DNA of 64,000 bases from Flavobacteriaceae bacterium UJ101. Lineage in GTDB: Bacteria; Bacteroidota; Bacteroidia; Flavobacteriales; UJ101. Of the stretch, positions 1-64,000 are shown in pieces. The stretch is taken from positions 2,924,501-2,988,500 of the forward strand of contig CP016269.1 of NCBI GenBank assembly GCA_001880285.1, written 5' to 3'. Each line of letters begins with the position of its first letter. The first letter of the stretch is position 1. The position numbers and the translations under genes were made by a program. The notes under the pieces are model-generated. The model saw nothing but the letters and a program-made list of their open reading frames with translations, was not told the DNA's origin and made no database searches.

Positions 1-69
1 TTAAAATAATAATGAGATTTTGACTGTGTCAAAGGTTAACAAATGGTAGTTATGTATCATAAAAAGGAA

Positions 70-111
70 TTATTTGATCACCAATTGTTTTCTAAACTCC
101 ATTTAATTTTG
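70..111 (+). promoter_or_regulatory. Promoter/operator block of surface gene 1
   Basis: The block reads TTATTTGAT, 17 bases, then ACTCCATTTAATTTTG. It ends in TAATTTTG (104-111), which fits the Bacteroidota -7 box TAnnTTTG. The same two words with the same 17-base gap occur at 1390-1431 before the paralogous gene, so the block is conserved beyond what a -7 box needs. No good -33 TTG is shared by both copies. Confidence 0.6.
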
Positions 112-137
112 TCATATAAAACAATAATATATTAATA

Positions 138-1241
138 ATGGGGAAAAATTATTTTAAACACGTTCTTAGCATGTTAATGCAATTGGGGTTTATAGCTAGT
201 ATAAGTGCCCAAGTAGGAGTAGGGACTAATTCACCTAATAGTTCAGCTATTTTAGATGTAGATGTAAGCTCATTACCAGCTAATGGTAAGAAAGGTTTTT
301 TAGGGCCAAGAGTGGCATTGTCATCGAATACAGATCAAAGTACGATACCATCACCTGCAACAGGATTGTTGGTTTACAACTTAGGAACAGGAGGCTTGAG
401 TACAGAAGGTTATTTGTATTGGAATGGATCGGAATGGAGAAAGCTTAATAATGGGACAACGGTAGATCCTTCAATTACCAGTTTAGAATGTGGAGAGGCT
501 CAAATGAGTCCAGCAGCATTTACAGCAGGAGAAGCTTATAATGGAGTAATGACGGTACCCTATACAGGAGGTAATGGAGGATCGTATTCTTCAGGAACGG
601 GTATAGCATCGACAGGAAACACAGGTTTAACAGCGACATTACAAGCAGGTGATTTAAGTTTTGGAAATGGGGAGTTGGTATATACGTTAACGGGGACACC
701 AGCGCAATCATCACCTAATGCGGCAAATTTTGCATTAAGTTTTTTAACGGAGAGTTGTTCAGCAGCAGTAAGTGGAGATGTATTAGGAATAGGAGAGACG
801 GTAACAAAAGTAGTGACGATGCCAAATTCGGCGGCAGCGGGGACTTTATTATCTTCTTTATATTCTGATTTACCAGTAATTGATGGTTTACGAATGGATT
901 TAGCTATGGTGAATAATTCATTTTATGATCCGAGAATTTACAATGTAAGTGATTCGGAGCAACAGGTAAGTTATCAGACGTTTGCGACTCAGGTAAATGA
1001 GAATGAGACGAATTTAAATGTAACGTTAACGACTTCGACGACACCTGCGACAACTTTTGTACAGGTTGATGCGAATAATATTACATTTTGGACTACGAGT
1101 CAAGCAGAGGTATTAACGACGAATTTACAGGTAAAGGTAACGGATGGAGTATGGAGATGGTATGAGTTTAAATGGTGGGCGATGGAAATTACGGGTAGTA
1201 ATGAGAAGACTATATTTATGTCAGTAGTGAGAAAAGCCTAG
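138..1241 (+). CDS. Secreted surface protein with Bacteroidota-type repeat domain
   Basis: This 367-residue protein has a signal peptide (residues 1-24, cleavage likely after SAQ) followed by VGVGTNSPNSSAILDV, the usual N-terminus of Bacteroidota surface proteins of the tail-fibre/adhesin-like class. A short module ending LYWNGSEWRKL covers about residues 25-105. A cysteine-containing module with a GGNGG turn covers about 117-215 and is homologous to one in the next gene. The C-terminal 150 residues have no recognised family. The first ten residues (MGKNYFKHVL) are almost the same as in the next gene. From about base 780 codon choice shifts to ACG and GCG codons, unlike the neighbours. Function is probably cell-surface or exopolymer-related; this is inferred from the family style only. 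Confidence 0.8.
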   Translation: MGKNYFKHVLSMLMQLGFIASISAQVGVGTNSPNSSAILDVDVSSLPANGKKGFLGPRVALSSNTDQSTIPSPATGLLVYNLGTGGLSTEGYLYWNGSEWRKLNNGTTVDPSITSLECGEAQMSPAAFTAGEAYNGVMTVPYTGGNGGSYSSGTGIASTGNTGLTATLQAGDLSFGNGELVYTLTGTPAQSSPNAANFALSFLTESCSAAVSGDVLGIGETVTKVVTMPNSAAAGTLLSSLYSDLPVIDGLRMDLAMVNNSFYDPRIYNVSDSEQQVSYQTFATQVNENETNLNVTLTTSTTPATTFVQVDANNITFWTTSQAEVLTTNLQVKVTDGVWRWYEFKWWAMEITGSNEKTIFMSVVRKA

Positions 1242-1265
1242 AATTTAAATTTTAATAAAATATAC

Positions 1266-1303
1266 AAATGGTATTATAAGCTAACTTATAATACCATTTT
1301 TTG
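1266..1303 (+). terminator. Rho-independent terminator after surface gene 1
   Basis: A perfect 15-bp stem (AAATGGTATTATAAG) has a 4-base loop and is followed by a T run. It lies 24 bases after the stop codon. Confidence 0.85.
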
Positions 1304-1389
1304 TAAGCAACTGTTAATCAAAGGTATATTATTAAAAATAATACTATATCAAATGTTAATTTTTTTACTGTATATAAGTTAGGTAGTGT

Positions 1390-1431
1390 TTATTTGATTG
1401 ATCATACTTTTACAGACTCCATTTAATTTTG
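1390..1431 (+). promoter_or_regulatory. Promoter/operator block of surface gene 2
   Basis: This is the second copy of TTATTTGAT-N17-ACTCCATTTAATTTTG, with TAATTTTG (1424-1431) as the likely -7 box. The gap between the two words is exactly that of the block at 70-111, while the flanking bases differ. Confidence 0.6.
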
Positions 1432-1476
1432 CTTGTTAGTTATTGAAAATTAGTAAACTATAAATTAAAATTAATT

Positions 1477-3648
1477 ATGGGGAAAAATTATTTTAAGTAC
1501 ACTGCTTGTGTACTTATACAATTAGGTTTTTTATGGAACATCAATGCCCAAGTAGGTATTGGTACGAATAGTCCAAGAGGAGCTTTGGATATTAATACTA
1601 CTACGACCAATACACATGGGTTAGTATTACCAATCAATTCAGATCCGGAAACAATGACAAACCCTCAAGATGGAGGTAAACCTATTCCAGGTACTATAAT
1701 GTATGATAGTACAAAAGGATGTATTAAACTTTACAAGCCAACAAACGAATGGTCAGGATGCTTATTAGAAGAAACTGTATTAGGAGAATCATCAGGATCC
1801 TTAGGGGGTGAAGGGAGTACTTGTTCACCTATAATAGTAAATGGATCCTATACAGTTGATAAGGCTTTATCAACTATTAATACGGTAGAGGTTCAGGTAA
1901 ATGTTACGACTCCAGGGACTTATACTATTACAACAAATGAAGTAAATGGTTATAGTTTTAGTGGAGAAGGTACTTTTGGTAGTATAGGAACTCATACTGT
2001 AACATTAATAGGAACCGGGACACCAACAGCTAGTGGCACAGATTCATTTACCGTTACGTATGATGGGGGAACATGTACATTTAATGTCAATGTAGCAGCT
2101 AGTTCATCAACAGGAAGTTTACAAGGAGCACCAGGAGCATGCTTAGGAAGTTCCGTTCAAGGTACTTACACAGCTTCAACTGCTTTAGTATCAGGGAATA
2201 CAATAAGTGTAACAGTAAATGTTTTAACTACTGGCGCTTATAATATTAGTACAGATACAGTAAATGGTTATAGTTTTAGTGCATCAGGAACCTTTGGTTC
2301 CACAGGAACTCAAACTGTTGTTTTAAATAATAATGGAGGAACTCCTAGTAGCTCAGGAACAGACAATTTTACAATAACTTATGATGGAGCAACTACAGGA
2401 ACTTGTTCGGTTGATGTTACTGTTGTAGACCCTGTAGCAACGATAGATACATTAAATTGTGGTTCAGCAGTCGTAACGGGAAGTTTAGAGCAAGGTACAG
2501 CAGCAAGTGGTGTAAGTATATCGATTCCATATTCAGGAGGTAATGGTGGTGTTTATAGCGCAATAAATATTAGTTCAACTGGGGCTTCTGGTTTGACAGC
2601 TTCCGCTTCAACAGGAAATGTAGCCACAGGAAATGGTAATCTAGTTTTAGCAATATCAGGAACTCCAACAAGTGGAGGTACGGCTTCATTTTTAGTTACT
2701 TTAGGAGGGAAATCATGTACGGTAGAAATTTCAGTTAAACCAAGTATAGGAGGATTTAATAACCCAGCTAAAAGTTGTTTAGCAATATATAATGAATATC
2801 AAGGAATAGGAGAAACAGCTGTTGATGGAGAATTCTATATAAAGGGAAATGGTACGGATGCTGTTAAAACTTATTGTGATATGACAAATGGTGGTTATAC
2901 ATTAATACAGTCATATTCTGAATATCAATTATATGGAACAGGATCCAATACAGGGCCTGATGGATCTTTTTTATATTCAAATCAAGGATTATATGTTAAT
3001 GCAAATAGAAATTATACTGCAGCAGTTGGGGAATCAGGTACTGTGACCTATGAAAATTATCTTTTACCTTTAGCTGTAAGACAAAATGTAAGAAATAGTA
3101 CTACAGGAAACTTATATAGAGTTCGAATTGTACATGATGAGGCAAATGTTGCAAATAGCAACGATGATTGGGCTAAGAATAATTTTGCAGAATTTGATAT
3201 GTCAACGGCTGGTTCATATGATTTTATCGGAGGCGGCTTTGTTTCTAGATCACCTAAAGTAACAGGGAAAATATTTGGAAAAACATACCAGTCATTAGGA
3301 AATGATGCAGGAGGAAATTATGTTTCATTTGATGGTCAATCTTGGAATTATGCTGATGTCTATAATCAAGGTTATGCACGAGTAATTAGTCACCAACGTT
3401 TTGCACCAGATTATGCTTTCAGTTATATTACGAGTGATGGTTCTACAGTTAATAATGATTTAAATGAATTAGATGACGTGTGGGGATTATATTCAGATTC
3501 TACTTTTAATCACCATATAGGTAAATGTACTACTTCTGGAGGTGATGATTATCAAGGTGTAACAGATTGTTCTGGTAGTAGATCTAATCGAGCAGCACAC
3601 TCCTTTAATAGTGGTAAAGGTAGATTTGTACAATGGTTTGTTAAATAG
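1477..3648 (+). CDS. Large secreted surface protein with tandem repeats and a fibrinogen-like C-terminal half
   Basis: This 723-residue protein opens with a signal peptide (residues 1-24, ending NAQ), then VGIGTNSP and an N-terminal module (about 25-95). Two tandem modules of about 100 residues follow (about 118-210 and 215-318); both contain VNGYSFS, GTFGS and TYDG motifs and paired cysteines. A third module (about 325-425) is homologous to the cysteine/GGNGG module of the upstream gene. Residues from about 435 read SCLAIYNEY, DGEFYIKGNG and YCDMTNGGYTLI, the opening pattern of fibrinogen-related C-terminal domains. The canonical GGGWT is here GGYTL, and the rest is divergent. Likely a ligand- or glycan-binding surface adhesin. 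It is a paralogue of the upstream gene with its own terminator and promoter. Confidence 0.8.
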   Translation: MGKNYFKYTACVLIQLGFLWNINAQVGIGTNSPRGALDINTTTTNTHGLVLPINSDPETMTNPQDGGKPIPGTIMYDSTKGCIKLYKPTNEWSGCLLEETVLGESSGSLGGEGSTCSPIIVNGSYTVDKALSTINTVEVQVNVTTPGTYTITTNEVNGYSFSGEGTFGSIGTHTVTLIGTGTPTASGTDSFTVTYDGGTCTFNVNVAASSSTGSLQGAPGACLGSSVQGTYTASTALVSGNTISVTVNVLTTGAYNISTDTVNGYSFSASGTFGSTGTQTVVLNNNGGTPSSSGTDNFTITYDGATTGTCSVDVTVVDPVATIDTLNCGSAVVTGSLEQGTAASGVSISIPYSGGNGGVYSAINISSTGASGLTASASTGNVATGNGNLVLAISGTPTSGGTASFLVTLGGKSCTVEISVKPSIGGFNNPAKSCLAIYNEYQGIGETAVDGEFYIKGNGTDAVKTYCDMTNGGYTLIQSYSEYQLYGTGSNTGPDGSFLYSNQGLYVNANRNYTAAVGESGTVTYENYLLPLAVRQNVRNSTTGNLYRVRIVHDEANVANSNDDWAKNNFAEFDMSTAGSYDFIGGGFVSRSPKVTGKIFGKTYQSLGNDAGGNYVSFDGQSWNYADVYNQGYARVISHQRFAPDYAFSYITSDGSTVNNDLNELDDVWGLYSDSTFNHHIGKCTTSGGDDYQGVTDCSGSRSNRAAHSFNSGKGRFVQWFVK

Positions 3649-3677
3649 TATAGTAATAATAATTTAATAAAGGAATG

Positions 3678-3706
3678 GGTTAGCATTTAGCTAGCCTTTT
3701 CTTTTT
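3678..3706. terminator. Terminator hairpin shared by two convergent genes
   Basis: The stem GGTTAGC / GCTAGCC (one G-T pair, 5-base loop) is followed by TTTTCTTTTT on the + strand. The hairpin overlaps the last codons of the convergent pabB gene. Confidence 0.6.
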
Positions 3707-4985
3707 GTAAAAGAGTTAAAATAGAATGAGCTTTTGTTAAACATTCTTCATATTCTTCCTCTGGATTAGATAAGGCTGTTATAGCACCACCAACACTTAA
3801 TGACAAATATCTTGTATCAGCATTATATAGTAAACTTCGAATGATTACATTAAAATCAAAGTCATCATTTGGAGCAATGTAACCAATTGCTCCTGAGTAA
3901 ATTCCTCTTTTATGATTTTCAAAAAGTTCAATATATTTCATAGCATTTACCTTTGGAGCTCCTGTCATAGAGCCCATAGGAAAGTTTGCTTTAATAATTT
4001 CTATAGGAGATAATTTTTTTTCAACTTCACATTGAATAGTAGAAATCATTTGGTGTACTGCTTCAAATGTATAAATTTTACAGTATTCTGTTACTTTTAC
4101 TGAATTTCGTTTGGCTATTTTTGAAAGATCATTACGAACTAAATCCACAATCATGGTATTTTCAGCACGATCTTTAACAGAAGTTTTTAGATCATGAACT
4201 AAAAATGCATCTTCTTCTTTTGTTTTACCACGTTTACGAGTTCCTTTAATAGGTTGAGCAGTTAAAGTTTGTCCTTCTTTTTTTAAAAAACGTTCAGGAG
4301 AACTTGATAGCACATGCAAGTTTTCATGTTTTAAAAAAGTAGCAAAGGGTGACTTATTTTTTTTATTTAATTCAATAAATAAATTAATAGGTGATATAAG
4401 AATATTTTTATTAAAAAATTCAATACAATAATTGGCTTCATAAATAGCACCTAATTGAATTTTTTCTATGATTTGGGCACAATTTTTTAAATAAGAATTT
4501 TTTGATGTTTTACTAATTAAAGAAGTTGAAGTAAAGTGTGTATTAAAATTTAGATTAATTTCTTTTAAAAGTGTAACATCATAATCTATTTCATCAGCAT
4601 ATTTTTTTAAATAAGAAAATGTAATGGTATGATCTTTAACAAAAAGAATTTTTTGAGGTTGAAAAAATAACAATTCAGGAAAATCTAAAGTATCTTCATT
4701 TTTAGACGTTAAATTTTCGATATTGTTTTTTAAATCATATGAAAAATACCCAAAAATCCAGTCTTTTATTCCTTTTCTAAACTGTTCTAAAGTATCAAAA
4801 GCATTTTTAGTAGTATGCAATGATAAGGTGTTTTCAGCACCTTTTATAACCATAAAATCAAAATTTTCAGATTGATTAGGGTAATGATTTGAATCTAAAA
4901 TTAGTGAAGTAGAATTTTGGTTAGCCCACAAAAAAAAATGTTCTTTAGTTAATTCTAAATGGATCTTTTTTTCAAATCGTTTCAT
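3687..4985 (-). CDS. pabB: Aminodeoxychorismate synthase component I (PabB)
   Basis: The protein belongs to the chorismate-binding family and makes 4-amino-4-deoxychorismate for folate synthesis, together with a glutamine amidotransferase not seen here. The C-terminal half carries the conserved PIKGTRKRG, DRAENTMIVDLVRNDL and GSMTGAPKVNAM motifs. At 432 residues it is typical of stand-alone PabB rather than anthranilate synthase. I start it at 4985 (MKRFEKK) rather than at the longer in-frame 5039, because a -7 box TATATTTG lies at 4992-4999, which would place the transcript start only a few bases before this ATG. It converges with the upstream surface gene. Confidence 0.88.
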   Translation of the reverse strand: MKRFEKKIHLELTKEHFFLWANQNSTSLILDSNHYPNQSENFDFMVIKGAENTLSLHTTKNAFDTLEQFRKGIKDWIFGYFSYDLKNNIENLTSKNEDTLDFPELLFFQPQKILFVKDHTITFSYLKKYADEIDYDVTLLKEINLNFNTHFTSTSLISKTSKNSYLKNCAQIIEKIQLGAIYEANYCIEFFNKNILISPINLFIELNKKNKSPFATFLKHENLHVLSSSPERFLKKEGQTLTAQPIKGTRKRGKTKEEDAFLVHDLKTSVKDRAENTMIVDLVRNDLSKIAKRNSVKVTEYCKIYTFEAVHQMISTIQCEVEKKLSPIEIIKANFPMGSMTGAPKVNAMKYIELFENHKRGIYSGAIGYIAPNDDFDFNVIIRSLLYNADTRYLSLSVGGAITALSNPEEEYEECLTKAHSILTLLQKEKAS

Positions 4986-4991
4986 GAATGG

Positions 4992-4999
4992 CAAATATA
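4992..4999 (-). promoter_or_regulatory. -7 promoter box of pabB
   Basis: TATATTTG on the minus strand matches TAnnTTTG exactly and ends 6 bases before the chosen start codon. This implies a nearly leaderless mRNA. No clear -33 TTG is present. Confidence 0.5.
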
Positions 5000-5172
5000 A
5001 ATATTTTTTTATTGATGAAGAAACGTGAGAATAGTACAAAAATAAATTGAAAAGTATTCGTATAAATATGAGTTTTTGTTAATAAATAAATTCATTTACT
5101 GATCTATTTTTAAAAATAAGGAATAAAACGGGGGTTTTATCGATAACTTTTCAAAAAACAGGTAAAAATTAG

Positions 5173-5180
5173 TATCTTTG
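5173..5180 (+). promoter_or_regulatory. -7 promoter box of the E1 dehydrogenase gene
   Basis: TATCTTTG matches the Bacteroidota -7 consensus and lies 22 bases before the ATG. The -33 region lacks a clear TTG. Confidence 0.5.
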
Positions 5181-5202
5181 AAAAGAATTAACTTAAAGAT
5201 TT

Positions 5203-7629
5203 ATGACGATAGAATTAAAAGATTCAGAAAATAAATTATCCTTTAAAAATTATAAGCAAACATTATTAGATGATTTTCGTTTAGTAATGCTAAGTAGGGA
5301 ATTAAGTTTGATTGGAAGAAAAGAAGTTTTGAGTGGACGCTCTCAGTTTGGAATCGTAGGAGATGGAAAAGAATTACCTCAAATAGCTATGGCAAAGGTT
5401 TTTAAAGAGGGCGATTTTCGTTCAGGATACTATAGAGATCAAACCTTTATGATGGCTATAGGACAATTGCCTGTTTCACAATTTTTTGCGCAAGTTTATA
5501 CACATGCAGGTATAGAAAATGATCCACACTCAGGTGCAAGGCAAATGACTTGTCATTATGGGACACGTTCATTAAATGAAGATGGAACTTGGAAAGATTT
5601 AACAAAAATCAAAAATTCAAGTGCTGATGTTTCTACAACAAGTGGACAAATGCCACGATTATTAGGATTAGCACAAGCCTCAAAATTATATCGAAATTTA
5701 GAAAGTTTAAGTCATTTAACACATTTTTCATCTAACGGTAATGAAGTTGCTTTTGGAACCATAGGAAATGCCTCTTGTGCAGAAGGAAATTTCTTCGAAA
5801 CAATGAACGCAGCTGCGGTTATTCAAGGTCCTATGATTATTTCCGTTTGGGATGATGACTATGGAATTTCTGTTCAAAATGATTTACAAGTAGCAAAATC
5901 AGATATTTCCGAAGCTTTAAAAGGATTTCAAAGAACCCCAGATAAAAAAGGATTTGAAATTATTAAAGTAAAAGGTTGGGATTACCCCGCTTTAGTAGAA
6001 GCGTATGAAAGAGCTGAAAAAATAGCTAGAGAAGAGCATGTTCCTGTATTAGTACATGTTATAGAGTTAACACAACCACAAGGGCATTCAACTTCAGGAT
6101 CACATGAACGTTATAAATCAAAAGAACGTTTAGAGTGGGAACGAGAATATGATTGTATTGTAAAGTTTAGAGAATGGTTACTATCTATTGAAATTGAAGG
6201 TGAAAATATTTTTACAGAAGAAGAACTTAATACAATTCATCAAGAAGTAAAAAAAGAAGCCAAAGAAGCTAGAAAAGCAGGATGGAATGCTTTCCAAAAT
6301 CCTATGAAAGAATTGAAGAGTTCTTTTTTACAAGTAGTAGAACCTATTCTGGGGCAAAGTTCCAATAAAAACTTTATTCAACCTTTATTAGATAAGTTAA
6401 AAAAAGAACGTTTATTAAAGAGAGATATTTATACAATAGGAAGAAAAATTTTAAGAATTCTTTCTAAAGAAAATATCGATCGTTCGAAATTATCACAATG
6501 GTTAGAAGATAACTTAGCTAAAGATAGAGAATTATATTCCTCACACTTGTATAGTGAATCTAAGTATTCTCCTTTGAAAGTTGAAGAAGTAGAAATAGAG
6601 TATGCAGATGATGCCCCTATGGTAGATGCACGACTTATTTTACGTGATAACTTTGATGCATTGTTTAACAAACATCCCGAATTAGTAACTTTTGGAGAAG
6701 ATACTGGGAAAATAGGAGGTGTGAACCAATGTTTTGAAGGCCTTCAAGAAAAATATGGAGAAGAACGAGTAGGAGATACGGGAATTCGTGAGACAACAAT
6801 CTTAGGGCAAGGAATAGGATTAGCAATGAGAGGATTACGTCCCATTGCAGAAATTCAATATTTAGATTATATTTATTATGCAGCGTCTCAATTAACAGAT
6901 GACTTAGCAACAGTTCACTATCGTTCAGCAGGAGGTCAAAAAGCCCCTGTTATTGTAAGGACAAGAGGACATCGTTTGGTTGGGATTTGGCATTCAGGTT
7001 CTCCTTTAGGAGCTTTAGTAGGAATGTTAAGAGGAATACATGTTTTAGTGCCTCGTAATATGACGCAAGCAGCTGGTTTTTATAATACATTAGCTATTTC
7101 TGACGATCCTGCTTTGGTTATTGAACCTTTGAATGGTTATCGTTTGAAAGAAAAAATGCCTTCTAACTTAGGTGAGTTTAGAATTCCTCTAGGAAAAGTA
7201 GAAACAACGCGAGAAGGAAAAGACATTACGGTAGTAACATATGGTTCTACGTGGAGTGAGGTTACCAAAGCAGCTCAGGAATTAGCTGAATTGGATATAG
7301 AAATAGAAATTATTGATGCTCAATCTTTATTACCATTTGATTTAGATCATGATATTATAAAAAGTGTTCAAAAAACAAATCGTCTTGTGGTAATTGATGA
7401 AGATGTACCTGGAGGAGGATCTTCATTTATTCTACAAAAGATTTTAGAAGAACAAGATGCTTATCATTATTTAGATAGTAAACCTTTGACCATTACAGCA
7501 GTAGAAAATAGAACACCTTCAGGATTCGATGGAGATTATTTCTCAAAACCACAAGTAGAAGATATTGTGGAGAAAATATATGAATTCATGCAAGAAGTTA
7601 ATCCTGGTAAATATGAAGGAATCTATTAA
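5203..7629 (+). CDS. Fused alpha/beta E1 subunit of a branched-chain 2-oxoacid dehydrogenase
   Basis: This 808-residue protein is the thiamine-diphosphate-dependent E1 component that decarboxylates a 2-oxoacid and passes the acyl group to an E2 lipoyl protein. The alpha-like half (about 1-390) contains the TPP-binding region GNASCAEGNFFETMN (about 189-203) and WDDDYGISVQN (about 216-226). The beta-like half starts near residue 470 with the pyrimidine-binding domain (VTFGEDTGKIGGVNQ, IAEIQYLDYIYYA) and ends with a transketolase C-terminal domain (IIDAQSLLPFD, DEDVPGGGSS). The alpha-beta fusion is common in Flavobacteriia. The substrate is most likely branched-chain oxoacids (2-oxoisovalerate). 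No E2 or E3 gene is adjacent, so the substrate is inferred from the family only. Confidence 0.85.
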   Translation: MTIELKDSENKLSFKNYKQTLLDDFRLVMLSRELSLIGRKEVLSGRSQFGIVGDGKELPQIAMAKVFKEGDFRSGYYRDQTFMMAIGQLPVSQFFAQVYTHAGIENDPHSGARQMTCHYGTRSLNEDGTWKDLTKIKNSSADVSTTSGQMPRLLGLAQASKLYRNLESLSHLTHFSSNGNEVAFGTIGNASCAEGNFFETMNAAAVIQGPMIISVWDDDYGISVQNDLQVAKSDISEALKGFQRTPDKKGFEIIKVKGWDYPALVEAYERAEKIAREEHVPVLVHVIELTQPQGHSTSGSHERYKSKERLEWEREYDCIVKFREWLLSIEIEGENIFTEEELNTIHQEVKKEAKEARKAGWNAFQNPMKELKSSFLQVVEPILGQSSNKNFIQPLLDKLKKERLLKRDIYTIGRKILRILSKENIDRSKLSQWLEDNLAKDRELYSSHLYSESKYSPLKVEEVEIEYADDAPMVDARLILRDNFDALFNKHPELVTFGEDTGKIGGVNQCFEGLQEKYGEERVGDTGIRETTILGQGIGLAMRGLRPIAEIQYLDYIYYAASQLTDDLATVHYRSAGGQKAPVIVRTRGHRLVGIWHSGSPLGALVGMLRGIHVLVPRNMTQAAGFYNTLAISDDPALVIEPLNGYRLKEKMPSNLGEFRIPLGKVETTREGKDITVVTYGSTWSEVTKAAQELAELDIEIEIIDAQSLLPFDLDHDIIKSVQKTNRLVVIDEDVPGGGSSFILQKILEEQDAYHYLDSKPLTITAVENRTPSGFDGDYFSKPQVEDIVEKIYEFMQEVNPGKYEGIY

Positions 7630-7650
7630 ATAAAGTATAAAATAATTAAT

Positions 7651-7687
7651 AAGTGCTATCTCTAAATGAGGTAGCACTTTTTTTATA
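7651..7687 (+). terminator. Rho-independent terminator after the E1 gene
   Basis: AAGTGCTATCTC pairs with GAGGTAGCACTT (one wobble) around a 5-base loop, and the stem runs into seven T residues. Confidence 0.85.
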
Positions 7688-7698
7688 AATACAGTTTA

Positions 7699-7732
7699 TA
7701 AAAAAACCATTCCAAATTAACTTCAGAATGGT
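7699..7732 (-). terminator. Terminator of the DUF4293 gene
   Basis: On the minus strand ACCATTC and GAATGGT form a 7-bp stem followed by a T run. It lies just after the stop codon of the gene at 7761-8162. Confidence 0.6.
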
Positions 7733-7760
7733 CACACAAATATATAACTAAGTTGAATGT

Positions 7761-8162
7761 CTATCGAATACGGTCTACAGATTTTACAAGTTCATCATCC
7801 TTCTTAATAGCCTTATTAGCAAGAAATAAGAACACAATAGCTAATACTGCTATTACAATTGGTATGATTAACTCAATACCTTTCTCAGGAAAATTTATTC
7901 CTCCAGGTATATTTAGTAAACGGTATGTCAATAATCCAATTATAGACAAGTTTAAAAGAACGTTTAATCGATTTAATTTTATTTGAAACCCTCTTTTTCT
8001 AAATAAGAAAATAACAATTATAGCTAAGATACATGACCCTATGATCATTCCTAAAATTCCAAAATATTCTTCATTTATCCATTCATCATTAAAAAATCCA
8101 AACGTTGTACCTGTTAAAAGGGAAACAATAAATAAATAAATACTCTGTATTCTTTGAATCAT
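7761..8162 (-). CDS. DUF4293 family membrane protein
   Basis: This 133-residue protein has the DUF4293 opening MIQRIQSIYLF. About four hydrophobic segments are predicted (roughly 8-24, 38-52, 66-84 and 95-115), and the C-terminus is charged (KKDDELVKSVDRIR). The family occurs in Bacteroidota and often sits next to rho, as here, where it is divergent from it. Its function is unknown. A second ORF on the opposite strand of the same interval is a reading-frame shadow. Confidence 0.8.
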   Translation of the reverse strand: MIQRIQSIYLFIVSLLTGTTFGFFNDEWINEEYFGILGMIIGSCILAIIVIFLFRKRGFQIKLNRLNVLLNLSIIGLLTYRLLNIPGGINFPEKGIELIIPIVIAVLAIVFLFLANKAIKKDDELVKSVDRIR

Positions 8163-8331
8163 ATATAAATGCTAATTTCATGACAAATTTAAAAAAATAT
8201 CTCAATATAATGCTTATTAAGAAAAAATAATTGTATTATTGCATTGGAAATAAAAGAATTTACTTCATTTAATTATTATTTCCGTTTAATAATGACTCGT
8301 AATAAATTTCATACAAATTAAAATCATTTAA

Positions 8332-10017
8332 ATGTTTGACATTTCTGAATTAAAAAGCAAGAAAGTTGCTGATTTACATGAGGTTTCTGAAAAATTAGGT
8401 ATTCCAAAATACAAACAATTAAAGAAGTTAGATTTAATCTATAGAATCCTAGATTTTCAGGCAGATAACCCTTCTGCTGTAAAAGATTTGAAAGAAGTAA
8501 AATCAAAACCCGTTGCCAAGAAGCAAAATGTAAAACTTAAAGAAGAGCCTGTAGAAAAGCCTAAAAACGAATCTGAACCTAAAAAGAAAAGAGAAAGGAT
8601 TCAGAAACCAAGGATTACTCAAGAAAAAAAGGTAGTTGCTGATACAAAGGTTGAAGCTGTAACTTCAAAAAAGGAAGTTAAAAAAGAAAATAGACAAAAA
8701 GAAGGCAAGCAACAATTGGATCGAGAACAACAAAACCGAAAAAGTAATAGTAATAATCCGAATAATCCATTATTTAAAAACTCTAAGAATGAAAGACAAA
8801 ATTCTAGAAATGATAAGAGAAATCAGAATAATGGAAAAAATAATGGGTACCAAGGAAAAAATAAATTTAGAGCTCCTGATTATGAATTTGATAGCATCAT
8901 CGTATGTGAAGGAGTTTTAGATATAATAAAAGATAATAATAATAAAGAAAGTTACGGCTTTTTGCGTTCTTCAGATTATAGTTATTTATCATCTCCAGAT
9001 GATATCTATGTTTCACAATCTCAAATTAAATTATTTGGATTAAAAACAGGAGATACCGTAAAAGGAAATGTTCGACCTCCAAAAGAAGGAGAGAAGTATT
9101 TCCCATTAATTCGAGTAGCAGAAATTAATGGACGTTCACCCGAATATGTTCGTGATCGAGTTGCTTTTGAGCATTTAACACCATTATTCCCGCAAGAGAA
9201 ATTTAATTTAGCTGGGAAAAATAGTTCTATGTCTACACGTATTATAGATCTTTTCTCACCTATAGGTAAAGGACAAAGAGGGATGATTGTAGCACAACCT
9301 AAAACAGGAAAAACGATGTTACTAAAAGATGTAGCAAACGCCATTTCTAGTAATCATCCAGAAGTATATCAAATTATTTTACTTGTTGATGAACGTCCTG
9401 AAGAGGTGACAGACATGCAACGTAGTGTAAAAGGAGAAGTAATTGCTTCAACTTTTGATAAAGAAGCAAAAAATCATGTGAAAGTGGCTAATATTGTTTT
9501 GGAAAAAGCAAAACGTATGGTAGAATGTGGACATGATGTGGTTATTTTATTAGATTCCATTACACGTTTAGCTCGTGCTTATAATACTGTTTCACCTTCA
9601 TCTGGTAAAGTATTATCTGGAGGAGTAGATGCTAACGCTTTACATAAACCAAAACGTTTTTTCGGTGCCGCTCGTAAAATTGAAGGAGGAGGATCTTTAA
9701 CTATTATTGCAACTGCATTGATTGATACAGGTTCTAAAATGGATGAAGTAATTTTTGAAGAATTTAAAGGAACAGGTAATATGGAATTACAATTAGATCG
9801 TAAGATCGCTAACAAACGTATGTTCCCTGCAATTGATTTAGTTTCCTCATCAACGCGTCGTGATGATTTATTATTAGATGAAAAAACCGCACAACGTATG
9901 TGGATTTTACGTCGTCACTTAGCTGATATGAACCCTGTGGAAGCAATGGAGTTTGTAAAACAACGCATTGAACGTACACAAAGTAATGAGGAGTTTTTAT
10001 TATCAATGAATAGTTAA
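8332..10017 (+). CDS. rho: Transcription termination factor Rho
   Basis: Rho is the hexameric RNA-dependent ATPase that ends transcription. The 561-residue protein has an N-terminal Rho_N helix-extension-helix segment (about 1-45, [15 protein letters not shown]). A low-complexity Lys/Glu/Asn-rich insert follows (about 60-180), then the RNA-binding cold-shock-like domain (about 185-265) and the ATPase core. The Walker A motif AQPKTGKT is at about 321-328, and Walker B is in DVVILLDSI at about 402. The insert makes it longer than the roughly 420-residue E. coli protein, as is usual in Bacteroidota. A strong terminator follows. Confidence 0.97.
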
Positions 10018-10043
10018 AAACAGTTGGAATAAAAATATATAAG

Positions 10044-10073
10044 AAAGCAATCTAAATTTAGATTGCTTTTTTT
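10044..10073 (+). terminator. Rho-independent terminator after rho
   Basis: AAAGCAATCTAAA and its complement form a 13-bp stem followed by a run of T. Confidence 0.88.
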
Positions 10074-10207
10074 ATTTAAACTATAGTTCTTTTTTATTTA
10101 GGATGGAAATTATTGCAATATTAAATTAAAGTTAAGTTCGTCGAAAATGTAGGATAAAAAGAATACAATTAAATATATTTACACCTTCAATTTTCAAAAG
10201 AAAAAAT

Positions 10208-10708
10208 ATGGCTAAAATTACATTAGGAGGAAATGAGATTACAACATTAGGAACTTTACCAGAAATAGGAAGTAAAGCATCTGATTTTGTTTTAACTAAA
10301 GGCGATTTGTCTGATGCAAAACTTTCCGATTATAAAGGAAAGAAAGTCATTTTAAATATTTTTCCAAGTGTTGATACTGGAACATGTGCAGCATCTGCAA
10401 GACATTTTAATCAAGATGTAGCTAATTTAGATAATACAGTGGTTTTATGTGTATCACGTGATTTACCTTTTGCACAAGCTCGTTTTTGTGCCGCGGAAGG
10501 CATTGATCGTGTAGAAATGTTATCTGAATTTAAAGATTATAATTTTTCTGATGCCTATCAAGTTCGAATAACGTCGGGGCCATTGGAGGGGTTACATTCA
10601 CGTGCCATTGTAGTTTTAGACGAGCAAGGCATTGTACAATATGTCGAGCAAGTTCCTGAAATAAAAGACGAGCCAAATTACGAAAAAGCATTAGCAGCAA
10701 TAAAATAA
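10208..10708 (+). CDS. tpx: Thiol peroxidase Tpx (atypical 2-Cys peroxiredoxin)
   Basis: Tpx reduces hydroperoxides using thioredoxin. This 166-residue protein has the Tpx signature FPSVDTGTCAAS with the peroxidatic cysteine at residue 60, and the resolving cysteine in ARFCAAEG at residue 94. The length is normal for the family. It is monocistronic: a strong terminator follows, and rho's terminator precedes it. It is probably cytoplasmic, as no signal peptide is visible. Confidence 0.95.
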   Translation: MAKITLGGNEITTLGTLPEIGSKASDFVLTKGDLSDAKLSDYKGKKVILNIFPSVDTGTCAASARHFNQDVANLDNTVVLCVSRDLPFAQARFCAAEGIDRVEMLSEFKDYNFSDAYQVRITSGPLEGLHSRAIVVLDEQGIVQYVEQVPEIKDEPNYEKALAAIK

Positions 10709-10713
10709 ATAGA

Positions 10714-10739
10714 GGCACCCGAAAACGGGTGCCTTTTTT
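10714..10739 (+). terminator. Rho-independent terminator after tpx
   Basis: GGCACCCG-AAAA-CGGGTGCC is followed by six T residues. It is the most GC-rich hairpin in the window. Confidence 0.95.
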
Positions 10740-10786
10740 AGTTCAAAATTTCGATTAAATTAAATAGTTGTATAGAAGAATAACTA

Positions 10787-13700
10787 ATGAATACGCGAAT
10801 TCTTATTCAAAAAAAGCAGGCTTATGATGTAGAAAGTCAACATCAGCTAGCCAACCTGCAAAAAAATATTTCCATTCAACATCTCAAAATCAGTTATATT
10901 TATGATCTCTTTGATATAAATGAAAATGATTTACCAAAAGCTATTGAAAATGTATTTTCCAATCCTGTAACGGATAAAGTGCTATTGGAATATCAATATA
11001 AGGAAAATACATTAGCAGTTGAATATTTACCAGGAAATTATGATCAGCGAGCAGATTCTGCAGAACAATGTTTAGCTATTTTAGGAATTGAAAATGTGCG
11101 TGTTTTATCAAGTGTATTATATGAGTTTGATGGAGTATCTGAAGAAGATATCATAAAATTGAAAGAATCTTTAATTAATCCTATTGAAAGTAGAGAAAAA
11201 GATCTCAATGTTTTAGAATTCCCCGTTTCTCCTGAAATAAAACCTGTACCTATTATACATGGTTTTATACAATATAATGAAGATGAATTAAGTAATTTAC
11301 ATCAACAATTTGGATTTTCTTTTGAATTGGATGATTTACTTTTTATTCAAGAACATTTTAAGTCTATAGAGCGTAATCCAACTGAAACAGAACTGAAAAT
11401 GTTGGATACCTATTGGTCTGATCATTGTCGACATACTACATTTGAAACAGAAATTACGAATATCACAATAGAATCTCAATTTCAAAATATCATTCAAAAC
11501 ACACTAGATTATTATTTGAAATTAAGAGAAGAACTTAATATTACAAAACCCATCCGTTTAATGGATTTGGCAACCATTATGGGTAAATATTTTATCAAAA
11601 CGGGTGTGATGAATAATATTGAAATTTCAGAAGAAGTAAATGCTTGCTCGATTGAAATTACGGTAGATGAAGATGGAAAAGAAGAAGAATGGTTGTTGAT
11701 GTTTAAAAATGAAACGCATAATCATCCTACCGAGGTAGAACCTTTTGGAGGGGCTTCAACTTGTGTGGGAGGTGCTATTCGTGATCCATTGTCAGGACGT
11801 GCTTTCGTTTATCAGGCAATGAGAGTAACAGGTTCTGCTAATCCTTTAGAGAAAATAGAAGATACATTGGAAGGAAAACTTCCTCAATATAAAATTACAA
11901 CCGAAGCTGCAAAAGGATATAGTTCTTATGGTAATCAGATTGGTTTAGCTACGACTCATGTACGTGAAATTTATGATGAAGGTTATAAAGCTAAGCGTAT
12001 GGAGGTTGGTTTTGTTGCAGGAGCCGTGAAAAAAGAGTGGGTTCGTCGTGAATCCCCTGTTTCAGGAGATAAAATTATTTTATTAGGAGGGAAAACAGGG
12101 CGAGATGGTATAGGAGGAGCTACGGGTTCTTCTAAAGTTCACGATGGGCAAAAATTATCAGATTTAAGTGCAGAAGTTCAAAAAGGGAATGCGCCCGTAG
12201 AACGTAAAATTCAACGTTTGTTTAAGCAAGAAGAAGTCATTCGCATGATAAAAAAATGTAATGATTTTGGAGCAGGTGGCGTTTCCGTAGCTATAGGTGA
12301 AATTAGTGATGGTGTTTCCATTAATTTAGATGTTATTCCAACTAAATATAGCGGTTTAAACGGAACTGAGCTAGCCATTTCAGAATCACAAGAGCGTATG
12401 GCTGTTGTAGTGGAAGATCAAGATGTTGAAAAGTTTATCAAATTAGCTGAGAAAGAAAATTTAGAAGCTGTAGAAGTTGCAGAAGTAACCGATGATAATC
12501 ATGTGTCAGTTTTATGGAAGGGTGAAAAAATTGTACACTTAGACCGTAATTTTTTAGATACTAATGGTGTTCGAAAGCAAACTCAGTTAAAAGTAGTCGA
12601 TTCAAAGAATATTCAAAATCCATTTGAAAATAAAGAATTTACTAAAGAAAACTTTATAGCATTACTAGAAGATTTGAATCATACTTCACAAAAAGGACTG
12701 GTTGAAATGTTTGATTGTAATGTAGGACGTTCTACTGTTTTAGCACCTTTTGGAGGAAAAAATCAAGAAACTCCAGAAGATGTCAGTGTTCAGAAAATTC
12801 CAACTAAAGGATTTACCAATACTGTAAGTATGGCTTCTTTTGGGTTTAATCCAAAAGTAAGTAAATGGAGTTGTTATCATGGAGGTTATTATGCCGTAAT
12901 AGATTCTGTTGCAAAAATTGTAGCTGCTGGAGGAAATTATGAAGAAATTCGTTTAACATTCCAAGAATATTTTGAACGTTTACGTAATGAAGAAAATCGT
13001 TGGGGGAAACCTTTTGCTTCTTTATTAGGAACAATTGAAGCACAAAAAATGTTTAATATAGCGGCAATTGGTGGAAAAGATAGTATGAGTGGAACTTATC
13101 ATGATATTGATGTACCACCAACATTAATTTCTTTTGCAGTAGCACCTAATGATGTGCGATATATTATTTCATCTACTTTACAAAGAGAAAACACATATTT
13201 GTATGCTTTTGTTCCTCCTATGTCAGAAGGTTATTTATTAGATGAAAAAGTGATTACAAACTTCTATAAATTTACATATGATATTTTAGGTCAGGATATT
13301 GTAGCAATGAAAGCTGTAGAATTTGGTGGAATTGCTGAAAGCTTATCTAAAATGGCTTTTGGAAATAAAATTGGTTTTGAAGTGAAGAGTTCATTACCGA
13401 TGATGCAATATTTGCCAGGTGCTTTATTGTTTGAAATTGGAACAACAATAGAATTAGGAAATGAGTTAGATCAATATTTATATCCAATAGGTCAAACGAA
13501 TACTACTCAAAATATAAAAATTAATGGAGTAGAGCTTACAATAGAAGAAGCTTTAAAAGTTTGGACTAATACGCTAGAACCTGTTTTCCCTTCAAAAACT
13601 AATGAAAAGAATTCAGAATTTGGAATTCAGAATTCAGAAAAGTTAGAAAGTAAAAGAGTTGATTCAAGCGAACAGTCAATAATGAATAGTGAACAACCGA

Positions 13701-14521
13701 AGGTTGTGATTCCTGTATTCCCAGGAACGAATTCAGAGTATGATAGTCAGAAAGCTTTTGAGAAAGAAGGCGCTTCTGTAAAACAAGTTTTAATTCGAAA
13801 CTTAAATTCGATTTGGATTGAAGAATCACTAAATGAATGGGTTACAGAAATAGAAAAAGCGGATATTATATTCATCCCAGGAGGATTTAGTGCGGCAGAT
13901 GAGCCAGAAGGATCAGGAAAGTTTATTGCAACGGTTTTACGAAATGAAAAAGTTAAAAAGGCAATTCATGACTTTTTAGATCGTGATGGATTAATATTAG
14001 GTATTTGTAATGGATTCCAGGCCCTAATTAAAAGTGGGTTATTACCTACAGGAAGAATTTCAGATTTAAAGGAAGATTCACCAACACTATACTATAATGA
14101 TATTGGGCGCCACGTAACACAATTTGTACGTACTAAAGTAGTAAACGATCATTCTCCTTGGTTGAAAGGAATGAAAGATCAAACATTTTGGGTTCCTGTA
14201 TCACATGGAGAAGGTAAATTTATTGTAGATGAAACCAATTTAAAACAATTGATTGAAAACAAGCAAATTGCAACACAATATGTTGATTTAGAAGAAGCTG
14301 CTGTAATGGAAATGCCATATAATCCTAATGGTTCTACTTATGCTATAGAAGGTATAACAAGTCCTTGTGGTAGAATTTATGGTAGGATGGGGCACCCAGA
14401 GCGTGTAGAAGCAGGAACATTTAAGAATATTCCTAATTTAGAAGTGATGAACATCTTTAAAAATGGAGTGGAATACGTGAAGCAGAAATTAGTAATAAGT
14501 AGTAGCAAGATTATAGATTAA
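10787..14521 (+). CDS. purL: Phosphoribosylformylglycinamidine synthase (large type)
   Basis: PurL converts FGAR to FGAM with ATP and glutamine, the fourth step of purine synthesis. This is the fused type, with an N-terminal PurS-like part, two AIRS-like halves and a C-terminal glutamine amidotransferase. Motifs include SDHCRHTTFET, NETHNHPTEVEPFGGAST and GGKDSMSGTYHD. The amidotransferase begins at PVFPGTNSEYD and has the nucleophile in LGICNGFQ (Cys1074) and a PHE-like end GHPERVE. Residues about 942-970 are an in-frame low-complexity insert, rich in repeated NSE, in the linker before the amidotransferase (see the separate repeat entry). It is the first gene of the purine operon. Confidence 0.97.
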   Translation: MNTRILIQKKQAYDVESQHQLANLQKNISIQHLKISYIYDLFDINENDLPKAIENVFSNPVTDKVLLEYQYKENTLAVEYLPGNYDQRADSAEQCLAILGIENVRVLSSVLYEFDGVSEEDIIKLKESLINPIESREKDLNVLEFPVSPEIKPVPIIHGFIQYNEDELSNLHQQFGFSFELDDLLFIQEHFKSIERNPTETELKMLDTYWSDHCRHTTFETEITNITIESQFQNIIQNTLDYYLKLREELNITKPIRLMDLATIMGKYFIKTGVMNNIEISEEVNACSIEITVDEDGKEEEWLLMFKNETHNHPTEVEPFGGASTCVGGAIRDPLSGRAFVYQAMRVTGSANPLEKIEDTLEGKLPQYKITTEAAKGYSSYGNQIGLATTHVREIYDEGYKAKRMEVGFVAGAVKKEWVRRESPVSGDKIILLGGKTGRDGIGGATGSSKVHDGQKLSDLSAEVQKGNAPVERKIQRLFKQEEVIRMIKKCNDFGAGGVSVAIGEISDGVSINLDVIPTKYSGLNGTELAISESQERMAVVVEDQDVEKFIKLAEKENLEAVEVAEVTDDNHVSVLWKGEKIVHLDRNFLDTNGVRKQTQLKVVDSKNIQNPFENKEFTKENFIALLEDLNHTSQKGLVEMFDCNVGRSTVLAPFGGKNQETPEDVSVQKIPTKGFTNTVSMASFGFNPKVSKWSCYHGGYYAVIDSVAKIVAAGGNYEEIRLTFQEYFERLRNEENRWGKPFASLLGTIEAQKMFNIAAIGGKDSMSGTYHDIDVPPTLISFAVAPNDVRYIISSTLQRENTYLYAFVPPMSEGYLLDEKVITNFYKFTYDILGQDIVAMKAVEFGGIAESLSKMAFGNKIGFEVKSSLPMMQYLPGALLFEIGTTIELGNELDQYLYPIGQTNTTQNIKINGVELTIEEALKVWTNTLEPVFPSKTNEKNSEFGIQNSEKLESKRVDSSEQSIMNSEQPKVVIPVFPGTNSEYDSQKAFEKEGASVKQVLIRNLNSIWIEESLNEWVTEIEKADIIFIPGGFSAADEPEGSGKFIATVLRNEKVKKAIHDFLDRDGLILGICNGFQALIKSGLLPTGRISDLKEDSPTLYYNDIGRHVTQFVRTKVVNDHSPWLKGMKDQTFWVPVSHGEGKFIVDETNLKQLIENKQIATQYVDLEEAAVMEMPYNPNGSTYAIEGITSPCGRIYGRMGHPERVEAGTFKNIPNLEVMNIFKNGVEYVKQKLVISSSKIID
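13610..13696 (+). repeat. Short-word repeat insert inside purL
   Basis: This 87-base in-frame stretch contains AATTCAG three times and near-copies (AATTTGG), then AACAGTCAATAATGAATAGT words. It encodes a low-complexity linker between the synthetase and amidotransferase parts of PurL. The style matches other word mosaics in spacers of this operon. Confidence 0.6.
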
Positions 14522-14563
14522 TTAAACAAACAAATAATACAAAACATTTAAAATTAAGTAGAA

Positions 14564-15037
14564 ATGAAAGTAGCGATTGTATTTGGAAGTACATCAGACA
14601 AGGAAGTAATGGCAAAAGCAGCCAGAGGTTTAGAAGAGTTTGACGTTCCTTACGGAGCATTTGCCATCTCAGCACACCGTTTACCAAGCGTTTTAGCTGA
14701 AAAATTAAACGAGTGGGAAGAGAACGGAGTAGAAGTTATTATTGCAGGAGCTGGTTTAGCAGCACATTTACCAGGTGTGATTGCTTCTAAATCAACAATT
14801 CCAGTAATTGGAGTTCCATTAAAAGGAGCTATCGAAGGATTAGATGCTTTATACAGTATTGTTCAAATGCCTAAAGATATTCCAGTTGCAACAGTTGGAA
14901 TTAATAATGCACGTAATGCCGCTTTTTTAGCAGTTCAAATGCTTTCAATTAAATATCCAGAATATAAAGAAAAATTAAAAGGATATAGAGCGAATCAAGT
15001 AGAAAAATTATCAAAAGACGTAGAACAAAGTTTATAA
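14564..15037 (+). CDS. purE: 5-(carboxyamino)imidazole ribonucleotide mutase
   Basis: PurE rearranges N5-CAIR to CAIR in purine synthesis. This 157-residue protein shows the class I fold motifs FGSTSDKEVM, AISAHRLP (catalytic His), AGAGLAAHLPGV and GVPLKGAIEGLDALYSIVQMP. A PurK partner is expected for class I PurE but is not in the window. The gene lies 42 bases after purL in the same operon. Confidence 0.95.
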   Translation: MKVAIVFGSTSDKEVMAKAARGLEEFDVPYGAFAISAHRLPSVLAEKLNEWEENGVEVIIAGAGLAAHLPGVIASKSTIPVIGVPLKGAIEGLDALYSIVQMPKDIPVATVGINNARNAAFLAVQMLSIKYPEYKEKLKGYRANQVEKLSKDVEQSL

Positions 15038-15110
15038 ATCAGTAGGTTAGTAGATGGTAAGTTAGTAATGGATAAATTAAATGCCACCTATAACTACCGA
15101 ATATATCAAT
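15038..15110 (+). repeat. Word-repeat spacer between purE and purC
   Basis: The 92-base spacer carries AGTAGGTTAGTAG and AAGTTAGTAATGG, repeated GTTAGTA words, then CCACCTATAACTACC. It contains no ORF. It resembles the other short-word mosaics of this operon in style but not in exact sequence. Confidence 0.4.
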
Positions 15111-15129
15111 AATCCAAAAAGTCATAAAA

Positions 15130-15840
15130 ATGAGTATCGAGCAAAAAGAATTCCTTTACGAAGGAAAAGCAAAACAAATTTATGCAACGAATGATCCTGA
15201 TAAAGTAATTATTCATTACAAAGATGATGCAACAGCTTTTAATGCACAAAAAAAAGGCTCTGTAGCTGATAAAGGGGAATTAAATAATAAAATCACGGAA
15301 ATTATTTTTAAATATCTAGAAACAAAAGGTATTAAAACACATTTCATTGATCGTTTAAATGAGCGTGATCAATTATGTCATAAAGTAACCATTATGCCAT
15401 TAGAAGTAATTGTACGTAATGTAATTGCTGGGTCAATGGCAAAACGTTTGGATATGAAAGAAGGTACTACTCCTCCAAATACTATTTTTGATTTATGTTA
15501 CAAACGTGATGATTTAGGAGATCCCTTAATTAATGATGATCATGCTGTAGCGTTAGGTGCAGCAACTTATGATGAATTAAAATACATTTACGGAGTTACG
15601 GCTCAAATCAATGATATTTTAAAAGAACATTTCTTAAAAGAAGACATTATTTTAGTTGATTTCAAGATCGAATTTGGAAAAGATAAAGATGGAAATATCT
15701 TATTAGCTGATGAAATCAGTCCTGATACATGTCGTTTTTGGGATAAAAATACCATGAAAAAATTAGATAAAGATCGCTTTAGAAGAGATTTAGGAGACGT
15801 TCGTGAAGCGTACGTTGAAATTTTAGAGCGTTTATCTTAG
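15130..15840 (+). CDS. purC: SAICAR synthase
   Basis: PurC joins aspartate to CAIR to make SAICAR. This 236-residue protein has the family motifs [11 protein letters not shown] (ATP loop), [14 protein letters not shown] and [13 protein letters not shown] near the C-terminus. Length is normal. It follows purE in the operon, and the next ORF is a four-helix-bundle protein rather than a purine gene. Confidence 0.96.
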
Positions 15841-15847
15841 ATAGATG

Positions 15848-15860
15848 TGTGTTCTGAGTT
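15848..15860 (+). repeat. Left arm of a 13-bp inverted repeat around the four-helix-bundle ORF
   Basis: TGTGTTCTGAGTT lies 7 bases after the purC stop. Its exact reverse complement is at 16277-16289. Right after it comes ACGAGTTTTGAGT, built of similar GAGTT words. Confidence 0.7.
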
Positions 15861-15893
15861 ACGAGTTTTGAGTATTTTTTAAAATAATGTAGC

Positions 15894-16250
15894 ATGGGGA
15901 AATATAAAGAATTGAATTTGTATAAGGAATCTATGGTTTTAGTAACTAGGATTTACCAAGTAACAGATAAATTCCCATCTGATGAGAAATTTGGATTGAT
16001 AAATCAAATTCGTCGTAGTGCGATTTCGATAACTTCTAATATAGCAGAAGGAGCTGGGAGGAATAGTAATGCACAGTATATAAACTTTCTAAATATTTCA
16101 AAAGGATCTATTTATGAACTGGAAACTCAGATTACAATTAGTTTTAATTTAGGTTATATTAAAAAAGAACTATATGAAGAATTGATTTTAGTTTTAGATA
16201 AATTATCCAAAATGAATCAAAAGCTTCAAAATTATCTAGCTACAAAATAA
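15894..16250 (+). CDS. Four-helix-bundle protein of the 23S intervening-sequence (S23/IVP) family
   Basis: This 118-residue protein matches the four-helix-bundle family: YKELNLYKESM, DEKFGLINQIRRSAISITSNIAEGAGR and YINFLNISKGSIYELETQI are its typical stretches. The family was first seen in intervening sequences of 23S rRNA genes and is structurally related to Avd of diversity-generating retroelements. The molecular role is not settled. Here it sits between purC and purF, its stop overlaps the purF start by one base (TAATG), and a 13-bp inverted repeat flanks it. It looks inserted into the operon: it is not a purine enzyme, and it splits a normally tight gene order. Confidence 0.9.
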   Translation: MGKYKELNLYKESMVLVTRIYQVTDKFPSDEKFGLINQIRRSAISITSNIAEGAGRNSNAQYINFLNISKGSIYELETQITISFNLGYIKKELYEELILVLDKLSKMNQKLQNYLATK

Positions 16251-17683
16251 TGATGAATAACAAATACAAAAACTTGAACTCAGAACACATAACTCGAACC
16301 CCACAACTATTTAACGAACTAAGAGAAGAATGTGGTGTTTTTGGTGTATATTCTACTAAAGACATTGATACTTTTTCTATTGCTCAATTTGGAATGTTTG
16401 CCTTACAACATCGAGGACAAGAAGCCTGTGGAGTATCTGTATTAAAAGATGGCGAAATTAATACCTATAAACAAACGGGTTTAGTTTTAGATGCTTTTAA
16501 AGCGATTGACGAAGTCGAAGCTTTTCAAGGAAATGGAGCAATAGGACACACACGGTATTCCACAACAGGAGATAGTAGTAGAAAAAATATACAGCCTTTA
16601 TATGCCGTAAATCGTTATGGGAAACCTTATTTTTCCATCGTACATAATGGAAATTTAACAGGACATGAAAGTTTAAGAGAGGAATTGATTAAAGAAGATC
16701 TTCCTTTTATCGCAACATCTGATACAGAAGTTATGTTGCGCCAAATTCAGCAATATGCTGATCTATCAGCACAAGAAGCCATTCGAAAGACTATGCAAAA
16801 GGTTAAAGGAGCGTATTCAATTTTATTGTTAACAGATGATAAAATAGCCGCTTTTCGTGATCCTAATGGAATTCGACCATTGTGTTATGGTAAAATAGAT
16901 GAAGAAACATGGGTTTTTAGCTCAGAAAGTTGTGGTTTGGACGCTGTTGGAGCAGAATTTATTCGAGATATAGAACCAGGAGAAATTATTGTGATTGATA
17001 AAGTCAATGGCTTTCAGTCATTTAAGATGGAAGAAAAACATCCTAAAGCTTCTTGTGCATTTGAATTTATCTACTTTGCGCGACCTGATTCTAATATAGA
17101 AAATAAAAATATCCATGAAATTCGTGTAAGAAGTGGTGAAAAATTATACGAACAATCTCCCGTTGAAGCAGATGTTGTTATAGGAGTTCCTGATTCTGGT
17201 GTGCCTTCGGCTATTGGTTATTCTAGAGCTTCAGGAATACCGTTCGAACCTATTTTAGTGAAAAATAGATATATGAGTCGTTCTTTTATCGTTCCGACAC
17301 AAGAGATGAGAGAACGTGTGGTGAATTTAAAATTGAACCCTATTGTATCTCAGATTAAAGGGAAGCGTGTGGTGGTTTTAGATGATTCTATCGTTCGAGG
17401 AACAACCAGTAAACGTTTAGTAAAAATATTAAAAGATGCAGGAGCTAAGGAAATTCATTTTAGAAGTGCTTCTCCACCTATTATTGCACCTTGTTTTTTA
17501 GGAATTGATACACCTGATAAAAAACAACTTATTTCAGCTAATATGACTATAGAAGAATTAACAAAATACATGGATGTAGATAGTTTAGATTTCTTATCAG
17601 TAGACAATTTAAAGTGTATTTTAGAATCTTCTAATCATTGTTTTGGGTGTTTTACAGAACAATATCCTGTTGCAAAAAGTTAA
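16250..17683 (+). CDS. purF: Amidophosphoribosyltransferase
   Basis: PurF makes phosphoribosylamine from PRPP and glutamine, the first committed purine step. The catalytic N-terminal nucleophile is the Cys of EECGVFG at residue 28, so a propeptide of 27 residues would have to be removed. That is longer than the 11 residues of Bacillus PurF. Further motifs are GHTRYSTTG, HNGNLTGH and the PRPP loop VVVLDDSIVRGTTSKR. The tail has cysteines (KCILESSNHCFGCF), consistent with the Fe-S-type PurF. The extra N-terminus is encoded by the right arm of the inverted repeat around the upstream ORF. A second ATG at 16253 is an equally possible start. Confidence 0.95.
   Translation: MMNNKYKNLNSEHITRTPQLFNELREECGVFGVYSTKDIDTFSIAQFGMFALQHRGQEACGVSVLKDGEINTYKQTGLVLDAFKAIDEVEAFQGNGAIGHTRYSTTGDSSRKNIQPLYAVNRYGKPYFSIVHNGNLTGHESLREELIKEDLPFIATSDTEVMLRQIQQYADLSAQEAIRKTMQKVKGAYSILLLTDDKIAAFRDPNGIRPLCYGKIDEETWVFSSESCGLDAVGAEFIRDIEPGEIIVIDKVNGFQSFKMEEKHPKASCAFEFIYFARPDSNIENKNIHEIRVRSGEKLYEQSPVEADVVIGVPDSGVPSAIGYSRASGIPFEPILVKNRYMSRSFIVPTQEMRERVVNLKLNPIVSQIKGKRVVVLDDSIVRGTTSKRLVKILKDAGAKEIHFRSASPPIIAPCFLGIDTPDKKQLISANMTIEELTKYMDVDSLDFLSVDNLKCILESSNHCFGCFTEQYPVAKS
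16277..16289 (-). repeat. Right arm of the 13-bp inverted repeat, inside purF
   Basis: The reverse complement TGTGTTCTGAGTT is identical to 15848-15860. It lies in codons of the purF propeptide and is flanked by AACTCGAACC, whose complement echoes the GAGTT words of the left arm. Confidence 0.7.
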
Positions 17684-17714
17684 AAAGAATTTGATATCTT
17701 TATAAAAAAACAAG

Positions 17715-18392
17715 ATGCCAACAATATTAAAAAAAGAAATTTTTACCTTTTTAAACGATCTAAAAGAAAACAACCATCGTGATTGGATGCAAGAACAAAA
17801 GAAACGCTATCAAGCAAATGAAAAAGAATTGAAAGCATTTTACCAAGAAACGATGAATGAGTTGAATACATTTGATGAAATTGAAAAATTAAAAGTATTT
17901 CGAATTAACCGAGATGTACGTTTTAGTAAAGATAAAACACCTTATAATGTACACCGAAGTGCTAGTTTTTCGAGACAAGGAACACATCGAAGAGGAGGTT
18001 ATTATTTACGATTAGAACCTGGAAGTTCTGCGATGGCTGGAGGTTTCTTTGCCCCAGAATCCGCTGATTTACTACGAATTCGTAAAGAGTTTGAAATGGA
18101 TAGTTCAGAAATTTATCAAATTTTAGAAGAACCTAATTTTAAAAAAGCATTTGGAGGATTTAGTCAAGAATACAAAGTGAAGACAGCTCCTAAAGGTTTT
18201 AGTAAAGAAGATCCAAATATTGAGTTAATTCGTTTAAAATCATTTTTTGTAGTACATCATTTTACAGATAAGGAAGTTTTTTCAAAAGATTTTCAAGAAT
18301 TACTGGTCTATCATTATCAGTTATTAACACCCTTTTTTGATTATATGAGTGACGTTCTAACAACCAATTTGAATGGAGAATCCATTATTTAA
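17715..18392 (+). CDS. DUF2461 domain protein
   Basis: This 225-residue protein belongs to the DUF2461 (TIGR02453) family, shown by FLNDLKENNHRDWMQEQKKRY, FRINRDVRFSKDKTPYNVH and GGYYLRLEPGSSAMAGGFF. The family is widespread but has no established function. It lies 31 bases after purF and 71 before purM, so it is probably co-transcribed with them, although no link to purine synthesis is known to me. Confidence 0.85.
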   Translation: MPTILKKEIFTFLNDLKENNHRDWMQEQKKRYQANEKELKAFYQETMNELNTFDEIEKLKVFRINRDVRFSKDKTPYNVHRSASFSRQGTHRRGGYYLRLEPGSSAMAGGFFAPESADLLRIRKEFEMDSSEIYQILEEPNFKKAFGGFSQEYKVKTAPKGFSKEDPNIELIRLKSFFVVHHFTDKEVFSKDFQELLVYHYQLLTPFFDYMSDVLTTNLNGESII

Positions 18393-18463
18393 GTATATAT
18401 AAGATTAAAACTTATGAAAAAGAAATTTTTTAGGTTTTAACTTTTAATTATTAATTTAAAAAT

Positions 18464-19462
18464 ATGTCAACCTATAAAAAAGCAGGCGTAGATAAAGAAG
18501 AAGGTTACGCAACAGTAAATAAAATAAAAGATTCTGTTCAATCAACACATAATGAAAATGTATTGAATGGATTAGGTAGTTTTGGAGCCTTTTTTGCTTT
18601 AAAGGATTATAAAAATCCCGTTTTAGTAAGTGGTACCGATGGAGTAGGAACCAAGTTACGTATTGCCTTAGATGTAGAAAAATATGATACGGTGGGGGTA
18701 GATTGTTTCGCGATGTGTGCCAACGATATTTTGTGTCATGGCGCAAAACCCTTGTTTTTTCTAGATTATTTGGCTTGTGGTAAATTGGATTCAGATGTTG
18801 CAGCTGAGATTATTTCAGGAGTGACTAATGCCTGTAAAGAAACAGGAACAGCTCTAATTGGTGGAGAAACAGCTGAAATGCCAGGTATGTATCAAATAGG
18901 TGACTATGATATTGCTGGTTTTTGTGTAGGAGTAGTAGAGCGTGATGAAATTATTGATGGCTCTAAAATTCAAGAAGGCGATAAGATCATTGCACTTCCT
19001 GCAAGTGGTTTTCATAGTAATGGATTTTCATTGATTCGTACTGTTTTTACAGATTTTAATGAAGATTTTAAAGGGAAACCTATCTATGAAGAGCTATTAA
19101 AGCCTACCAAATTATATCAAAATATAGTATTTTCTATTTTAGAAAAATATGAATTAAATGGAATTGCTCATATTACAGGAGGAGGTTTAATAGAAAATGT
19201 TCCCCGTATTTTACCAAAAGGATTAGGGGCTTCGATAGAAAAATCAAAAATTCAAATTCCTGAAATTATGTTAGAACTTTCCAAACGAGGAAATATAAGT
19301 TTGGATGAAATGTTTGGAACATTTAATATGGGGGTAGGTATGGTTTTGGTTGTTGATTCAAAGAAAGCAAATACAATATTAGATCATATTGATTCAGAAG
19401 GAGAAAAAGCTTATGTAATTGGAGAAATAATAAAAAGTGATCAGGAAATCATTTTAAGATAA
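18464..19462 (+). CDS. purM: Phosphoribosylformylglycinamidine cyclo-ligase (AIR synthase)
   Basis: PurM closes the imidazole ring, turning FGAM into AIR. This 332-residue protein carries VSGTDGVGTKLRIA, MCANDILCHGAKPLFFLDY, GGETAEMPGMY and HITGGGLIENVPRIL. It is the last purine gene of the operon. A long perfect hairpin follows the stop codon. Confidence 0.96.
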   Translation: MSTYKKAGVDKEEGYATVNKIKDSVQSTHNENVLNGLGSFGAFFALKDYKNPVLVSGTDGVGTKLRIALDVEKYDTVGVDCFAMCANDILCHGAKPLFFLDYLACGKLDSDVAAEIISGVTNACKETGTALIGGETAEMPGMYQIGDYDIAGFCVGVVERDEIIDGSKIQEGDKIIALPASGFHSNGFSLIRTVFTDFNEDFKGKPIYEELLKPTKLYQNIVFSILEKYELNGIAHITGGGLIENVPRILPKGLGASIEKSKIQIPEIMLELSKRGNISLDEMFGTFNMGVGMVLVVDSKKANTILDHIDSEGEKAYVIGEIIKSDQEIILR

Positions 19463-19487
19463 TATAATTTCAACTTTTAGAGTTGAG

Positions 19488-19547
19488 AGAAAAGAGAAAA
19501 GAATAAAGACTAACACACTATTAGATCTTTATTCTTTTCTCTTTTCT
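19488..19547 (+). terminator. Perfect 22-bp hairpin after purM
   Basis: A purine-only-like arm (AGAAAAGAGAAAAG plus 8 more bases, 19488-19509) pairs perfectly with 19526-19547 around a 16-base loop. A smaller hairpin, CAACT-TTTAG-AGTTG, precedes it (19471-19485). There is no strong T run, so it may be an operon-end structure or a palindrome made from repeat words rather than a classic terminator. Confidence 0.5.
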
Positions 19548-19642
19548 TAGTCTATTAAAATATACCATATATCGAATTTTAAACACTTTATTTATTATTT
19601 AAAACTACTTTTAATATGGTTATTTTTTAAAAGTTTAGAATC

Positions 19643-19810
19643 ATGATAACAAGTAGAAAAACGTGTTGTGTTGTATGCAATGCAGAAGTTAAAACTCAAA
19701 AAGAAGAAGAATCAATCGATCAGTTTCAAGTATGCCAAGCTTGCGAAGAGCTCTTATCTATAAACCAAAGAATTGATTATTTGCCTTATGATGATTTAGG
19801 TTTTGTTTAA
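19643..19810 (+). CDS. Small zinc-ribbon-like protein
   Basis: This 55-residue ORF opens MITSRKTCCVVCNAEV and has two CxxC pairs, at residues 9-12 and 31-34, separated by a Lys/Glu-rich loop. This is the pattern of a single zinc ribbon. The C-terminus is acidic and aromatic (RIDYLPYDDLGFV). No family is recognised and no partner is evident. The gene is convergent with the YgiQ gene 38 bases away. Confidence 0.65.
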   Translation: MITSRKTCCVVCNAEVKTQKEEESIDQFQVCQACEELLSINQRIDYLPYDDLGFV

Positions 19811-19848
19811 AAAACAGAATGATTATTTTTTATAGCTATACCTACAAG

Positions 19849-21774
19849 CTATCTTCTGCGTTTGGGTTTAAAAGTTTTCTTTTTATGTTTTTTAGAGTTT
19901 TTATTCCCACAAGAAGGTTTTGATGGAGAAAAATGGTCTTGATTTCCTAATATTTTAGGAATTAATTCGTCTTTACCTAATTGTTTTAAACGTTCTCGAA
20001 TAGCAGCTCGTTTTTCCTTTTTGTGCCAAAAGAAAAATTGATGTTGTTTATCACGTTCCTTTTTTGTTTTAGGAACATAAACATCATTTAAAGTATAAGG
20101 ATGGTATCCTGAGTAATAAGCAACAGTTGCAACAGTCATAGGAGTAGGTGTAAAATCCTGAACTTGTTCTAATTTAAAACCCATATTTTTTGTTTCAGCA
20201 GCTAGATTTGCCATGTCACCTTCTTTACAACCTGGATGACTTGAAATAAAATAGGGGATTAGGGGTTGTTTTAAACCGTGTTTGGCATTAGCTTGGTCAT
20301 ATTTCTTTTTAAATTCATGAAAGTGCTTAAAATTAGGTTTTCGCATAATACGAAGTGTGTCTTCAGCTGTATGTTCAGGTGCAACTTTTAAACGTCCTGA
20401 TATATGGTTTTGAACCAACTCATCCATATATTCATCCAAGTCGTTTTCGTCTGCTTTTTTATTGTATGATTTAGTTAATAAATCATAACGAATTCCACTA
20501 CCAATAAATGCTTTTTTTACATCAGGATGAGCATGTGCTTTTTTGTATACTTGAGTTAAAGGTTTGTGTGTAGTATCCAAATTACTACAAATAACAGGAT
20601 GTATACACGAAGGACTCACACATTTATCACAAATGGATTGTATTTTTCCCTTCATTTTATACATATTAGCAGAAGGGCCTCCTAAATCACTAATATAACC
20701 TTTAAAATCAGGCATTTTGGTTACTTCATCCACTTCTTTTAAAATGGATTTCTCAGAACGTGATGCCACAAATTTTCCTTGATGAGCTGAAATAGTGCAG
20801 AAACTACAACCACCAAAACAGCCTCGGTGCATATTAATGGAGAATTTAATCATTTCAAAAGCAGGAATAGGACCTCGTTTTCTATATTTTGGATGAGGGA
20901 GTCGTGTATATGGTAAATCAAATGAAGTATCAATCTCTTTTTCCGTCATTGGAGGATAAGGAGGATTGATAATTAAAGTTTCATCTTCAATATTTTGTAA
21001 AATGCGTCGTGCATGAATTTTATTGGATTCTACTTCTACAATTTTAAAATTAGAAGCAAATTTCTTTTTATCATTTAAACAAACTTCGTGGGAAATAAGT
21101 TCTACATCTTCCCAATTTTTATTTCGAGGTAATTTTTCGTTTTGATGTTTTAAGATGGCTGTTTGAGGAATAGTGGTAAGACTTTCAAAAGGAATTCCTT
21201 TATCGAGCAAGCGCATAATTTCACGTAAAGGCATTTCACCCATACCATAAACTAACATATCGGCTTTACTTTCCTTCAAAATAGATGGTTTTAATTGATC
21301 GCTCCAATAATCATAATGGGTTACACGGCGAAGCGAAGCTTCTACACCTCCAATCAAAACAGGCACATCAGGATATAGATTTTTTAAAATTTGTGAATAT
21401 TGAATGGTAGCATAATCAGGACGAAACCCTTTATCACCTCCCGGAGTGTAAGCATCTTCTGATCTACGTCGCTTGGAAGCAGTATAATGATTTACCATGG
21501 AATCCATACATCCCGCGGTAACACCAAAAAATAATCGAGGTTTTCCAAATTTTTTGAAATCGCGTAAATCATCATTCCAACTAGGTTGAGGAATAATTCC
21601 TACTTTAAAACCTTCGCTTTCAATGATTCGTCCAATTACGGCGGTTCCAAAAGAAGGGTGATCAACATAAGCATCTCCTGATACAATAATCACATCCAAT
21701 TCTTTCCAACCTCGTTTTTCAACTTCTTTTTTGGTAATGGGTAACCAATCTGTGATGGGCCTTTGTGTTTGCAT
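19849..21774 (-). CDS. ygiQ: YgiQ family radical SAM protein
   Basis: This 641-residue protein is a UPF0313/YgiQ radical SAM enzyme. It has the N-terminal YgiQ module (WLPITKKEVEKRGW, VIIVSGDAYVDHPSFG, GVEASLRR), then the cluster motif CFGGCSFC (CxxxCxxC) and a second Cys-rich segment (CDKCVSPSCIHPVIC). The C-terminus is basic (KHKKKTFKPKRRR). The substrate is unknown. The start at MQTQRP is supported by a -7 box TAACTTTG at 21779-21786, 4 bases upstream. Confidence 0.92.
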   Translation of the reverse strand: MQTQRPITDWLPITKKEVEKRGWKELDVIIVSGDAYVDHPSFGTAVIGRIIESEGFKVGIIPQPSWNDDLRDFKKFGKPRLFFGVTAGCMDSMVNHYTASKRRRSEDAYTPGGDKGFRPDYATIQYSQILKNLYPDVPVLIGGVEASLRRVTHYDYWSDQLKPSILKESKADMLVYGMGEMPLREIMRLLDKGIPFESLTTIPQTAILKHQNEKLPRNKNWEDVELISHEVCLNDKKKFASNFKIVEVESNKIHARRILQNIEDETLIINPPYPPMTEKEIDTSFDLPYTRLPHPKYRKRGPIPAFEMIKFSINMHRGCFGGCSFCTISAHQGKFVASRSEKSILKEVDEVTKMPDFKGYISDLGGPSANMYKMKGKIQSICDKCVSPSCIHPVICSNLDTTHKPLTQVYKKAHAHPDVKKAFIGSGIRYDLLTKSYNKKADENDLDEYMDELVQNHISGRLKVAPEHTAEDTLRIMRKPNFKHFHEFKKKYDQANAKHGLKQPLIPYFISSHPGCKEGDMANLAAETKNMGFKLEQVQDFTPTPMTVATVAYYSGYHPYTLNDVYVPKTKKERDKQHQFFFWHKKEKRAAIRERLKQLGKDELIPKILGNQDHFSPSKPSCGNKNSKKHKKKTFKPKRRR

Positions 21775-21778
21775 AGTA

Positions 21779-21786
21779 CAAAGTTA
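21779..21786 (-). promoter_or_regulatory. -7 promoter box of the YgiQ gene
   Basis: TAACTTTG on the minus strand matches TAnnTTTG and ends 4 bases before the ATG. The -33 region is occupied by the GTGAAAA word repeats. Confidence 0.45.
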
Positions 21787-21796
21787 AGGGTTAATA

Positions 21797-21828
21797 GTGA
21801 AAAGTGAAAAACGAATAGTAAAAAGTGT
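21797..21828 (+). repeat. GTGAAAA word repeat upstream of the YgiQ gene
   Basis: GTGAAAA occurs twice in tandem (21797-21810), followed by GTAAAAA and GTG. The same heptamer, as TTTTCAC, is repeated four times at 42436-42463. Confidence 0.55.
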
Positions 21829-21939
21829 TTTTTAAGAATATAAAATAGTGTTTTAAATATATTATTTCGAGTTTGTTTTAGAATCTGTTTAAATAAACTA
21901 TATTAATGAATCGTTACTTTATAATTTTATATGCTTTGC

Positions 21940-23016
21940 TTATACATTAAAATTAAAGTCTTCTAATAATTCAATATACAATTGAATGCCCTCTTTGATT
22001 TCTGAAAGGTAAATAAATTCATTGGGTGTATGGGAACGAGCACTCATACCGGGTCCTAATTTAATAGTTTGAAAATTCATAGAAGCTTGATCTGAAAGGG
22101 TAGGAGAACCATACGTTTTACGTCCCATTTGAAGCAGTTTTTTAACTAGAGGATGTTCTGGATCAATTCGTGATGAATTTAAATGATAAGAACGAGGAGT
22201 TATTTCGGATTGAATGTGTTTTTTTACTTCTTCAATTACATCAGTATTTTGGTATAGTTCGTTGGTACGAATATCTACTACGAAATGACAACGATCGGGA
22301 ACTACATTGTGTTGTGTACCGGATTCAATCTGCGTTACGGTCATTTTGGTTTTTCCTAAAATAGAAGATTCTTTCTGAAAAGGATGATTCTGGAAAAAAC
22401 GGATGTCCTCTAATGCTTTATATAAGGCATTTTCACCTTCTTCTCGGGCTGCATGACCTGTTTTCCCATGTGCGATACAATCTAGTACAATGAGTCCTTT
22501 TTCTGCAATAGCACCTCGCATTTGGGTGGGTTCGCCTACAATACCTAAATCTATTTTTCCTAATTGAGGTAATAACAATCGAATACCATTTTGACCAGAA
22601 ACTTCTTCTTCAGCTGAAATAGCAATGATTAATTTATAGGGTAGTTGAGGCAGTTGTGATAAATAAATAAAAGTAGCGATTAAAGAAACCACAGAGGCAC
22701 CGGCATCATTACTCCCAAGCCCTGTTAGTTTATCTCCATCAAGGGTAGGTGTATGTGGATCAGTTAACCAATCTTCACCAAATTTAACGGTATCATGATG
22801 TGAGTTTAATAAAATAACAGGAGCATTATCAGTATAATTAGTAGATTCACACCAAACGTTATTTTTTAATCGTTTTGGATGACAACCATATTGTTCAAAA
22901 AAAGAAAACAATGCATCGGCGGTATTTTTTTCTTCTCTCGAAAAGGAAGGAATAGCAATCATTTCTTTTAATAATTGAATACAGTCGTCTGTTATTTTTT
23001 CTAGTTTTATAGACAT
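21940..23016 (-). CDS. argE: N-acetylornithine deacetylase-like M20 peptidase
   Basis: This 358-residue M20 family metallopeptidase is expected to remove the acyl group from N-acetylcitrulline or N-acetylornithine. The metal-binding motifs are NSHHDTV, GSNDAGASV, SAEEEVSGQNG and a C-terminal RSHTPNEF. Its start overlaps the end of argB by 10 bases, so the two are probably translationally coupled. Its place in a cluster with argF' and argB favours arginine synthesis over lysine (DapE). No argH follows in this window. Confidence 0.85.
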   Translation of the reverse strand: MSIKLEKITDDCIQLLKEMIAIPSFSREEKNTADALFSFFEQYGCHPKRLKNNVWCESTNYTDNAPVILLNSHHDTVKFGEDWLTDPHTPTLDGDKLTGLGSNDAGASVVSLIATFIYLSQLPQLPYKLIIAISAEEEVSGQNGIRLLLPQLGKIDLGIVGEPTQMRGAIAEKGLIVLDCIAHGKTGHAAREEGENALYKALEDIRFFQNHPFQKESSILGKTKMTVTQIESGTQHNVVPDRCHFVVDIRTNELYQNTDVIEEVKKHIQSEITPRSYHLNSSRIDPEHPLVKKLLQMGRKTYGSPTLSDQASMNFQTIKLGPGMSARSHTPNEFIYLSEIKEGIQLYIELLEDFNFNV

Positions 23017-23795
23017 AAAATTGTTTTTTCTTCTAAGGTTTTTATATTTGAAGGGTTACATAAAATAACTTCTTTAACTCCTTTATTTATAGAGTTAAAT
23101 GCGTTGTCAAGCTTGGGGATCATTCCTTCGAAAATAATATTTTTACTTTTTAAATCTTGATAGATTTCAGGGGTTATTTTAGGGATATAAGAGTCTTCAT
23201 CTTCTATATCTTGTAAAACACCTTTTTTCTCAAAGCAATAAATCAAACGAACGTGTTGTGTTGAAGCTAATTGATTAGCAATAGAAGAAGCAATGGTATC
23301 GGCATTTGTATTAAAAAGCTGTCCTTTTTTATTATGTGTGATGGCACAAAAGACAGGTGTGAGACCATTTTGTAGAAAAATGGTCAATGCTGATTCATTA
23401 ATACTTTCAGAATTTAAATCACCTACAAAACCATAATCGATATCTTTTACAGGTCTTTTATTCGCCTGAATTGTATTAGCATCAGCACCTGATAAACCTA
23501 TAGCATTACATTTTGCTTCTTGAAGAAGGCTTACAATTCTTTTGTTGAGAAGTCCTGCATATACCATAGTTACAATATCAAGAGTTTCTTGATCGGTAAT
23601 ACGTCTTCCTTCATGCATTTTGGGTTCAATCCCTAATTTTTTGGATAAGTTTCCAGCTATTTTTCCTCCACCATGAATTAATATTTTAGGAGTGGTAATA
23701 GAAGCAAAATCAATTAAAACTTCTTTTAATAGTGTAGGATCATTGATTACGTTACCTCCAATTTTTAGAATGGTGATATCTTGTTTTGAATTCAA
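23007..23795 (-). CDS. argB: N-acetylglutamate kinase
   Basis: ArgB phosphorylates N-acylglutamate, the second arginine step. This 262-residue protein has ILKIGGNVI, LIHGGGKIAGNLS, GLSGADANTIQA and FNTNADTIASSIAN, all typical of the amino-acid kinase family. The only reasonable start is a TTG at 23793-23795; no in-frame ATG precedes the conserved IGG motif. It lies between argE and a DinB-like gene. Confidence 0.92.
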   Translation of the reverse strand: MNSKQDITILKIGGNVINDPTLLKEVLIDFASITTPKILIHGGGKIAGNLSKKLGIEPKMHEGRRITDQETLDIVTMVYAGLLNKRIVSLLQEAKCNAIGLSGADANTIQANKRPVKDIDYGFVGDLNSESINESALTIFLQNGLTPVFCAITHNKKGQLFNTNADTIASSIANQLASTQHVRLIYCFEKKGVLQDIEDEDSYIPKITPEIYQDLKSKNIIFEGMIPKLDNAFNSINKGVKEVILCNPSNIKTLEEKTILCL

Positions 23796-23823
23796 TTTGT
23801 CTGTTTTTTTATTAGATTATTGT

Positions 23824-24291
23824 TTATAAAGTTACAACACGTTTTAATGCTAAAATACTTCCCAGATGAAGTCCTTCGTGGTAATTATTAAATTGAATGG
23901 CTTCTTCGATATTATAGAGCGTTACGTTTGCACTAGTAGTATATTCATGATAAGATGTAAAAACATTGGAATGGTAATCTTTTTCTAATTGTTCAGGTAG
24001 TTCTTGAAATAAACTTTTGATTGTTTCAAATTTTTCAGGTGTTAATTGTGGATCATTTGAAGGGGCAGTACCTTTTCGATAAGCTTGTATTAAATGATCA
24101 TCTATCAAGCAATTTAAACCACTTAACTTATAGCATAATAATTGTTGTGTTACTACTAAATGTGCTACATTCCAAACAATATGATTGTTAAAACCTGCGG
24201 GGATAGTAGTAAGTTGTTCAAAAGATAAGGGCTCAATTAATCTTAAGATCAGTATTCTGTTTTTATTTAGTATGTCGAATGGTTTTTCCAT
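23824..24291 (-). CDS. DinB-like protein
   Basis: This 155-residue protein is DinB/YfiT-like, a four-helix metal-binding fold. Histidines occur in VWNVAHLV and NYHEGLHLG, the usual positions for the three-His site. It lies between argB and argF' with short spacers (28 and 42 bases), hence probably in the same transcript. The family includes thiol-dependent transferases, but its role in an arginine operon is unknown. Confidence 0.8.
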   Translation of the reverse strand: MEKPFDILNKNRILILRLIEPLSFEQLTTIPAGFNNHIVWNVAHLVVTQQLLCYKLSGLNCLIDDHLIQAYRKGTAPSNDPQLTPEKFETIKSLFQELPEQLEKDYHSNVFTSYHEYTTSANVTLYNIEEAIQFNNYHEGLHLGSILALKRVVTL

Positions 24292-24333
24292 GATGTTTTT
24301 AATTATGAAGTATTAATTAATTTTACTTACTGC

Positions 24334-25287
24334 TTATTTATTATTTTTCAGCATTTCTAAAAATACAGTTTGAGCTGAATAGATACGGTTTTCGGCTTGT
24401 TTGATTACAAGGGAAGTATCAGAATCCATTATATCATCACTAGCAATAACATTACGTCGCATAGGTAAGCAATGCATGAATTTACCGTTATGGGTATGTT
24501 TCATTTTTTCTCCAGTAATCATCCAATCAGTATCTACATTTAATACTTTTCCATATTCTTGATAACAACTCCAGTTTTTGGCATAGATAAAATCAGCGTT
24601 TTGAAAAGCTTCCTCTTGATCATATAGAATAGGAGCATTTTGGGTGAATTTTTCGTCTAATTCATAACCTTTAGGATGTGTAATTATAAATTCTGCATTC
24701 GGAATATGATGTGCCCATTCTGCGAAAGAATTGGCTACACATTGAGGTAATCGTTTTGGGTGAGGAGCCCAAGTTAAAACAACTTTTATTTTTTTATTTT
24801 TTGGGCGATGTTCTTCGATCGTAATTAAATCGGCAAAGGATTGAAGTGGGTGACGAGTGGCACTTTCTAAACTTACGATTGGTACTGTTGCGTTTTCCAC
24901 AATTTTATTGAAAATATATTCAGAGTAATCTTCTTCTTTGTTCTCAAGTGAAGGGAAGGTTCTTACGGCTAATACATCACAATATACACTCATCACTTGT
25001 ATAGCTTCCTTAATATGTTCTTGAGTATCTTCCATAATGGTTCCATCCGCCATTTCCAATTTCCAAGAATCAGCTCCTACATTTAACACCCAACAATCAG
25101 CACCTAAATGAAACGCCGCTTTTTGACTACTTAGACGGGTTCGCAAGCTGGGATTGAAAAAGACACAACCGATGGTTTTGTTTTTTCCATATTGTTGAAA
25201 ACCGTAAGGATCTTGTTTAATTTTAAGTGCTTTTTGCACGAACTCTTCTACGTTTTGAATATCGTGTACACTAGTGAATTGTTTCAT
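24334..25287 (-). CDS. argF': N-acyl-ornithine carbamoyltransferase
   Basis: This 317-residue protein is the Bacteroidota/Xanthomonas type transcarbamylase that acts on N-acetyl- or N-succinyl-ornithine instead of free ornithine. The family segments FFNPSLRTRLSSQKAAFHLG, ATRHPLQSFADL, HCLPMRRNV and LTWAPHPKRLPQ are present. Which acyl group it uses cannot be read safely from the sequence alone. It fits the linear route completed by argB, argC, argD and argE here. It is transcribed toward argB. Confidence 0.9.
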   Translation of the reverse strand: MKQFTSVHDIQNVEEFVQKALKIKQDPYGFQQYGKNKTIGCVFFNPSLRTRLSSQKAAFHLGADCWVLNVGADSWKLEMADGTIMEDTQEHIKEAIQVMSVYCDVLAVRTFPSLENKEEDYSEYIFNKIVENATVPIVSLESATRHPLQSFADLITIEEHRPKNKKIKVVLTWAPHPKRLPQCVANSFAEWAHHIPNAEFIITHPKGYELDEKFTQNAPILYDQEEAFQNADFIYAKNWSCYQEYGKVLNVDTDWMITGEKMKHTHNGKFMHCLPMRRNVIASDDIMDSDTSLVIKQAENRIYSAQTVFLEMLKNNK

Positions 25288-25427
25288 AACGCTCTATTTA
25301 TACGCTAAATGTAGTTTATTTTTTGTATAAAACAGAGGTTTTCATAATGAAATTAAATATGTTTTTGACATATTGATTTAAAAATAATAATTTTTAGGTT
25401 ATTCTATTTTTTTTATAATAAAATGTT

Positions 25428-25468
25428 TAAATGAAAAAAGGAATATTAGCATTGTAATATTCCTTTTT
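25428..25468 (-). terminator. Terminator of the propeller lipoprotein gene
   Basis: A 14-bp stem AAAAAGGAATATTA with a 6-base loop, followed on the minus strand by T residues. It lies just after the stop at 25490. Confidence 0.8.
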
Positions 25469-25489
25469 ATTTAAGAGATTCAAATATAA

Positions 25490-26500
25490 TTAAAGATTAA
25501 TAACTTCAATATTGAAAGGTGTTTCTAATGAATTAAAACCAAATAATGCTCCAAATTGAGATTCACATACATAAAGATATTCTGAGCCATTATTATTTAA
25601 ATACCAAACTCCAGATGTGTCATCTAAACCTGTTGCAATTACGCTTCCAGTAGCCGTTGTGGAGTTAGAAAACTCTAATTTATAAACTGTACCTACGTTA
25701 TTAGGATCTCCTGCATCATTTGAAGCATAGTATAATGTATTTTGGTCTTTTCCCCAAGAAATTCCGTCCATATTAATCTGTTCTGTACTTAATCCTGATA
25801 TATTAACTTCTTGTAATGTACCAGGTTGACCATTGTTAATAGGTAGATACCATAATTTAAACCCTAAATAAATATAAAATGCACTGGTACTTGGATCATA
25901 AATTGTACCTCCTAAATTTCCATCTATGGAAGGATCCCATTCTGATGATGTAAACCAACTATCGTTAATCGCTCCGGTAGAAGGATCTACTTCTATAATT
26001 CTAGGGTTTCCAAAATCACTTATATAGTATTTCCCATTTACAATAGATACGGTATGTCCAATTGTGGTTTCTGGTAAATCCCATTCTCCTGTTTTTTCAC
26101 CACTTGCAATATTGTATTCGATTAACTTACTAGGACCAGGTGGATTTCCTGTGAAATCAGCATTATTTAAAAGATTTAATAATACAGTGCCATCACTTTT
26201 TAATCCCCAGCTTTGCGCATAACCACTTTCTGCTGAAGCAAATAACTGAGCTGTTGGATTAGTCTGTGTCAAATCAAAAGAACGTATAGTCCCATCACCA
26301 AATCCACTAATATAAGCTATGTTATTTGTGATAGTAATATCTTCTGGATAAAAGCTTGTATCACTAATGGTTAAATTACTTGGGGTAGGAAGGATATTAT
26401 CTGTTATATTGTTATCATCATCGTTATTACATGATGTAAATAAGCCTATTACAGCTAGAGTAAGCATTGTTGTTTTTAAGGAATTTAATTTTTTTATCAT
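25490..26500 (-). CDS. Beta-propeller lipoprotein (SMP-30/NHL-like)
   Basis: This 336-residue protein has a lipoprotein signal (lipobox in IGLFTSC, Cys about 24) followed by an Asp/Asn-rich tether. The rest shows repeated blade-like units such as FYPEDITITNNIAYISGFGDG, KYYISDFGNPRIIEVDPSTG and QNTLYYASNDAGDPNNVG, suggesting a six-bladed propeller of the SMP-30/gluconolactonase type. Enzymatic activity cannot be assigned. It has its own terminator and is divergent from the amidohydrolase gene. Confidence 0.75.
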   Translation of the reverse strand: MIKKLNSLKTTMLTLAVIGLFTSCNNDDDNNITDNILPTPSNLTISDTSFYPEDITITNNIAYISGFGDGTIRSFDLTQTNPTAQLFASAESGYAQSWGLKSDGTVLLNLLNNADFTGNPPGPSKLIEYNIASGEKTGEWDLPETTIGHTVSIVNGKYYISDFGNPRIIEVDPSTGAINDSWFTSSEWDPSIDGNLGGTIYDPSTSAFYIYLGFKLWYLPINNGQPGTLQEVNISGLSTEQINMDGISWGKDQNTLYYASNDAGDPNNVGTVYKLEFSNSTTATGSVIATGLDDTSGVWYLNNNGSEYLYVCESQFGALFGFNSLETPFNIEVINL

Positions 26501-26829
26501 TTTATTAATTTTTAAACATCTTGTGCAAAAATGAAATAAGTCTACGGTAATCTTATTATCAAAATAATGATAAAAATGATCAAAGTGTAACCAATCAATA
26601 TAAGTTAGAAGATTAGTTGAATTGATTAAGATAAGTGTTCTAAACTCTTAGAATTATTTTTATAAACGAAAAAACAAAATATAACGTCTTGATTAAGTAT
26701 ATGATATAAAGTTTACTACTTTTAAATCCTTGTGTTGCTATAGCTAGGCATACGATATAATTTTAGACCAAAGTGTAACAATAATAGAAATTTACCGTCC
26801 TATTAATAAAATCATTAATCAGATATAAT
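26501..26829. promoter_or_regulatory. Divergent intergenic region with a repeated operator-like word
   Basis: The 329-base region holds no ORF. GATCAAAGTGTAACC (26578-26592) and GACCAAAGTGTAACA (26766-26780) are direct near-repeats, one near each divergent start. They are candidate binding sites for a shared regulator. Confidence 0.4.
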
Positions 26830-28242
26830 ATGAAATATTTAAAAAAACTTCTAATCTTAATTACCATTGTAAGTTTAAATTTAAGCGCACAAAACAAATT
26901 GCAATCAAAAATTAGTACTTATGTTATAAAAAATGTGAATATAATAACTATGAGATCTGATAATAAAGTTATAAAGAACGCTAATATTGTAATTCATAAT
27001 CAAAAAATACGATCAATTAACGGTTCTATTCCTGAAAATTCACAAGTAATTGATGGAACAGGAAAATGGCTTATTCCTGGACTAATAGATATGCATGTTC
27101 ATACACTAGCGGATGGAAGTCTATCTGTAATGTATCCGACAAAAGGTCCTGCAGTAAGTTTTAATACGCAAAATAATATGACACCATATATTGCTAATGG
27201 TGTTACTACAGTTTTTGATTTGGGAGCAAGACCTGAACATATCGGACAACGAAATGAAATTATAAGAGGAGATGTAATTGGTCCACGAATAGCATTAGCC
27301 AAAGTAATTGGAGGGAAAAAATCGAATACTACATCGAATACTCCATCTGATGGAAGAAATGCAGTTCGAATTGCTAAAGAAGAACAGTATGAGTTCATTA
27401 AAGTGTATACTTGGCTTAATGAAGAAACTTTTAAAGCAATTATAGATGAGGCTAAGAAACAAAATATGAAAGTTGTTGGACACATTCCAGTCGTATTTGA
27501 AGGGAAACCAACCCAAGATTTTTTTATTCCTCACTTTGGTTTGATCGCTCACGCAGAAGAATTATCTAAACAAACTGATGATTATAGTTATGAAAAAGCA
27601 CAAGAATTTGCTCGACTGGCTAAAGAAAATGGTACTTGGTTGATACCCAATTTAATTAACATGGAGTCCATTATAAAACAAGCAAAATCATTAAAAAATA
27701 TTGAGTCTTTAAGAGGTTTTAAATATGTACATCCATTAATGCAAAGTAAGTGGTTAACTGCAAATAAATTTGAAGGAGCATCAGTTAAATTAATTGAATA
27801 TTTCCAAAAACAAGCTGAATTTCATGAACTTATAGTTAAAGCATTTAAAGAAGCAGGCGTGCCTATGGTAGCAGGAACAGATGCTGGTATTTCAGGTGTT
27901 GTTTGGGGATTTTCTCTTCATGATGAACTTGAATTGTTAGTAAAAGCGGGTTTAACAAATGAAGAAGCTTTGGCTTCTGCAACACGATTAGGTGCAGAAT
28001 GGCTTGAAATTGGAGATAAAATTGGAACCATTGAAACGAATAAGTTTGCGGATATGGTTTTATTGGAAAAAAATCCTTTAAAAGACATTAATAATACACG
28101 TAAAATCTCAGGTGTCTTTGTAAATGGTAAGTGGATTAATAAAAACAAAATCGATATCTTACTTTCAGATGTTGAGAAATGGAATAATGCTAACAAAGAG
28201 TATTATGATTGGAAAGAGCTTCTAAATAGTTTAAAAAATTAA
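26830..28242 (+). CDS. Exported amidohydrolase
   Basis: This 470-residue metal-dependent hydrolase has a signal peptide (about 1-20, ending LSA). Metal ligands are visible in LIDMHVHTLADG (HxH), KVVGHIP, HAEEL and a late GTDAG (Asp). The N- and C-terminal strands make the urease-type beta sandwich (VIKNVNIITM near the start, FADMVLLEKNPL near the end). It resembles imidazolonepropionase-like/Xaa-Pro-type amidohydrolases, but the substrate is not evident. Export suggests a peptide- or drug-like substrate in the periplasm. Confidence 0.82.
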   Translation: MKYLKKLLILITIVSLNLSAQNKLQSKISTYVIKNVNIITMRSDNKVIKNANIVIHNQKIRSINGSIPENSQVIDGTGKWLIPGLIDMHVHTLADGSLSVMYPTKGPAVSFNTQNNMTPYIANGVTTVFDLGARPEHIGQRNEIIRGDVIGPRIALAKVIGGKKSNTTSNTPSDGRNAVRIAKEEQYEFIKVYTWLNEETFKAIIDEAKKQNMKVVGHIPVVFEGKPTQDFFIPHFGLIAHAEELSKQTDDYSYEKAQEFARLAKENGTWLIPNLINMESIIKQAKSLKNIESLRGFKYVHPLMQSKWLTANKFEGASVKLIEYFQKQAEFHELIVKAFKEAGVPMVAGTDAGISGVVWGFSLHDELELLVKAGLTNEEALASATRLGAEWLEIGDKIGTIETNKFADMVLLEKNPLKDINNTRKISGVFVNGKWINKNKIDILLSDVEKWNNANKEYYDWKELLNSLKN

Positions 28243-28334
28243 TATAGAATTATGCTTAACAACTTATAAGTCATTATAATGAATAAAAACTAAGTAGGTG
28301 GTATTAAAAATTATTAAATATCTTTATTAACGTA

Positions 28335-28763
28335 TTATTTACCAAGAATATAGGTGTTGAAGACATATTTCCAAGGTGTGAAAATAATTGGGATAATAAT
28401 AAGCATAAATATTGGAACCCAATCTTCTGCCTCGCTCCCTATAAGTTTTTCGTTTTTCCATAATGGATAGGCGACAAATAATAACCAAAGAGCTTTGTAT
28501 AAATACATAAAAAGCATTATTGGTAACATTTTTAGTGTATGGAATATTCCCAATCCTGATAAAGTTGTGTAAGCAGCAATAGCACACCAAGCAATTGCAA
28601 TTTCGGGATCCCATTCTCCTTTATGAGTGATTAATTCAACCCAGGCATCTTTTGCTGCAAAGAGAAACATAAGGAGGAAGAATAGTTTTAATACATAGAC
28701 TTTTATTGGCCAGATGTCATTATATTTATCAGATGACTTAAAAAGATTTTTTATTGATTCCAT
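28335..28763 (-). CDS. Small integral membrane protein, unknown
   Basis: This 142-residue protein has about four hydrophobic stretches (roughly 22-40, 56-72, 80-98 and 116-132). No motif is recognised. It stands alone between the amidohydrolase (convergent) and a 631-base non-coding gap. A shorter overlapping ORF in another frame is a shadow. Confidence 0.65.
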   Translation of the reverse strand: MESIKNLFKSSDKYNDIWPIKVYVLKLFFLLMFLFAAKDAWVELITHKGEWDPEIAIAWCAIAAYTTLSGLGIFHTLKMLPIMLFMYLYKALWLLFVAYPLWKNEKLIGSEAEDWVPIFMLIIIPIIFTPWKYVFNTYILGK

Positions 28764-28918
28764 ATTACAATTTCTTTTTTTTAATTGTATGCAATACCTA
28801 AATATACATATTATGTTGTTATTTGAATGTATATAAATAGTATTTATAAGGAATACGATAGAGTATATTTTTTTTAAGTAATAATTGATTAGGGGTAGTT
28901 AAAAAATTATATAAAAAA

Positions 28919-28979
28919 ATGAAGCATATAAACAAAACACGAGGAAAATGTATGCTATACAACAGTTTATATGCTTCAT
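28919..28979. repeat. Palindrome A (15-bp perfect arms)
   Basis: ATGAAGCATATAAAC and its exact complement enclose a 31-base loop, which itself contains GTAT-GCT-ATAC. On the minus strand the hairpin runs into seven T residues, so it could terminate transcription in that direction. Confidence 0.7.
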
Positions 28980-29193
28980 AAGTTAAATAGTTTGTATAAG
29001 TGGTTAAAATTGTAACATTAAGACCACCTATCTTTTATACTGATAGTGTAAAAAGATTTTTACAAATATATAAATATTATTTTAAATACATAAAAATATA
29101 ATTATATATTAAAAAATTAATTTATAAAAGTAAAAAATAAGATGATTGAATGTGTTTTAGGAAGACTCTATTTAATTATTGTTAAAAATAAAA

Positions 29194-29246
29194 ATGAAAC
29201 ATATGGGTAAGTAGTGACATGATTAACGATACCCTATATGCTTCAT
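29194..29246. repeat. Palindrome B, related to A
   Basis: ATGAAACATATGGGTA pairs with TACCCTATATGCTTCAT (one mismatch, one bulge) around a 20-base loop. On the minus strand it is followed by TTTTTATTTTT. The outer arms match palindrome A while the inner parts differ. Confidence 0.65.
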
Positions 29247-29394
29247 AGCTAAATAAATTAAAGGTGTGAATGTACATTTTAAATAAATAATCTATGTTTA
29301 TAATATGACGGGCATAAAAATAAATGTATTAAAAACAGCTTTTAAAACGCAAAAAGCTCGGTAAATGTGTGAAATGTGTTTTAGTTAAGATTAG

Positions 29395-30702
29395 TTATCT
29401 TTCTTTAGATGAGGCGTTTTTTTCCTTTTGTTTATAGAAATATTCAATTATAAAGCAAAACAATACTATTCCAATAGCAATCATAACATTCATACTATTA
29501 GTACTAAATTGTTTAATAATCAATGTAATCAAAGCAATAGTACACGATAAAAACCCAATTAAAGGAATTATTTTGTTTGCTTTAATTTCTTTATGAAGTT
29601 TAAATCCAACAAAATTTACACATGCAAATATTAAAAGAAAGCCAACACTTCCAGCAGTCGAAATACTTTCTAATTTTAAAGTGTTAACAAGAAGAAGAGT
29701 AGCCGCCATTGTTATAAATAAGCCAATTGGCTGATTCCAAAGTTGATAAGTTAACTGATGAGGTAATTCATCATCTTCAGCTAACTCAAAACTAACTCTA
29801 CTTCCTCCATACAATGAGGCATTAATTGCTGAAAAAGTAGATATTAGAGCTGCTACAGTAATGATGGTGAAACCAATGTTACCTAATAAAGGTTTCGCAG
29901 CTTCAGCCAATACATAATCTTTTGCTGTTGCAATTTCATTAAAATCAAGTGTACCTACAGTGATTATAGCAATGATAATGTAAAGTAAGATAACGAAGAT
30001 AACAGATGAAAAATAAGATTTAGGAATATTTTTTTTAGGATTTATAATATCAGGTGCAGCATTTGCAATTAGTTCAAATCCTTCATAAGCTACAAATATG
30101 ACCATACCAGCTGCTACAATGTTTAAAGGGGATTCCCAATTTGAAATAGATAATTGATCTAAATGATGACTGTTTGATAAACCATAGATCCCAATTGCAA
30201 CGAATGCCAATAAAATTATTAATTTTATGATAACAGCGAGAGATTCAATTTTTCCAACAATCACAATACTATAATAGTTAATCAACGTTGCTATAATAAC
30301 TATAAGACTACTGTAAATATGACTATCAATATTTGTACTACTAGTTATTTTGTACAAGTTAGGAGCATATGATCCAAAAGCAGATGCATAAAGAGCTAAC
30401 ATGATAATATAGCTGACCCAGAGTAAATTATTAATTCCTCCACTAAAAACATTAATTCCATAACCTTGGTTAATAAATTTTACAGTTCCTCCTCGGTCAG
30501 GATATGAAACAGAGAGTTTCGAGTAAGAATAAGCTGTTAATAGGGCGATGATTCCTGCTATCAAAAAAGCAATAGGAGTTCCTCCTTTAGCTAAGTTTGT
30601 AGCAAGGCCTAAAACAGCAAAAATACCACCTCCAACCATGCCTCCAATACCTATGGAAACAGCGTCTTTTAAACTTATTCTATTATTTGAATTTGTATTC
30701 AT
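29395..30702 (-). CDS. APC family amino acid permease
   Basis: This 435-residue membrane protein has about 12 hydrophobic segments and the APC opening SIGIGGMVGGGIFAVLGLA, the glycine-rich first helix that binds the substrate. FVAYEGFELIANAAPDIINPKKNIPKS (in TM6 and the following loop) is also typical. It likely imports an amino acid or amine across the inner membrane; the substrate is unknown. It lies downstream of carB's terminator on the same strand, so it is a separate unit. Confidence 0.88.
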   Translation of the reverse strand: MNTNSNNRISLKDAVSIGIGGMVGGGIFAVLGLATNLAKGGTPIAFLIAGIIALLTAYSYSKLSVSYPDRGGTVKFINQGYGINVFSGGINNLLWVSYIIMLALYASAFGSYAPNLYKITSSTNIDSHIYSSLIVIIATLINYYSIVIVGKIESLAVIIKLIILLAFVAIGIYGLSNSHHLDQLSISNWESPLNIVAAGMVIFVAYEGFELIANAAPDIINPKKNIPKSYFSSVIFVILLYIIIAIITVGTLDFNEIATAKDYVLAEAAKPLLGNIGFTIITVAALISTFSAINASLYGGSRVSFELAEDDELPHQLTYQLWNQPIGLFITMAATLLLVNTLKLESISTAGSVGFLLIFACVNFVGFKLHKEIKANKIIPLIGFLSCTIALITLIIKQFSTNSMNVMIAIGIVLFCFIIEYFYKQKEKNASSKER

Positions 30703-30790
30703 TTTTTTATGTTTTAGATTTATAGAAGAAAGAACCCATTTTGAATATGGTATGTAACTTTTTAAAAATTAAATATACATATTAAATTAA

Positions 30791-30820
30791 TAAAAAACCT
30801 CCTATTTTTTAATAGGAGGT
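30791..30820 (-). terminator. Terminator at the end of the carB operon
   Basis: A perfect stem ACCTCCTATT / AATAGGAGGT with a 4-base loop, followed on the minus strand by six T residues, lies 24 bases after the carB stop. Confidence 0.9.
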
Positions 30821-30844
30821 AAGAAAGTATTCTATCATCATTTT

Positions 30845-33800
30845 TTAATATTCTTTCCAATTGGCTATTTCCAAATCTTCTATAGTATATTCACAAATTC
30901 CTTTAATAAACGATTTAGCTAAACGTGTATTGGTAATAAGTGGAATATTAAAATCTACAGCAGAACGTCTTATGGTATAACCTCGATTTAATTCTTTTTT
31001 GGTTAGATTTTTAGGAATATTAACCACCAAATCAATTTTCTTTTCCTGTATGTATTTTAGTACATTTTCCTCACTTTCTTCATCATGCCAATATAAATGA
31101 GTAGCTTGGATACCATTTTCGGTTAAAAATTGATGGGTTCCTTTGGTAGCATAGATCGAATAACCTTTGTTTTGTAATTTCTGAGCACTTTCTAATAAAT
31201 CAACTTTTGATTTAACTGGTCCACTGGAAATTAAAATGTTTTTCTTAGGAATACGATGTCCAACCGATAACATAGATTTTAAAATAGCTTCAGATTCGGT
31301 TTTTCCTATACAACCTACTTCTCCAGTAGAAGACATATCAACTCCTAAAACGGGATCAGCACCTTGTAAACGATGGAAAGAGAATTGCGAAGCTTTGACC
31401 CCAACATAATCCAAATTCCAAAAGTTGGTTTCTTTTTTCTCCACTTCTTTTCCTAATAAAATTTGTGTAGCGGTATCAATTAAATTGGTTTTTGCTACTT
31501 TAGAAACAAAAGGAAAACTTCGTGAAGCCCTTAAATTTAATTCGATTACTTTAATATCATTTTCTTTAGCTAGAAACTGCATATTAAAAGGCCCTGAAAT
31601 GTTGAACTTTTTGGCTACTTTGGCTGAAATAAGGCGAATTTTTCGTAAAGTAGAAACGTATACATTTTGAGGAGGGAACATAATAGTGGCATCACCCGAA
31701 TGTACTCCCGCAAATTCGACATGTTCTGAAATGGCATAATCAATTATTTCACCGTTTTTAGCTACAGCATCCATTTCAATTTCTTTTGCACCTTCAATAA
31801 ATTCTGAAACGACTACCGGATGATCAGGAGATACATCAGCTGCCAAGGCTAAAAATTCTTCTAATTCTTCTTTATTGGAAACAACATTCATAGCAGCTCC
31901 TGAAAGCACATAAGAAGGACGTATTAGCAATGGGAAACCTACTTCGTCAGCAAAAGTATAAATGGCTTCAAAGGAAGATAATTCTTTCCAGCGTGGTTGA
32001 TCAATTTCTAATTCATCTAGAATAGAAGAGAATTTATGTCTATTTTCAGCATTATCAATAGCTTCAGGAGTGGTTCCTAAAATGTTTACTTTTTCATGGT
32101 GTAGTTTCATAGCCAAATTATTAGGAATTTGACCTCCCATGGAAACAATAACACCTTTTGGTGTTTCCAATTCAATAATATCCAATACACGTTCAAAAGT
32201 AAGTTCATCAAAGTACAAACGGTCACAAACATCATAATCCGTACTTACGGTTTCCGGATTATAATTAATCATAACCGAACGGAAACCTTCTTTATTAATA
32301 GTTTGTAAAGTGTTTACCCCACACCAATCAAATTCTACTGAGCTTCCAATTCGATAGACACCTGAGCCTAATGTAATAACGGATTTACCATCATTTTCAT
32401 ACTCAATGTCATGCTTTTGAGCATGATAAGTAAGGTATAAGTAATTGGTTTGCGCAGGAAATTCAGCTGCTAGGGTATCAATTTGACGTACGTAAGGAAC
32501 AATATGGTGTTGTTTACGCAAATTTCGTGCTTTGAGAAGAGCAGGGTGTGCTTTTTCGTCATAAATGAGACCTCCAATTTGTTTGTCAGAAAATCCCGCT
32601 TTTTTGGCATCTAATAATAAAGTTTCTGAAATAGAATCCTTTTGTTTAACTAATTGATTTTTAATGATACATATACGTTCTAATTTATGTAAGAACCATT
32701 TATCAATTTTGGTTAAATTATGAATTGAATCGATGTCGAATCCTTCTTCAAAAGCAGCAGCAATAGCTAAAATTCTAGAGTCAGTAGGTTCTGTCAACGC
32801 TTTTTTCAAATCTTCATATTTAAAATTTTGATAAGGATTAATGAAACCGTCTAAACCATTGTCCAGCATTCGTAGTCCTTTTTGAATCACTTCTTCAAAA
32901 GATCCTCCAATAGCCATTACTTCTCCTACCGACTTCATACCGGATCCAATCTTTTTTGAAACGCCGTAAAATTTATTGAGATCCCAGCGTGGTAATTTAC
33001 AGACTACATAATCTAAGGCTGGTTCAAAATAGGCAGGGGTTGTTTTAGTGACGGAGTTTTTTAATTCGAATAATCCATATCCTAAGGCTAATTTAGCTGC
33101 TACAAAGGCTAGAGGATAACCTGTGGCTTTAGAAGCTAGAGCACTAGAACGTGATAAACGGGCATTAATTTCAATTACACGGTATTTTTCTGAATTAGGG
33201 TCTAGAGAAAATTGTACATTACATTCACCTACAATGCCAACATGTCGTGCAATTTTAATGGATATTTCACGTAATTTATGGTATTCTGAATTGGTTAATG
33301 TTTGTGATGGACATACGACAATACTTTCTCCTGTATGAATTCCAACTGGATCAAAGTTTTCCATATTACAAACGGTAATACAATTGTCATAACAATCACG
33401 TACTACTTCATATTCAACTTCTTTCCATCCTTTTAGTGATTCTTCTATTAAAACTTGAGGTGAATATGATAAAGCTTTATTAACCAGTGTTTTTAATTCT
33501 TCTTTGTTATTAGCGAACCCACTTCCTAAACCTCCTAAAGTGAAGGCTGCTCGAACAATAACAGGGAATCCAATTCGATCCACTACATCGTATGCTTCTT
33601 CCAAGGATTCAGCTGCATCACTAATGGCCAATGCTACACCGATTTCATCCATTTTAGCTTTGAATACATCACGATCTTCAGAATCGATGATGGATTGAAC
33701 GGGTGTTCCTAAAATTTCAACATTGTATTTTTGAAATATGTTATTTTCATATAATGCTACACCACAATTGAGTGCTGTTTGTCCTCCAAAGGCTAATAGA

Positions 33801-34051
33801 ACACCATCGGGTTGTTCTTTTTTAATAACTTCTTCAACAAAGTAGGGTGTTATGGGGAGGAAATAGATTTGATCGGCAATTTCTTCTGATGTTTGTACTG
33901 TTGCTATATTGGGATTAATTAAAATGGTTTGAATACCTTCTTCACGTAGTGCTTTTAGTGCTTGAGCTCCAGAGTAATCAAATTCTCCAGCTTCTCCAAT
34001 TTTTAATGCTCCGGAACCGATAACTAATACTTTCTTTATATCTTGTTTCAT
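30845..34051 (-). CDS. carB: Carbamoyl-phosphate synthase large subunit
   Basis: CarB uses bicarbonate, ammonia and two ATP to make carbamoyl phosphate for arginine and pyrimidines. The 1068-residue protein has two homologous ATP-grasp halves (VLVIGSGALKIGEAGEFDYS starts the first, VITLGSGVYRIGSSVEFDW the second) and a C-terminal MGS-like regulatory domain (KGYSIYATKGTHQFLTENG). Length is normal. It follows carA by 32 bases in an arginine operon. Confidence 0.97.
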   Translation of the reverse strand: MKQDIKKVLVIGSGALKIGEAGEFDYSGAQALKALREEGIQTILINPNIATVQTSEEIADQIYFLPITPYFVEEVIKKEQPDGVLLAFGGQTALNCGVALYENNIFQKYNVEILGTPVQSIIDSEDRDVFKAKMDEIGVALAISDAAESLEEAYDVVDRIGFPVIVRAAFTLGGLGSGFANNKEELKTLVNKALSYSPQVLIEESLKGWKEVEYEVVRDCYDNCITVCNMENFDPVGIHTGESIVVCPSQTLTNSEYHKLREISIKIARHVGIVGECNVQFSLDPNSEKYRVIEINARLSRSSALASKATGYPLAFVAAKLALGYGLFELKNSVTKTTPAYFEPALDYVVCKLPRWDLNKFYGVSKKIGSGMKSVGEVMAIGGSFEEVIQKGLRMLDNGLDGFINPYQNFKYEDLKKALTEPTDSRILAIAAAFEEGFDIDSIHNLTKIDKWFLHKLERICIIKNQLVKQKDSISETLLLDAKKAGFSDKQIGGLIYDEKAHPALLKARNLRKQHHIVPYVRQIDTLAAEFPAQTNYLYLTYHAQKHDIEYENDGKSVITLGSGVYRIGSSVEFDWCGVNTLQTINKEGFRSVMINYNPETVSTDYDVCDRLYFDELTFERVLDIIELETPKGVIVSMGGQIPNNLAMKLHHEKVNILGTTPEAIDNAENRHKFSSILDELEIDQPRWKELSSFEAIYTFADEVGFPLLIRPSYVLSGAAMNVVSNKEELEEFLALAADVSPDHPVVVSEFIEGAKEIEMDAVAKNGEIIDYAISEHVEFAGVHSGDATIMFPPQNVYVSTLRKIRLISAKVAKKFNISGPFNMQFLAKENDIKVIELNLRASRSFPFVSKVAKTNLIDTATQILLGKEVEKKETNFWNLDYVGVKASQFSFHRLQGADPVLGVDMSSTGEVGCIGKTESEAILKSMLSVGHRIPKKNILISSGPVKSKVDLLESAQKLQNKGYSIYATKGTHQFLTENGIQATHLYWHDEESEENVLKYIQEKKIDLVVNIPKNLTKKELNRGYTIRRSAVDFNIPLITNTRLAKSFIKGICEYTIEDLEIANWKEY

Positions 34052-34083
34052 TTTGATCTTTATTTTTTATTCATCTAATCTTT

Positions 34084-35169
34084 TTAGTTACTTTTTCTTT
34101 CTTGTATTTTTTCAATAAACCATTTGAAGAAAAATTGAGTGTCTTCTGGTCCTCCAGAGGCTTCTGGGTGAAACTGTGTGGTATAAAAAGGCTTGGTTTT
34201 ATGCTTTATTCCTTCACAAGTTCCGTCATTTAGATTGATGAATAAAGGTTCCCAATCTTGTGATAAACTCTCTAAATCAAGGGCATATCCATGATTTTGA
34301 GAAGTGATGAAACAAGTATTAGTATCTTTCATTTGAACGGGTTGATTATGACTTCGGTGTCCATATTTTAATTTAAAGGTTGAAGCTCCGGAAGCTAATC
34401 CTAATAGCTGATTTCCTAAGCAAATACCAAAAATGGGCTTGTCTTCTTGTAATGCTTTTTTTAGATGTTGAATAGTGGTGTCGCACATTTCAGGATTTCC
34501 TGGACCGTTTGAAATAAAGATTCCATCATATTCTTCTTGTGTGAAATCATAATTCCATGGTACACGAATAACGGTTGTATCATAATCTAATAAACAACGA
34601 ATAATATTGTTTTTTACACCGCAATCGATCAAAATGATTCGGTGTTTTCCATTTCCATAGGTTCTTTTTTCTTTACAACTTACTTCAGCAACTAAATTAA
34701 CGGTATTGGGATCGTAAAAAGGGGTATCTTGTTCTGTTACAATTTTTCCTAACATCGTACCATTTTCACGTAGTTTTTCGGTTAAAGCTCTTGTATCAAT
34801 ACCATAAACAGCGGGTATTTGATGTTCTTTTAACCATTCTGATAAGCTTTTTTGAGCATTCCAATGGCTGTGTTCGATGGAATAATCGGAGATAATGAGT
34901 CCTGAGATATGAATTTTTTCAGATTCAAAGAATTTTTCTAAACCGTCAAGGTGTTTTTCTTCATTTGGAACACCATAATTTCCTACTAAAGGATAGGTTA
35001 GGGTTAAGATTTGTCCTTTGTAAGAGGGATCGGTTAAACTTTCAGGATAACCGGTCATGGCCGTGTTAAAAACAACTTCTCCTGCTTTTGAGGTGTTGGC
35101 TCCGAATGATTTTCCTGTTAATTCGGTACCGTCTTCTAAGATAATTTTGGCTGTAGTGTTGAATGTCAT
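34084..35169 (-). CDS. carA: Carbamoyl-phosphate synthase small subunit
   Basis: CarA is the glutaminase subunit that feeds ammonia to CarB. This 361-residue protein has the N-terminal CPSase domain (LTGKSFGA, VVFNTAMTGYPESLTDPSY) and the class I amidotransferase with FGICLGNQLLGLA (nucleophile Cys) and TQFHPEASGGPEDT (His-Glu). Its start lies 2 bases from the argD stop, so the pair is likely coupled. Confidence 0.96.
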   Translation of the reverse strand: MTFNTTAKIILEDGTELTGKSFGANTSKAGEVVFNTAMTGYPESLTDPSYKGQILTLTYPLVGNYGVPNEEKHLDGLEKFFESEKIHISGLIISDYSIEHSHWNAQKSLSEWLKEHQIPAVYGIDTRALTEKLRENGTMLGKIVTEQDTPFYDPNTVNLVAEVSCKEKRTYGNGKHRIILIDCGVKNNIIRCLLDYDTTVIRVPWNYDFTQEEYDGIFISNGPGNPEMCDTTIQHLKKALQEDKPIFGICLGNQLLGLASGASTFKLKYGHRSHNQPVQMKDTNTCFITSQNHGYALDLESLSQDWEPLFINLNDGTCEGIKHKTKPFYTTQFHPEASGGPEDTQFFFKWFIEKIQERKSN

Positions 35170-35171
35170 AA

Positions 35172-36308
35172 CTATATATAATCTTCTATGTATTGTACAA
35201 AATGTTTTAAAAATAAATCGACGTGTTCTTTTTTAATATTTAAAGGGGGTAAAAGCCTTAAAACATGAGGGTCTCCAGCAGAACCTGTGAATATATGTGC
35301 TTCATTTACCAATGTAGAACGTAATTCTTTAATGGGTTTTTCTAATTCTACGGCTAACATGAGACCACGCCCTCGAACTTCTTTAATTCCTTCTATTTTT
35401 TCTAATTGTGTTTTAAAATAAGTTCCAATGGTCTGAACGTTTTCTAAAATGTTTTCTTCTTTTATAACATCTAAAACGGCAATAGCAGCAGCACATGCTA
35501 AGTGATTCCCTCCGAAAGTAGTTCCTAGCATTCCATAGTGTGCTTCAATTTTAGGGCTGATAAGTATTCCACCAATAGGAAATCCGTTTCCCATTCCTTT
35601 TGCCATTGAAATGATATCAGGTTTTACGTTACTTTTTTGATGAGAGAAAAAATCACCGCTTCGAGCATATCCGCATTGAATGGAGTCAGAAACAAATAGT
35701 GTTCCTGTTTCTTGACATGTTTTTTCAACCGCTTGAAGAAAAGTGTCTGAAGCTTCGTAGATACCCGCAATTCCTTGAATTCCTTCTATGATGATAGCTG
35801 CATATTCTTTTGAAGCAAGTTCTTTTTGCATAGCATCAATATCATTCAATTCAATTCGTGTAACTTGGTGGTTAGCATTATAAGGGGCTATAATTTTAGG
35901 ATTGTCTGTAATGGCTACTGCACCACTAGTTCTTCCATGAAATCCTCTTTTCATAGCTAAAATTTTCTTTCTTCCTGTATGAAAGGAGGCTAATTTTAAA
36001 GCATTCTCATTGGCTTCTGCACCTGAATTACATAAAAAAAGTTGGTAATCATTACAGTTTGAAATTTCTCCTAGTTTGTCTGCTAGTTCTTGTTGTAAAG
36101 AATTAATGACAGAATTAGAGTAGAAGCCTAATTGACTTACTTGTTCTGAAATCTTTTTGACATAATGTGGGTGGGCATGTCCAATTGAAATAACGGCATG
36201 ACCTCCATAAAAATCAAGGTATTCGGTACCACTTTGATCGTACACATAGCAACCTTGTCCTTTGACAGGTTCTATGGGCATGAGTGGATAAACGTTGAAT
36301 AGATTCAT
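35172..36308 (-). CDS. argD: Acetylornithine aminotransferase
   Basis: ArgD is a class III PLP aminotransferase that makes N-acylornithine from the semialdehyde. This 378-residue protein shows EYLDFYGGHAVISIGHAHP, FLCNSGAEANENALKLA, VSDSIQCGYARSG (the usual Glu of DEVQ is replaced by Ser, as in several Bacteroidota enzymes) and ISMAKGMGNGFPIGG with the PLP lysine. Its position in the arg operon supports this role over other class III enzymes. Confidence 0.92.
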   Translation of the reverse strand: MNLFNVYPLMPIEPVKGQGCYVYDQSGTEYLDFYGGHAVISIGHAHPHYVKKISEQVSQLGFYSNSVINSLQQELADKLGEISNCNDYQLFLCNSGAEANENALKLASFHTGRKKILAMKRGFHGRTSGAVAITDNPKIIAPYNANHQVTRIELNDIDAMQKELASKEYAAIIIEGIQGIAGIYEASDTFLQAVEKTCQETGTLFVSDSIQCGYARSGDFFSHQKSNVKPDIISMAKGMGNGFPIGGILISPKIEAHYGMLGTTFGGNHLACAAAIAVLDVIKEENILENVQTIGTYFKTQLEKIEGIKEVRGRGLMLAVELEKPIKELRSTLVNEAHIFTGSAGDPHVLRLLPPLNIKKEHVDLFLKHFVQYIEDYI

Positions 36309-36383
36309 TTTATTGGTATTTTAGTCTTTATATTGTTTTATAAATTCCGAAGTTATTTCGGAATGAAATTTTTTAATTTCTAA

Positions 36384-37364
36384 TTAGAAATACGTTGCTT
36401 TTAATTTTAATCCTAAAGTTTCTTTTAAACCAAACATCAAATTCATATTCTGTACAGCCTGTCCTGAAGCTCCTTTAATTAAGTTATCAATAACTGAAGT
36501 AATAATGAGTTTGTCATCATGCTTGTCTATATGTAAGATACATTTATTACTTCCTACCACTTGTTTTAAATGAATAGGATCGTCTGAAATGGTGGTAAAA
36601 GGATCATTTTTATAATATATTTTGTATTGTTTTTTAACTTCTTCTAAATCGACTGAAGTTTTGGTATAAACAGTAGCAAAAATTCCACGAGTAAAATCAC
36701 CTCGTAAAGGGATAAAATTAGTTTCCCCTTTATAATCAGGTTGTAATTGATGGATCGTTTGATTGATTTCTCCTAAATGTTGGTGAGTAAACACTTTATA
36801 AGAAGATATATTATTATTTCGCCAACTAAAATGTGTGGTAGAGCTTAAGCTTTGCCCAGCACCTGTGGAACCTGTAATAGCATTAATATGCAGGTCATCT
36901 TGTTCTAAATATTGGTGTTTTGCAAGAGGTAATAATGCCAACTGAATGGCGGTTGCAAAACAACCTGGATTAGCAATATTGTCAGCATTTTTAATTTTTT
37001 CTTTCTGTAGTTCAGGTAAACCGTAAATAAAATCACGTTCTTTAAAAATATGATTTGGATTTAAACGGAATTCATTGCTTAAATCAATCACTTTTGTAGT
37101 AGAGGCAAAATTAAACTCTTTTAATATGTTTCCAGAATGCCCATGGCCAAGGCATAAAAAAACGACATCAACAGAAAGATTGATATCGTTGGTAAAATGC
37201 AAAGCACTTTCGCCTATCAAATCTGTGTGAACCTGACTAATGGGATTTCCAGCATTACTGGTACTATAAATAAAATCAATTTCTACTTCAGGATGATGAA
37301 TCAAAATTCGAATCAATTCTCCTGCTGTGTAACCTGCGCCTCCTATAATTCCTGTTTTTATCAT
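36384..37364 (-). CDS. argC: N-acetyl-gamma-glutamyl-phosphate reductase
   Basis: ArgC reduces the acyl phosphate to the semialdehyde with NADPH. The protein has MIKTGIIGGAGYTAGELIRIL (Rossmann start), IANPGCFATAIQLALLPL with the catalytic Cys, and HQHLGEINQ. A longer in-frame ORF starts at 37433, but its extra 23 residues are encoded by spacer word repeats, so I start at MIKTG (37364). It lies between argG and argD. Confidence 0.94.
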   Translation of the reverse strand: MIKTGIIGGAGYTAGELIRILIHHPEVEIDFIYSTSNAGNPISQVHTDLIGESALHFTNDINLSVDVVFLCLGHGHSGNILKEFNFASTTKVIDLSNEFRLNPNHIFKERDFIYGLPELQKEKIKNADNIANPGCFATAIQLALLPLAKHQYLEQDDLHINAITGSTGAGQSLSSTTHFSWRNNNISSYKVFTHQHLGEINQTIHQLQPDYKGETNFIPLRGDFTRGIFATVYTKTSVDLEEVKKQYKIYYKNDPFTTISDDPIHLKQVVGSNKCILHIDKHDDKLIITSVIDNLIKGASGQAVQNMNLMFGLKETLGLKLKATYF

Positions 37365-37379
37365 ATATAGTATTTTTGC

Positions 37380-37440
37380 TTTAAGTTTTAGGCTATAGGC
37401 TTTATGCAAAGAAGCACATTGCTTACAGCTCATGGCGTAT
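37380..37440 (-). repeat. Word-repeat spacer between argG and argC
   Basis: On the minus strand the spacer reads with AGCCTATAGCCTAAAAC and GCCATGAGCTGTAAGC words. It is the same kind of low-complexity, word-built spacer as in the purine operon and has no coding role. Confidence 0.4.
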
Positions 37441-37447
37441 TACCAAA

Positions 37448-38632
37448 TTATTTTTTCAAACTATGGTGTATTTTCAATTGGTTTCCAAATATTTTAATAA
37501 ACCCTCGAGCATCTCTTGAATCCCAAGCTTCATTTTCTTCACCATAGGTGGCTACTTTAGATTGCATCATATCATATTCAGATTCAATACCTACTAATTC
37601 AAAACGATACGGATGTAAGATTACCTTAACTTTACCTGTTACATGCTGTTGAGAGGATGCTAAGAATGCTTCAAAATCACGCATAATAGGATCTAAATAT
37701 TGTGCTTCATGTAATAAGGTTCCATACCAGTTAGCGATTTGATCTTTATGTAACAATTGCCATCTAGACAACGTATGTTTTTCTAATAAATGATGTGCTT
37801 TAATTAGGATAGTAGGAGCAGGGGCTTCGAATCCTACACGACCTTTTATTCCTAAAATGGTATCGCCTACATGGATGTCACGTCCGATGGCATAGGCTCC
37901 AGCTAGTTGATTTAATTGTTGTATCAATTGAATTGGATGGAGTTTAGATCCGTTAAGGCTTATAGGTTCACCTTGATTAAATTCTATTTCAATGGTTTGA
38001 GGTTCAGTAGCTTTTAATGGAGTAGGGTAAGCACTTTCGGGAAGTGCTTCGTGTGAAGTGAGTGTTTCAACACCTCCAACACTAGTTCCCCAAATTCCTT
38101 TATTAATGGAATATTTTGCTTTTTCCCAGCTCATATCTACTCCTTTGCTTACGAGATAGTCAATTTCTTGTTGACGGGATAATTTTTCATCACGAATAGG
38201 CGTGATAATTTCAGCTTGAGGCGCAATAACGGCAAAAGCTACATCGAAACGAATTTGATCATTTCCAGCACCTGTACTACCATGTAAAATATATTCTGCT
38301 TTAATTTCTTTAGCATATTCTGCAATGGCTAAAGATTGAAACATACGTTCTGCACTTACGGAAAGGGGATAAGCATTATTTTTTAATACGTTCCCAAAAA
38401 TCATATAGCGTATACAGTCATCGTAATAGCGTTGGGTAACATCTATTGTAACATGATTGGAAGAGCCTAATTCATATGCTCTTTTCTCAATATGTTGAAG
38501 TTCTTGTTCCGAAAATCCACCTGTATTTACAATAACGGTGTGGACTTCCATTTTTTTGTCTTGTGCGTATTGCACCAAGCAGTAAGAGGTATCGAGTCCT
38601 CCACTATAAGCTAATACTACTTTTTGCGCCAT
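37448..38632 (-). CDS. argG: Argininosuccinate synthase
   Basis: ArgG joins citrulline and aspartate with ATP. This 394-residue protein has the pyrophosphatase loop VVLAYSGGLDTSYCL, STGAGNDQIRFDVAF and NKGIWGTSVGGVETL. It is the most upstream biosynthetic enzyme of this operon, overlapping the GNAT gene by 16 bases. The next enzyme, ArgH, is not in the window. Confidence 0.95.
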   Translation of the reverse strand: MAQKVVLAYSGGLDTSYCLVQYAQDKKMEVHTVIVNTGGFSEQELQHIEKRAYELGSSNHVTIDVTQRYYDDCIRYMIFGNVLKNNAYPLSVSAERMFQSLAIAEYAKEIKAEYILHGSTGAGNDQIRFDVAFAVIAPQAEIITPIRDEKLSRQQEIDYLVSKGVDMSWEKAKYSINKGIWGTSVGGVETLTSHEALPESAYPTPLKATEPQTIEIEFNQGEPISLNGSKLHPIQLIQQLNQLAGAYAIGRDIHVGDTILGIKGRVGFEAPAPTILIKAHHLLEKHTLSRWQLLHKDQIANWYGTLLHEAQYLDPIMRDFEAFLASSQQHVTGKVKVILHPYRFELVGIESEYDMMQSKVATYGEENEAWDSRDARGFIKIFGNQLKIHHSLKK

Positions 38633-39183
38633 TTGTCTAATATTTTAATGAAACTCTTTTTTTCTTTATCGTATAAAAGGCCTGTGCATAAACACATTTT
38701 TCTATTATTTCGAGATAAAACGTCATAATTCACACAGCTTTGGCATCCTTTCCAAAAGGATTCAGAGACGGGTAACTCTTCAAAAGTGACGGGTCTGAAA
38801 CTAAGTTCTGTATTAAGTTTTAATACAGCAGAGCTGGTTGTTATGCTGACGATTTTAGCCCCCTTAAATTTGGTTCGAGATAGTTTGAATATTTCTTTTT
38901 TAATTTTTTTAGCTAACCCTAGATTTCTAAATTCAGGGAAAACGATTAATCCTGAATTGGTGATAAATTCTCCATCATCATAAATTTCAATATAACTGAA
39001 TCCTGCAATTTTATTATCAACCAAAGCAATAATCGCATTTTGATGTATCATCTTTTGTGCTAGGTACTCGGGAGCTCTTTTTGCAATTCCGGTTCCTCTT
39101 TTTTTGGCAGATTCTTCCATTTCTTTGCAAATGTCTTCGGCAAATTTTTGATCTGCTTCCGTAGCGATTCGTACAACTATCAT
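38617..39183 (-). CDS. GNAT acetyltransferase, candidate N-acylglutamate synthase
   Basis: This 188-residue GNAT protein shows the acetyl-CoA region VFPEFRNLGLAKKIKKEI (a variant of the R/Q-x-x-G-x-G/A loop). Its C-terminal segment is Cys-rich, with pairs at CQSC and CLC. It opens the arginine operon, with the downstream argG start overlapping its end. No argA or argJ is seen, so it is a plausible first-step N-acylglutamate synthase; this is inferred from position. The C-terminal cysteines could bind a metal. Confidence 0.75.
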   Translation of the reverse strand: MIVVRIATEADQKFAEDICKEMEESAKKRGTGIAKRAPEYLAQKMIHQNAIIALVDNKIAGFSYIEIYDDGEFITNSGLIVFPEFRNLGLAKKIKKEIFKLSRTKFKGAKIVSITTSSAVLKLNTELSFRPVTFEELPVSESFWKGCQSCVNYDVLSRNNRKMCLCTGLLYDKEKKSFIKILDKWRKK

Positions 39184-39286
39184 AAAATAATTGAGTAAAA
39201 TTGGTTAAAATAAAATTTGAAAAACTAAAAACGGTTGGTAAATATCGAGCCACAAATGAAGTATTACATGCTCGATAAAGCATATA

Positions 39287-39361
39287 TTAATTTAACACCC
39301 ACAAGGGGCGTCGAAAAAAGCGTGGCGCTAAGGTGTTGATATGCTTCGTTGTTTTATTCAT
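39287..39361 (-). CDS. Arginine leader peptide (24 residues)
   Basis: The ORF begins MNKTTKHINT and continues LAPRFFRRPLWVLN. Three arginine codons (CGC, CGA, CGC) lie in its second half, two of them adjacent. The ORF sits within a hairpin-forming leader before GNAT-argG-argC-argD-carA-carB. Ribosome stalling at the Arg codons would change the leader fold, the classic attenuation arrangement. The start codon is only 5 bases from the -7 box, so translation would be nearly leaderless. Confidence 0.6.
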   Translation of the reverse strand: MNKTTKHINTLAPRFFRRPLWVLN

Positions 39362-39506
39362 TGAAAGCAAAGATATAAATTATATTTTATTAATAGCTAT
39401 TGATTAATAAAATTAGTTGATTTTTATGAATTATTCAATGAATGGTGGTTTTTAACTGTTAAGTGGTAGTTTTGCTTCGTTAAATGGATTGTTTAATTGA
39501 AATTAT

Positions 39507-39539
39507 ATAAAAAAACCTGTTTAAAAAATTAAACAGGTT
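39507..39539 (-). terminator. Terminator of the YceI-like gene
   Basis: A perfect 11-bp stem AACCTGTTTAA / TTAAACAGGTT with an AAAA loop is followed by seven T on the minus strand. Confidence 0.9.
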
Positions 39540-39567
39540 CTTAAAAGTATGAATTTAATATCTAATA

Positions 39568-40239
39568 TTATTTATTAGCTGCAACTTTTACTTGAAATTC
39601 AATATCGTTAGAAATTACTTTTGATTTAGCACTTTCATCCATCTTTGTAATATCTTCGTCTGAAGCGGATCCATAAGCTAATCCCCATTGTGTACGATCA
39701 ATTACAAATTTATCAGAATCTAATACTACATTATTATCTGCAACAGTAATATTAGCAGGGAAAGTAATCGATTTAGTAGCTCCTAAAAAGGTTAGGTTAC
39801 CTGTTATTTTTGAATTGAAAGCTCCTTCATTTGCTTCTACAGAAGTGATTTCGAAAGTAGCTTCAGGAAATTTTTCAACATTTAAGATATCAGAACTTTT
39901 AATATGTCCCATTAATTTTGCTTGAGTTTCAGCATCACCTGCTAAATCTTCATTTGTGATAGTAGCAAAATCAATTGTGAATTTTCCTCCAACAATTTTA
40001 TCTCCTTCTAAGGTAATATTTCCATCTTTAACTTTTACGGTACCGTTGTGAGGTGCAATACCTCCTAAGTGAGAACCTTTCCATGCAACTACAGTTGCAG
40101 CAGGATCAGCCTTATAATCTACAGCAGATGCGGCAGCTTGAGTTACTTCTTTAGCTTCTTGAGCCTCTACTTTTTTTTCGGATTTACATGCAGTAAATAC
40201 TAAACCTAGCATTGTAACTGCTAAAAACATTTTTTTCAT
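39568..40239 (-). CDS. YceI-like lipoprotein
   Basis: This 223-residue protein has a lipobox (LGLVFTAC, Cys about 18) and a short tether, then a YceI-type lipocalin-like barrel: VAWKGSHLGG, TIDFATITNEDL, HIKSSDILNVEKFPEATFEI, GNLTFLGATKSITFPA and FVIDRTQWGLAYGS. YceI proteins bind isoprenoid-like lipids. Length is normal for the lipoprotein form. It has its own promoter box (40269-40276) and terminator. Confidence 0.9.
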   Translation of the reverse strand: MKKMFLAVTMLGLVFTACKSEKKVEAQEAKEVTQAAASAVDYKADPAATVVAWKGSHLGGIAPHNGTVKVKDGNITLEGDKIVGGKFTIDFATITNEDLAGDAETQAKLMGHIKSSDILNVEKFPEATFEITSVEANEGAFNSKITGNLTFLGATKSITFPANITVADNNVVLDSDKFVIDRTQWGLAYGSASDEDITKMDESAKSKVISNDIEFQVKVAANK

Positions 40240-40268
40240 TTGAATAATAATTCCTTTGTTATAAAGCG

Positions 40269-40276
40269 CAAATATA
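40269..40276 (-). promoter_or_regulatory. -7 promoter box of the YceI-like gene
   Basis: TATATTTG on the minus strand lies 29 bases before the start codon and matches TAnnTTTG. Confidence 0.5.
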
Positions 40277-40338
40277 AAAAAAAGATTTATTTTTAACGAT
40301 TATAAATAAAAAAATACAATTATTTATCTTACAGTTTT

Positions 40339-41247
40339 ATGTTATTTGTAGAAAATTTGTCATACCAATATCCAGATCGAGATACTAAAGCGTTAGACTC
40401 TATTACTTTTTCAGTTAATAAAGGTGAAATATTAGCTGTTGTTGGTGAAAGTGGTGGAGGGAAATCAACACTTCTAAAATTATTATATGGTATGTTAGAT
40501 GCCAGTGCAGGTACTATTTATTTTCAAGAAGAACGTATTCTAGGACCTAAGTTTAATTTAATTCCAGGGCATGATAATATGAAATATTTAGCCCAGAATC
40601 TTGATTTGGTTACTTATGCAACGGTTTATGATAATGTAGGAACACATATTTCTAATATAGATAAGGCATTTAAGAAACGTAGAGTAGAGACTATTTTAGA
40701 AAGTGTAGGGTTATTGGAATTTAAAGATCGAATACCGAAACAATTAAGTGGAGGACAAAAACAGCGAGTAGCCTTGGCTAGAGCGATTGCTAAAACCCCT
40801 CATTTATTATTATTAGATGAACCTTTTGCTAATATTGATACAATTTTAAAACATGAACTACGAGATCGATTGTTTGAACTATTTAAAAAATTAGGAATTG
40901 GTATCATTTTTTCAACCCATGATTTGCAAGATGCATTAGGTTTTGCAGATAAACTTTTGGTTGTTAAAAAAGGTGAAGTTGTTCAATTTGGATCTCCTAA
41001 AGATATTTATGAAGCTCCAACCAATTTATATGTTGCACAATTGTTTGGTTATGCAACAGAATTTCATTCTGGTGAAGCTAAGACTATTTTAGGAAAAGAA
41101 ATAACAGATTCAATCATATTATATTCGACAGAAATTTCTTTGAGAGATTTGAAAAAGGATTATAGAATAGAACGTGAAATATTTATGGGAAACTATACTA
41201 TTTATAAAGTACGTATCGAAGATAAAATAATCTATTGTACAGATTAA
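40339..41247 (+). CDS. ABC transporter ATP-binding protein
   Basis: This 302-residue ATPase has Walker A GESGGGKST, signature LSGGQKQR, Walker B LLLLDEP and the switch His in STHD. Residues after about 225 form a C-terminal extension (GYATEFHSGEAKTILG onward) like the TOBE region of importers for iron, spermidine or molybdate. No permease or binding protein gene is adjacent, so the partner and substrate are unknown. It converges with the next gene, overlapping 4 bases. Confidence 0.85.
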   Translation: MLFVENLSYQYPDRDTKALDSITFSVNKGEILAVVGESGGGKSTLLKLLYGMLDASAGTIYFQEERILGPKFNLIPGHDNMKYLAQNLDLVTYATVYDNVGTHISNIDKAFKKRRVETILESVGLLEFKDRIPKQLSGGQKQRVALARAIAKTPHLLLLDEPFANIDTILKHELRDRLFELFKKLGIGIIFSTHDLQDALGFADKLLVVKKGEVVQFGSPKDIYEAPTNLYVAQLFGYATEFHSGEAKTILGKEITDSIILYSTEISLRDLKKDYRIEREIFMGNYTIYKVRIEDKIIYCTD

Positions 41248-41966
41248 CTACTTAACCATTGTTTTAGTAAGCGTTTATTGTCCAGTACATTACCTATTAA
41301 AAAAGATTTAGAAGATGTAACAGGAATAGCATTTTCCAATAAATCTTTTTTAACCATTTTTTCACCACTATAACTGGAATGTGTGAAAAATAATTTATTG
41401 TTTTCTTTGGTAACAAACCCTACATGAGAATCCAGTCCTAATATAAATAGACTTTGATTAGGCTGTTTTTTCAAATACTTTTTTAAATCTTTCAAATTAG
41501 AAAACATTTTGATAGTAGAGGGATTGCATATTTTGTTTATGAGAACGGAAGAGGGTTCTTGTGCCCAAGAAATTCGTTGCACAGGAAAACCAACATCACG
41601 TAGGGTAGTGGTTACAAAGTAACCACAGGCAACACTTCCTTTTAAAGGTTTCTCTGAAGTGCCATTATAATCCCATGGAGTTCCATACCAGTAAGGGAAT
41701 ATAGAATCATTTAACAAAGTATAGGTTACTCTTTTTACACGATTTAAATCATTTTGCCGAGTATAATATTTTTTTTCTTTTTTTATATCAGAGATAAGTT
41801 TAGTATAATTTTTTAAATGATTTTCAATATTATACGAATAAGTAGGTTGACTTTTTAAAAGTTGTTGTTTTGGAGGTTTAGGAATAATTCTTTTGTTGTT
41901 AGGTTGTGTATGATTACAACATATTAGAAAAAAAAGGAATAATATGGCAGGGAGGTATATTCTCAT
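41244..41966 (-). CDS. Lipoprotein with NlpC/P60-like hydrolase fold
   Basis: This 240-residue protein has a lipobox (FLFFLICC) and a Lys/Pro-rich linker. The core has WYGTPWDYNG, GSVACGYFVTTTLRDVG and LDSHVGFVT: a Cys at the start of a helix and a later His-Val-Gly, the arrangement of NlpC/P60 papain-like hydrolases. It may cleave cell-wall peptides in the periplasm. The match is by pattern only and the sequence is divergent. Confidence 0.65.
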   Translation of the reverse strand: MRIYLPAILFLFFLICCNHTQPNNKRIIPKPPKQQLLKSQPTYSYNIENHLKNYTKLISDIKKEKKYYTRQNDLNRVKRVTYTLLNDSIFPYWYGTPWDYNGTSEKPLKGSVACGYFVTTTLRDVGFPVQRISWAQEPSSVLINKICNPSTIKMFSNLKDLKKYLKKQPNQSLFILGLDSHVGFVTKENNKLFFTHSSYSGEKMVKKDLLENAIPVTSSKSFLIGNVLDNKRLLKQWLSS

Positions 41967-41979
41967 TTACATACAAAAG

Positions 41980-42014
41980 TACAAAAAAACCTTCACGCAA
42001 AGGCGTAAAGGTTT
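41980..42014 (-). terminator. Terminator after rplT
   Basis: AAACCTT-C-ACGC pairs with GCGT-A-AAGGTTT (one mismatch, 4-base loop), followed by a seven-T run on the minus strand. It closes the thrS-infC-rpmI-rplT unit. Confidence 0.85.
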
Positions 42015-42042
42015 TAATAGGATACAATATTGATTAAACTTT

Positions 42043-42387
42043 CTATTTTACTTTATCAACGATTGCTTTAAAAGCTTCAGGATGATTCATTGCTAAATCA
42101 GCTAATACTTTACGGTTTAATTCAATACCGTTTTTCTTAACTGCTCCCATAAATTTAGAATAAGACATTCCATTTAAGCGAGCTCCTGCATTAATACGTT
42201 GAATCCATAATGCACGAAAGTTTCTTTTCTTTTGTTTACGATCTCTATAAGCGTATAATAACCCTTTTTCAACCGCGTTTTTAGCTACAGTCCAAACGTT
42301 TTTACGACGCCCGAAATAACCTTTAGCTTGTTTAAAAATCTTTTTTCTTCTGCGTCTTGACGCAACTGAATTTACTGATCTTGGCAT
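42043..42387 (-). CDS. rplT: Ribosomal protein bL20
   Basis: The 114-residue protein has [24 protein letters not shown]-type opening and [19 protein letters not shown], characteristic of L20, an early 23S rRNA-binding assembly protein. It is the last gene of the thrS-infC-rpmI-rplT operon. The spacer before it (42388-42529) is unusually long and carries the TTTTCAC repeat. Confidence 0.98.
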
Positions 42388-42435
42388 AATTTTTAATTTT
42401 TTTGTTATAGGCGGTAAATAGGTTGAAGATTCAAG

Positions 42436-42463
42436 TTTTCACTTTTCACTTTTCACTTTTCAC
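42436..42463 (+). repeat. Four tandem TTTTCAC heptamers between rpmI and rplT
   Basis: TTTTCAC is repeated four times without error, flanked by TCAAG and TCTTTTGTG. Reverse-complemented, the unit is the GTGAAAA word repeated before the YgiQ gene (21797-21810). Confidence 0.85.
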
Positions 42464-42529
42464 TCTTTTGTGCTCTATAACATGGTTAAACATTTTAATT
42501 TAATAAACCTAATAGTTTAATTATAAATC

Positions 42530-42727
42530 TTATTTGATTAATAATTGTTTTTTAATACTTAATTCATCCGCTTTGTCCACTAAACCAGCTTTCGTTAAAT
42601 TACGTTTTTGTTTAGTTTCTTTCTTTGTTAAGATATGGCTTTTGAATGCGTGCTTACGTTTTAATTTTCCAGTACCGGTTACCTTAAAACGTTTTTTTGC
42701 ACTTGATTTTGTTTTTAATTTTGGCAT
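42530..42727 (-). CDS. rpmI: Ribosomal protein bL35
   Basis: This 65-residue basic protein ([34 protein letters not shown]) is bL35 of the large subunit. Length is normal. It lies between infC and rplT, the standard order. Confidence 0.98.
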
Positions 42728-42796
42728 AATGCTTCAATTTTAATATTGATATCCTATATATTTTAAAATTAATTGAATTTATACGATCAATTAATG

Positions 42797-43354
42797 TTAT
42801 ACTTTTACTTTAGGCGCAATCATAATGGTCATTCTTTTTCCCATTAATTTAGGCATGGATTCTACTTTTCCCCATTCTTCTAAATCTTGAGCTAAACGTA
42901 ATAACAAAATTTCTCCTTGATCTTTAAAGATAATAGAACGACCTTTAAAAAATACATAGGCTTTTAATTTTGCACCGTCTTTAAGAAATTTCTCAGCATG
43001 TTTTTTCTTAAACTCATAATCATGATCATCTGTTTGAGGTCCAAAACGAACTTCTTTGATGACTACTTTTGATTGTTTTGATTTTAATTCTTTTTGCTTT
43101 TTTTTCTGTTCGTATAAATATTTTTTATATTCTATTATTTTACAAACAGGGGGAACAGCTTTAGGTGAAATTTCAACTAAATCTAATCCTAATTCTTCTG
43201 CTTTAGCTAAAGCTTGCTTTAAGCTATAAACACCAACTTCAACATTATCACCCACTAAACGTACTTCTTGAGCGGTGATTTTTTGATTAATTCGATGTTG
43301 GTCTTCTTTAATAATTCTGGCAGGACCTCTTCTGCCTCGTCTTCTAATTGCTAT
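42797..43354 (-). CDS. infC: Translation initiation factor IF-3, apparent AUA start
   Basis: IF-3 checks start-codon pairing on the 30S subunit. The conserved body includes [36 protein letters not shown] and [17 protein letters not shown]. The first standard start in frame (GTG 43253-43255) would remove the conserved N-terminus [20 protein letters not shown]. Extending upstream, the only sense codons before an in-frame TAA are AAA, TTA, GAA, GCC, ATA, GCA, ATT, with ATA-GCA-ATT aligning to the MAIR of other flavobacterial IF-3 proteins. I therefore start at ATA 43352-43354, giving 185 residues. ATT two codons later is the alternative. Rare starts are known for infC elsewhere (AUU in E. coli), serving autoregulation. 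It begins 12 bases after thrS ends. Confidence 0.88.
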
Positions 43355-43366
43355 GGCTTCTAATTT

Positions 43367-45292
43367 TTAATTGTTAATATTCGTTTCTTCTTGTATTTTC
43401 TTTACAAAATCTTCTATGCTCATTGAGCCTAGATCACCTTCTTTATGTTTCCTTATGGAAACTGAATTTGCTTCAGCCTCTTGTTCTCCAACAATAATCA
43501 TGTAAGGTATTTTATTTGCTTCACAATCACGGATTTTTCTTCCTGTTGTCTCGCTTCGACTGTCAATACTTCCACGAATATCGTTTTCAGACAGCAAATT
43601 TAATACTTTTTCTGCATATTTTTGATATTTTTCACTAATAGGCAAAATTTTATATTGTTCAGGGGATAACCAAAGAGGGAAATCACCTCCTGTATGTTCT
43701 AATAGAATGGCTATAAATCGTTCTAATGATCCAAAAGGAGCTCGGTGTATCATAACAGGCCTATGATCTTTATTATCAGACCCTTTGTAAGATAAATCAA
43801 AGCGCTCTGGAAGATTGTAATCTACTTGAATAGTACCCAATTGCCATTTACGACCTAGAGCATCTTTAACCATGAAATCAAGCTTTGGTCCATAGAATGC
43901 AGCCTCTCCATATTCCACAATGGTAGGTAATCCTTTCTCATCAGAAGCTTGAATAATAGCATTTTCTGCTTTCTCCCAATTTTCATCTGAACCAATATAT
44001 TTTTCTTTATTTTCAGAGTCTCTTAGAGAAACTTGAGCTTCGAAATCTTCAAATCCTAATGATTTAAATACATAAAGTACTAAATCAATTACTTTTTTAA
44101 ATTCTTCTAATAATTGATCAGGAGTACAAAAAATATGTGCATCATCTTGTGTAAAACCTCGTACACGAGTTAAACCATGTAATTCTCCACTTTGTTCATA
44201 TCGGTATACAGTTCCAAACTCAGCATAACGTTTAGGAAGATCTTTATACGACCATCTTTCAGCATTGTAAATTTCACAATGATGGGGGCAATTCATAGGT
44301 TTTAACAAATATTCTTCTCCTTCATTAGGTGTTTTTATAGGTTGGAAACTATCTTCACCATATTTAGCATAATGTCCAGAAGTAATATATAACTCTTTAT
44401 TCCCAATATGTGGTGACACTACAAATTCATACCCAGCTGCTAATTGTGCTTTTGATAAGAAGTCTTCTAAACGCTTACGCAATGCAGTTCCTTTTGGTAA
44501 CCATAGAGGTAAACCAGCACCTACTTTTTGTGAAAAGGCAAATAACCCTAATTCTTTCCCTAATTTTCTATGATCTCGCTTTTTCGCTTCTTCTAAAAGC
44601 TCTAAATATTCTTTTAATTCTTTTTGTTTTGGAAATGTGATACCGTAAATACGTGTTAATTGTTTATTTTTTTCATCTCCTCTCCAATAAGCTCCTGCAA
44701 CATTGAGTAGTTTAACAGCTTTTATAATCCCTGTATTAGGAATATGACCTCCACGACATAGATCGGTAAAATTACCATGTGTAACAAAAGTAATAGATCC
44801 ATCTTCTAAATTAGAAATCAATTCTGTTTTAAATTCATTATCGGCATATTCTTTTAATGCTTCAGCTTTTGATACATCGTATTTTTTAAATTCGAATTTT
44901 TGACGAGCATTTTCTAAGATTCTTTTTTCAATTTTTTCAAAATCTTTTTCAGAAATAGAGTTTTCACCGAAATCAACATCATAATAAAATCCATTTTCTA
45001 TAGGAGGACCTAATGTTAATTTGGCATTTGGATAAAACTCCATAATAGCTTGTGCTAATAAGTGAGCAGAAGAATGCCAGAATGCTTTTTTCCCCATTTC
45101 ATCTTTCCATGTGAATAAAGTTAAAGTAGCATCATGGGTTATGGGTGTGGTGGTTTCAACTTGAACATCATCAACACTTGCAGAAATCACATTTCGTGCA
45201 AAACCTTCGCTAATATCTTTCGCTACATCCATTGGAGTAACGGTACTTTCAAATTCACGGATTGAACCGTCGGGTAACGTAATTTTAATCAT
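43367..45292 (-). CDS. thrS: Threonyl-tRNA synthetase
   Basis: ThrRS charges tRNA-Thr. The 641-residue protein has the N-terminal TGS domain ([17 protein letters not shown]), the editing domain ([13 protein letters not shown] and the Cys in [12 protein letters not shown]), class II catalytic motifs ([46 protein letters not shown]) and a C-terminal anticodon-binding domain. It heads the operon thrS-infC-rpmI-rplT. A -7 box TAAATTTG lies at 45325-45332. Confidence 0.98.
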
Positions 45293-45324
45293 CTATAATG
45301 TATCTTTCATTATTATAAGAATAG

Positions 45325-45332
45325 CAAATTTA
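45325..45332 (-). promoter_or_regulatory. -7 promoter box of the thrS operon
   Basis: TAAATTTG on the minus strand fits TAnnTTTG, 32 bases before the thrS ATG. No TTG lies at the usual -33 distance. Confidence 0.4.
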
Positions 45333-45480
45333 CTATTTATTATGATAATGAACATAAACAAATTAAAAACATTTAGTTTACTATAGGATGATTATCTTAT
45401 TAAGTTCTATAATCTGTATATGAATACATAATTTTAAAGTATAAAAAATAAGGTTATTATAATTTAAAACTATCTGTTAT

Positions 45481-46368
45481 TTAGTAAATTAGCTCTTCAA
45501 GAAGATGGGTTTTATCTTTATTTTGGTTTAACCAAATTTTATAGCTGTGTTTTTTGTTTCTTAATAGATAATAGGCAGCGGTTTCAGATAAATCGTATTC
45601 TTGTATTTTAGTAAAAATAGGAGCATAGTACCTCCAATATTCTCCTTGTTTTAAATGATTGGTTTCTTTTAATGACGTACCTAAAGTGTTAAATTGTAAG
45701 GTTAATAACTCAATTTCATTAGAAATATCAAAGTCTCCCATAACACTGCGAGTTGATAAAACAAAATCGGTATGGTTAAACGAGTTGGTTTTTGAAGGTT
45801 TTTTTGAACTTTGATTTGTGTTTGATAAGCTCATTCTATTTTTAGAAGAAGAAGTTTTGATAAAAATTTTTCTTTTAAATAATTCTTTAATACTAATAAG
45901 GTTTTGTTGTGAGTATTTCGTATTAGCATCTAGAAATTCACTTGTAATTAGAGCCATTAGAGCTGCTGTTCTATTTTGATTGTATTCAGCTCTTCCGATA
46001 GCATTGTGTACAATAGGCTTATGTTTATAGTATTGTAGTAGGGGTAAAAGGGTTAGAGAGGCTTCATAGTCTTTATTGTTATTAAGAAATAGAAGTGCTT
46101 TTTCATAACGAATTTGAAAGTTGTTTGGGTATTTTTTTAACCCCATATCATAAAATTTAGCAGCTTTTATTTCATCTTTATCAAATTCATATGCATGGCC
46201 ACATTTTATAAAAGATTGTTCATCAAGGTTCTGTATTTTAGAAGTACATAAATCTTGAGCTTTATTAAATTTTTTGTGTATAAGATAGCTTTCTATTTCA
46301 GTATTTAAATTTTGACCTGAAATAAAAATTGAACTAAACAATATACTAACAAAAAATAATAACCTCAT
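45481..46368 (-). CDS. Exported TPR-like protein, unknown
   Basis: This 295-residue protein has a signal peptide (about 1-18, ending ISG). A helical repeat region (about 20-125) with TPR spacing follows (HAYEFDKDEIKAAKFYDMGLKKYPNN, NNKDYEASLTLLPLL). A Ser/Asn/Lys-rich linker (about 172-200) leads to a C-terminal domain with no recognised motif. The role is unknown. It sits 61 bases after the LptF/G gene and may be co-transcribed with it. Confidence 0.7.
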   Translation of the reverse strand: MRLLFFVSILFSSIFISGQNLNTEIESYLIHKKFNKAQDLCTSKIQNLDEQSFIKCGHAYEFDKDEIKAAKFYDMGLKKYPNNFQIRYEKALLFLNNNKDYEASLTLLPLLQYYKHKPIVHNAIGRAEYNQNRTAALMALITSEFLDANTKYSQQNLISIKELFKRKIFIKTSSSKNRMSLSNTNQSSKKPSKTNSFNHTDFVLSTRSVMGDFDISNEIELLTLQFNTLGTSLKETNHLKQGEYWRYYAPIFTKIQEYDLSETAAYYLLRNKKHSYKIWLNQNKDKTHLLEELIY

Positions 46369-46429
46369 GCTTTATTAATTTCCTGAATATATTTCTAGAA
46401 ACAAAAATAAAGCCATAAAATGTTAAATA

Positions 46430-47566
46430 TTAGAAACTTGCTCTTTTAAAGTATAAAAAGATGGTAAGGATTCCAAATATGATATTAGGAGCTAATGCTG
46501 CAACCATAGGATCTAGCGACTCGTTAGAAGCTAAAATACCTATAGTGAAATTAAGAAATACATAAGAAAAAGCAATAAGTATTCCCACAGCTAAATTAGT
46601 TCCAATTCCACCTCGACGTTTTCTTGAAGAAATGGATAATCCTAAAATAGTTAAAATAAAGGTTGAAATAGGTAAACTTGTTCGTTGGTATAAAGTGGTG
46701 TAATACCCACTTGTTTGACCATTTCCTGCAATTTTCTTTCGTTCAATAAATTTTAAAAGTTCTGGAGTACTTAAGTTTTCTGCTATACTGTTTTCTGGTA
46801 ATAGAAAATCAGGATTCGCATTCAATTTAATTTCCATTTTTTTATGGTAGGAAACACTGTCATTATAATCGTGAATTTTGTTAGGTTGAATAGAATCTAC
46901 TTGGTTAATGTTTCCGAATTTTTCATAGGCATTTCTTAAAATATATGTAGAGCTATCAGCATTCCATTCTACTTGTTTTGCAGTTAAAGCATAGTCTCTA
47001 CTCAAAGAATCATTAAATTTAAAGTAGCTAAATCCATTTCCTCTGTGAGAATTTTTATTATAACTTAGAATATTTAGCTGTTCTTTAGGAGAAATGAAAG
47101 CCGTGATTTTTTTACTTTTATTTTGCTCTGTTTTATCGGTATAAGAGACTAAATATTTGGAGTGAAATTCATTCTTTTTCACATTAGAGTAGGGAAGAAT
47201 ATAATGGTTGATACCTAAAGCGATGAGTCCTATAATAATCCCACTAATAAAATAAGGCCGAGCAATTCTATGGAAATTGACACCTCCTGATTGCATGGCT
47301 ACAATTTCAGTATTATCTGTTATTCTAGAAGTAAAAAGTATAACAGAAATAAAAACAACAATTTGAACAAAAGTATTTGCTAAATAAACAATAAAATAGA
47401 CGGAATAATTTTTTAAATAATCAATAGAAGTTCCTCCATTCGATTCTAAACGCCCTTGTCTCTGATTCAGATCTATCAGTACTACAATGAGCATTAAAAA
47501 GAACATCGTGAAGAAAAATGTTCCAAAGAGTTTTTTTATAATATACCAATCTAGTTTTTTGAGCAT
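46430..47566 (-). CDS. LptF/LptG family permease
   Basis: This 378-residue protein is of the YjgP/YjgQ type, a transmembrane component of the LPS export ABC complex (LptB2FG). It has about six hydrophobic segments arranged three plus three around a periplasmic jellyroll (about 110-280). TDNTEIVAMQSGGVNFHRIARP is the typical coupling-helix region. Whether it is LptF or LptG cannot be told. It lies 11 bases downstream of tgt, a common neighbour in Bacteroidota. Confidence 0.88.
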   Translation of the reverse strand: MLKKLDWYIIKKLFGTFFFTMFFLMLIVVLIDLNQRQGRLESNGGTSIDYLKNYSVYFIVYLANTFVQIVVFISVILFTSRITDNTEIVAMQSGGVNFHRIARPYFISGIIIGLIALGINHYILPYSNVKKNEFHSKYLVSYTDKTEQNKSKKITAFISPKEQLNILSYNKNSHRGNGFSYFKFNDSLSRDYALTAKQVEWNADSSTYILRNAYEKFGNINQVDSIQPNKIHDYNDSVSYHKKMEIKLNANPDFLLPENSIAENLSTPELLKFIERKKIAGNGQTSGYYTTLYQRTSLPISTFILTILGLSISSRKRRGGIGTNLAVGILIAFSYVFLNFTIGILASNESLDPMVAALAPNIIFGILTIFLYFKRASF

Positions 47567-47577
47567 TTTTTAGAAAA

Positions 47578-48708
47578 TTATAAGCGTTGTCCTAATATTT
47601 TAACTTGTTGCTCTTTCCATTCATAAAAATCACCTTCAATAATATGTTGACGTGCTTGAGTAACTAAGTCCAAATAAAATGCCAAATTATGAATTGAGGC
47701 AATCTGCTTTCCAAGATATTCTTTCGCTTGAAATAAATGTCTTAGGTAGGCTTTAGAATACTCATGGTCTACATATGACGTTCCTTTAGGATCTACAGGA
47801 GAAAAATCATTTTCCCATTTCTTATTTTTAATATTGATGATACCATCCCATGTAAATAATTGTCCATTTCGGGCATTTCGGGTAGGCATAACACAATCAA
47901 ACATATCAACACCTAAAGCAATATTTTCTAAAATATTAATTGGAGTTCCAACTCCCATTAAATAGCGGGGCTTATCTTTTGGAAGAATATTGCAAACGAT
48001 TTCGGTGGTTTGGTACATTTCTTCAGCTGGTTCTCCTACACTTAGTCCTCCAATAGCATTTCCGTCAGCTTCAAAAGAAGCAATAGTTTCAGCAGATTGA
48101 ATTCGTAAATCTTTGTAAGTACTCCCTTGTACAATAGGGAATAAAGATTGTTTATAATTATATATTTCAGGATTTTCAGTTAGCCAATCATCACATCGTT
48201 TCAACCAACGATGTGTCATTTCCATACTTTTTTTAGCATAAGTATAATCGCAAGGATAGGGTGTGCATTCATCAAAGGCCATTATGATGTCGGCACCTAT
48301 TTCTCGTTGAATATTCATAACACTTTCCGGAGAGAAAAAATGATAACTTCCATCAATGTGAGATTTAAATTTCACACCTTCTTCTGTAATTTTTCTTCGT
48401 CCTGATAAAGAATATACTTGATATCCTCCTGAATCTGTTAGAATAGGGCGATCCCAATTAATAAATTGATGAAGTCCACCAGCTTGTTTTAAGATGTTAG
48501 TTCCTGGTCGTAAATATAGATGATATGTGTTCCCTAAAATTATTTGGGCATTCACTTCTTCTTTCAATTCTCTTTGATGAACCGATTTTACAGAACCAAC
48601 AGTCCCTACGGGCATAAAGATAGGGGTCTTGATTTTTCCGTGATCTAAAGTTATTTCACCTGCTCTGGCACTTGATTTTGGATCGTTTTTCTCTAACTTA
48701 AATTCCAT
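47578..48708 (-). CDS. tgt: tRNA-guanine transglycosylase
   Basis: Tgt swaps guanine 34 for the preQ1 base in GUN-anticodon tRNAs. The protein has TPIFMPVGTVGSVK, ILTDSGGYQVYSL (nucleophile region), GGLSVGEPAEEMY and VMPTRNARNGQLFT. A longer ORF begins at a TTG (48717), but that codon lies inside the -7 box TATCTTTG (48715-48722), so I start at ATG 48708 (MEFKLEK, 376 residues). The usual zinc-binding Cys/His region near the C-terminus is altered: this protein lacks the CxCxxC cluster and ends with a shorter tail. Confidence 0.9.
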   Translation of the reverse strand: MEFKLEKNDPKSSARAGEITLDHGKIKTPIFMPVGTVGSVKSVHQRELKEEVNAQIILGNTYHLYLRPGTNILKQAGGLHQFINWDRPILTDSGGYQVYSLSGRRKITEEGVKFKSHIDGSYHFFSPESVMNIQREIGADIIMAFDECTPYPCDYTYAKKSMEMTHRWLKRCDDWLTENPEIYNYKQSLFPIVQGSTYKDLRIQSAETIASFEADGNAIGGLSVGEPAEEMYQTTEIVCNILPKDKPRYLMGVGTPINILENIALGVDMFDCVMPTRNARNGQLFTWDGIINIKNKKWENDFSPVDPKGTSYVDHEYSKAYLRHLFQAKEYLGKQIASIHNLAFYLDLVTQARQHIIEGDFYEWKEQQVKILGQRL

Positions 48709-48714
48709 AGTCGG

Positions 48715-48722
48715 CAAAGATA
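48715..48722 (-). promoter_or_regulatory. -7 promoter box of tgt
   Basis: TATCTTTG on the minus strand ends 6 bases before the ATG at 48706-48708. It rules out the longer TTG-initiated reading. Confidence 0.55.
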
Positions 48723-48767
48723 CGGAATTTATTATTTAAGTAGAGACGAATTTTAAGGTGTAGAAAG

Positions 48768-48863
48768 TTATTTTTCTTTATTCAAATAGAATACTGAAAT
48801 TAAAAAACCTCCCCAAATAATGGCAATATAGACAAGCATTAAAATAATAGCTGATGTATTCAT
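48768..48863 (-). CDS. MetS-type small subunit of an NSS transporter
   Basis: This 31-residue protein starts MNTSAIILMLVYIAIIWGGF and ends in YLNKEK: one hydrophobic helix plus a short basic-acidic tail. It resembles MetS, the single-helix subunit of the methionine/alanine NSS importer MetPS. Its ATG overlaps the stop of the transporter gene (ATGA), so translation is coupled, as in known metPS pairs. It is easily missed because of its size. Confidence 0.8.
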   Translation of the reverse strand: MNTSAIILMLVYIAIIWGGFLISVFYLNKEK

Positions 48864-50386
48864 GATTTTTCCTTTTTAAATGTTTTGATTTCTTCTAGAT
48901 CTTCCTTTTTCCATGGTATAAAAGATAATCCTATTGATATAGCGACAAGCACCATCATGGGAATTAAACCATATATTAAATTATTTTGTAATCCATACCC
49001 ACCATATCCATTTTCAGTATGAAAGTAATCTTCATAAATATTATAAGAAAAAATACTGATTAATATAAAAGCAGTCATGCTTAAACAAAAAATGTATCCT
49101 TTACCAAATCGAATAGGAGCAGTTCTATTTATATGCTTTAATATAGGTTTCCTAAATAATAAAAGAATTAAAATAATTTCAAGAATACCACCACTAATCA
49201 AAGCTGTTTTGTTAATGGCATTGTCAAAAATATCAAATAAAGAAAGTCCATTCCCAAATAGGAAAGCAATTCCCATTAACCACGCCAAACTAGCCGTTAG
49301 AACAACAGCTAATTTACGGTTGATTCTTAATTTATCAATTAAAGCAGCTACAACAACTTCTAAAACTGAAATTAAAGATGAAATACCTGCTAGTAATAAA
49401 GATCCAAAGAATAAAACACCAATTATTGCTCCTCCAGGCATATGGTTTAAAACTTCTGGAATTACAAAAAAGGTTAATCCGATTCCTTTACTTGCAATTT
49501 CGTTTATTGGAATTCCTTGTGATTGAGACATAAAACCTAGTGCAGCAAAAATTCCTATTCCAGCTAATAATTCTACACTAGAATTTCCTAAAGCAGTTGT
49601 AATAGCTGTACTGGTTACATCTGTGTTTTTTTTAGTGTAACTAGAATAAGTTATCATAATAGCAAAAGCAACAGAAAGACTGAAAAAGACTTGACTATAA
49701 GCATTTAACCAGATTTGAGGATCTGTTAGTTTACTAAAATCAGGAGTAAAAAAAGCATTTAATCCATTAATGGCGCCATCTAAAGATATTGCATAAGCTA
49801 CTACAGATGCAAACATGATTAATAATAAAGGAATGATAATTTTATTTACTTTTTCAATTCCTTTTTGTACTCCTGTTATAGAAATTAAGGCAATGACAAT
49901 CCAAAGCCCCGTATACATAGCGGCTACAGCTGTTGACAATTCTCCTTGAATGGAAATATTATCTGTAACTTGAACAACTTCATGTAAGAAAAATTGAGTT
50001 GTGTTAGAGCCCCAAGCAAGAGAAAAAGCATAAATCGTATACAATCCAACATAAGCAAGAATGATATTATAATACGTACTAATTCCAAAACTGATTAGAG
50101 TTTGAAACCATCCTAAAGCCTCCATTTTTCTATTAATTTTAGCATATGATTTAGGAGCTGATCCTCGTAAAAGATTACCTAAATTAAATTCTAAAATAAT
50201 TAGAGGAATACCCGCAGTTAAAATGGCAACTAAATAGGGGATGATAAAGGCACCTCCACCACTTTCATAAGCTTGTCCTGGGAATCGCCAGATATTTCCT
50301 AATCCTACTGCAGATCCCATTGCTGCTAATAAGAATCCCCACTTATTTGAAAATTGTGCTTTAGGTTTATTTTTTTTAATATTCAT
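48860..50386 (-). CDS. Sodium-dependent NSS family transporter
   Basis: This 508-residue membrane protein is a neurotransmitter:sodium symporter homologue. The first helix carries WGFLLAAMGSAVGLGNIWRFP, with the Na+- and substrate-binding unwound region, followed by GGGAFIIPYL. About 12 hydrophobic segments are seen. With the overlapping MetS-like ORF it probably imports methionine or another small neutral amino acid; this is inferred from the pairing. Confidence 0.92.
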   Translation of the reverse strand: MNIKKNKPKAQFSNKWGFLLAAMGSAVGLGNIWRFPGQAYESGGGAFIIPYLVAILTAGIPLIILEFNLGNLLRGSAPKSYAKINRKMEALGWFQTLISFGISTYYNIILAYVGLYTIYAFSLAWGSNTTQFFLHEVVQVTDNISIQGELSTAVAAMYTGLWIVIALISITGVQKGIEKVNKIIIPLLLIMFASVVAYAISLDGAINGLNAFFTPDFSKLTDPQIWLNAYSQVFFSLSVAFAIMITYSSYTKKNTDVTSTAITTALGNSSVELLAGIGIFAALGFMSQSQGIPINEIASKGIGLTFFVIPEVLNHMPGGAIIGVLFFGSLLLAGISSLISVLEVVVAALIDKLRINRKLAVVLTASLAWLMGIAFLFGNGLSLFDIFDNAINKTALISGGILEIILILLLFRKPILKHINRTAPIRFGKGYIFCLSMTAFILISIFSYNIYEDYFHTENGYGGYGLQNNLIYGLIPMMVLVAISIGLSFIPWKKEDLEEIKTFKKEKS

Positions 50387-50602
50387 AAAATTAAAAGGCT
50401 AATAGAAATTTGAAAACGAATGTACTATGTTTTCTTATTTAGAAAATATTTCTATTGTAATATTTATAAAATAGTAGTTTTTTTTATGAAATAATATGAA
50501 TTATATAGTAAATCTTGTAAAGATCTTAAATTTAAGGAAGATTTACTCCTAAATACTGCGTTTTTATAAGTAACTGTATTTTTGTAAATTATTAGGGTAG
50601 AT

Positions 50603-51571
50603 TTATAAATCTCTTTTAATTAAATACTCTGATAAATAGACTAGTTTTTCTTTACTTTTTAATGTAGTAACCTTACTTAAATGCTCTAATGCAAGTTTTT
50701 GGTAACGATAACTTTCATTAAGAGTCTCTTCAGGTATTTGTAAAGCTTCAAATAGTTGAATCACTTCATCTACCTTTTCTACTTTTTGAGAGGTAGAAGC
50801 ATACAAGGTTAATAAACGTTCTTTTTGTTGTGCATTACCTTTTTCTAAAGCTTTTAAATAGAGAATGGTTTTTTTGTTTTCATAAATATCACCTGCATGA
50901 CGTTTTCCTACTTTTTCCATATCACCATATATATCCAAATAATCATCTTGAATTTGGAAAGCAATTCCCAAATATTTACCAAATTGATATAAGTTTTCAG
51001 CATCTTCGTCTGAAGCTTTCCCAATCATAGCACCTATTTTTAATGATGTAGCGATTAAAACTGCAGTTTTTAAAGTAATCATTTCGATATAATCATGTAA
51101 AGTAACATCATCACGTGTTTCAAAATCCACATCATATTGTTGCCCTTCACATACTTCTATTGCTGTTTTGGTAAATAATTGAATACACTTTTTAAAAAGA
51201 GAAGGCTCTAAATCTTCAAATAATTCATAGGATTTAATCATCAAAGCATCACCAGAAAGTATGGCGGTATTAACATCCCATTTGGTATGAACAGTTTCAT
51301 TACCACGTCTAAGTGAAGCATCATCCATAATGTCATCATGAATTAAAGTAAAATTATGAAACCATTCTAAAGCAATAGCTGGTTTTTTAATTTTATCTAA
51401 ATCATCTGAAAATAATTCAAAAGCAGAAAGAGCCAAAATAGGGCGAATGTGTTTACCACCTAATTTTAAAATATAATTCAAAGGATCATACAAGTTATAA
51501 GGATCTTGTTTAAATTGATATTCCTCAATTGTATTTTTTATGAACTGAGTTTGCGTTTTGAATAATTCCAT
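50603..51571 (-). CDS. Polyprenyl diphosphate synthase
   Basis: This 322-residue trans-prenyltransferase condenses isopentenyl diphosphate into longer chains. It has the first Asp-rich motif LIHDDIMDDASLRRG, the second QIQDDYLDIYGD, and GGKHIRPIL. The chain length is not obvious; farnesyl, geranylgeranyl or longer products are possible. It is transcribed away from the tetR gene. A -7-like box TATATTTA lies before it, with the TTGGT palindrome (51608-51621) at the -33 position. Confidence 0.9.
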   Translation of the reverse strand: MELFKTQTQFIKNTIEEYQFKQDPYNLYDPLNYILKLGGKHIRPILALSAFELFSDDLDKIKKPAIALEWFHNFTLIHDDIMDDASLRRGNETVHTKWDVNTAILSGDALMIKSYELFEDLEPSLFKKCIQLFTKTAIEVCEGQQYDVDFETRDDVTLHDYIEMITLKTAVLIATSLKIGAMIGKASDEDAENLYQFGKYLGIAFQIQDDYLDIYGDMEKVGKRHAGDIYENKKTILYLKALEKGNAQQKERLLTLYASTSQKVEKVDEVIQLFEALQIPEETLNESYRYQKLALEHLSKVTTLKSKEKLVYLSEYLIKRDL

Positions 51572-51607
51572 GTGATACTTTTAAAGAGGTAAATATAATT
51601 CTAATTA

Positions 51608-51648
51608 TTGGTATAAACCAAGGAAACTTTTTTTGTTTTTATAGTTTC
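51608..51648. promoter_or_regulatory. Candidate TetR operator between divergent genes
   Basis: TTGGT-ATAA-ACCAA (51608-51621) and GAAACT-N14-AGTTTC (51623-51648) are inverted repeats. The second overlaps the -33 element of the tetR promoter. Either could be the operator of the adjacent TetR regulator. Confidence 0.35.
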
Positions 51649-51662
51649 TTAACCTATATTTG
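51633..51662 (+). promoter_or_regulatory. Promoter of the tetR-RND efflux operon
   Basis: TTG (51633-51635), 19 bases, then TATATTTG (51655-51662) is an exact fit to the Bacteroidota promoter. Transcription would begin near 51667, just before the ATG at 51673. Confidence 0.75.
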
Positions 51663-51672
51663 CATGCTAATT

Positions 51673-52275
51673 ATGATAAATACAAAGGAAAAAATATTAG
51701 AAAAATCTGCAGAATTGTTTTTATCAATAGGTGTCAAAGCAATTACTATGGATGATGTATCAAGTTCGCTTGGTATGTCAAAAAAGACATTGTACAATCA
51801 TTTTTCAACAAAAAAAGTGTTAATTAAAGAAACGTTAACTTTTTTTTTCAATCGTATTGATAAGATTATTGAAGAAATAAATTCACGTGATTTAAATGCA
51901 ATAGAAAAATGGTTAGTAACGTTAGAAGAAATATCATCTGTTGTACATATAGATGATAAGGGGAGTTGTTCATTACAAATAAAAAAATACTATCCTAATA
52001 TATTTGAAGAGGTTCAAGCACAACAATGGGAAATTATACGAAGAAATTTTCATAAAAACCTATCACAAGGAATGTTGGAAGGACTCTTTAGGGAGGATTT
52101 TGATATGGATTTATTTATTCGTTTTTATTATTCTGGTATATTAAATATAGAAGAACATAGTATTTTTGAGGGGATTAATTTATCGTATAAAGAATTAAAG
52201 AAAAAGTTTATAGAATTTCAAATTCGTTCAATAGCAACAGAAGAAGGAATTAAAGAATTAGAAAGGATATTATAA
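51673..52275 (+). CDS. TetR/AcrR family regulator
   Basis: This roughly 200-residue regulator has the N-terminal helix-turn-helix: KILEKSAELFLSIGVKAITMDDVSSSLGMSKKTLYNHF. The C-terminal ligand domain is not of a known subtype. An earlier in-frame ATG at 51664 would lie almost on the -7 box, so I chose the ATG at 51673. Its stop overlaps the start of the TolC gene (TAATG). It most likely represses its own efflux operon. Confidence 0.92.
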   Translation: MINTKEKILEKSAELFLSIGVKAITMDDVSSSLGMSKKTLYNHFSTKKVLIKETLTFFFNRIDKIIEEINSRDLNAIEKWLVTLEEISSVVHIDDKGSCSLQIKKYYPNIFEEVQAQQWEIIRRNFHKNLSQGMLEGLFREDFDMDLFIRFYYSGILNIEEHSIFEGINLSYKELKKKFIEFQIRSIATEEGIKELERIL

Positions 52276-53639
52276 TGAGAAATAAATTTAAGAAATTAAC
52301 ATTATTATTTTTAAATTTCCCTATTATGATCTTCTCTCAAAATGTAGAAAATGATTCGATTCAGAGCCATCATTTCACATTTGAAGAAGCAATTAATTAT
52401 GGAGCTAAAAATAATTATGACATACAAAATGCAGACTATGATATTGATGCAGCTGAAAAAAGAGTGTGGGAAACAATTTCAGAAGGATTACCACAAATTG
52501 ATGGAACAGTACAATATCAAAATAATTTAAAACAGCTAGTATCTATTATACCTGGAGAAGCCGTAGGGGGAGAACCAGGAACATTTGTAGAAACTGTTTT
52601 TGGTACTAAGCAAAGTATGGTAGCAGGAATTGGGTGGAACCAATTGATTTTTAGTGGGAACTATTTAGTAGGAATACAATCTTCTAAAGTATATAAACAA
52701 GTTACTGAATTAGCTAAAAATAAGACGGAAATAAATGTAAAAACAGCTGTCGCACAAGCTTATAGCACGGTAATTATTGCTAAAGAAAATGTGAAAATTT
52801 TAGAACGAAATATTGAGGTAGCTAAAAAGAATTTACATGAATCATCAGAAACCTATAAAGCAGGTTTTGTTGAATTACAAGCTGTTGAGCAATTAGAATT
52901 AAGTTTAGCACAATTAAAAAATGCATATGAACGTTCAAAGCGTTTAGTGAAAGTATCAAAAGATAATTTGAAATTTGTAATGGGAATACCTGTGGTAGAA
53001 GAAATTGTATTAGAGGATACAATTGATGATATGATTACAAATAATTTAGTTGATTCATTAATAAAAGAAGAATTCTTAGTAGAGAACAATATTGATTATT
53101 TGATTTCTCAGAATACGATTAAATCAAATGAACTATTGGTGAAATTAAATAAGTCTAACGCTTTACCTACCTTAACTGGGAGTTTAAATTATAGCTATAC
53201 AAAAAATTCAGAGGATTTTCCATTATGGGAAGATGAGTTTAATTGGAATCCTAGTTTAGTGCTAGGAATTAATTTAAATGTTCCTATTTTTAGTTCTTTT
53301 AAAAGAAGGTCACAACGTCAACAAGCTGAAATTGAGTTAGAAAAAGCACATGTTTCCAATACAAAATTAGAAGAAGAATTGGAGCTAAATGTACGTACAC
53401 AACGTACTTCTTATGAAAATTCAGTTGAAACTTATTATACATCGAAAGATAATATGGAATTGGCAGAAAAAATTTATAAAAAAGAAACAATTAAATATTT
53501 TGAAGGAATCTCAACAAGTAATGATTTAAGAGTTTCTGAAAACCAATATTATAATACGCAGAGTAATTATGTAACCTCTGTATCCGATTTAATTAATGCA
53601 AAAATTGAGTTAGATAAAGCTTTAAATAAATATAACTAA
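52275..53639 (+). CDS. TolC family outer-membrane efflux protein
   Basis: This 454-residue protein has a signal peptide (about 1-22) and long helical segments of the outer-membrane efflux protein family: FTFEEAINYGAKNNYDIQ opens the first repeat, and NVKTAVAQAYSTVIIAKENVKIL is typical. It forms the exit duct for the adaptor and pump encoded next. There are 9 bases to the next gene. Confidence 0.93.
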   Translation: MRNKFKKLTLLFLNFPIMIFSQNVENDSIQSHHFTFEEAINYGAKNNYDIQNADYDIDAAEKRVWETISEGLPQIDGTVQYQNNLKQLVSIIPGEAVGGEPGTFVETVFGTKQSMVAGIGWNQLIFSGNYLVGIQSSKVYKQVTELAKNKTEINVKTAVAQAYSTVIIAKENVKILERNIEVAKKNLHESSETYKAGFVELQAVEQLELSLAQLKNAYERSKRLVKVSKDNLKFVMGIPVVEEIVLEDTIDDMITNNLVDSLIKEEFLVENNIDYLISQNTIKSNELLVKLNKSNALPTLTGSLNYSYTKNSEDFPLWEDEFNWNPSLVLGINLNVPIFSSFKRRSQRQQAEIELEKAHVSNTKLEEELELNVRTQRTSYENSVETYYTSKDNMELAEKIYKKETIKYFEGISTSNDLRVSENQYYNTQSNYVTSVSDLINAKIELDKALNKYN

Positions 53640-53648
53640 GAAAAAGAT

Positions 53649-54833
53649 ATGAAAAAAATATATAGTTTATTGTTCACGGTTCCTTTGTTAGTAATAGTAT
53701 CGTGTAGTGAAGAGAAAAAAATAGAGAGACAATCTGTTGAAAAAGTAATTGAAACAGGAAATTTAGAATCTATTAAACAGAAGAAAGCAGAGATAAGTGC
53801 TGAATATAATAAATTGAGAGATGAACTTTCTCAATTGGATATTGAAATTGACAAACTGGATACTGTACAAAGGTTACCAATTGTAACAACAATAGAAGTT
53901 AACGATACGTTGTTTAACCATTTTCTTGAACTTCAAGGAAGTGTTGAAACGAAAAAAAATATTATAATTTTTCCTGAATATGCAGGTATTTTATCTAAAG
54001 TATACGTAACACAAGGACAAACCGTAAAAAAAGGGCAGACGTTAGCTAAGATTGATGACGGAGGTTTAACACAACAATTGGCACAATTAGAAGTACAATA
54101 CCAATTGGCTAAAACTACTTATGAGCGTCAAAAGCGTTTATGGGATCAAAAAATTGGTTCTGAAATACAGTTTTTACAAGCAAAATCTAATATGGAGGCT
54201 CAAAGAAAAGGAATGGCCGCTATGAAAGATCAAATTGCCAAAACATATGTAGTAGCACCTTTTAGTGGAGTTATTGATGATGTAATTACAGAACAAGGAT
54301 CTGTAGTAGCTCCAGGGTCTTCTCAATTATTTCGAATTGTTAATTTAAGTAATATGTATATCAAAACAGATGTTCCTGAAAATTACTTACCAACTGTGAA
54401 ACGAGGAACACCTGTACAAGTATATTTACCAGTTTTAGGAGAGACGATTCATACCAATATTAGACAAGTTGGAAATAATATTAATGTGAATAATCGTGCT
54501 TTTGAAATAGAAATTGATGTGCCTAATAAAAATGGAATGATAAAGCCAAATTTAACAGCTCAATTAAAAATTAATGATTATCGTAGTGATAATGCAATTT
54601 TGGTTCCTCAAAGTGTTATTTCTGAAAACGCTTTAGGAGAACAATATCTTTATGTAATCGAAGGTTTAAATGAGAAGTCAGAAGCAAAAGTGGTCAAACG
54701 TATTATTACAACTGGTTTATCACAAGATGAAAATATAGAAGTGTTAACAGGTTTAAAATCAGGTGATCAAATTATTAGCGAAGGAGCGCGTAGTGTGAAA
54801 GATGGTGTAAAAGTGATTGTAAAAAACTTTTAA
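53649..54833 (+). CDS. RND efflux periplasmic adaptor
   Basis: This 394-residue membrane fusion protein has a lipobox (VPLLVIVSC), a coiled coil (about 40-75), the lipoyl half-motifs GILSKVYVTQGQTVKKGQTLAKI and TYVVAPFSGVIDDVITEQGSVV, and a beta-barrel domain. It links the TolC-like duct to the RND pump. Confidence 0.93.
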   Translation: MKKIYSLLFTVPLLVIVSCSEEKKIERQSVEKVIETGNLESIKQKKAEISAEYNKLRDELSQLDIEIDKLDTVQRLPIVTTIEVNDTLFNHFLELQGSVETKKNIIIFPEYAGILSKVYVTQGQTVKKGQTLAKIDDGGLTQQLAQLEVQYQLAKTTYERQKRLWDQKIGSEIQFLQAKSNMEAQRKGMAAMKDQIAKTYVVAPFSGVIDDVITEQGSVVAPGSSQLFRIVNLSNMYIKTDVPENYLPTVKRGTPVQVYLPVLGETIHTNIRQVGNNINVNNRAFEIEIDVPNKNGMIKPNLTAQLKINDYRSDNAILVPQSVISENALGEQYLYVIEGLNEKSEAKVVKRIITTGLSQDENIEVLTGLKSGDQIISEGARSVKDGVKVIVKNF

Positions 54834-54854
54834 AAAACCGAAAAGAAAAAATTT

Positions 54855-57800
54855 ATGAGTGATCAAAATACCAAAAAAGAAAAACAATTCGGTTTATCTA
54901 CTTGGGCAATTAATAATCGGATGACCATTTATGTCATGATGGCTTTGTTTCTTTTTATGGGAGAATCAGCCTATTATAATATGGCACGAGAAAATTTCCC
55001 CGAAATAATTGAAACCAAAATATACGTTAGTTCATTATATGCTGGAAATACAGCTGAAGATGTTGAAAAACTAATTACCGATCCACTAGAAGAAGAATTA
55101 AAGAATATTTCAAATGTGGTAGAAGTAACCTCTACCTCACAAGAAGATTATTCTATTATAACGATTGAGTTTGATGAAAATATTTCAGTTGAATCAGCTA
55201 AACAAAAAGTAAAAGATGAAGTAGATGTTGTAGTAGCAGATCCTGATTGGCCTTTATCTAATGGTGCAAAAGTTGAACCTAATGTGTTTGATTTAAACAT
55301 GTCAGAAGAACAAGCCATTATGAATATTAATTTGTATGGTGATTATACAACCAAACAATTAAAAGATTATGCAGAATTACTACAAGATGAGATTGAAACG
55401 ATTCCTGAAATTAAAGAAGCGAGTATTCGTGGAGCTCAAGAATTAGAAGTAGAAGTGGCAGTTGATATTTATAAAATGATGGGAGCTAATGTTAGTTTCG
55501 ATAACGTTATCAATGCCATTAATAATGGAAACCTAACCGTCTCAGGAGGAAATTTAATTTCTAATAAACAACGTCGTAATATTCGAGTAATTGGAGAAAT
55601 TGAAAGGCCATCTGATTTAGAAAATTTTGTTGTTAAAAGTCAAAACGGTGCTGTTTATTTAAAAGATATTGCAACCATTTCTTTTAAAGAGGAAGATAAA
55701 ACAACCTATGCTCGAGAAATGGGAAACCAAGTTGTGATGCTGGATGTAAAAAAACGTTCAGGAAAAAACATGGTAGATGCTGTTGAACAGGTGTATGAAA
55801 AAATTAAAGAAGGAGAAGAAACCTATTTACCTTCTGATCTTAAAATTACTGTAGCCAACGATCAAAAAGATCGAACCGTTAACCAAGTAGATGATTTAGT
55901 AAACAACATTATTTTTGGTGTAATATTGGTTGTAGGAGTTTTGATGTTCTTTTTAGGTTTTAGAAATGCCTTATTTGTTGGTTTTGCGATTCCAATGTCA
56001 ATGTTTATTTCTTTCATGATTTTACAAATGTTAGGATTTACGTTGAACACAATGGTTTTATTTGCTATGGTGATGGGACTGGGAATGCTTGTTGATAATG
56101 GAATTGTAGTAGTAGAAAATGTTTATTCATTGATGGATGAAAGAGGAATGTCTGCAAAAGAAGCTGCTATTCAAGGAGTAAGCGAAATTGCCTTTCCTAT
56201 TATTATTTCAACAGCAACAACAGTGGCAGCCTTTATTCCTTTAGGATTATGGCCTGGAACAATGGGGCAATTTATGATTTATTTCCCTAAAACTTTATCT
56301 ATTGTATTAGGCTCCTCTTTATTTGTAGCGATTTTCTTCAATTCGATGCTAACAGCCGAATTCATGAAAACAGAAGAAGGAAAAATAACCAATAAAGCCT
56401 TATTTTTATATACCGCTATCTTAGTTGGAACAGGTGTATTAGCTATTCTTTTTGGGAAATTAGGGTCTGGAGTATTTGGTTTTGGAGCATTGTTAATTTT
56501 TGCAGCTGTCTTTTTATGGTTGTATCGATTTTTATTAGAACCAGCAGCCAATTTCTTCCAAAATCGTATTTTAACATGGATGGAACGTGTATATAAAAGC
56601 TTTTTAAGTTTTGCTTTAAAAGGATGGCACGCTATTGCATTCTTGATTGGGACATTTGCATTATTAGTTTTTTCAATTATGTTAGTTGGAATGGCTCAAC
56701 CAAAAGTTGAATTTTTCCCAGAGAATAAACCCAACCAAATTATTACTTATATAGAATATCCACAGGGAACTGATATTGAAAAAACCAACGCTATCACAAA
56801 AGATGTAGAAAAGAAAATCTTTGATGTATTGAAACAATATACAGATGATGATGGATATAATTATATGGTTGAATCAGCTGTATCACAGGTAGGAGAAGGA
56901 GCAGGGAATCCGCAAACAGATGGAGGATCTACCGCTGAAATGCCTCATAAAGGGAAAATTACCGTTTCTATGCGAGAATACAAGTATCGAAGAGGTGTTG
57001 ATTCAGAAGATATTCAAAAACAAATTCAAGAAGCTGTAAAAGGATATCCAGGCGTTTCCATTACAGTTGAAAAAGATGCAGCAGGACCTCCGGCTGGTTA
57101 TCCAGTGAATATCGAAATCACAGGAAATGATTACGATGAGTTAATTATTACAGCGAATGATATAAAAAATTATATTGAAAATACAGGAGTAGATGGTATT
57201 GAAGATTTACGCTTAGATGTAACCAAGTCAAAACCAGGTATTCAAGTTGAAGTAGATCGTAAAAAAGCAGGTGAATTAGGTGTTGCTGTAGGACAAGTTG
57301 GATTACAAATTCGTCGTTCACTTTATGGTGAAAAATCGGGGACTTATAAAAAAGATGGTGACGATTATGATATTTATGTTCGATTTAATGAAGAAAATCG
57401 TTATAATATCAATTCATTATTCAATCAACAAATTGTATTTAGAGATCAACTCTCAGGGCAATTGAAGCAAGTTCCATTATCTGCAGTTACAGAAAAGAAA
57501 AATGTATCTTCATTTACAGCTATTAAACACCGTGATTTAAAACGAGTTGTAACAGTTTACTCAGATGTATTACCAGGATATAATGCTACTGAAATTGTAA
57601 ATCAATTAAAAGGAGAACTAAAAGGATTTAAAACCCCAAATGGTGTAAAGTTTAGTTTTACAGGAGAAATGGAAGAACAAGAAGATAATATGATGTTCTT
57701 ATTATCAGCTTTAGCATCAGGATTAGGTTTGATTATGTTATTATTGGTATTCCAATTTAATTCTATTTCAAAACCAACGATTATTATGATTGCTATTTTC

Positions 57801-58376
57801 TTGAGTTTTATCGGAGTATTCTTAGGGTTGGTTATTTCAGGAAAACCATTTGTTATTATGATGACAATGATGGGAATTATTTCACTGGCAGGAATTGTGG
57901 TGAATAATGGAGTAGTATTATTGGATTATACAGAGCTTTTAATTTCGCGTAAAAAACACGAATTACAAATTCCTGAAAATATTATGCTTCCTAAAGAACA
58001 TATATACGATGCTATTGTAGCAGGAGGGGTTTCGCGTTTGCGTCCGGTATTGTTAACCGCCATTACTACTGTTTTAGGACTAATGCCTCTTGCTGTAGGA
58101 TTAAATATTGATTTCTTTGGATTATTTAAAAATTTAAATCCTAATATCTATTTTGGAGGAGATAACGTTATTTTCTGGGGACCTTTAGCATGGACTGTAA
58201 TTTATGGTTTAACTTTTGCTACATTTTTAACTTTAATTATTGTTCCTGTAATGTACTATTTAGTTAATCAATTAAAATTATGGTATAGAGGGAAACAAGA
58301 AAAGAAAAAAAGACGCTCAAAATTTGACGATTATTTTGATGATAAAGCGGAAACAGGTCTTGATTCTATTAGATAA
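54855..58376 (+). CDS. RND efflux permease
   Basis: This 1173-residue inner-membrane pump has the HAE-type architecture. TM1 is at about 20-40, followed by a first periplasmic loop (ARENFPEIIETKIYVSS), TM2-6 (LVDNGIVVVENVYS is the TM4 proton-relay region, and ISTATTVAAFIPLGLWPG is conserved), a second loop, and TM7-12. About 100 extra hydrophobic residues sit in the middle (FLYTAILVGTGVLAIL, FGALLIFAAVFLWLYRF), making it longer than AcrB (1049). The substrate is unknown. It ends the operon; a strong terminator follows. Confidence 0.94.
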   Translation: MSDQNTKKEKQFGLSTWAINNRMTIYVMMALFLFMGESAYYNMARENFPEIIETKIYVSSLYAGNTAEDVEKLITDPLEEELKNISNVVEVTSTSQEDYSIITIEFDENISVESAKQKVKDEVDVVVADPDWPLSNGAKVEPNVFDLNMSEEQAIMNINLYGDYTTKQLKDYAELLQDEIETIPEIKEASIRGAQELEVEVAVDIYKMMGANVSFDNVINAINNGNLTVSGGNLISNKQRRNIRVIGEIERPSDLENFVVKSQNGAVYLKDIATISFKEEDKTTYAREMGNQVVMLDVKKRSGKNMVDAVEQVYEKIKEGEETYLPSDLKITVANDQKDRTVNQVDDLVNNIIFGVILVVGVLMFFLGFRNALFVGFAIPMSMFISFMILQMLGFTLNTMVLFAMVMGLGMLVDNGIVVVENVYSLMDERGMSAKEAAIQGVSEIAFPIIISTATTVAAFIPLGLWPGTMGQFMIYFPKTLSIVLGSSLFVAIFFNSMLTAEFMKTEEGKITNKALFLYTAILVGTGVLAILFGKLGSGVFGFGALLIFAAVFLWLYRFLLEPAANFFQNRILTWMERVYKSFLSFALKGWHAIAFLIGTFALLVFSIMLVGMAQPKVEFFPENKPNQIITYIEYPQGTDIEKTNAITKDVEKKIFDVLKQYTDDDGYNYMVESAVSQVGEGAGNPQTDGGSTAEMPHKGKITVSMREYKYRRGVDSEDIQKQIQEAVKGYPGVSITVEKDAAGPPAGYPVNIEITGNDYDELIITANDIKNYIENTGVDGIEDLRLDVTKSKPGIQVEVDRKKAGELGVAVGQVGLQIRRSLYGEKSGTYKKDGDDYDIYVRFNEENRYNINSLFNQQIVFRDQLSGQLKQVPLSAVTEKKNVSSFTAIKHRDLKRVVTVYSDVLPGYNATEIVNQLKGELKGFKTPNGVKFSFTGEMEEQEDNMMFLLSALASGLGLIMLLLVFQFNSISKPTIIMIAIFLSFIGVFLGLVISGKPFVIMMTMMGIISLAGIVVNNGVVLLDYTELLISRKKHELQIPENIMLPKEHIYDAIVAGGVSRLRPVLLTAITTVLGLMPLAVGLNIDFFGLFKNLNPNIYFGGDNVIFWGPLAWTVIYGLTFATFLTLIIVPVMYYLVNQLKLWYRGKQEKKKRRSKFDDYFDDKAETGLDSIR

Positions 58377-58706
58377 AATTATTAGGTAATATAAAATGAA
58401 AACTTCTAATCAAAATTGATTAGAAGTTTTTTTTATTTTAAAAAATAAATTACAGAAAAAAATATTTTTTTTCGATGAGTTTTTATGAGTGTTGATTTGA
58501 ATTTATTGCAAAACCTTTGTTTTAAAAGGGATTGAAAGGTTTTAAAAAATGAAATGTAAAAAAAATAAAAGTTTTTCAACAATTTGGTGTTAAAAAAAAG
58601 ATGCGGAAAATAAATTTTGTAGAAAAAGTTTAATGTAAATTTGAAACTTTGAATGGAAAATCAATTAATTAACTAATCATAAAAAACGTAAAATTAGCAG
58701 AAAAAA
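58377..58706 (+). other. 330-base gap before the ribonucleotide reductase
   Basis: After the RND terminator the gap is AT-rich. I saw no cobalamin riboswitch features, although the gene after it is B12-dependent. AAACCTTTG ... AAAGGTTTT (58510-58545) can pair loosely. TAAATTTG at 58635-58642 is a possible -7 box. Confidence 0.35.
58399..58437 (+). terminator. Terminator of the RND efflux operon
   Basis: A perfect 14-bp stem (AAACTTCTAATCAA) with a two-base loop is followed by a T run. Confidence 0.92.
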
Positions 58707-61283
58707 ATGGGCGATGTAAGTACGAAACAAAAAACATATACTTATGAGGAAGTTTTAGAGTCTTCAAAAAAGTATTTCAAGGAAGATGAATTAGCAGCAA
58801 CAACTTGGATGAATAAGTATGCTGTCAAAGATAATGAAGGAAAATTTACAGAGTTAACACCTGATGATATGCACAAGCGTATGGCAAAAGAATTTGCTAG
58901 AATTGAAGCTAACTATCATCTTGAAGATAAAAAAGAAGGACTTTCTGAATACGGAAAAAATAGAAAACCTTTAACAGAAAAGAAGATTTATAACTTATTT
59001 AAAGGTTTTGAGTATACCATTCCTCAGGGTAGTATTATGGCTGCTTTAGGAAATCAGTATATGATTGCTTCATTAAGTAACTGTGTGGTTGTACCACCTG
59101 TATACGATTCGTACGGTGGAATTTGTTATTCTGACCAACAATTAGCCCAATTATTTAAAAGACGTTGTGGTGCAGGAGTAGATCTTTCAGGATTACGTCC
59201 TAATAAAGCCAATGTTTCCAATGCTGCAGGAACTACAACAGGAGCAGCTTCTTTTATGCATCGTTTTTCTAACACAACACGTGAAGTAGCACAAAATGGT
59301 CGTAGAGGAGCTTTAATGTTAACAATAGATATTGCACATCCTGATGTGGAGGATTTTGTAACGATTAAACAAGATTTAACAAAAGTTACAGGAGCGAATA
59401 TCTCAGTTCGTCTTTCAGATGAATTTATGAATGCTGTAGTGAACGATACTGATTATACCTTACGTTGGCCTATCGATTCACCTGATCCAGAATATACAAA
59501 AGTGGTTCGTGCAAAAGATTTATGGAATACTGTAATTCGTTGTGCACATAATACAGCTGAACCAGGATTAATTTTCTGGGATCGTCAACATTGGTACTCA
59601 ACATCATCTGTTTATCCAGGTTTTGAAAATAGTTCTACTAATCCTTGTTCAGAAATTGCAATGCAAGGGGGAGATTCTTGTCGTTTAATTGCAGTGAACT
59701 TATATTCTTTTGTTGAAAATCCTTTTACTAAAGAAGCAAAATTTAATTTTGATAAATTTTATGAAGTGATTTACGAATCACAACATTTAATGGATAACTT
59801 AGTGGATCTAGAATTAGAAGCTGTAGATAAAATTATTGCTAAAGTTGATGGAGATCCAGAACCAGATTATATTAAAAGTGTTGAAAGAAAAACATGGGAA
59901 ACACTTCGTGATGCAGGGAAAAATGGGCGTCGAACAGGATTAGGTTTTACAGCTATTGCCGATTGTGTAGCAGCTTTAGGATTAAAAATTGACGGTAATG
60001 ATGCTTTAGCTGTAATTGATGAAATTATGAAAGTTAAATTACGTGGTGAATTTGATTCTTCTATCGATATGGCAATTGAACGAGGTACTTTTACAGGATT
60101 TAATAAAAAATATGAAGATACTTCTGAGTTCGTTCAAATGATGCAAAAAGAATTCAAAGATGTATACGAAAGAATGATGAAATACGGTCGTCGTAATATT
60201 TCAATTTCTACTGTAGCTCCAACAGGTTCTTTAAGTATGTTAGCCCAAACTTCTTCTGGAATTGAACCCGTATTTTTACTATCATATAAAAGAAGAAGAA
60301 AAATCAACCAAAATGATAAATCAGCAAAAGTAAGTTTTGTAGATGATTTAGGAGATGCATGGGAAGAGTTTGATGTATATCACAAAAAACTGGAAACTTG
60401 GATGCAAGTTACAGGAGAATCTGATATTGCAGATAGTCCTTATGCAGGAGCAACAGCACCTGAAATTGACTGGATGAAACGTGTGGAATTACAAGCTTTA
60501 GTTCAAAAATATACAACACATTCTATTAGCTCTACTATTAACTTAGCTTCTGATGTAAGTGTTGATCAAGTAGGTGATATTTATATTGAATCTTGGAAAC
60601 AAGGATTAAAAGGAATTACTGTTTACCGTGATGGATCTCGTTCAGGAGTATTGGTAGCAAATGATGATAAGAAAGATAAAGATAAAAAAGATTTAGAATC
60701 TGCTTTAGAAAATGTAGCTATTCAATTTAAAGAACATCATGCACCTACAAGACCTAAAAAATTAGAAGCTGAAATTTTACGTTTTCAAAATGATTATGAA
60801 AAATGGGTAGCAGTTATTGGTCTTCTAGAAGGACGCCCTTATGAAGTATTTACAGGTAAATTAGAAGATGCAATCTATGTTCCACAATACGTAGAAAAAG
60901 GTTGGGTAATCAAAAATAGAACAGAAGAAGGTGCTTCCCGTTACGATTTCCAATATATGGATAAAGATGGTTATCGTGTTACAATTGAAGGATTATCACG
61001 TTCCTTCAACAAAGAATATTGGAATTATGCTAAATTAATATCAGGAGTACTTCGTCATGGTATGCCAATTACATCTGCTGTAGATTTAATAGCTGATTTA
61101 AATTTATACGATGAACATATCAATACATGGAAAAATGGAGTAGCTCGTGCTTTGAAAAAGTATGTGACAGATGGTGCTACCATGAAAGATCACGCTTGTC
61201 CAAGCTGTGAAGATCCGAAAGGATTAGTCTTTGAAGAAGGCTGTATTGTTTGTAAAAGTTGTGGTTATTCTAAATGTGGATAA
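58707..61283 (+). CDS. nrdJ: Adenosylcobalamin-dependent (class II) ribonucleotide reductase
   Basis: NrdJ reduces ribonucleotides to deoxyribonucleotides using adenosylcobalamin and needs no oxygen. This 858-residue protein has SLSNCVVVPPVYDSYGGI, RCGAGVDLSGLRP, NPCSEIAMQGGDSCRL (active-site NxCxE) and APTGSLSMLAQTSSGIEPVF. It ends with a zinc-ribbon-like segment, CPSCEDPKG...CIVCKSCGYSKCG, which acts in re-reduction. A terminator separates it from the sigma-factor region. Confidence 0.94.
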   Translation: MGDVSTKQKTYTYEEVLESSKKYFKEDELAATTWMNKYAVKDNEGKFTELTPDDMHKRMAKEFARIEANYHLEDKKEGLSEYGKNRKPLTEKKIYNLFKGFEYTIPQGSIMAALGNQYMIASLSNCVVVPPVYDSYGGICYSDQQLAQLFKRRCGAGVDLSGLRPNKANVSNAAGTTTGAASFMHRFSNTTREVAQNGRRGALMLTIDIAHPDVEDFVTIKQDLTKVTGANISVRLSDEFMNAVVNDTDYTLRWPIDSPDPEYTKVVRAKDLWNTVIRCAHNTAEPGLIFWDRQHWYSTSSVYPGFENSSTNPCSEIAMQGGDSCRLIAVNLYSFVENPFTKEAKFNFDKFYEVIYESQHLMDNLVDLELEAVDKIIAKVDGDPEPDYIKSVERKTWETLRDAGKNGRRTGLGFTAIADCVAALGLKIDGNDALAVIDEIMKVKLRGEFDSSIDMAIERGTFTGFNKKYEDTSEFVQMMQKEFKDVYERMMKYGRRNISISTVAPTGSLSMLAQTSSGIEPVFLLSYKRRRKINQNDKSAKVSFVDDLGDAWEEFDVYHKKLETWMQVTGESDIADSPYAGATAPEIDWMKRVELQALVQKYTTHSISSTINLASDVSVDQVGDIYIESWKQGLKGITVYRDGSRSGVLVANDDKKDKDKKDLESALENVAIQFKEHHAPTRPKKLEAEILRFQNDYEKWVAVIGLLEGRPYEVFTGKLEDAIYVPQYVEKGWVIKNRTEEGASRYDFQYMDKDGYRVTIEGLSRSFNKEYWNYAKLISGVLRHGMPITSAVDLIADLNLYDEHINTWKNGVARALKKYVTDGATMKDHACPSCEDPKGLVFEEGCIVCKSCGYSKCG

Positions 61284-61310
61284 CCCTATAATTAAATAGT
61301 TTAGATTGAA

Positions 61311-61346
61311 AAACATCCCGAATTTATTTCGGGATGTTTTTTATTT
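61311..61346 (+). terminator. Terminator after nrdJ
   Basis: AAACATCCCGAA pairs with TTCGGGATGTTT around a 5-base loop and is followed by T residues. Confidence 0.92.
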
Positions 61347-61357
61347 TATAAATAATA

Positions 61358-61386
61358 TGCATCATTTTTTTTATTTCTCGTCTTAG
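61358..61386 (+). promoter_or_regulatory. ECF-type promoter 1 (oxidoreductase)
   Basis: TGCATC, 15 bases, then CGTCTTAG, 26 bases before the ATG. CGTC is a common ECF -10 core. The same element with the same spacing occurs at 62747 and 63779. Confidence 0.7.
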
Positions 61387-61411
61387 ATAGTGAATTAAAA
61401 AATTAGTAAAG

Positions 61412-62731
61412 ATGCAAAATAATACATTACCTATAGCAATAATTGGAGGAGGTCCAATAGGGTTAGCGGCAGCAGCACATTTAACAAAAAGAAAAATCCC
61501 TTTTATATTATTTGAAGCAGGAGAATCAGTTGGAAGTAATTTTTTGTCTTGGGGACATGTTCGAGTATTCTCTCCTTGGAGATATAATGTTGATCAAGTA
61601 GCGAAAGAGTTATTGCTGGAAACAGGTTGGTCAATGCCTAATGAAGAAGGTATTCCAACAGGTAGAGAATTAGTAGAAGATTATTTTATACCTCTTTCTG
61701 AACATTCTTCAATTAAACCTCATATTCATTTAAATACGAAAGTGGAATCCATAGGAAGAAAAGGGCTTGATAAAGTAAAAACAGCAGGAAGAGAAATAAA
61801 ACCGTTTGTTATAAAAGTAAATGAAAAGGGCATAATAAAATATTACGAAGCAAAAGGTGTAATCGATTCTTCAGGAACTTGGAATCAACCGAATCCTATT
61901 GGTTCAGGTGGAGTTTTGGCAGAAGGAGAACAAGAGTTGAAAGATGCTATTTATTATGGAATTCCTAATGTTAAGCAAGATGCTTTAGAGCGTTACAAAA
62001 ACAAAAATGTTTTGGTTGTAGGAGGAGGGCATTCGGCAATTAATGTTCTTTTAGATTTAGCAGATGTTCAAAAAGAGTATCCTAAAACACAGATTAATTG
62101 GGTTCTGAGAAAAAAAGACCTTGCCACAGTTTACGGTGGTAAAGAAGATGATGCATTGGAGGCAAGAGGTACATTAGGTATCCGAATTGAAAAATTAGTT
62201 AACAGTGGAAAATTAAATGTTTATACACCCTTCCATATTTTAAAATTATTTAAAAATGATCAAGGAATTCAAATAGAAGGAACTTTGAATGGAAAAATAG
62301 AGCATATCCAAAATATTGATGAAATTATCAGTAATACGGGTTCAAGACCTAATTTGGAGATGATACGGGAAATTCGAATTGATTTAGATGCATCACTAGA
62401 AGCTGTTTTTGATTTGGCAGAATTGATTGATCCCAATATTCATAGTTGTGGAACTGTTAGACCTCATGGAGAAAAAGAATTAAGACACCCTGAAAAAGAT
62501 TTTTACATTGTTGGCTCTAAAAGTTATGGAAGAGCACCTACATTTTTAATGGCTACAGGTTATGAACAAGTACGTTCCATTGTTGCCTATATGGATGGTG
62601 ATATTGAAGCAGCAGAAAGAGTTGAATTAAACTTACCTCAAACAGGTGTATGTAGTTCCAATATTGGAAGTGAGCTTAATGATTGCTGTTCAACAGAAAA
62701 AGAAAATACTACTATAACAAGTTGTTGCTAA
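61412..62731 (+). CDS. Flavin-dependent oxidoreductase with Cys-rich tail
   Basis: This 439-residue protein has two dinucleotide-binding motifs: PIAIIGGGPIGLAAAAHL at the N-terminus (FAD) and VLVVGGGHSAINVLLDLA at about 207 (NAD(P)H). It resembles flavin monooxygenase/thioredoxin-reductase-like proteins, but no redox CxxC is seen in the core. The last 28 residues are an appended tail (GVCSSNIGSEL, NDCCST, ending TSCC) with five cysteines. Such enzymes are known in arsenic operons (ArsO type), but the substrate here is unproven. It is preceded by the shared ECF promoter and followed by the Cys-peptide genes. Confidence 0.82.
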   Translation: MQNNTLPIAIIGGGPIGLAAAAHLTKRKIPFILFEAGESVGSNFLSWGHVRVFSPWRYNVDQVAKELLLETGWSMPNEEGIPTGRELVEDYFIPLSEHSSIKPHIHLNTKVESIGRKGLDKVKTAGREIKPFVIKVNEKGIIKYYEAKGVIDSSGTWNQPNPIGSGGVLAEGEQELKDAIYYGIPNVKQDALERYKNKNVLVVGGGHSAINVLLDLADVQKEYPKTQINWVLRKKDLATVYGGKEDDALEARGTLGIRIEKLVNSGKLNVYTPFHILKLFKNDQGIQIEGTLNGKIEHIQNIDEIISNTGSRPNLEMIREIRIDLDASLEAVFDLAELIDPNIHSCGTVRPHGEKELRHPEKDFYIVGSKSYGRAPTFLMATGYEQVRSIVAYMDGDIEAAERVELNLPQTGVCSSNIGSELNDCCSTEKENTTITSCC

Positions 62732-62746
62732 AATTTTTAAATATTC

Positions 62747-62775
62747 TGCATCATTTTAAAAAACAAACGTCTTAG
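62747..62775 (+). promoter_or_regulatory. ECF-type promoter 2 (Cys peptides)
   Basis: TGCATC-N15-CGTCTTAG again, 35 bases before the ATG of the 51-residue peptide. The base after TGCATC continues ATTTT in all three copies. Confidence 0.72.
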
Positions 62776-62810
62776 TAAATAGAAAAACAAAATATAAAAA
62801 ATATCAAATT

Positions 62811-62966
62811 ATGAAAACGAATAAAAGAAATTCTCAAGAAACAGTAAAACAACAAGGAGGAGGATGCTGTGCCTCAGTTCCTGAAGTAAAAATAACAACA
62901 CCAATATCATGTTGTGGAAATGAAAAGAGAGAAGAAGAAAATATTCAAGAAAATAAGTGTTGTTAA
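62811..62966 (+). CDS. Cys-rich small peptide 1 (51 residues)
   Basis: The ORF begins MKTNKRNSQETVKQQGGGCC, continues with ASVPEVKITTPISCCGNEKR and ends NIQENKCC. Six cysteines form three CC pairs; the rest is Lys/Glu/Gln-rich with no hydrophobic segment. The start codon sits 35 bases after the ECF-type promoter, and the ORF is on the same strand as its neighbours. It could be a metal- or metalloid-binding peptide or a modified-peptide precursor. No family is recognised. Confidence 0.72.
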   Translation: MKTNKRNSQETVKQQGGGCCASVPEVKITTPISCCGNEKREEENIQENKCC

Positions 62967-63009
62967 AAACAACAAACAAATCAAATATTAATCATTAAAA
63001 CATATCATT

Positions 63010-63090
63010 ATGAAAACAAAAGAAATAATAGTAAAAGGTAGAAACAATTGTTGTGATTCTGGATGTTGTGGTGGGTCAGGATGCTGCTAA
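63010..63090 (+). CDS. Cys-rich small peptide 2 (26 residues)
   Basis: The ORF begins MKTKEIIVKGRNNCCDSG and ends CCGGSGCC. Six of 26 residues are cysteine, in three pairs. The MKT start and the CC end match peptide 1, 43 bases upstream, and a terminator follows at 63118. It is too short to be sure of, but shared features and position make it likely to be expressed. Confidence 0.65.
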   Translation: MKTKEIIVKGRNNCCDSGCCGGSGCC

Positions 63091-63117
63091 ACACTCAGAC
63101 AATAATATCAGACTTAA

Positions 63118-63146
63118 AAAGCTCTCTAAAAATAGAGAGCTTTATC
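63118..63146 (+). terminator. Terminator after the Cys-peptide genes
   Basis: AAAGCTCTCTA and its complement form an 11-bp stem around AAAA. Only three T residues follow directly. Confidence 0.75.
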
Positions 63147-63219
63147 CATTATATTTTATGTGATTTTTTATTTTTAAATAAGGTTTCATACTCATTATTT
63201 ATTAATTTTATCATTAAAA

Positions 63220-63759
63220 ATGCAAAATCAAATAGAACAACTATATAAACCTCTTTTCTTTTACATCAGAAAAAGAATTAATAATCAGGAGGATGCTGAA
63301 GACTTAACCCAAGAAGTTTTTTATAAACTAGCTAAGTCTAATCAAGAAGAGGTGGAGAACTTAAAAAGTTGGGTGTATGCTATTGCCAAGAATACTATAA
63401 CTGATTATTATCGAAAGAAGAAAATGATCACACAAGAAGTGGAGGATATTTCTTTTCCTGAAGATCACGAAGATCATGAAGCATCAAAAGAATTAAGTCA
63501 ATGCGTTACGTCATTTGTTAATGCTCTTCCTGAGGAGGATAGAGCTATTATGACACTTTCTGAATTAGAAAATGTTTCTCAAAAAGAAATTGCAGCACAA
63601 TTGGATATGAATTATGTAACGGTTCGCTCAAAAATTCAACGTGGTAGAAAAAAATTAAAAGAATTATTTTCAGATTGTTGTGTGATACTTCAAGGAGGAA
63701 AAGGAAGTATTTTGGATTACGAACAAAAAGAAGATTGTAAAGGAAAAACTTCATGTTAA
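63220..63759 (+). CDS. ECF sigma factor, SigZ-like, with Cys-rich tail
   Basis: This 179-residue sigma-70 family protein has region 2 (about 5-70: RINNQEDAEDLTQEVFYKL, LKSWVYAIAKNTITDYYRK) and region 4 (about 108-150: ALPEEDRAIMTLSELENVSQ, KEIAAQLDMNYVTVRSKIQRG). The last 28 residues have DCC, a DYEQK segment and a final DCKGKTSC, the Cys-rich tail seen in SigZ-type factors. No anti-sigma gene is adjacent, so the tail itself may sense thiols or metals. Three copies of a matching ECF promoter surround it. No such promoter was found before this gene itself. Confidence 0.9.
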   Translation: MQNQIEQLYKPLFFYIRKRINNQEDAEDLTQEVFYKLAKSNQEEVENLKSWVYAIAKNTITDYYRKKKMITQEVEDISFPEDHEDHEASKELSQCVTSFVNALPEEDRAIMTLSELENVSQKEIAAQLDMNYVTVRSKIQRGRKKLKELFSDCCVILQGGKGSILDYEQKEDCKGKTSC

Positions 63760-63778
63760 AAAATATATTTGGCTCTAA

Positions 63779-63806
63779 TGCATCATTTTAAATTTTTATC
63801 GTCTAC
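63779..63806 (+). promoter_or_regulatory. ECF-type promoter 3 (C-S lyase)
   Basis: TGCATC, 15 bases, then CGTCTAC, 27 bases before the ATG. Its -10 half differs slightly (CGTCTAC instead of CGTCTTA). Confidence 0.68.
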
Positions 63807-63833
63807 TTTAAATAGAACTATAAAATAAAAAAA

Positions 63834-64000
63834 ATGAACCAGTTTGATCAAATTAATAAAAATTTTGAGCACAAATTTGCTAAAGAAAATCCTAGAATGC
63901 TTCATTACTTATTTGAAACACAAGATGTTTTGCCATTTTGGATTGCAGATATGGATTTTACGGTTGCAGAGCCTATAACAAAAGAGTTAAAAAGACTTGT
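63834..64000 (+). CDS. PatB/MalY-type C-S lyase (N-terminus only)
   Basis: The ORF runs off the window end after about 55 codons. MNQFDQINKNFEHKFAKENP, then DVLPFWIADMDFTVAEPI, is the opening of PLP-dependent cystathionine beta-lyases of the PatB/MalY class (WxADMDF motif). These enzymes cleave C-S bonds in cystathionine or cysteine conjugates. The gene carries the shared ECF promoter, linking it to the Cys peptides and the oxidoreductase. Confidence 0.82.
   Translation, partial: MNQFDQINKNFEHKFAKENPRMLHYLFETQDVLPFWIADMDFTVAEPITKELKRL

Follow-up and report, generated by a model that had tools for sequence, protein, structure and literature searches.

In the ECF sigma factor CorE, a Cys-rich C-terminal extension can act as a metal sensor with no need of an anti-sigma factor (PMC8999054), and Bca-type amidases split bacillithiol conjugates, yielding Cys conjugates (CysSR) (PMC4360819). 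We analysed a cluster that shares features with both systems, lying at the end of a 64-kb stretch of the Flavobacteriaceae bacterium UJ101 genome (64 000 nucleotides, hereafter the window). Its gene set, Cys-rich and probably metal- or thiol-detoxifying, is of a little-studied kind, and a literature search found no description of such a regulon. The same two-box element stands before the oxidoreductase gene (P1), the Cys-peptide/sigZ operon (P2) and the C-S lyase operon (P3). Judged from sequence comparison, it is highly likely that this element is a promoter recognised by the cluster's own SigZ-like ECF sigma factor, which would be autoregulated and have P1 and P3 as targets.

The cluster and its paired element

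The features of the cluster are listed in Table 1. The initial annotation had described TGCATC-N15-CGTCT before the oxidoreductase, the Cys peptides and the C-S lyase, with a constant gap of 15 bases and no fourth copy in the window. Our search bore this out, giving three exact copies where 0.01 are expected; none of 100 dinucleotide shuffles reached three. ATTTT follows TGCATC at P1, P2 and P3, and the refined element is TGCATCATTTT-N10-CGTCTTA. The start codon had been placed 26–35 bases downstream, which holds for P1 (28 bases between CGTCT and the ATG) and P3 (29) but not for P2 (38).

Table 1. Features of the cluster (window positions, except where prefixed L026)
Feature	Position	Strand	Evidence
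Promoter P1 (putative), −35-like TGCATC(ATTTT), N15, −10-like CGTCT(TA)	61358..61383	+	exact copy; kept before OXR orthologues
FAD/NAD(P)H oxidoreductase (OXR), distantly ArsO/YpdA-like, Cys-Cys tail	61412..62731	+	profile matches
Promoter P2 (putative), before Cys-peptide/sigZ operon	62747..62772	+	exact copy; kept in relatives
51-aa peptide, three CC pairs	62811..62966	+	homologues in most relatives
26-aa CC peptide MKTKEIIVKGRNNCCDSGCCGGSGCC	63010..63090	+	coding status inferred
11-bp hairpin, peptides/sigZ gap	63118..63143	+	131-nt stretch z=-3.7
SigZ-like ECF sigma factor, Cys-rich C-terminal tail	63220..63759	+	profile matches, alignment
Promoter P3 (putative), before C-S lyase + ArsO-family monooxygenase operon	63779..63804	+	exact copy
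PatB-like C-S lyase, continues beyond window end	63834..64000	+	N-terminal fragment matches PatB model
ArsO-family flavin monooxygenase, 3' of C-S lyase	L026:6497-7534		NF040505 above cut-off

The complete 3.07-Mb genome contains one further exact TGCATC-N15-CGTCT (C1:2812590, minus strand), inside a gene (an 823-aa ORF). With the extended element and up to three mismatches, 8 forward matches were obtained against 2 in reversed controls; those outside the cluster are weaker, and all lie within ORFs save an intergenic copy at C1:1244751. The latter, with three mismatches, was not accepted as a promoter; the other near-copies, being intra-ORF, were rejected. A looser search for TGCATC/CGTCT with two mismatches was uninformative (266 matches versus 165 in the control). 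The extended-element search thus gave no promoter-like copy beyond the cluster; the prediction of more regulon members elsewhere fails in this genome, where the regulon is small and cluster-bound.

OXR (439 aa; Pyr_redox_3, 1e-17) matches the ArsO model at 2.9e-15 and the YpdA model at 2.8e-12, both far below cut-off; with 56 bits against a cut-off of 425 for NF040505, it scores too low for the ArsO family. Two core Cys residues are present in 28/28 OXR orthologues and the CC tail in nearly all. The C-S lyase is 391 aa at full length (L026:5335-6510; Aminotran_1_2, 1e-38). The window scan covered its N-terminal fragment only, and the orthologue in locus L093 scores 381 bits with PatB TIGR04350 (cut-off 340). 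The gene downstream of the lyase belongs to the ArsO family (NF040505, 487 bits). Family searches placed the 51-aa peptide in no known family, and the 26-aa peptide was found only in this genome among the loci compared. Further upstream, the window holds a TetR-type regulator and an OMF-MFP-RND efflux system (51664-58376; identities from reading the translations), followed by a ribonucleotide reductase-like gene (58707-61283; translation read by eye).

The element in relatives and across the phylum

We fetched 23 loci with relatives of OXR, of which 20 are from Bacteroidota (60–78% identity) and span Tenacibaculum and Aquimarina to Chitinophagales, Saprospiraceae and Cyclobacteriaceae assemblies. 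Counting the locus under study, all 21 Bacteroidota loci have the element before OXR, 17 of them as an exact copy and 4 with a single mismatch. Of 17 Cys-peptide operons, 16 are preceded by it (14 exactly, 2 with a single mismatch), and the last site, in L103, is weak. A separate site precedes the C-S lyase here and in L093, L095 and L100, and with one mismatch in L090; in other relatives the lyase follows sigZ without one. The P2 operon of relatives is normally Cys peptide-MFS-sigZ and, since it carries sigZ, the sigma factor is predicted to be autoregulated. Thus, a two-box element is shared by the sigma operon and its presumed targets, as expected of an autoregulated ECF regulon. Several relatives have a fourth target, a secreted Cys-rich protein (without a family in family searches) followed by a DUF4405/DUF2271 membrane protein; overall, the regulons of relatives add an MFS transporter, the Cys-rich secreted protein and PIG-L/bacillithiol-amidase-like enzymes. 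In one Saprospiraceae assembly, the SigZ cluster includes a 'CTP synthase C-terminal region-related (seleno)protein' gene (L094:9289-9987).

A refined consensus was built from 41 sites. Because TGCATC and CGTC are 100% conserved in it by construction, the independent signal lies in ATTTT, TTA and a downstream RRTGAA block, which are conserved though unused in site selection, in contrast to the near-background level of most of the spacer, and in the weight-matrix scores of OXR sites off the exact pattern: these sites, absent from training, score 24–40, where 3000 shuffled windows gave at most 8.8. The RRTGAA block lies 8–14 bases downstream of CGTC, close to where transcription should start (L026:2859-2896 and relatives), and is found at P1 and P2, not at P3. 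An inverted copy (AAAATGATGCA or nearly so) comes after TGCATCATTTT at P1 of L092, L095 and L100 and overlaps the OXR start codon.

Relatives have an MFS gene between the Cys peptide and sigZ; the cluster studied here lacks it and has a hairpin in the gap. Neither the MFS protein nor the secreted Cys protein of relatives has a match in this genome. A short ORF at 63063-63248 has an end resembling an MFS C-terminus, a likeness that comes largely from its overlap with the start of sigZ; deletion of the MFS gene here is therefore likely rather than proven. The hairpin, a strong one, could function as an attenuator or terminator and, because it lies between the two, co-transcription from P2 into sigZ is not certain here.

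Across the phylum, TGCATCATT-N12-CGTCT gave 10 matches in 9 of 394 other genomes. Seven lie within ORFs of at least 224 codons, and the remaining three, in genomes G695 and G215, precede genes of the set or a Cys-rich peptide beside sigZ. G695 has two sites 440 kb apart, before OXR-MFS and before PIG-L-sigZ. In G215 (Flavobacteriaceae) the order is sigZ (37%), site, Cys-rich secreted peptide, ArsR and MerT-HMA, and in G414 a site precedes OXR on one contig and an unlinked sigZ on another. A search for OXR in the same genomes gave six carriers: the genome under study, G695, G498, G582, G650 and G485. An OXR-MFS-sigZ operon with an N16 version of the site is present in G498. The G582 and G650 loci have a diverged SigZ-like gene nearby and no site; the G485 locus has an ArsR-like neighbour, with no SigZ-like gene seen in the stretch. 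The motif was not found near SigZ-like genes of 29–36% identity (G582, G650 and the paralogue in this genome), and therefore tracks one SigZ subgroup. The initial annotation's reading of the element as defining a SigZ-like regulon is thus supported: across the Bacteroidota, orthologous genes have kept the element upstream, and where sigZ and the oxidoreductase are unlinked it accompanies each of them.

A second SigZ-like gene (35%), in L189 (this genome, C1:528500-536000) and in L190, is followed by a small thioredoxin-like gene and then by ArsP permease, MerT-like and HMA genes. A different element, TGTG[AT]C-N19-ACTAC, shared by these two sequences when read by eye, is a possible promoter for it.

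The sigma factor and its candidate promoter

The ECF sigma gene noted earlier in the cluster is confirmed by its matches to TIGR02959 (the SigZ equivalog; E=4.5e-45) and PRK09637 (E=8e-49). Since both scores are below the equivalog cut-offs (153.5 bits versus 168.65, and 166 versus 212), 'SigZ-like' is the right label. The 179-aa protein has the ECF architecture, with Sigma70_r2 (4e-13), Sigma70_r4_2 (9e-16) and no region 3. Its tail follows the pattern CC...QGGKGSI...C...C. The CC directly follows region 4 in every SigZ-like protein aligned, including a Rhodococcus one beside an OXR homologue, and nearly all have further Cys at the tail end. The protein thus shows the Cys-rich C-terminal extension of CorE-type factors, and in the alignment its sigma2-sigma4 linker has a single conserved Cys in place of their CXC. 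There is no typical anti-sigma gene in the cluster. We also considered the Cys peptide as an obligatory anti-sigma factor; this is unlikely, as sigZ has no peptide gene next to it in L104, L105, L184, L186 and L198.

In the mechanism that we propose, TGCATCATTTT would be the −35 box, with 15 bases from TGCATC to the −10 box CGTCTTA. CGTC is frequent at the −10 position of ECF promoters, and TGCATC is an unusual −35 box. SigZ, encoded in the P2 operon, would recognise these boxes directly and activate its own transcription together with P1 (OXR) and P3 (C-S lyase and ArsO). The conserved Cys-rich tail is probably a direct sensor of thiophilic metal(loid)s or oxidants, and sensing would release activity; the regulon products would then bind, oxidise or reduce, cleave and export a thiol-bound toxicant.

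The element might instead be the operator of an ArsR/MarR-type repressor or activator that co-evolved with the cluster, with no sigma promoter involved. The two blocks might represent half-sites, some motif-less OXR loci have ArsR- or HxlR-like neighbours, and an inverted GATGCA overlaps the OXR start codon in several P1 regions. However, the blocks are asymmetric, CGTC is as in ECF −10 boxes with the ATG close by, and the constant partner of the element is sigZ and no regulator gene; the inverted copy is not seen at the other promoters and mostly follows from the Met-Gln start of the protein. An operator is, in our view, improbable. Still less credible, to the point of being negligible, is that one upstream region was recently duplicated, or a mobile repeat inserted, to give three copies without regulatory meaning. 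Three near-identical cores do lie within 2.5 kb, but flanks and spacers vary between copies and species while the boxes stay, and the site recurs before the same genes in distant families and where the loci are unlinked. The comparisons speak strongly for an autoregulated ECF (SigZ) promoter, and the promoter is very probably real and SigZ's own.

Likely function and relation to known systems

The gene set (ArsO, CC peptides, a CC-tailed flavoenzyme, the C-S lyase, the PIG-L enzymes of relatives, and BshC) suggests as the likely function detoxification of thiophilic metal(loid)s or electrophiles with bacillithiol, sensed by the Cys-rich tail of SigZ. BshC is present in this genome, so bacillithiol is likely made. 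In the SigZ regulons of L101 and G695 there are PIG-L enzymes similar to bacillithiol deacetylase/amidase (BshB2-like), and Bca-type cleavage is a plausible source of substrate for the C-S lyase.

With the promoter still SigZ-dependent, the regulon could serve turnover of electrophile/thiol conjugates of bacillithiol and not metal(loid) resistance, an alternative to which we give appreciable weight without thinking it probable. The PIG-L/BshB2-like enzymes, the PatB C-S lyase and BshC fit it, as does the release of CysSR from bacillithiol conjugates by Bca (PMC4360819). Thiophilic metal(loid)s, on the other hand, are indicated by the ArsO family, the vicinal Cys-Cys peptides and tails, the MerT/HMA/ArsP genes beside related sigZ genes, and the ArsR and ArsK-like MFS genes beside OXR homologues. 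The two roles are not mutually exclusive. A picture combining them, which we offer tentatively, is of a SigZ subgroup whose Cys tail would sense metals or thiols and which, free of anti-sigma factors, would read TGCATCATTTT-N10-CGTCTTA directly. It would govern a small detoxification module, spread by horizontal transfer, whose vicinal-Cys peptides and CC-tailed flavoenzymes would pass a thiophilic metal(loid) between them, coupled to cleavage of bacillithiol conjugates.

With these results, a SigZ-type sigma factor of Bacteroidota gains a defined candidate promoter and a compact regulon, searchable phylum-wide. They point to undescribed families of Cys peptides and secreted Cys proteins, and to what is likely a pathway of metal(loid)/thiol detoxification whose control involves no evident anti-sigma factor.

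The cluster resembles ArsO-containing arsenic loci in its ArsO-family monooxygenase above cut-off and, in relatives, the MFS transporter, but lacks ArsR and has ECF control, a C-S lyase and Cys peptides. With bacillithiol S-conjugate detoxification (Bca/BshB2) it has in common the C-S lyase, BshC and, in two SigZ regulons, PIG-L, whereas the cluster itself has no PIG-L gene and the link is an inferred one. To the SigZ family (TIGR02959/PRK09637) the protein matches over its full length, C-terminal tail included, albeit below the equivalog cut-offs, and the literature searched yielded no regulon with such a gene set. CorE and CorE2 of Myxococcus xanthus (PMC8999054) are, like SigZ, ECF factors whose C-terminal extension is rich in Cys and for which no anti-sigma partner is obvious. 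SigZ differs in its shorter tail, other gene set and one conserved linker Cys instead of CXC; because this motif is absent, CorE membership is not claimed, but metal sensing by the CorE extension is the likely analogue for the SigZ tail.
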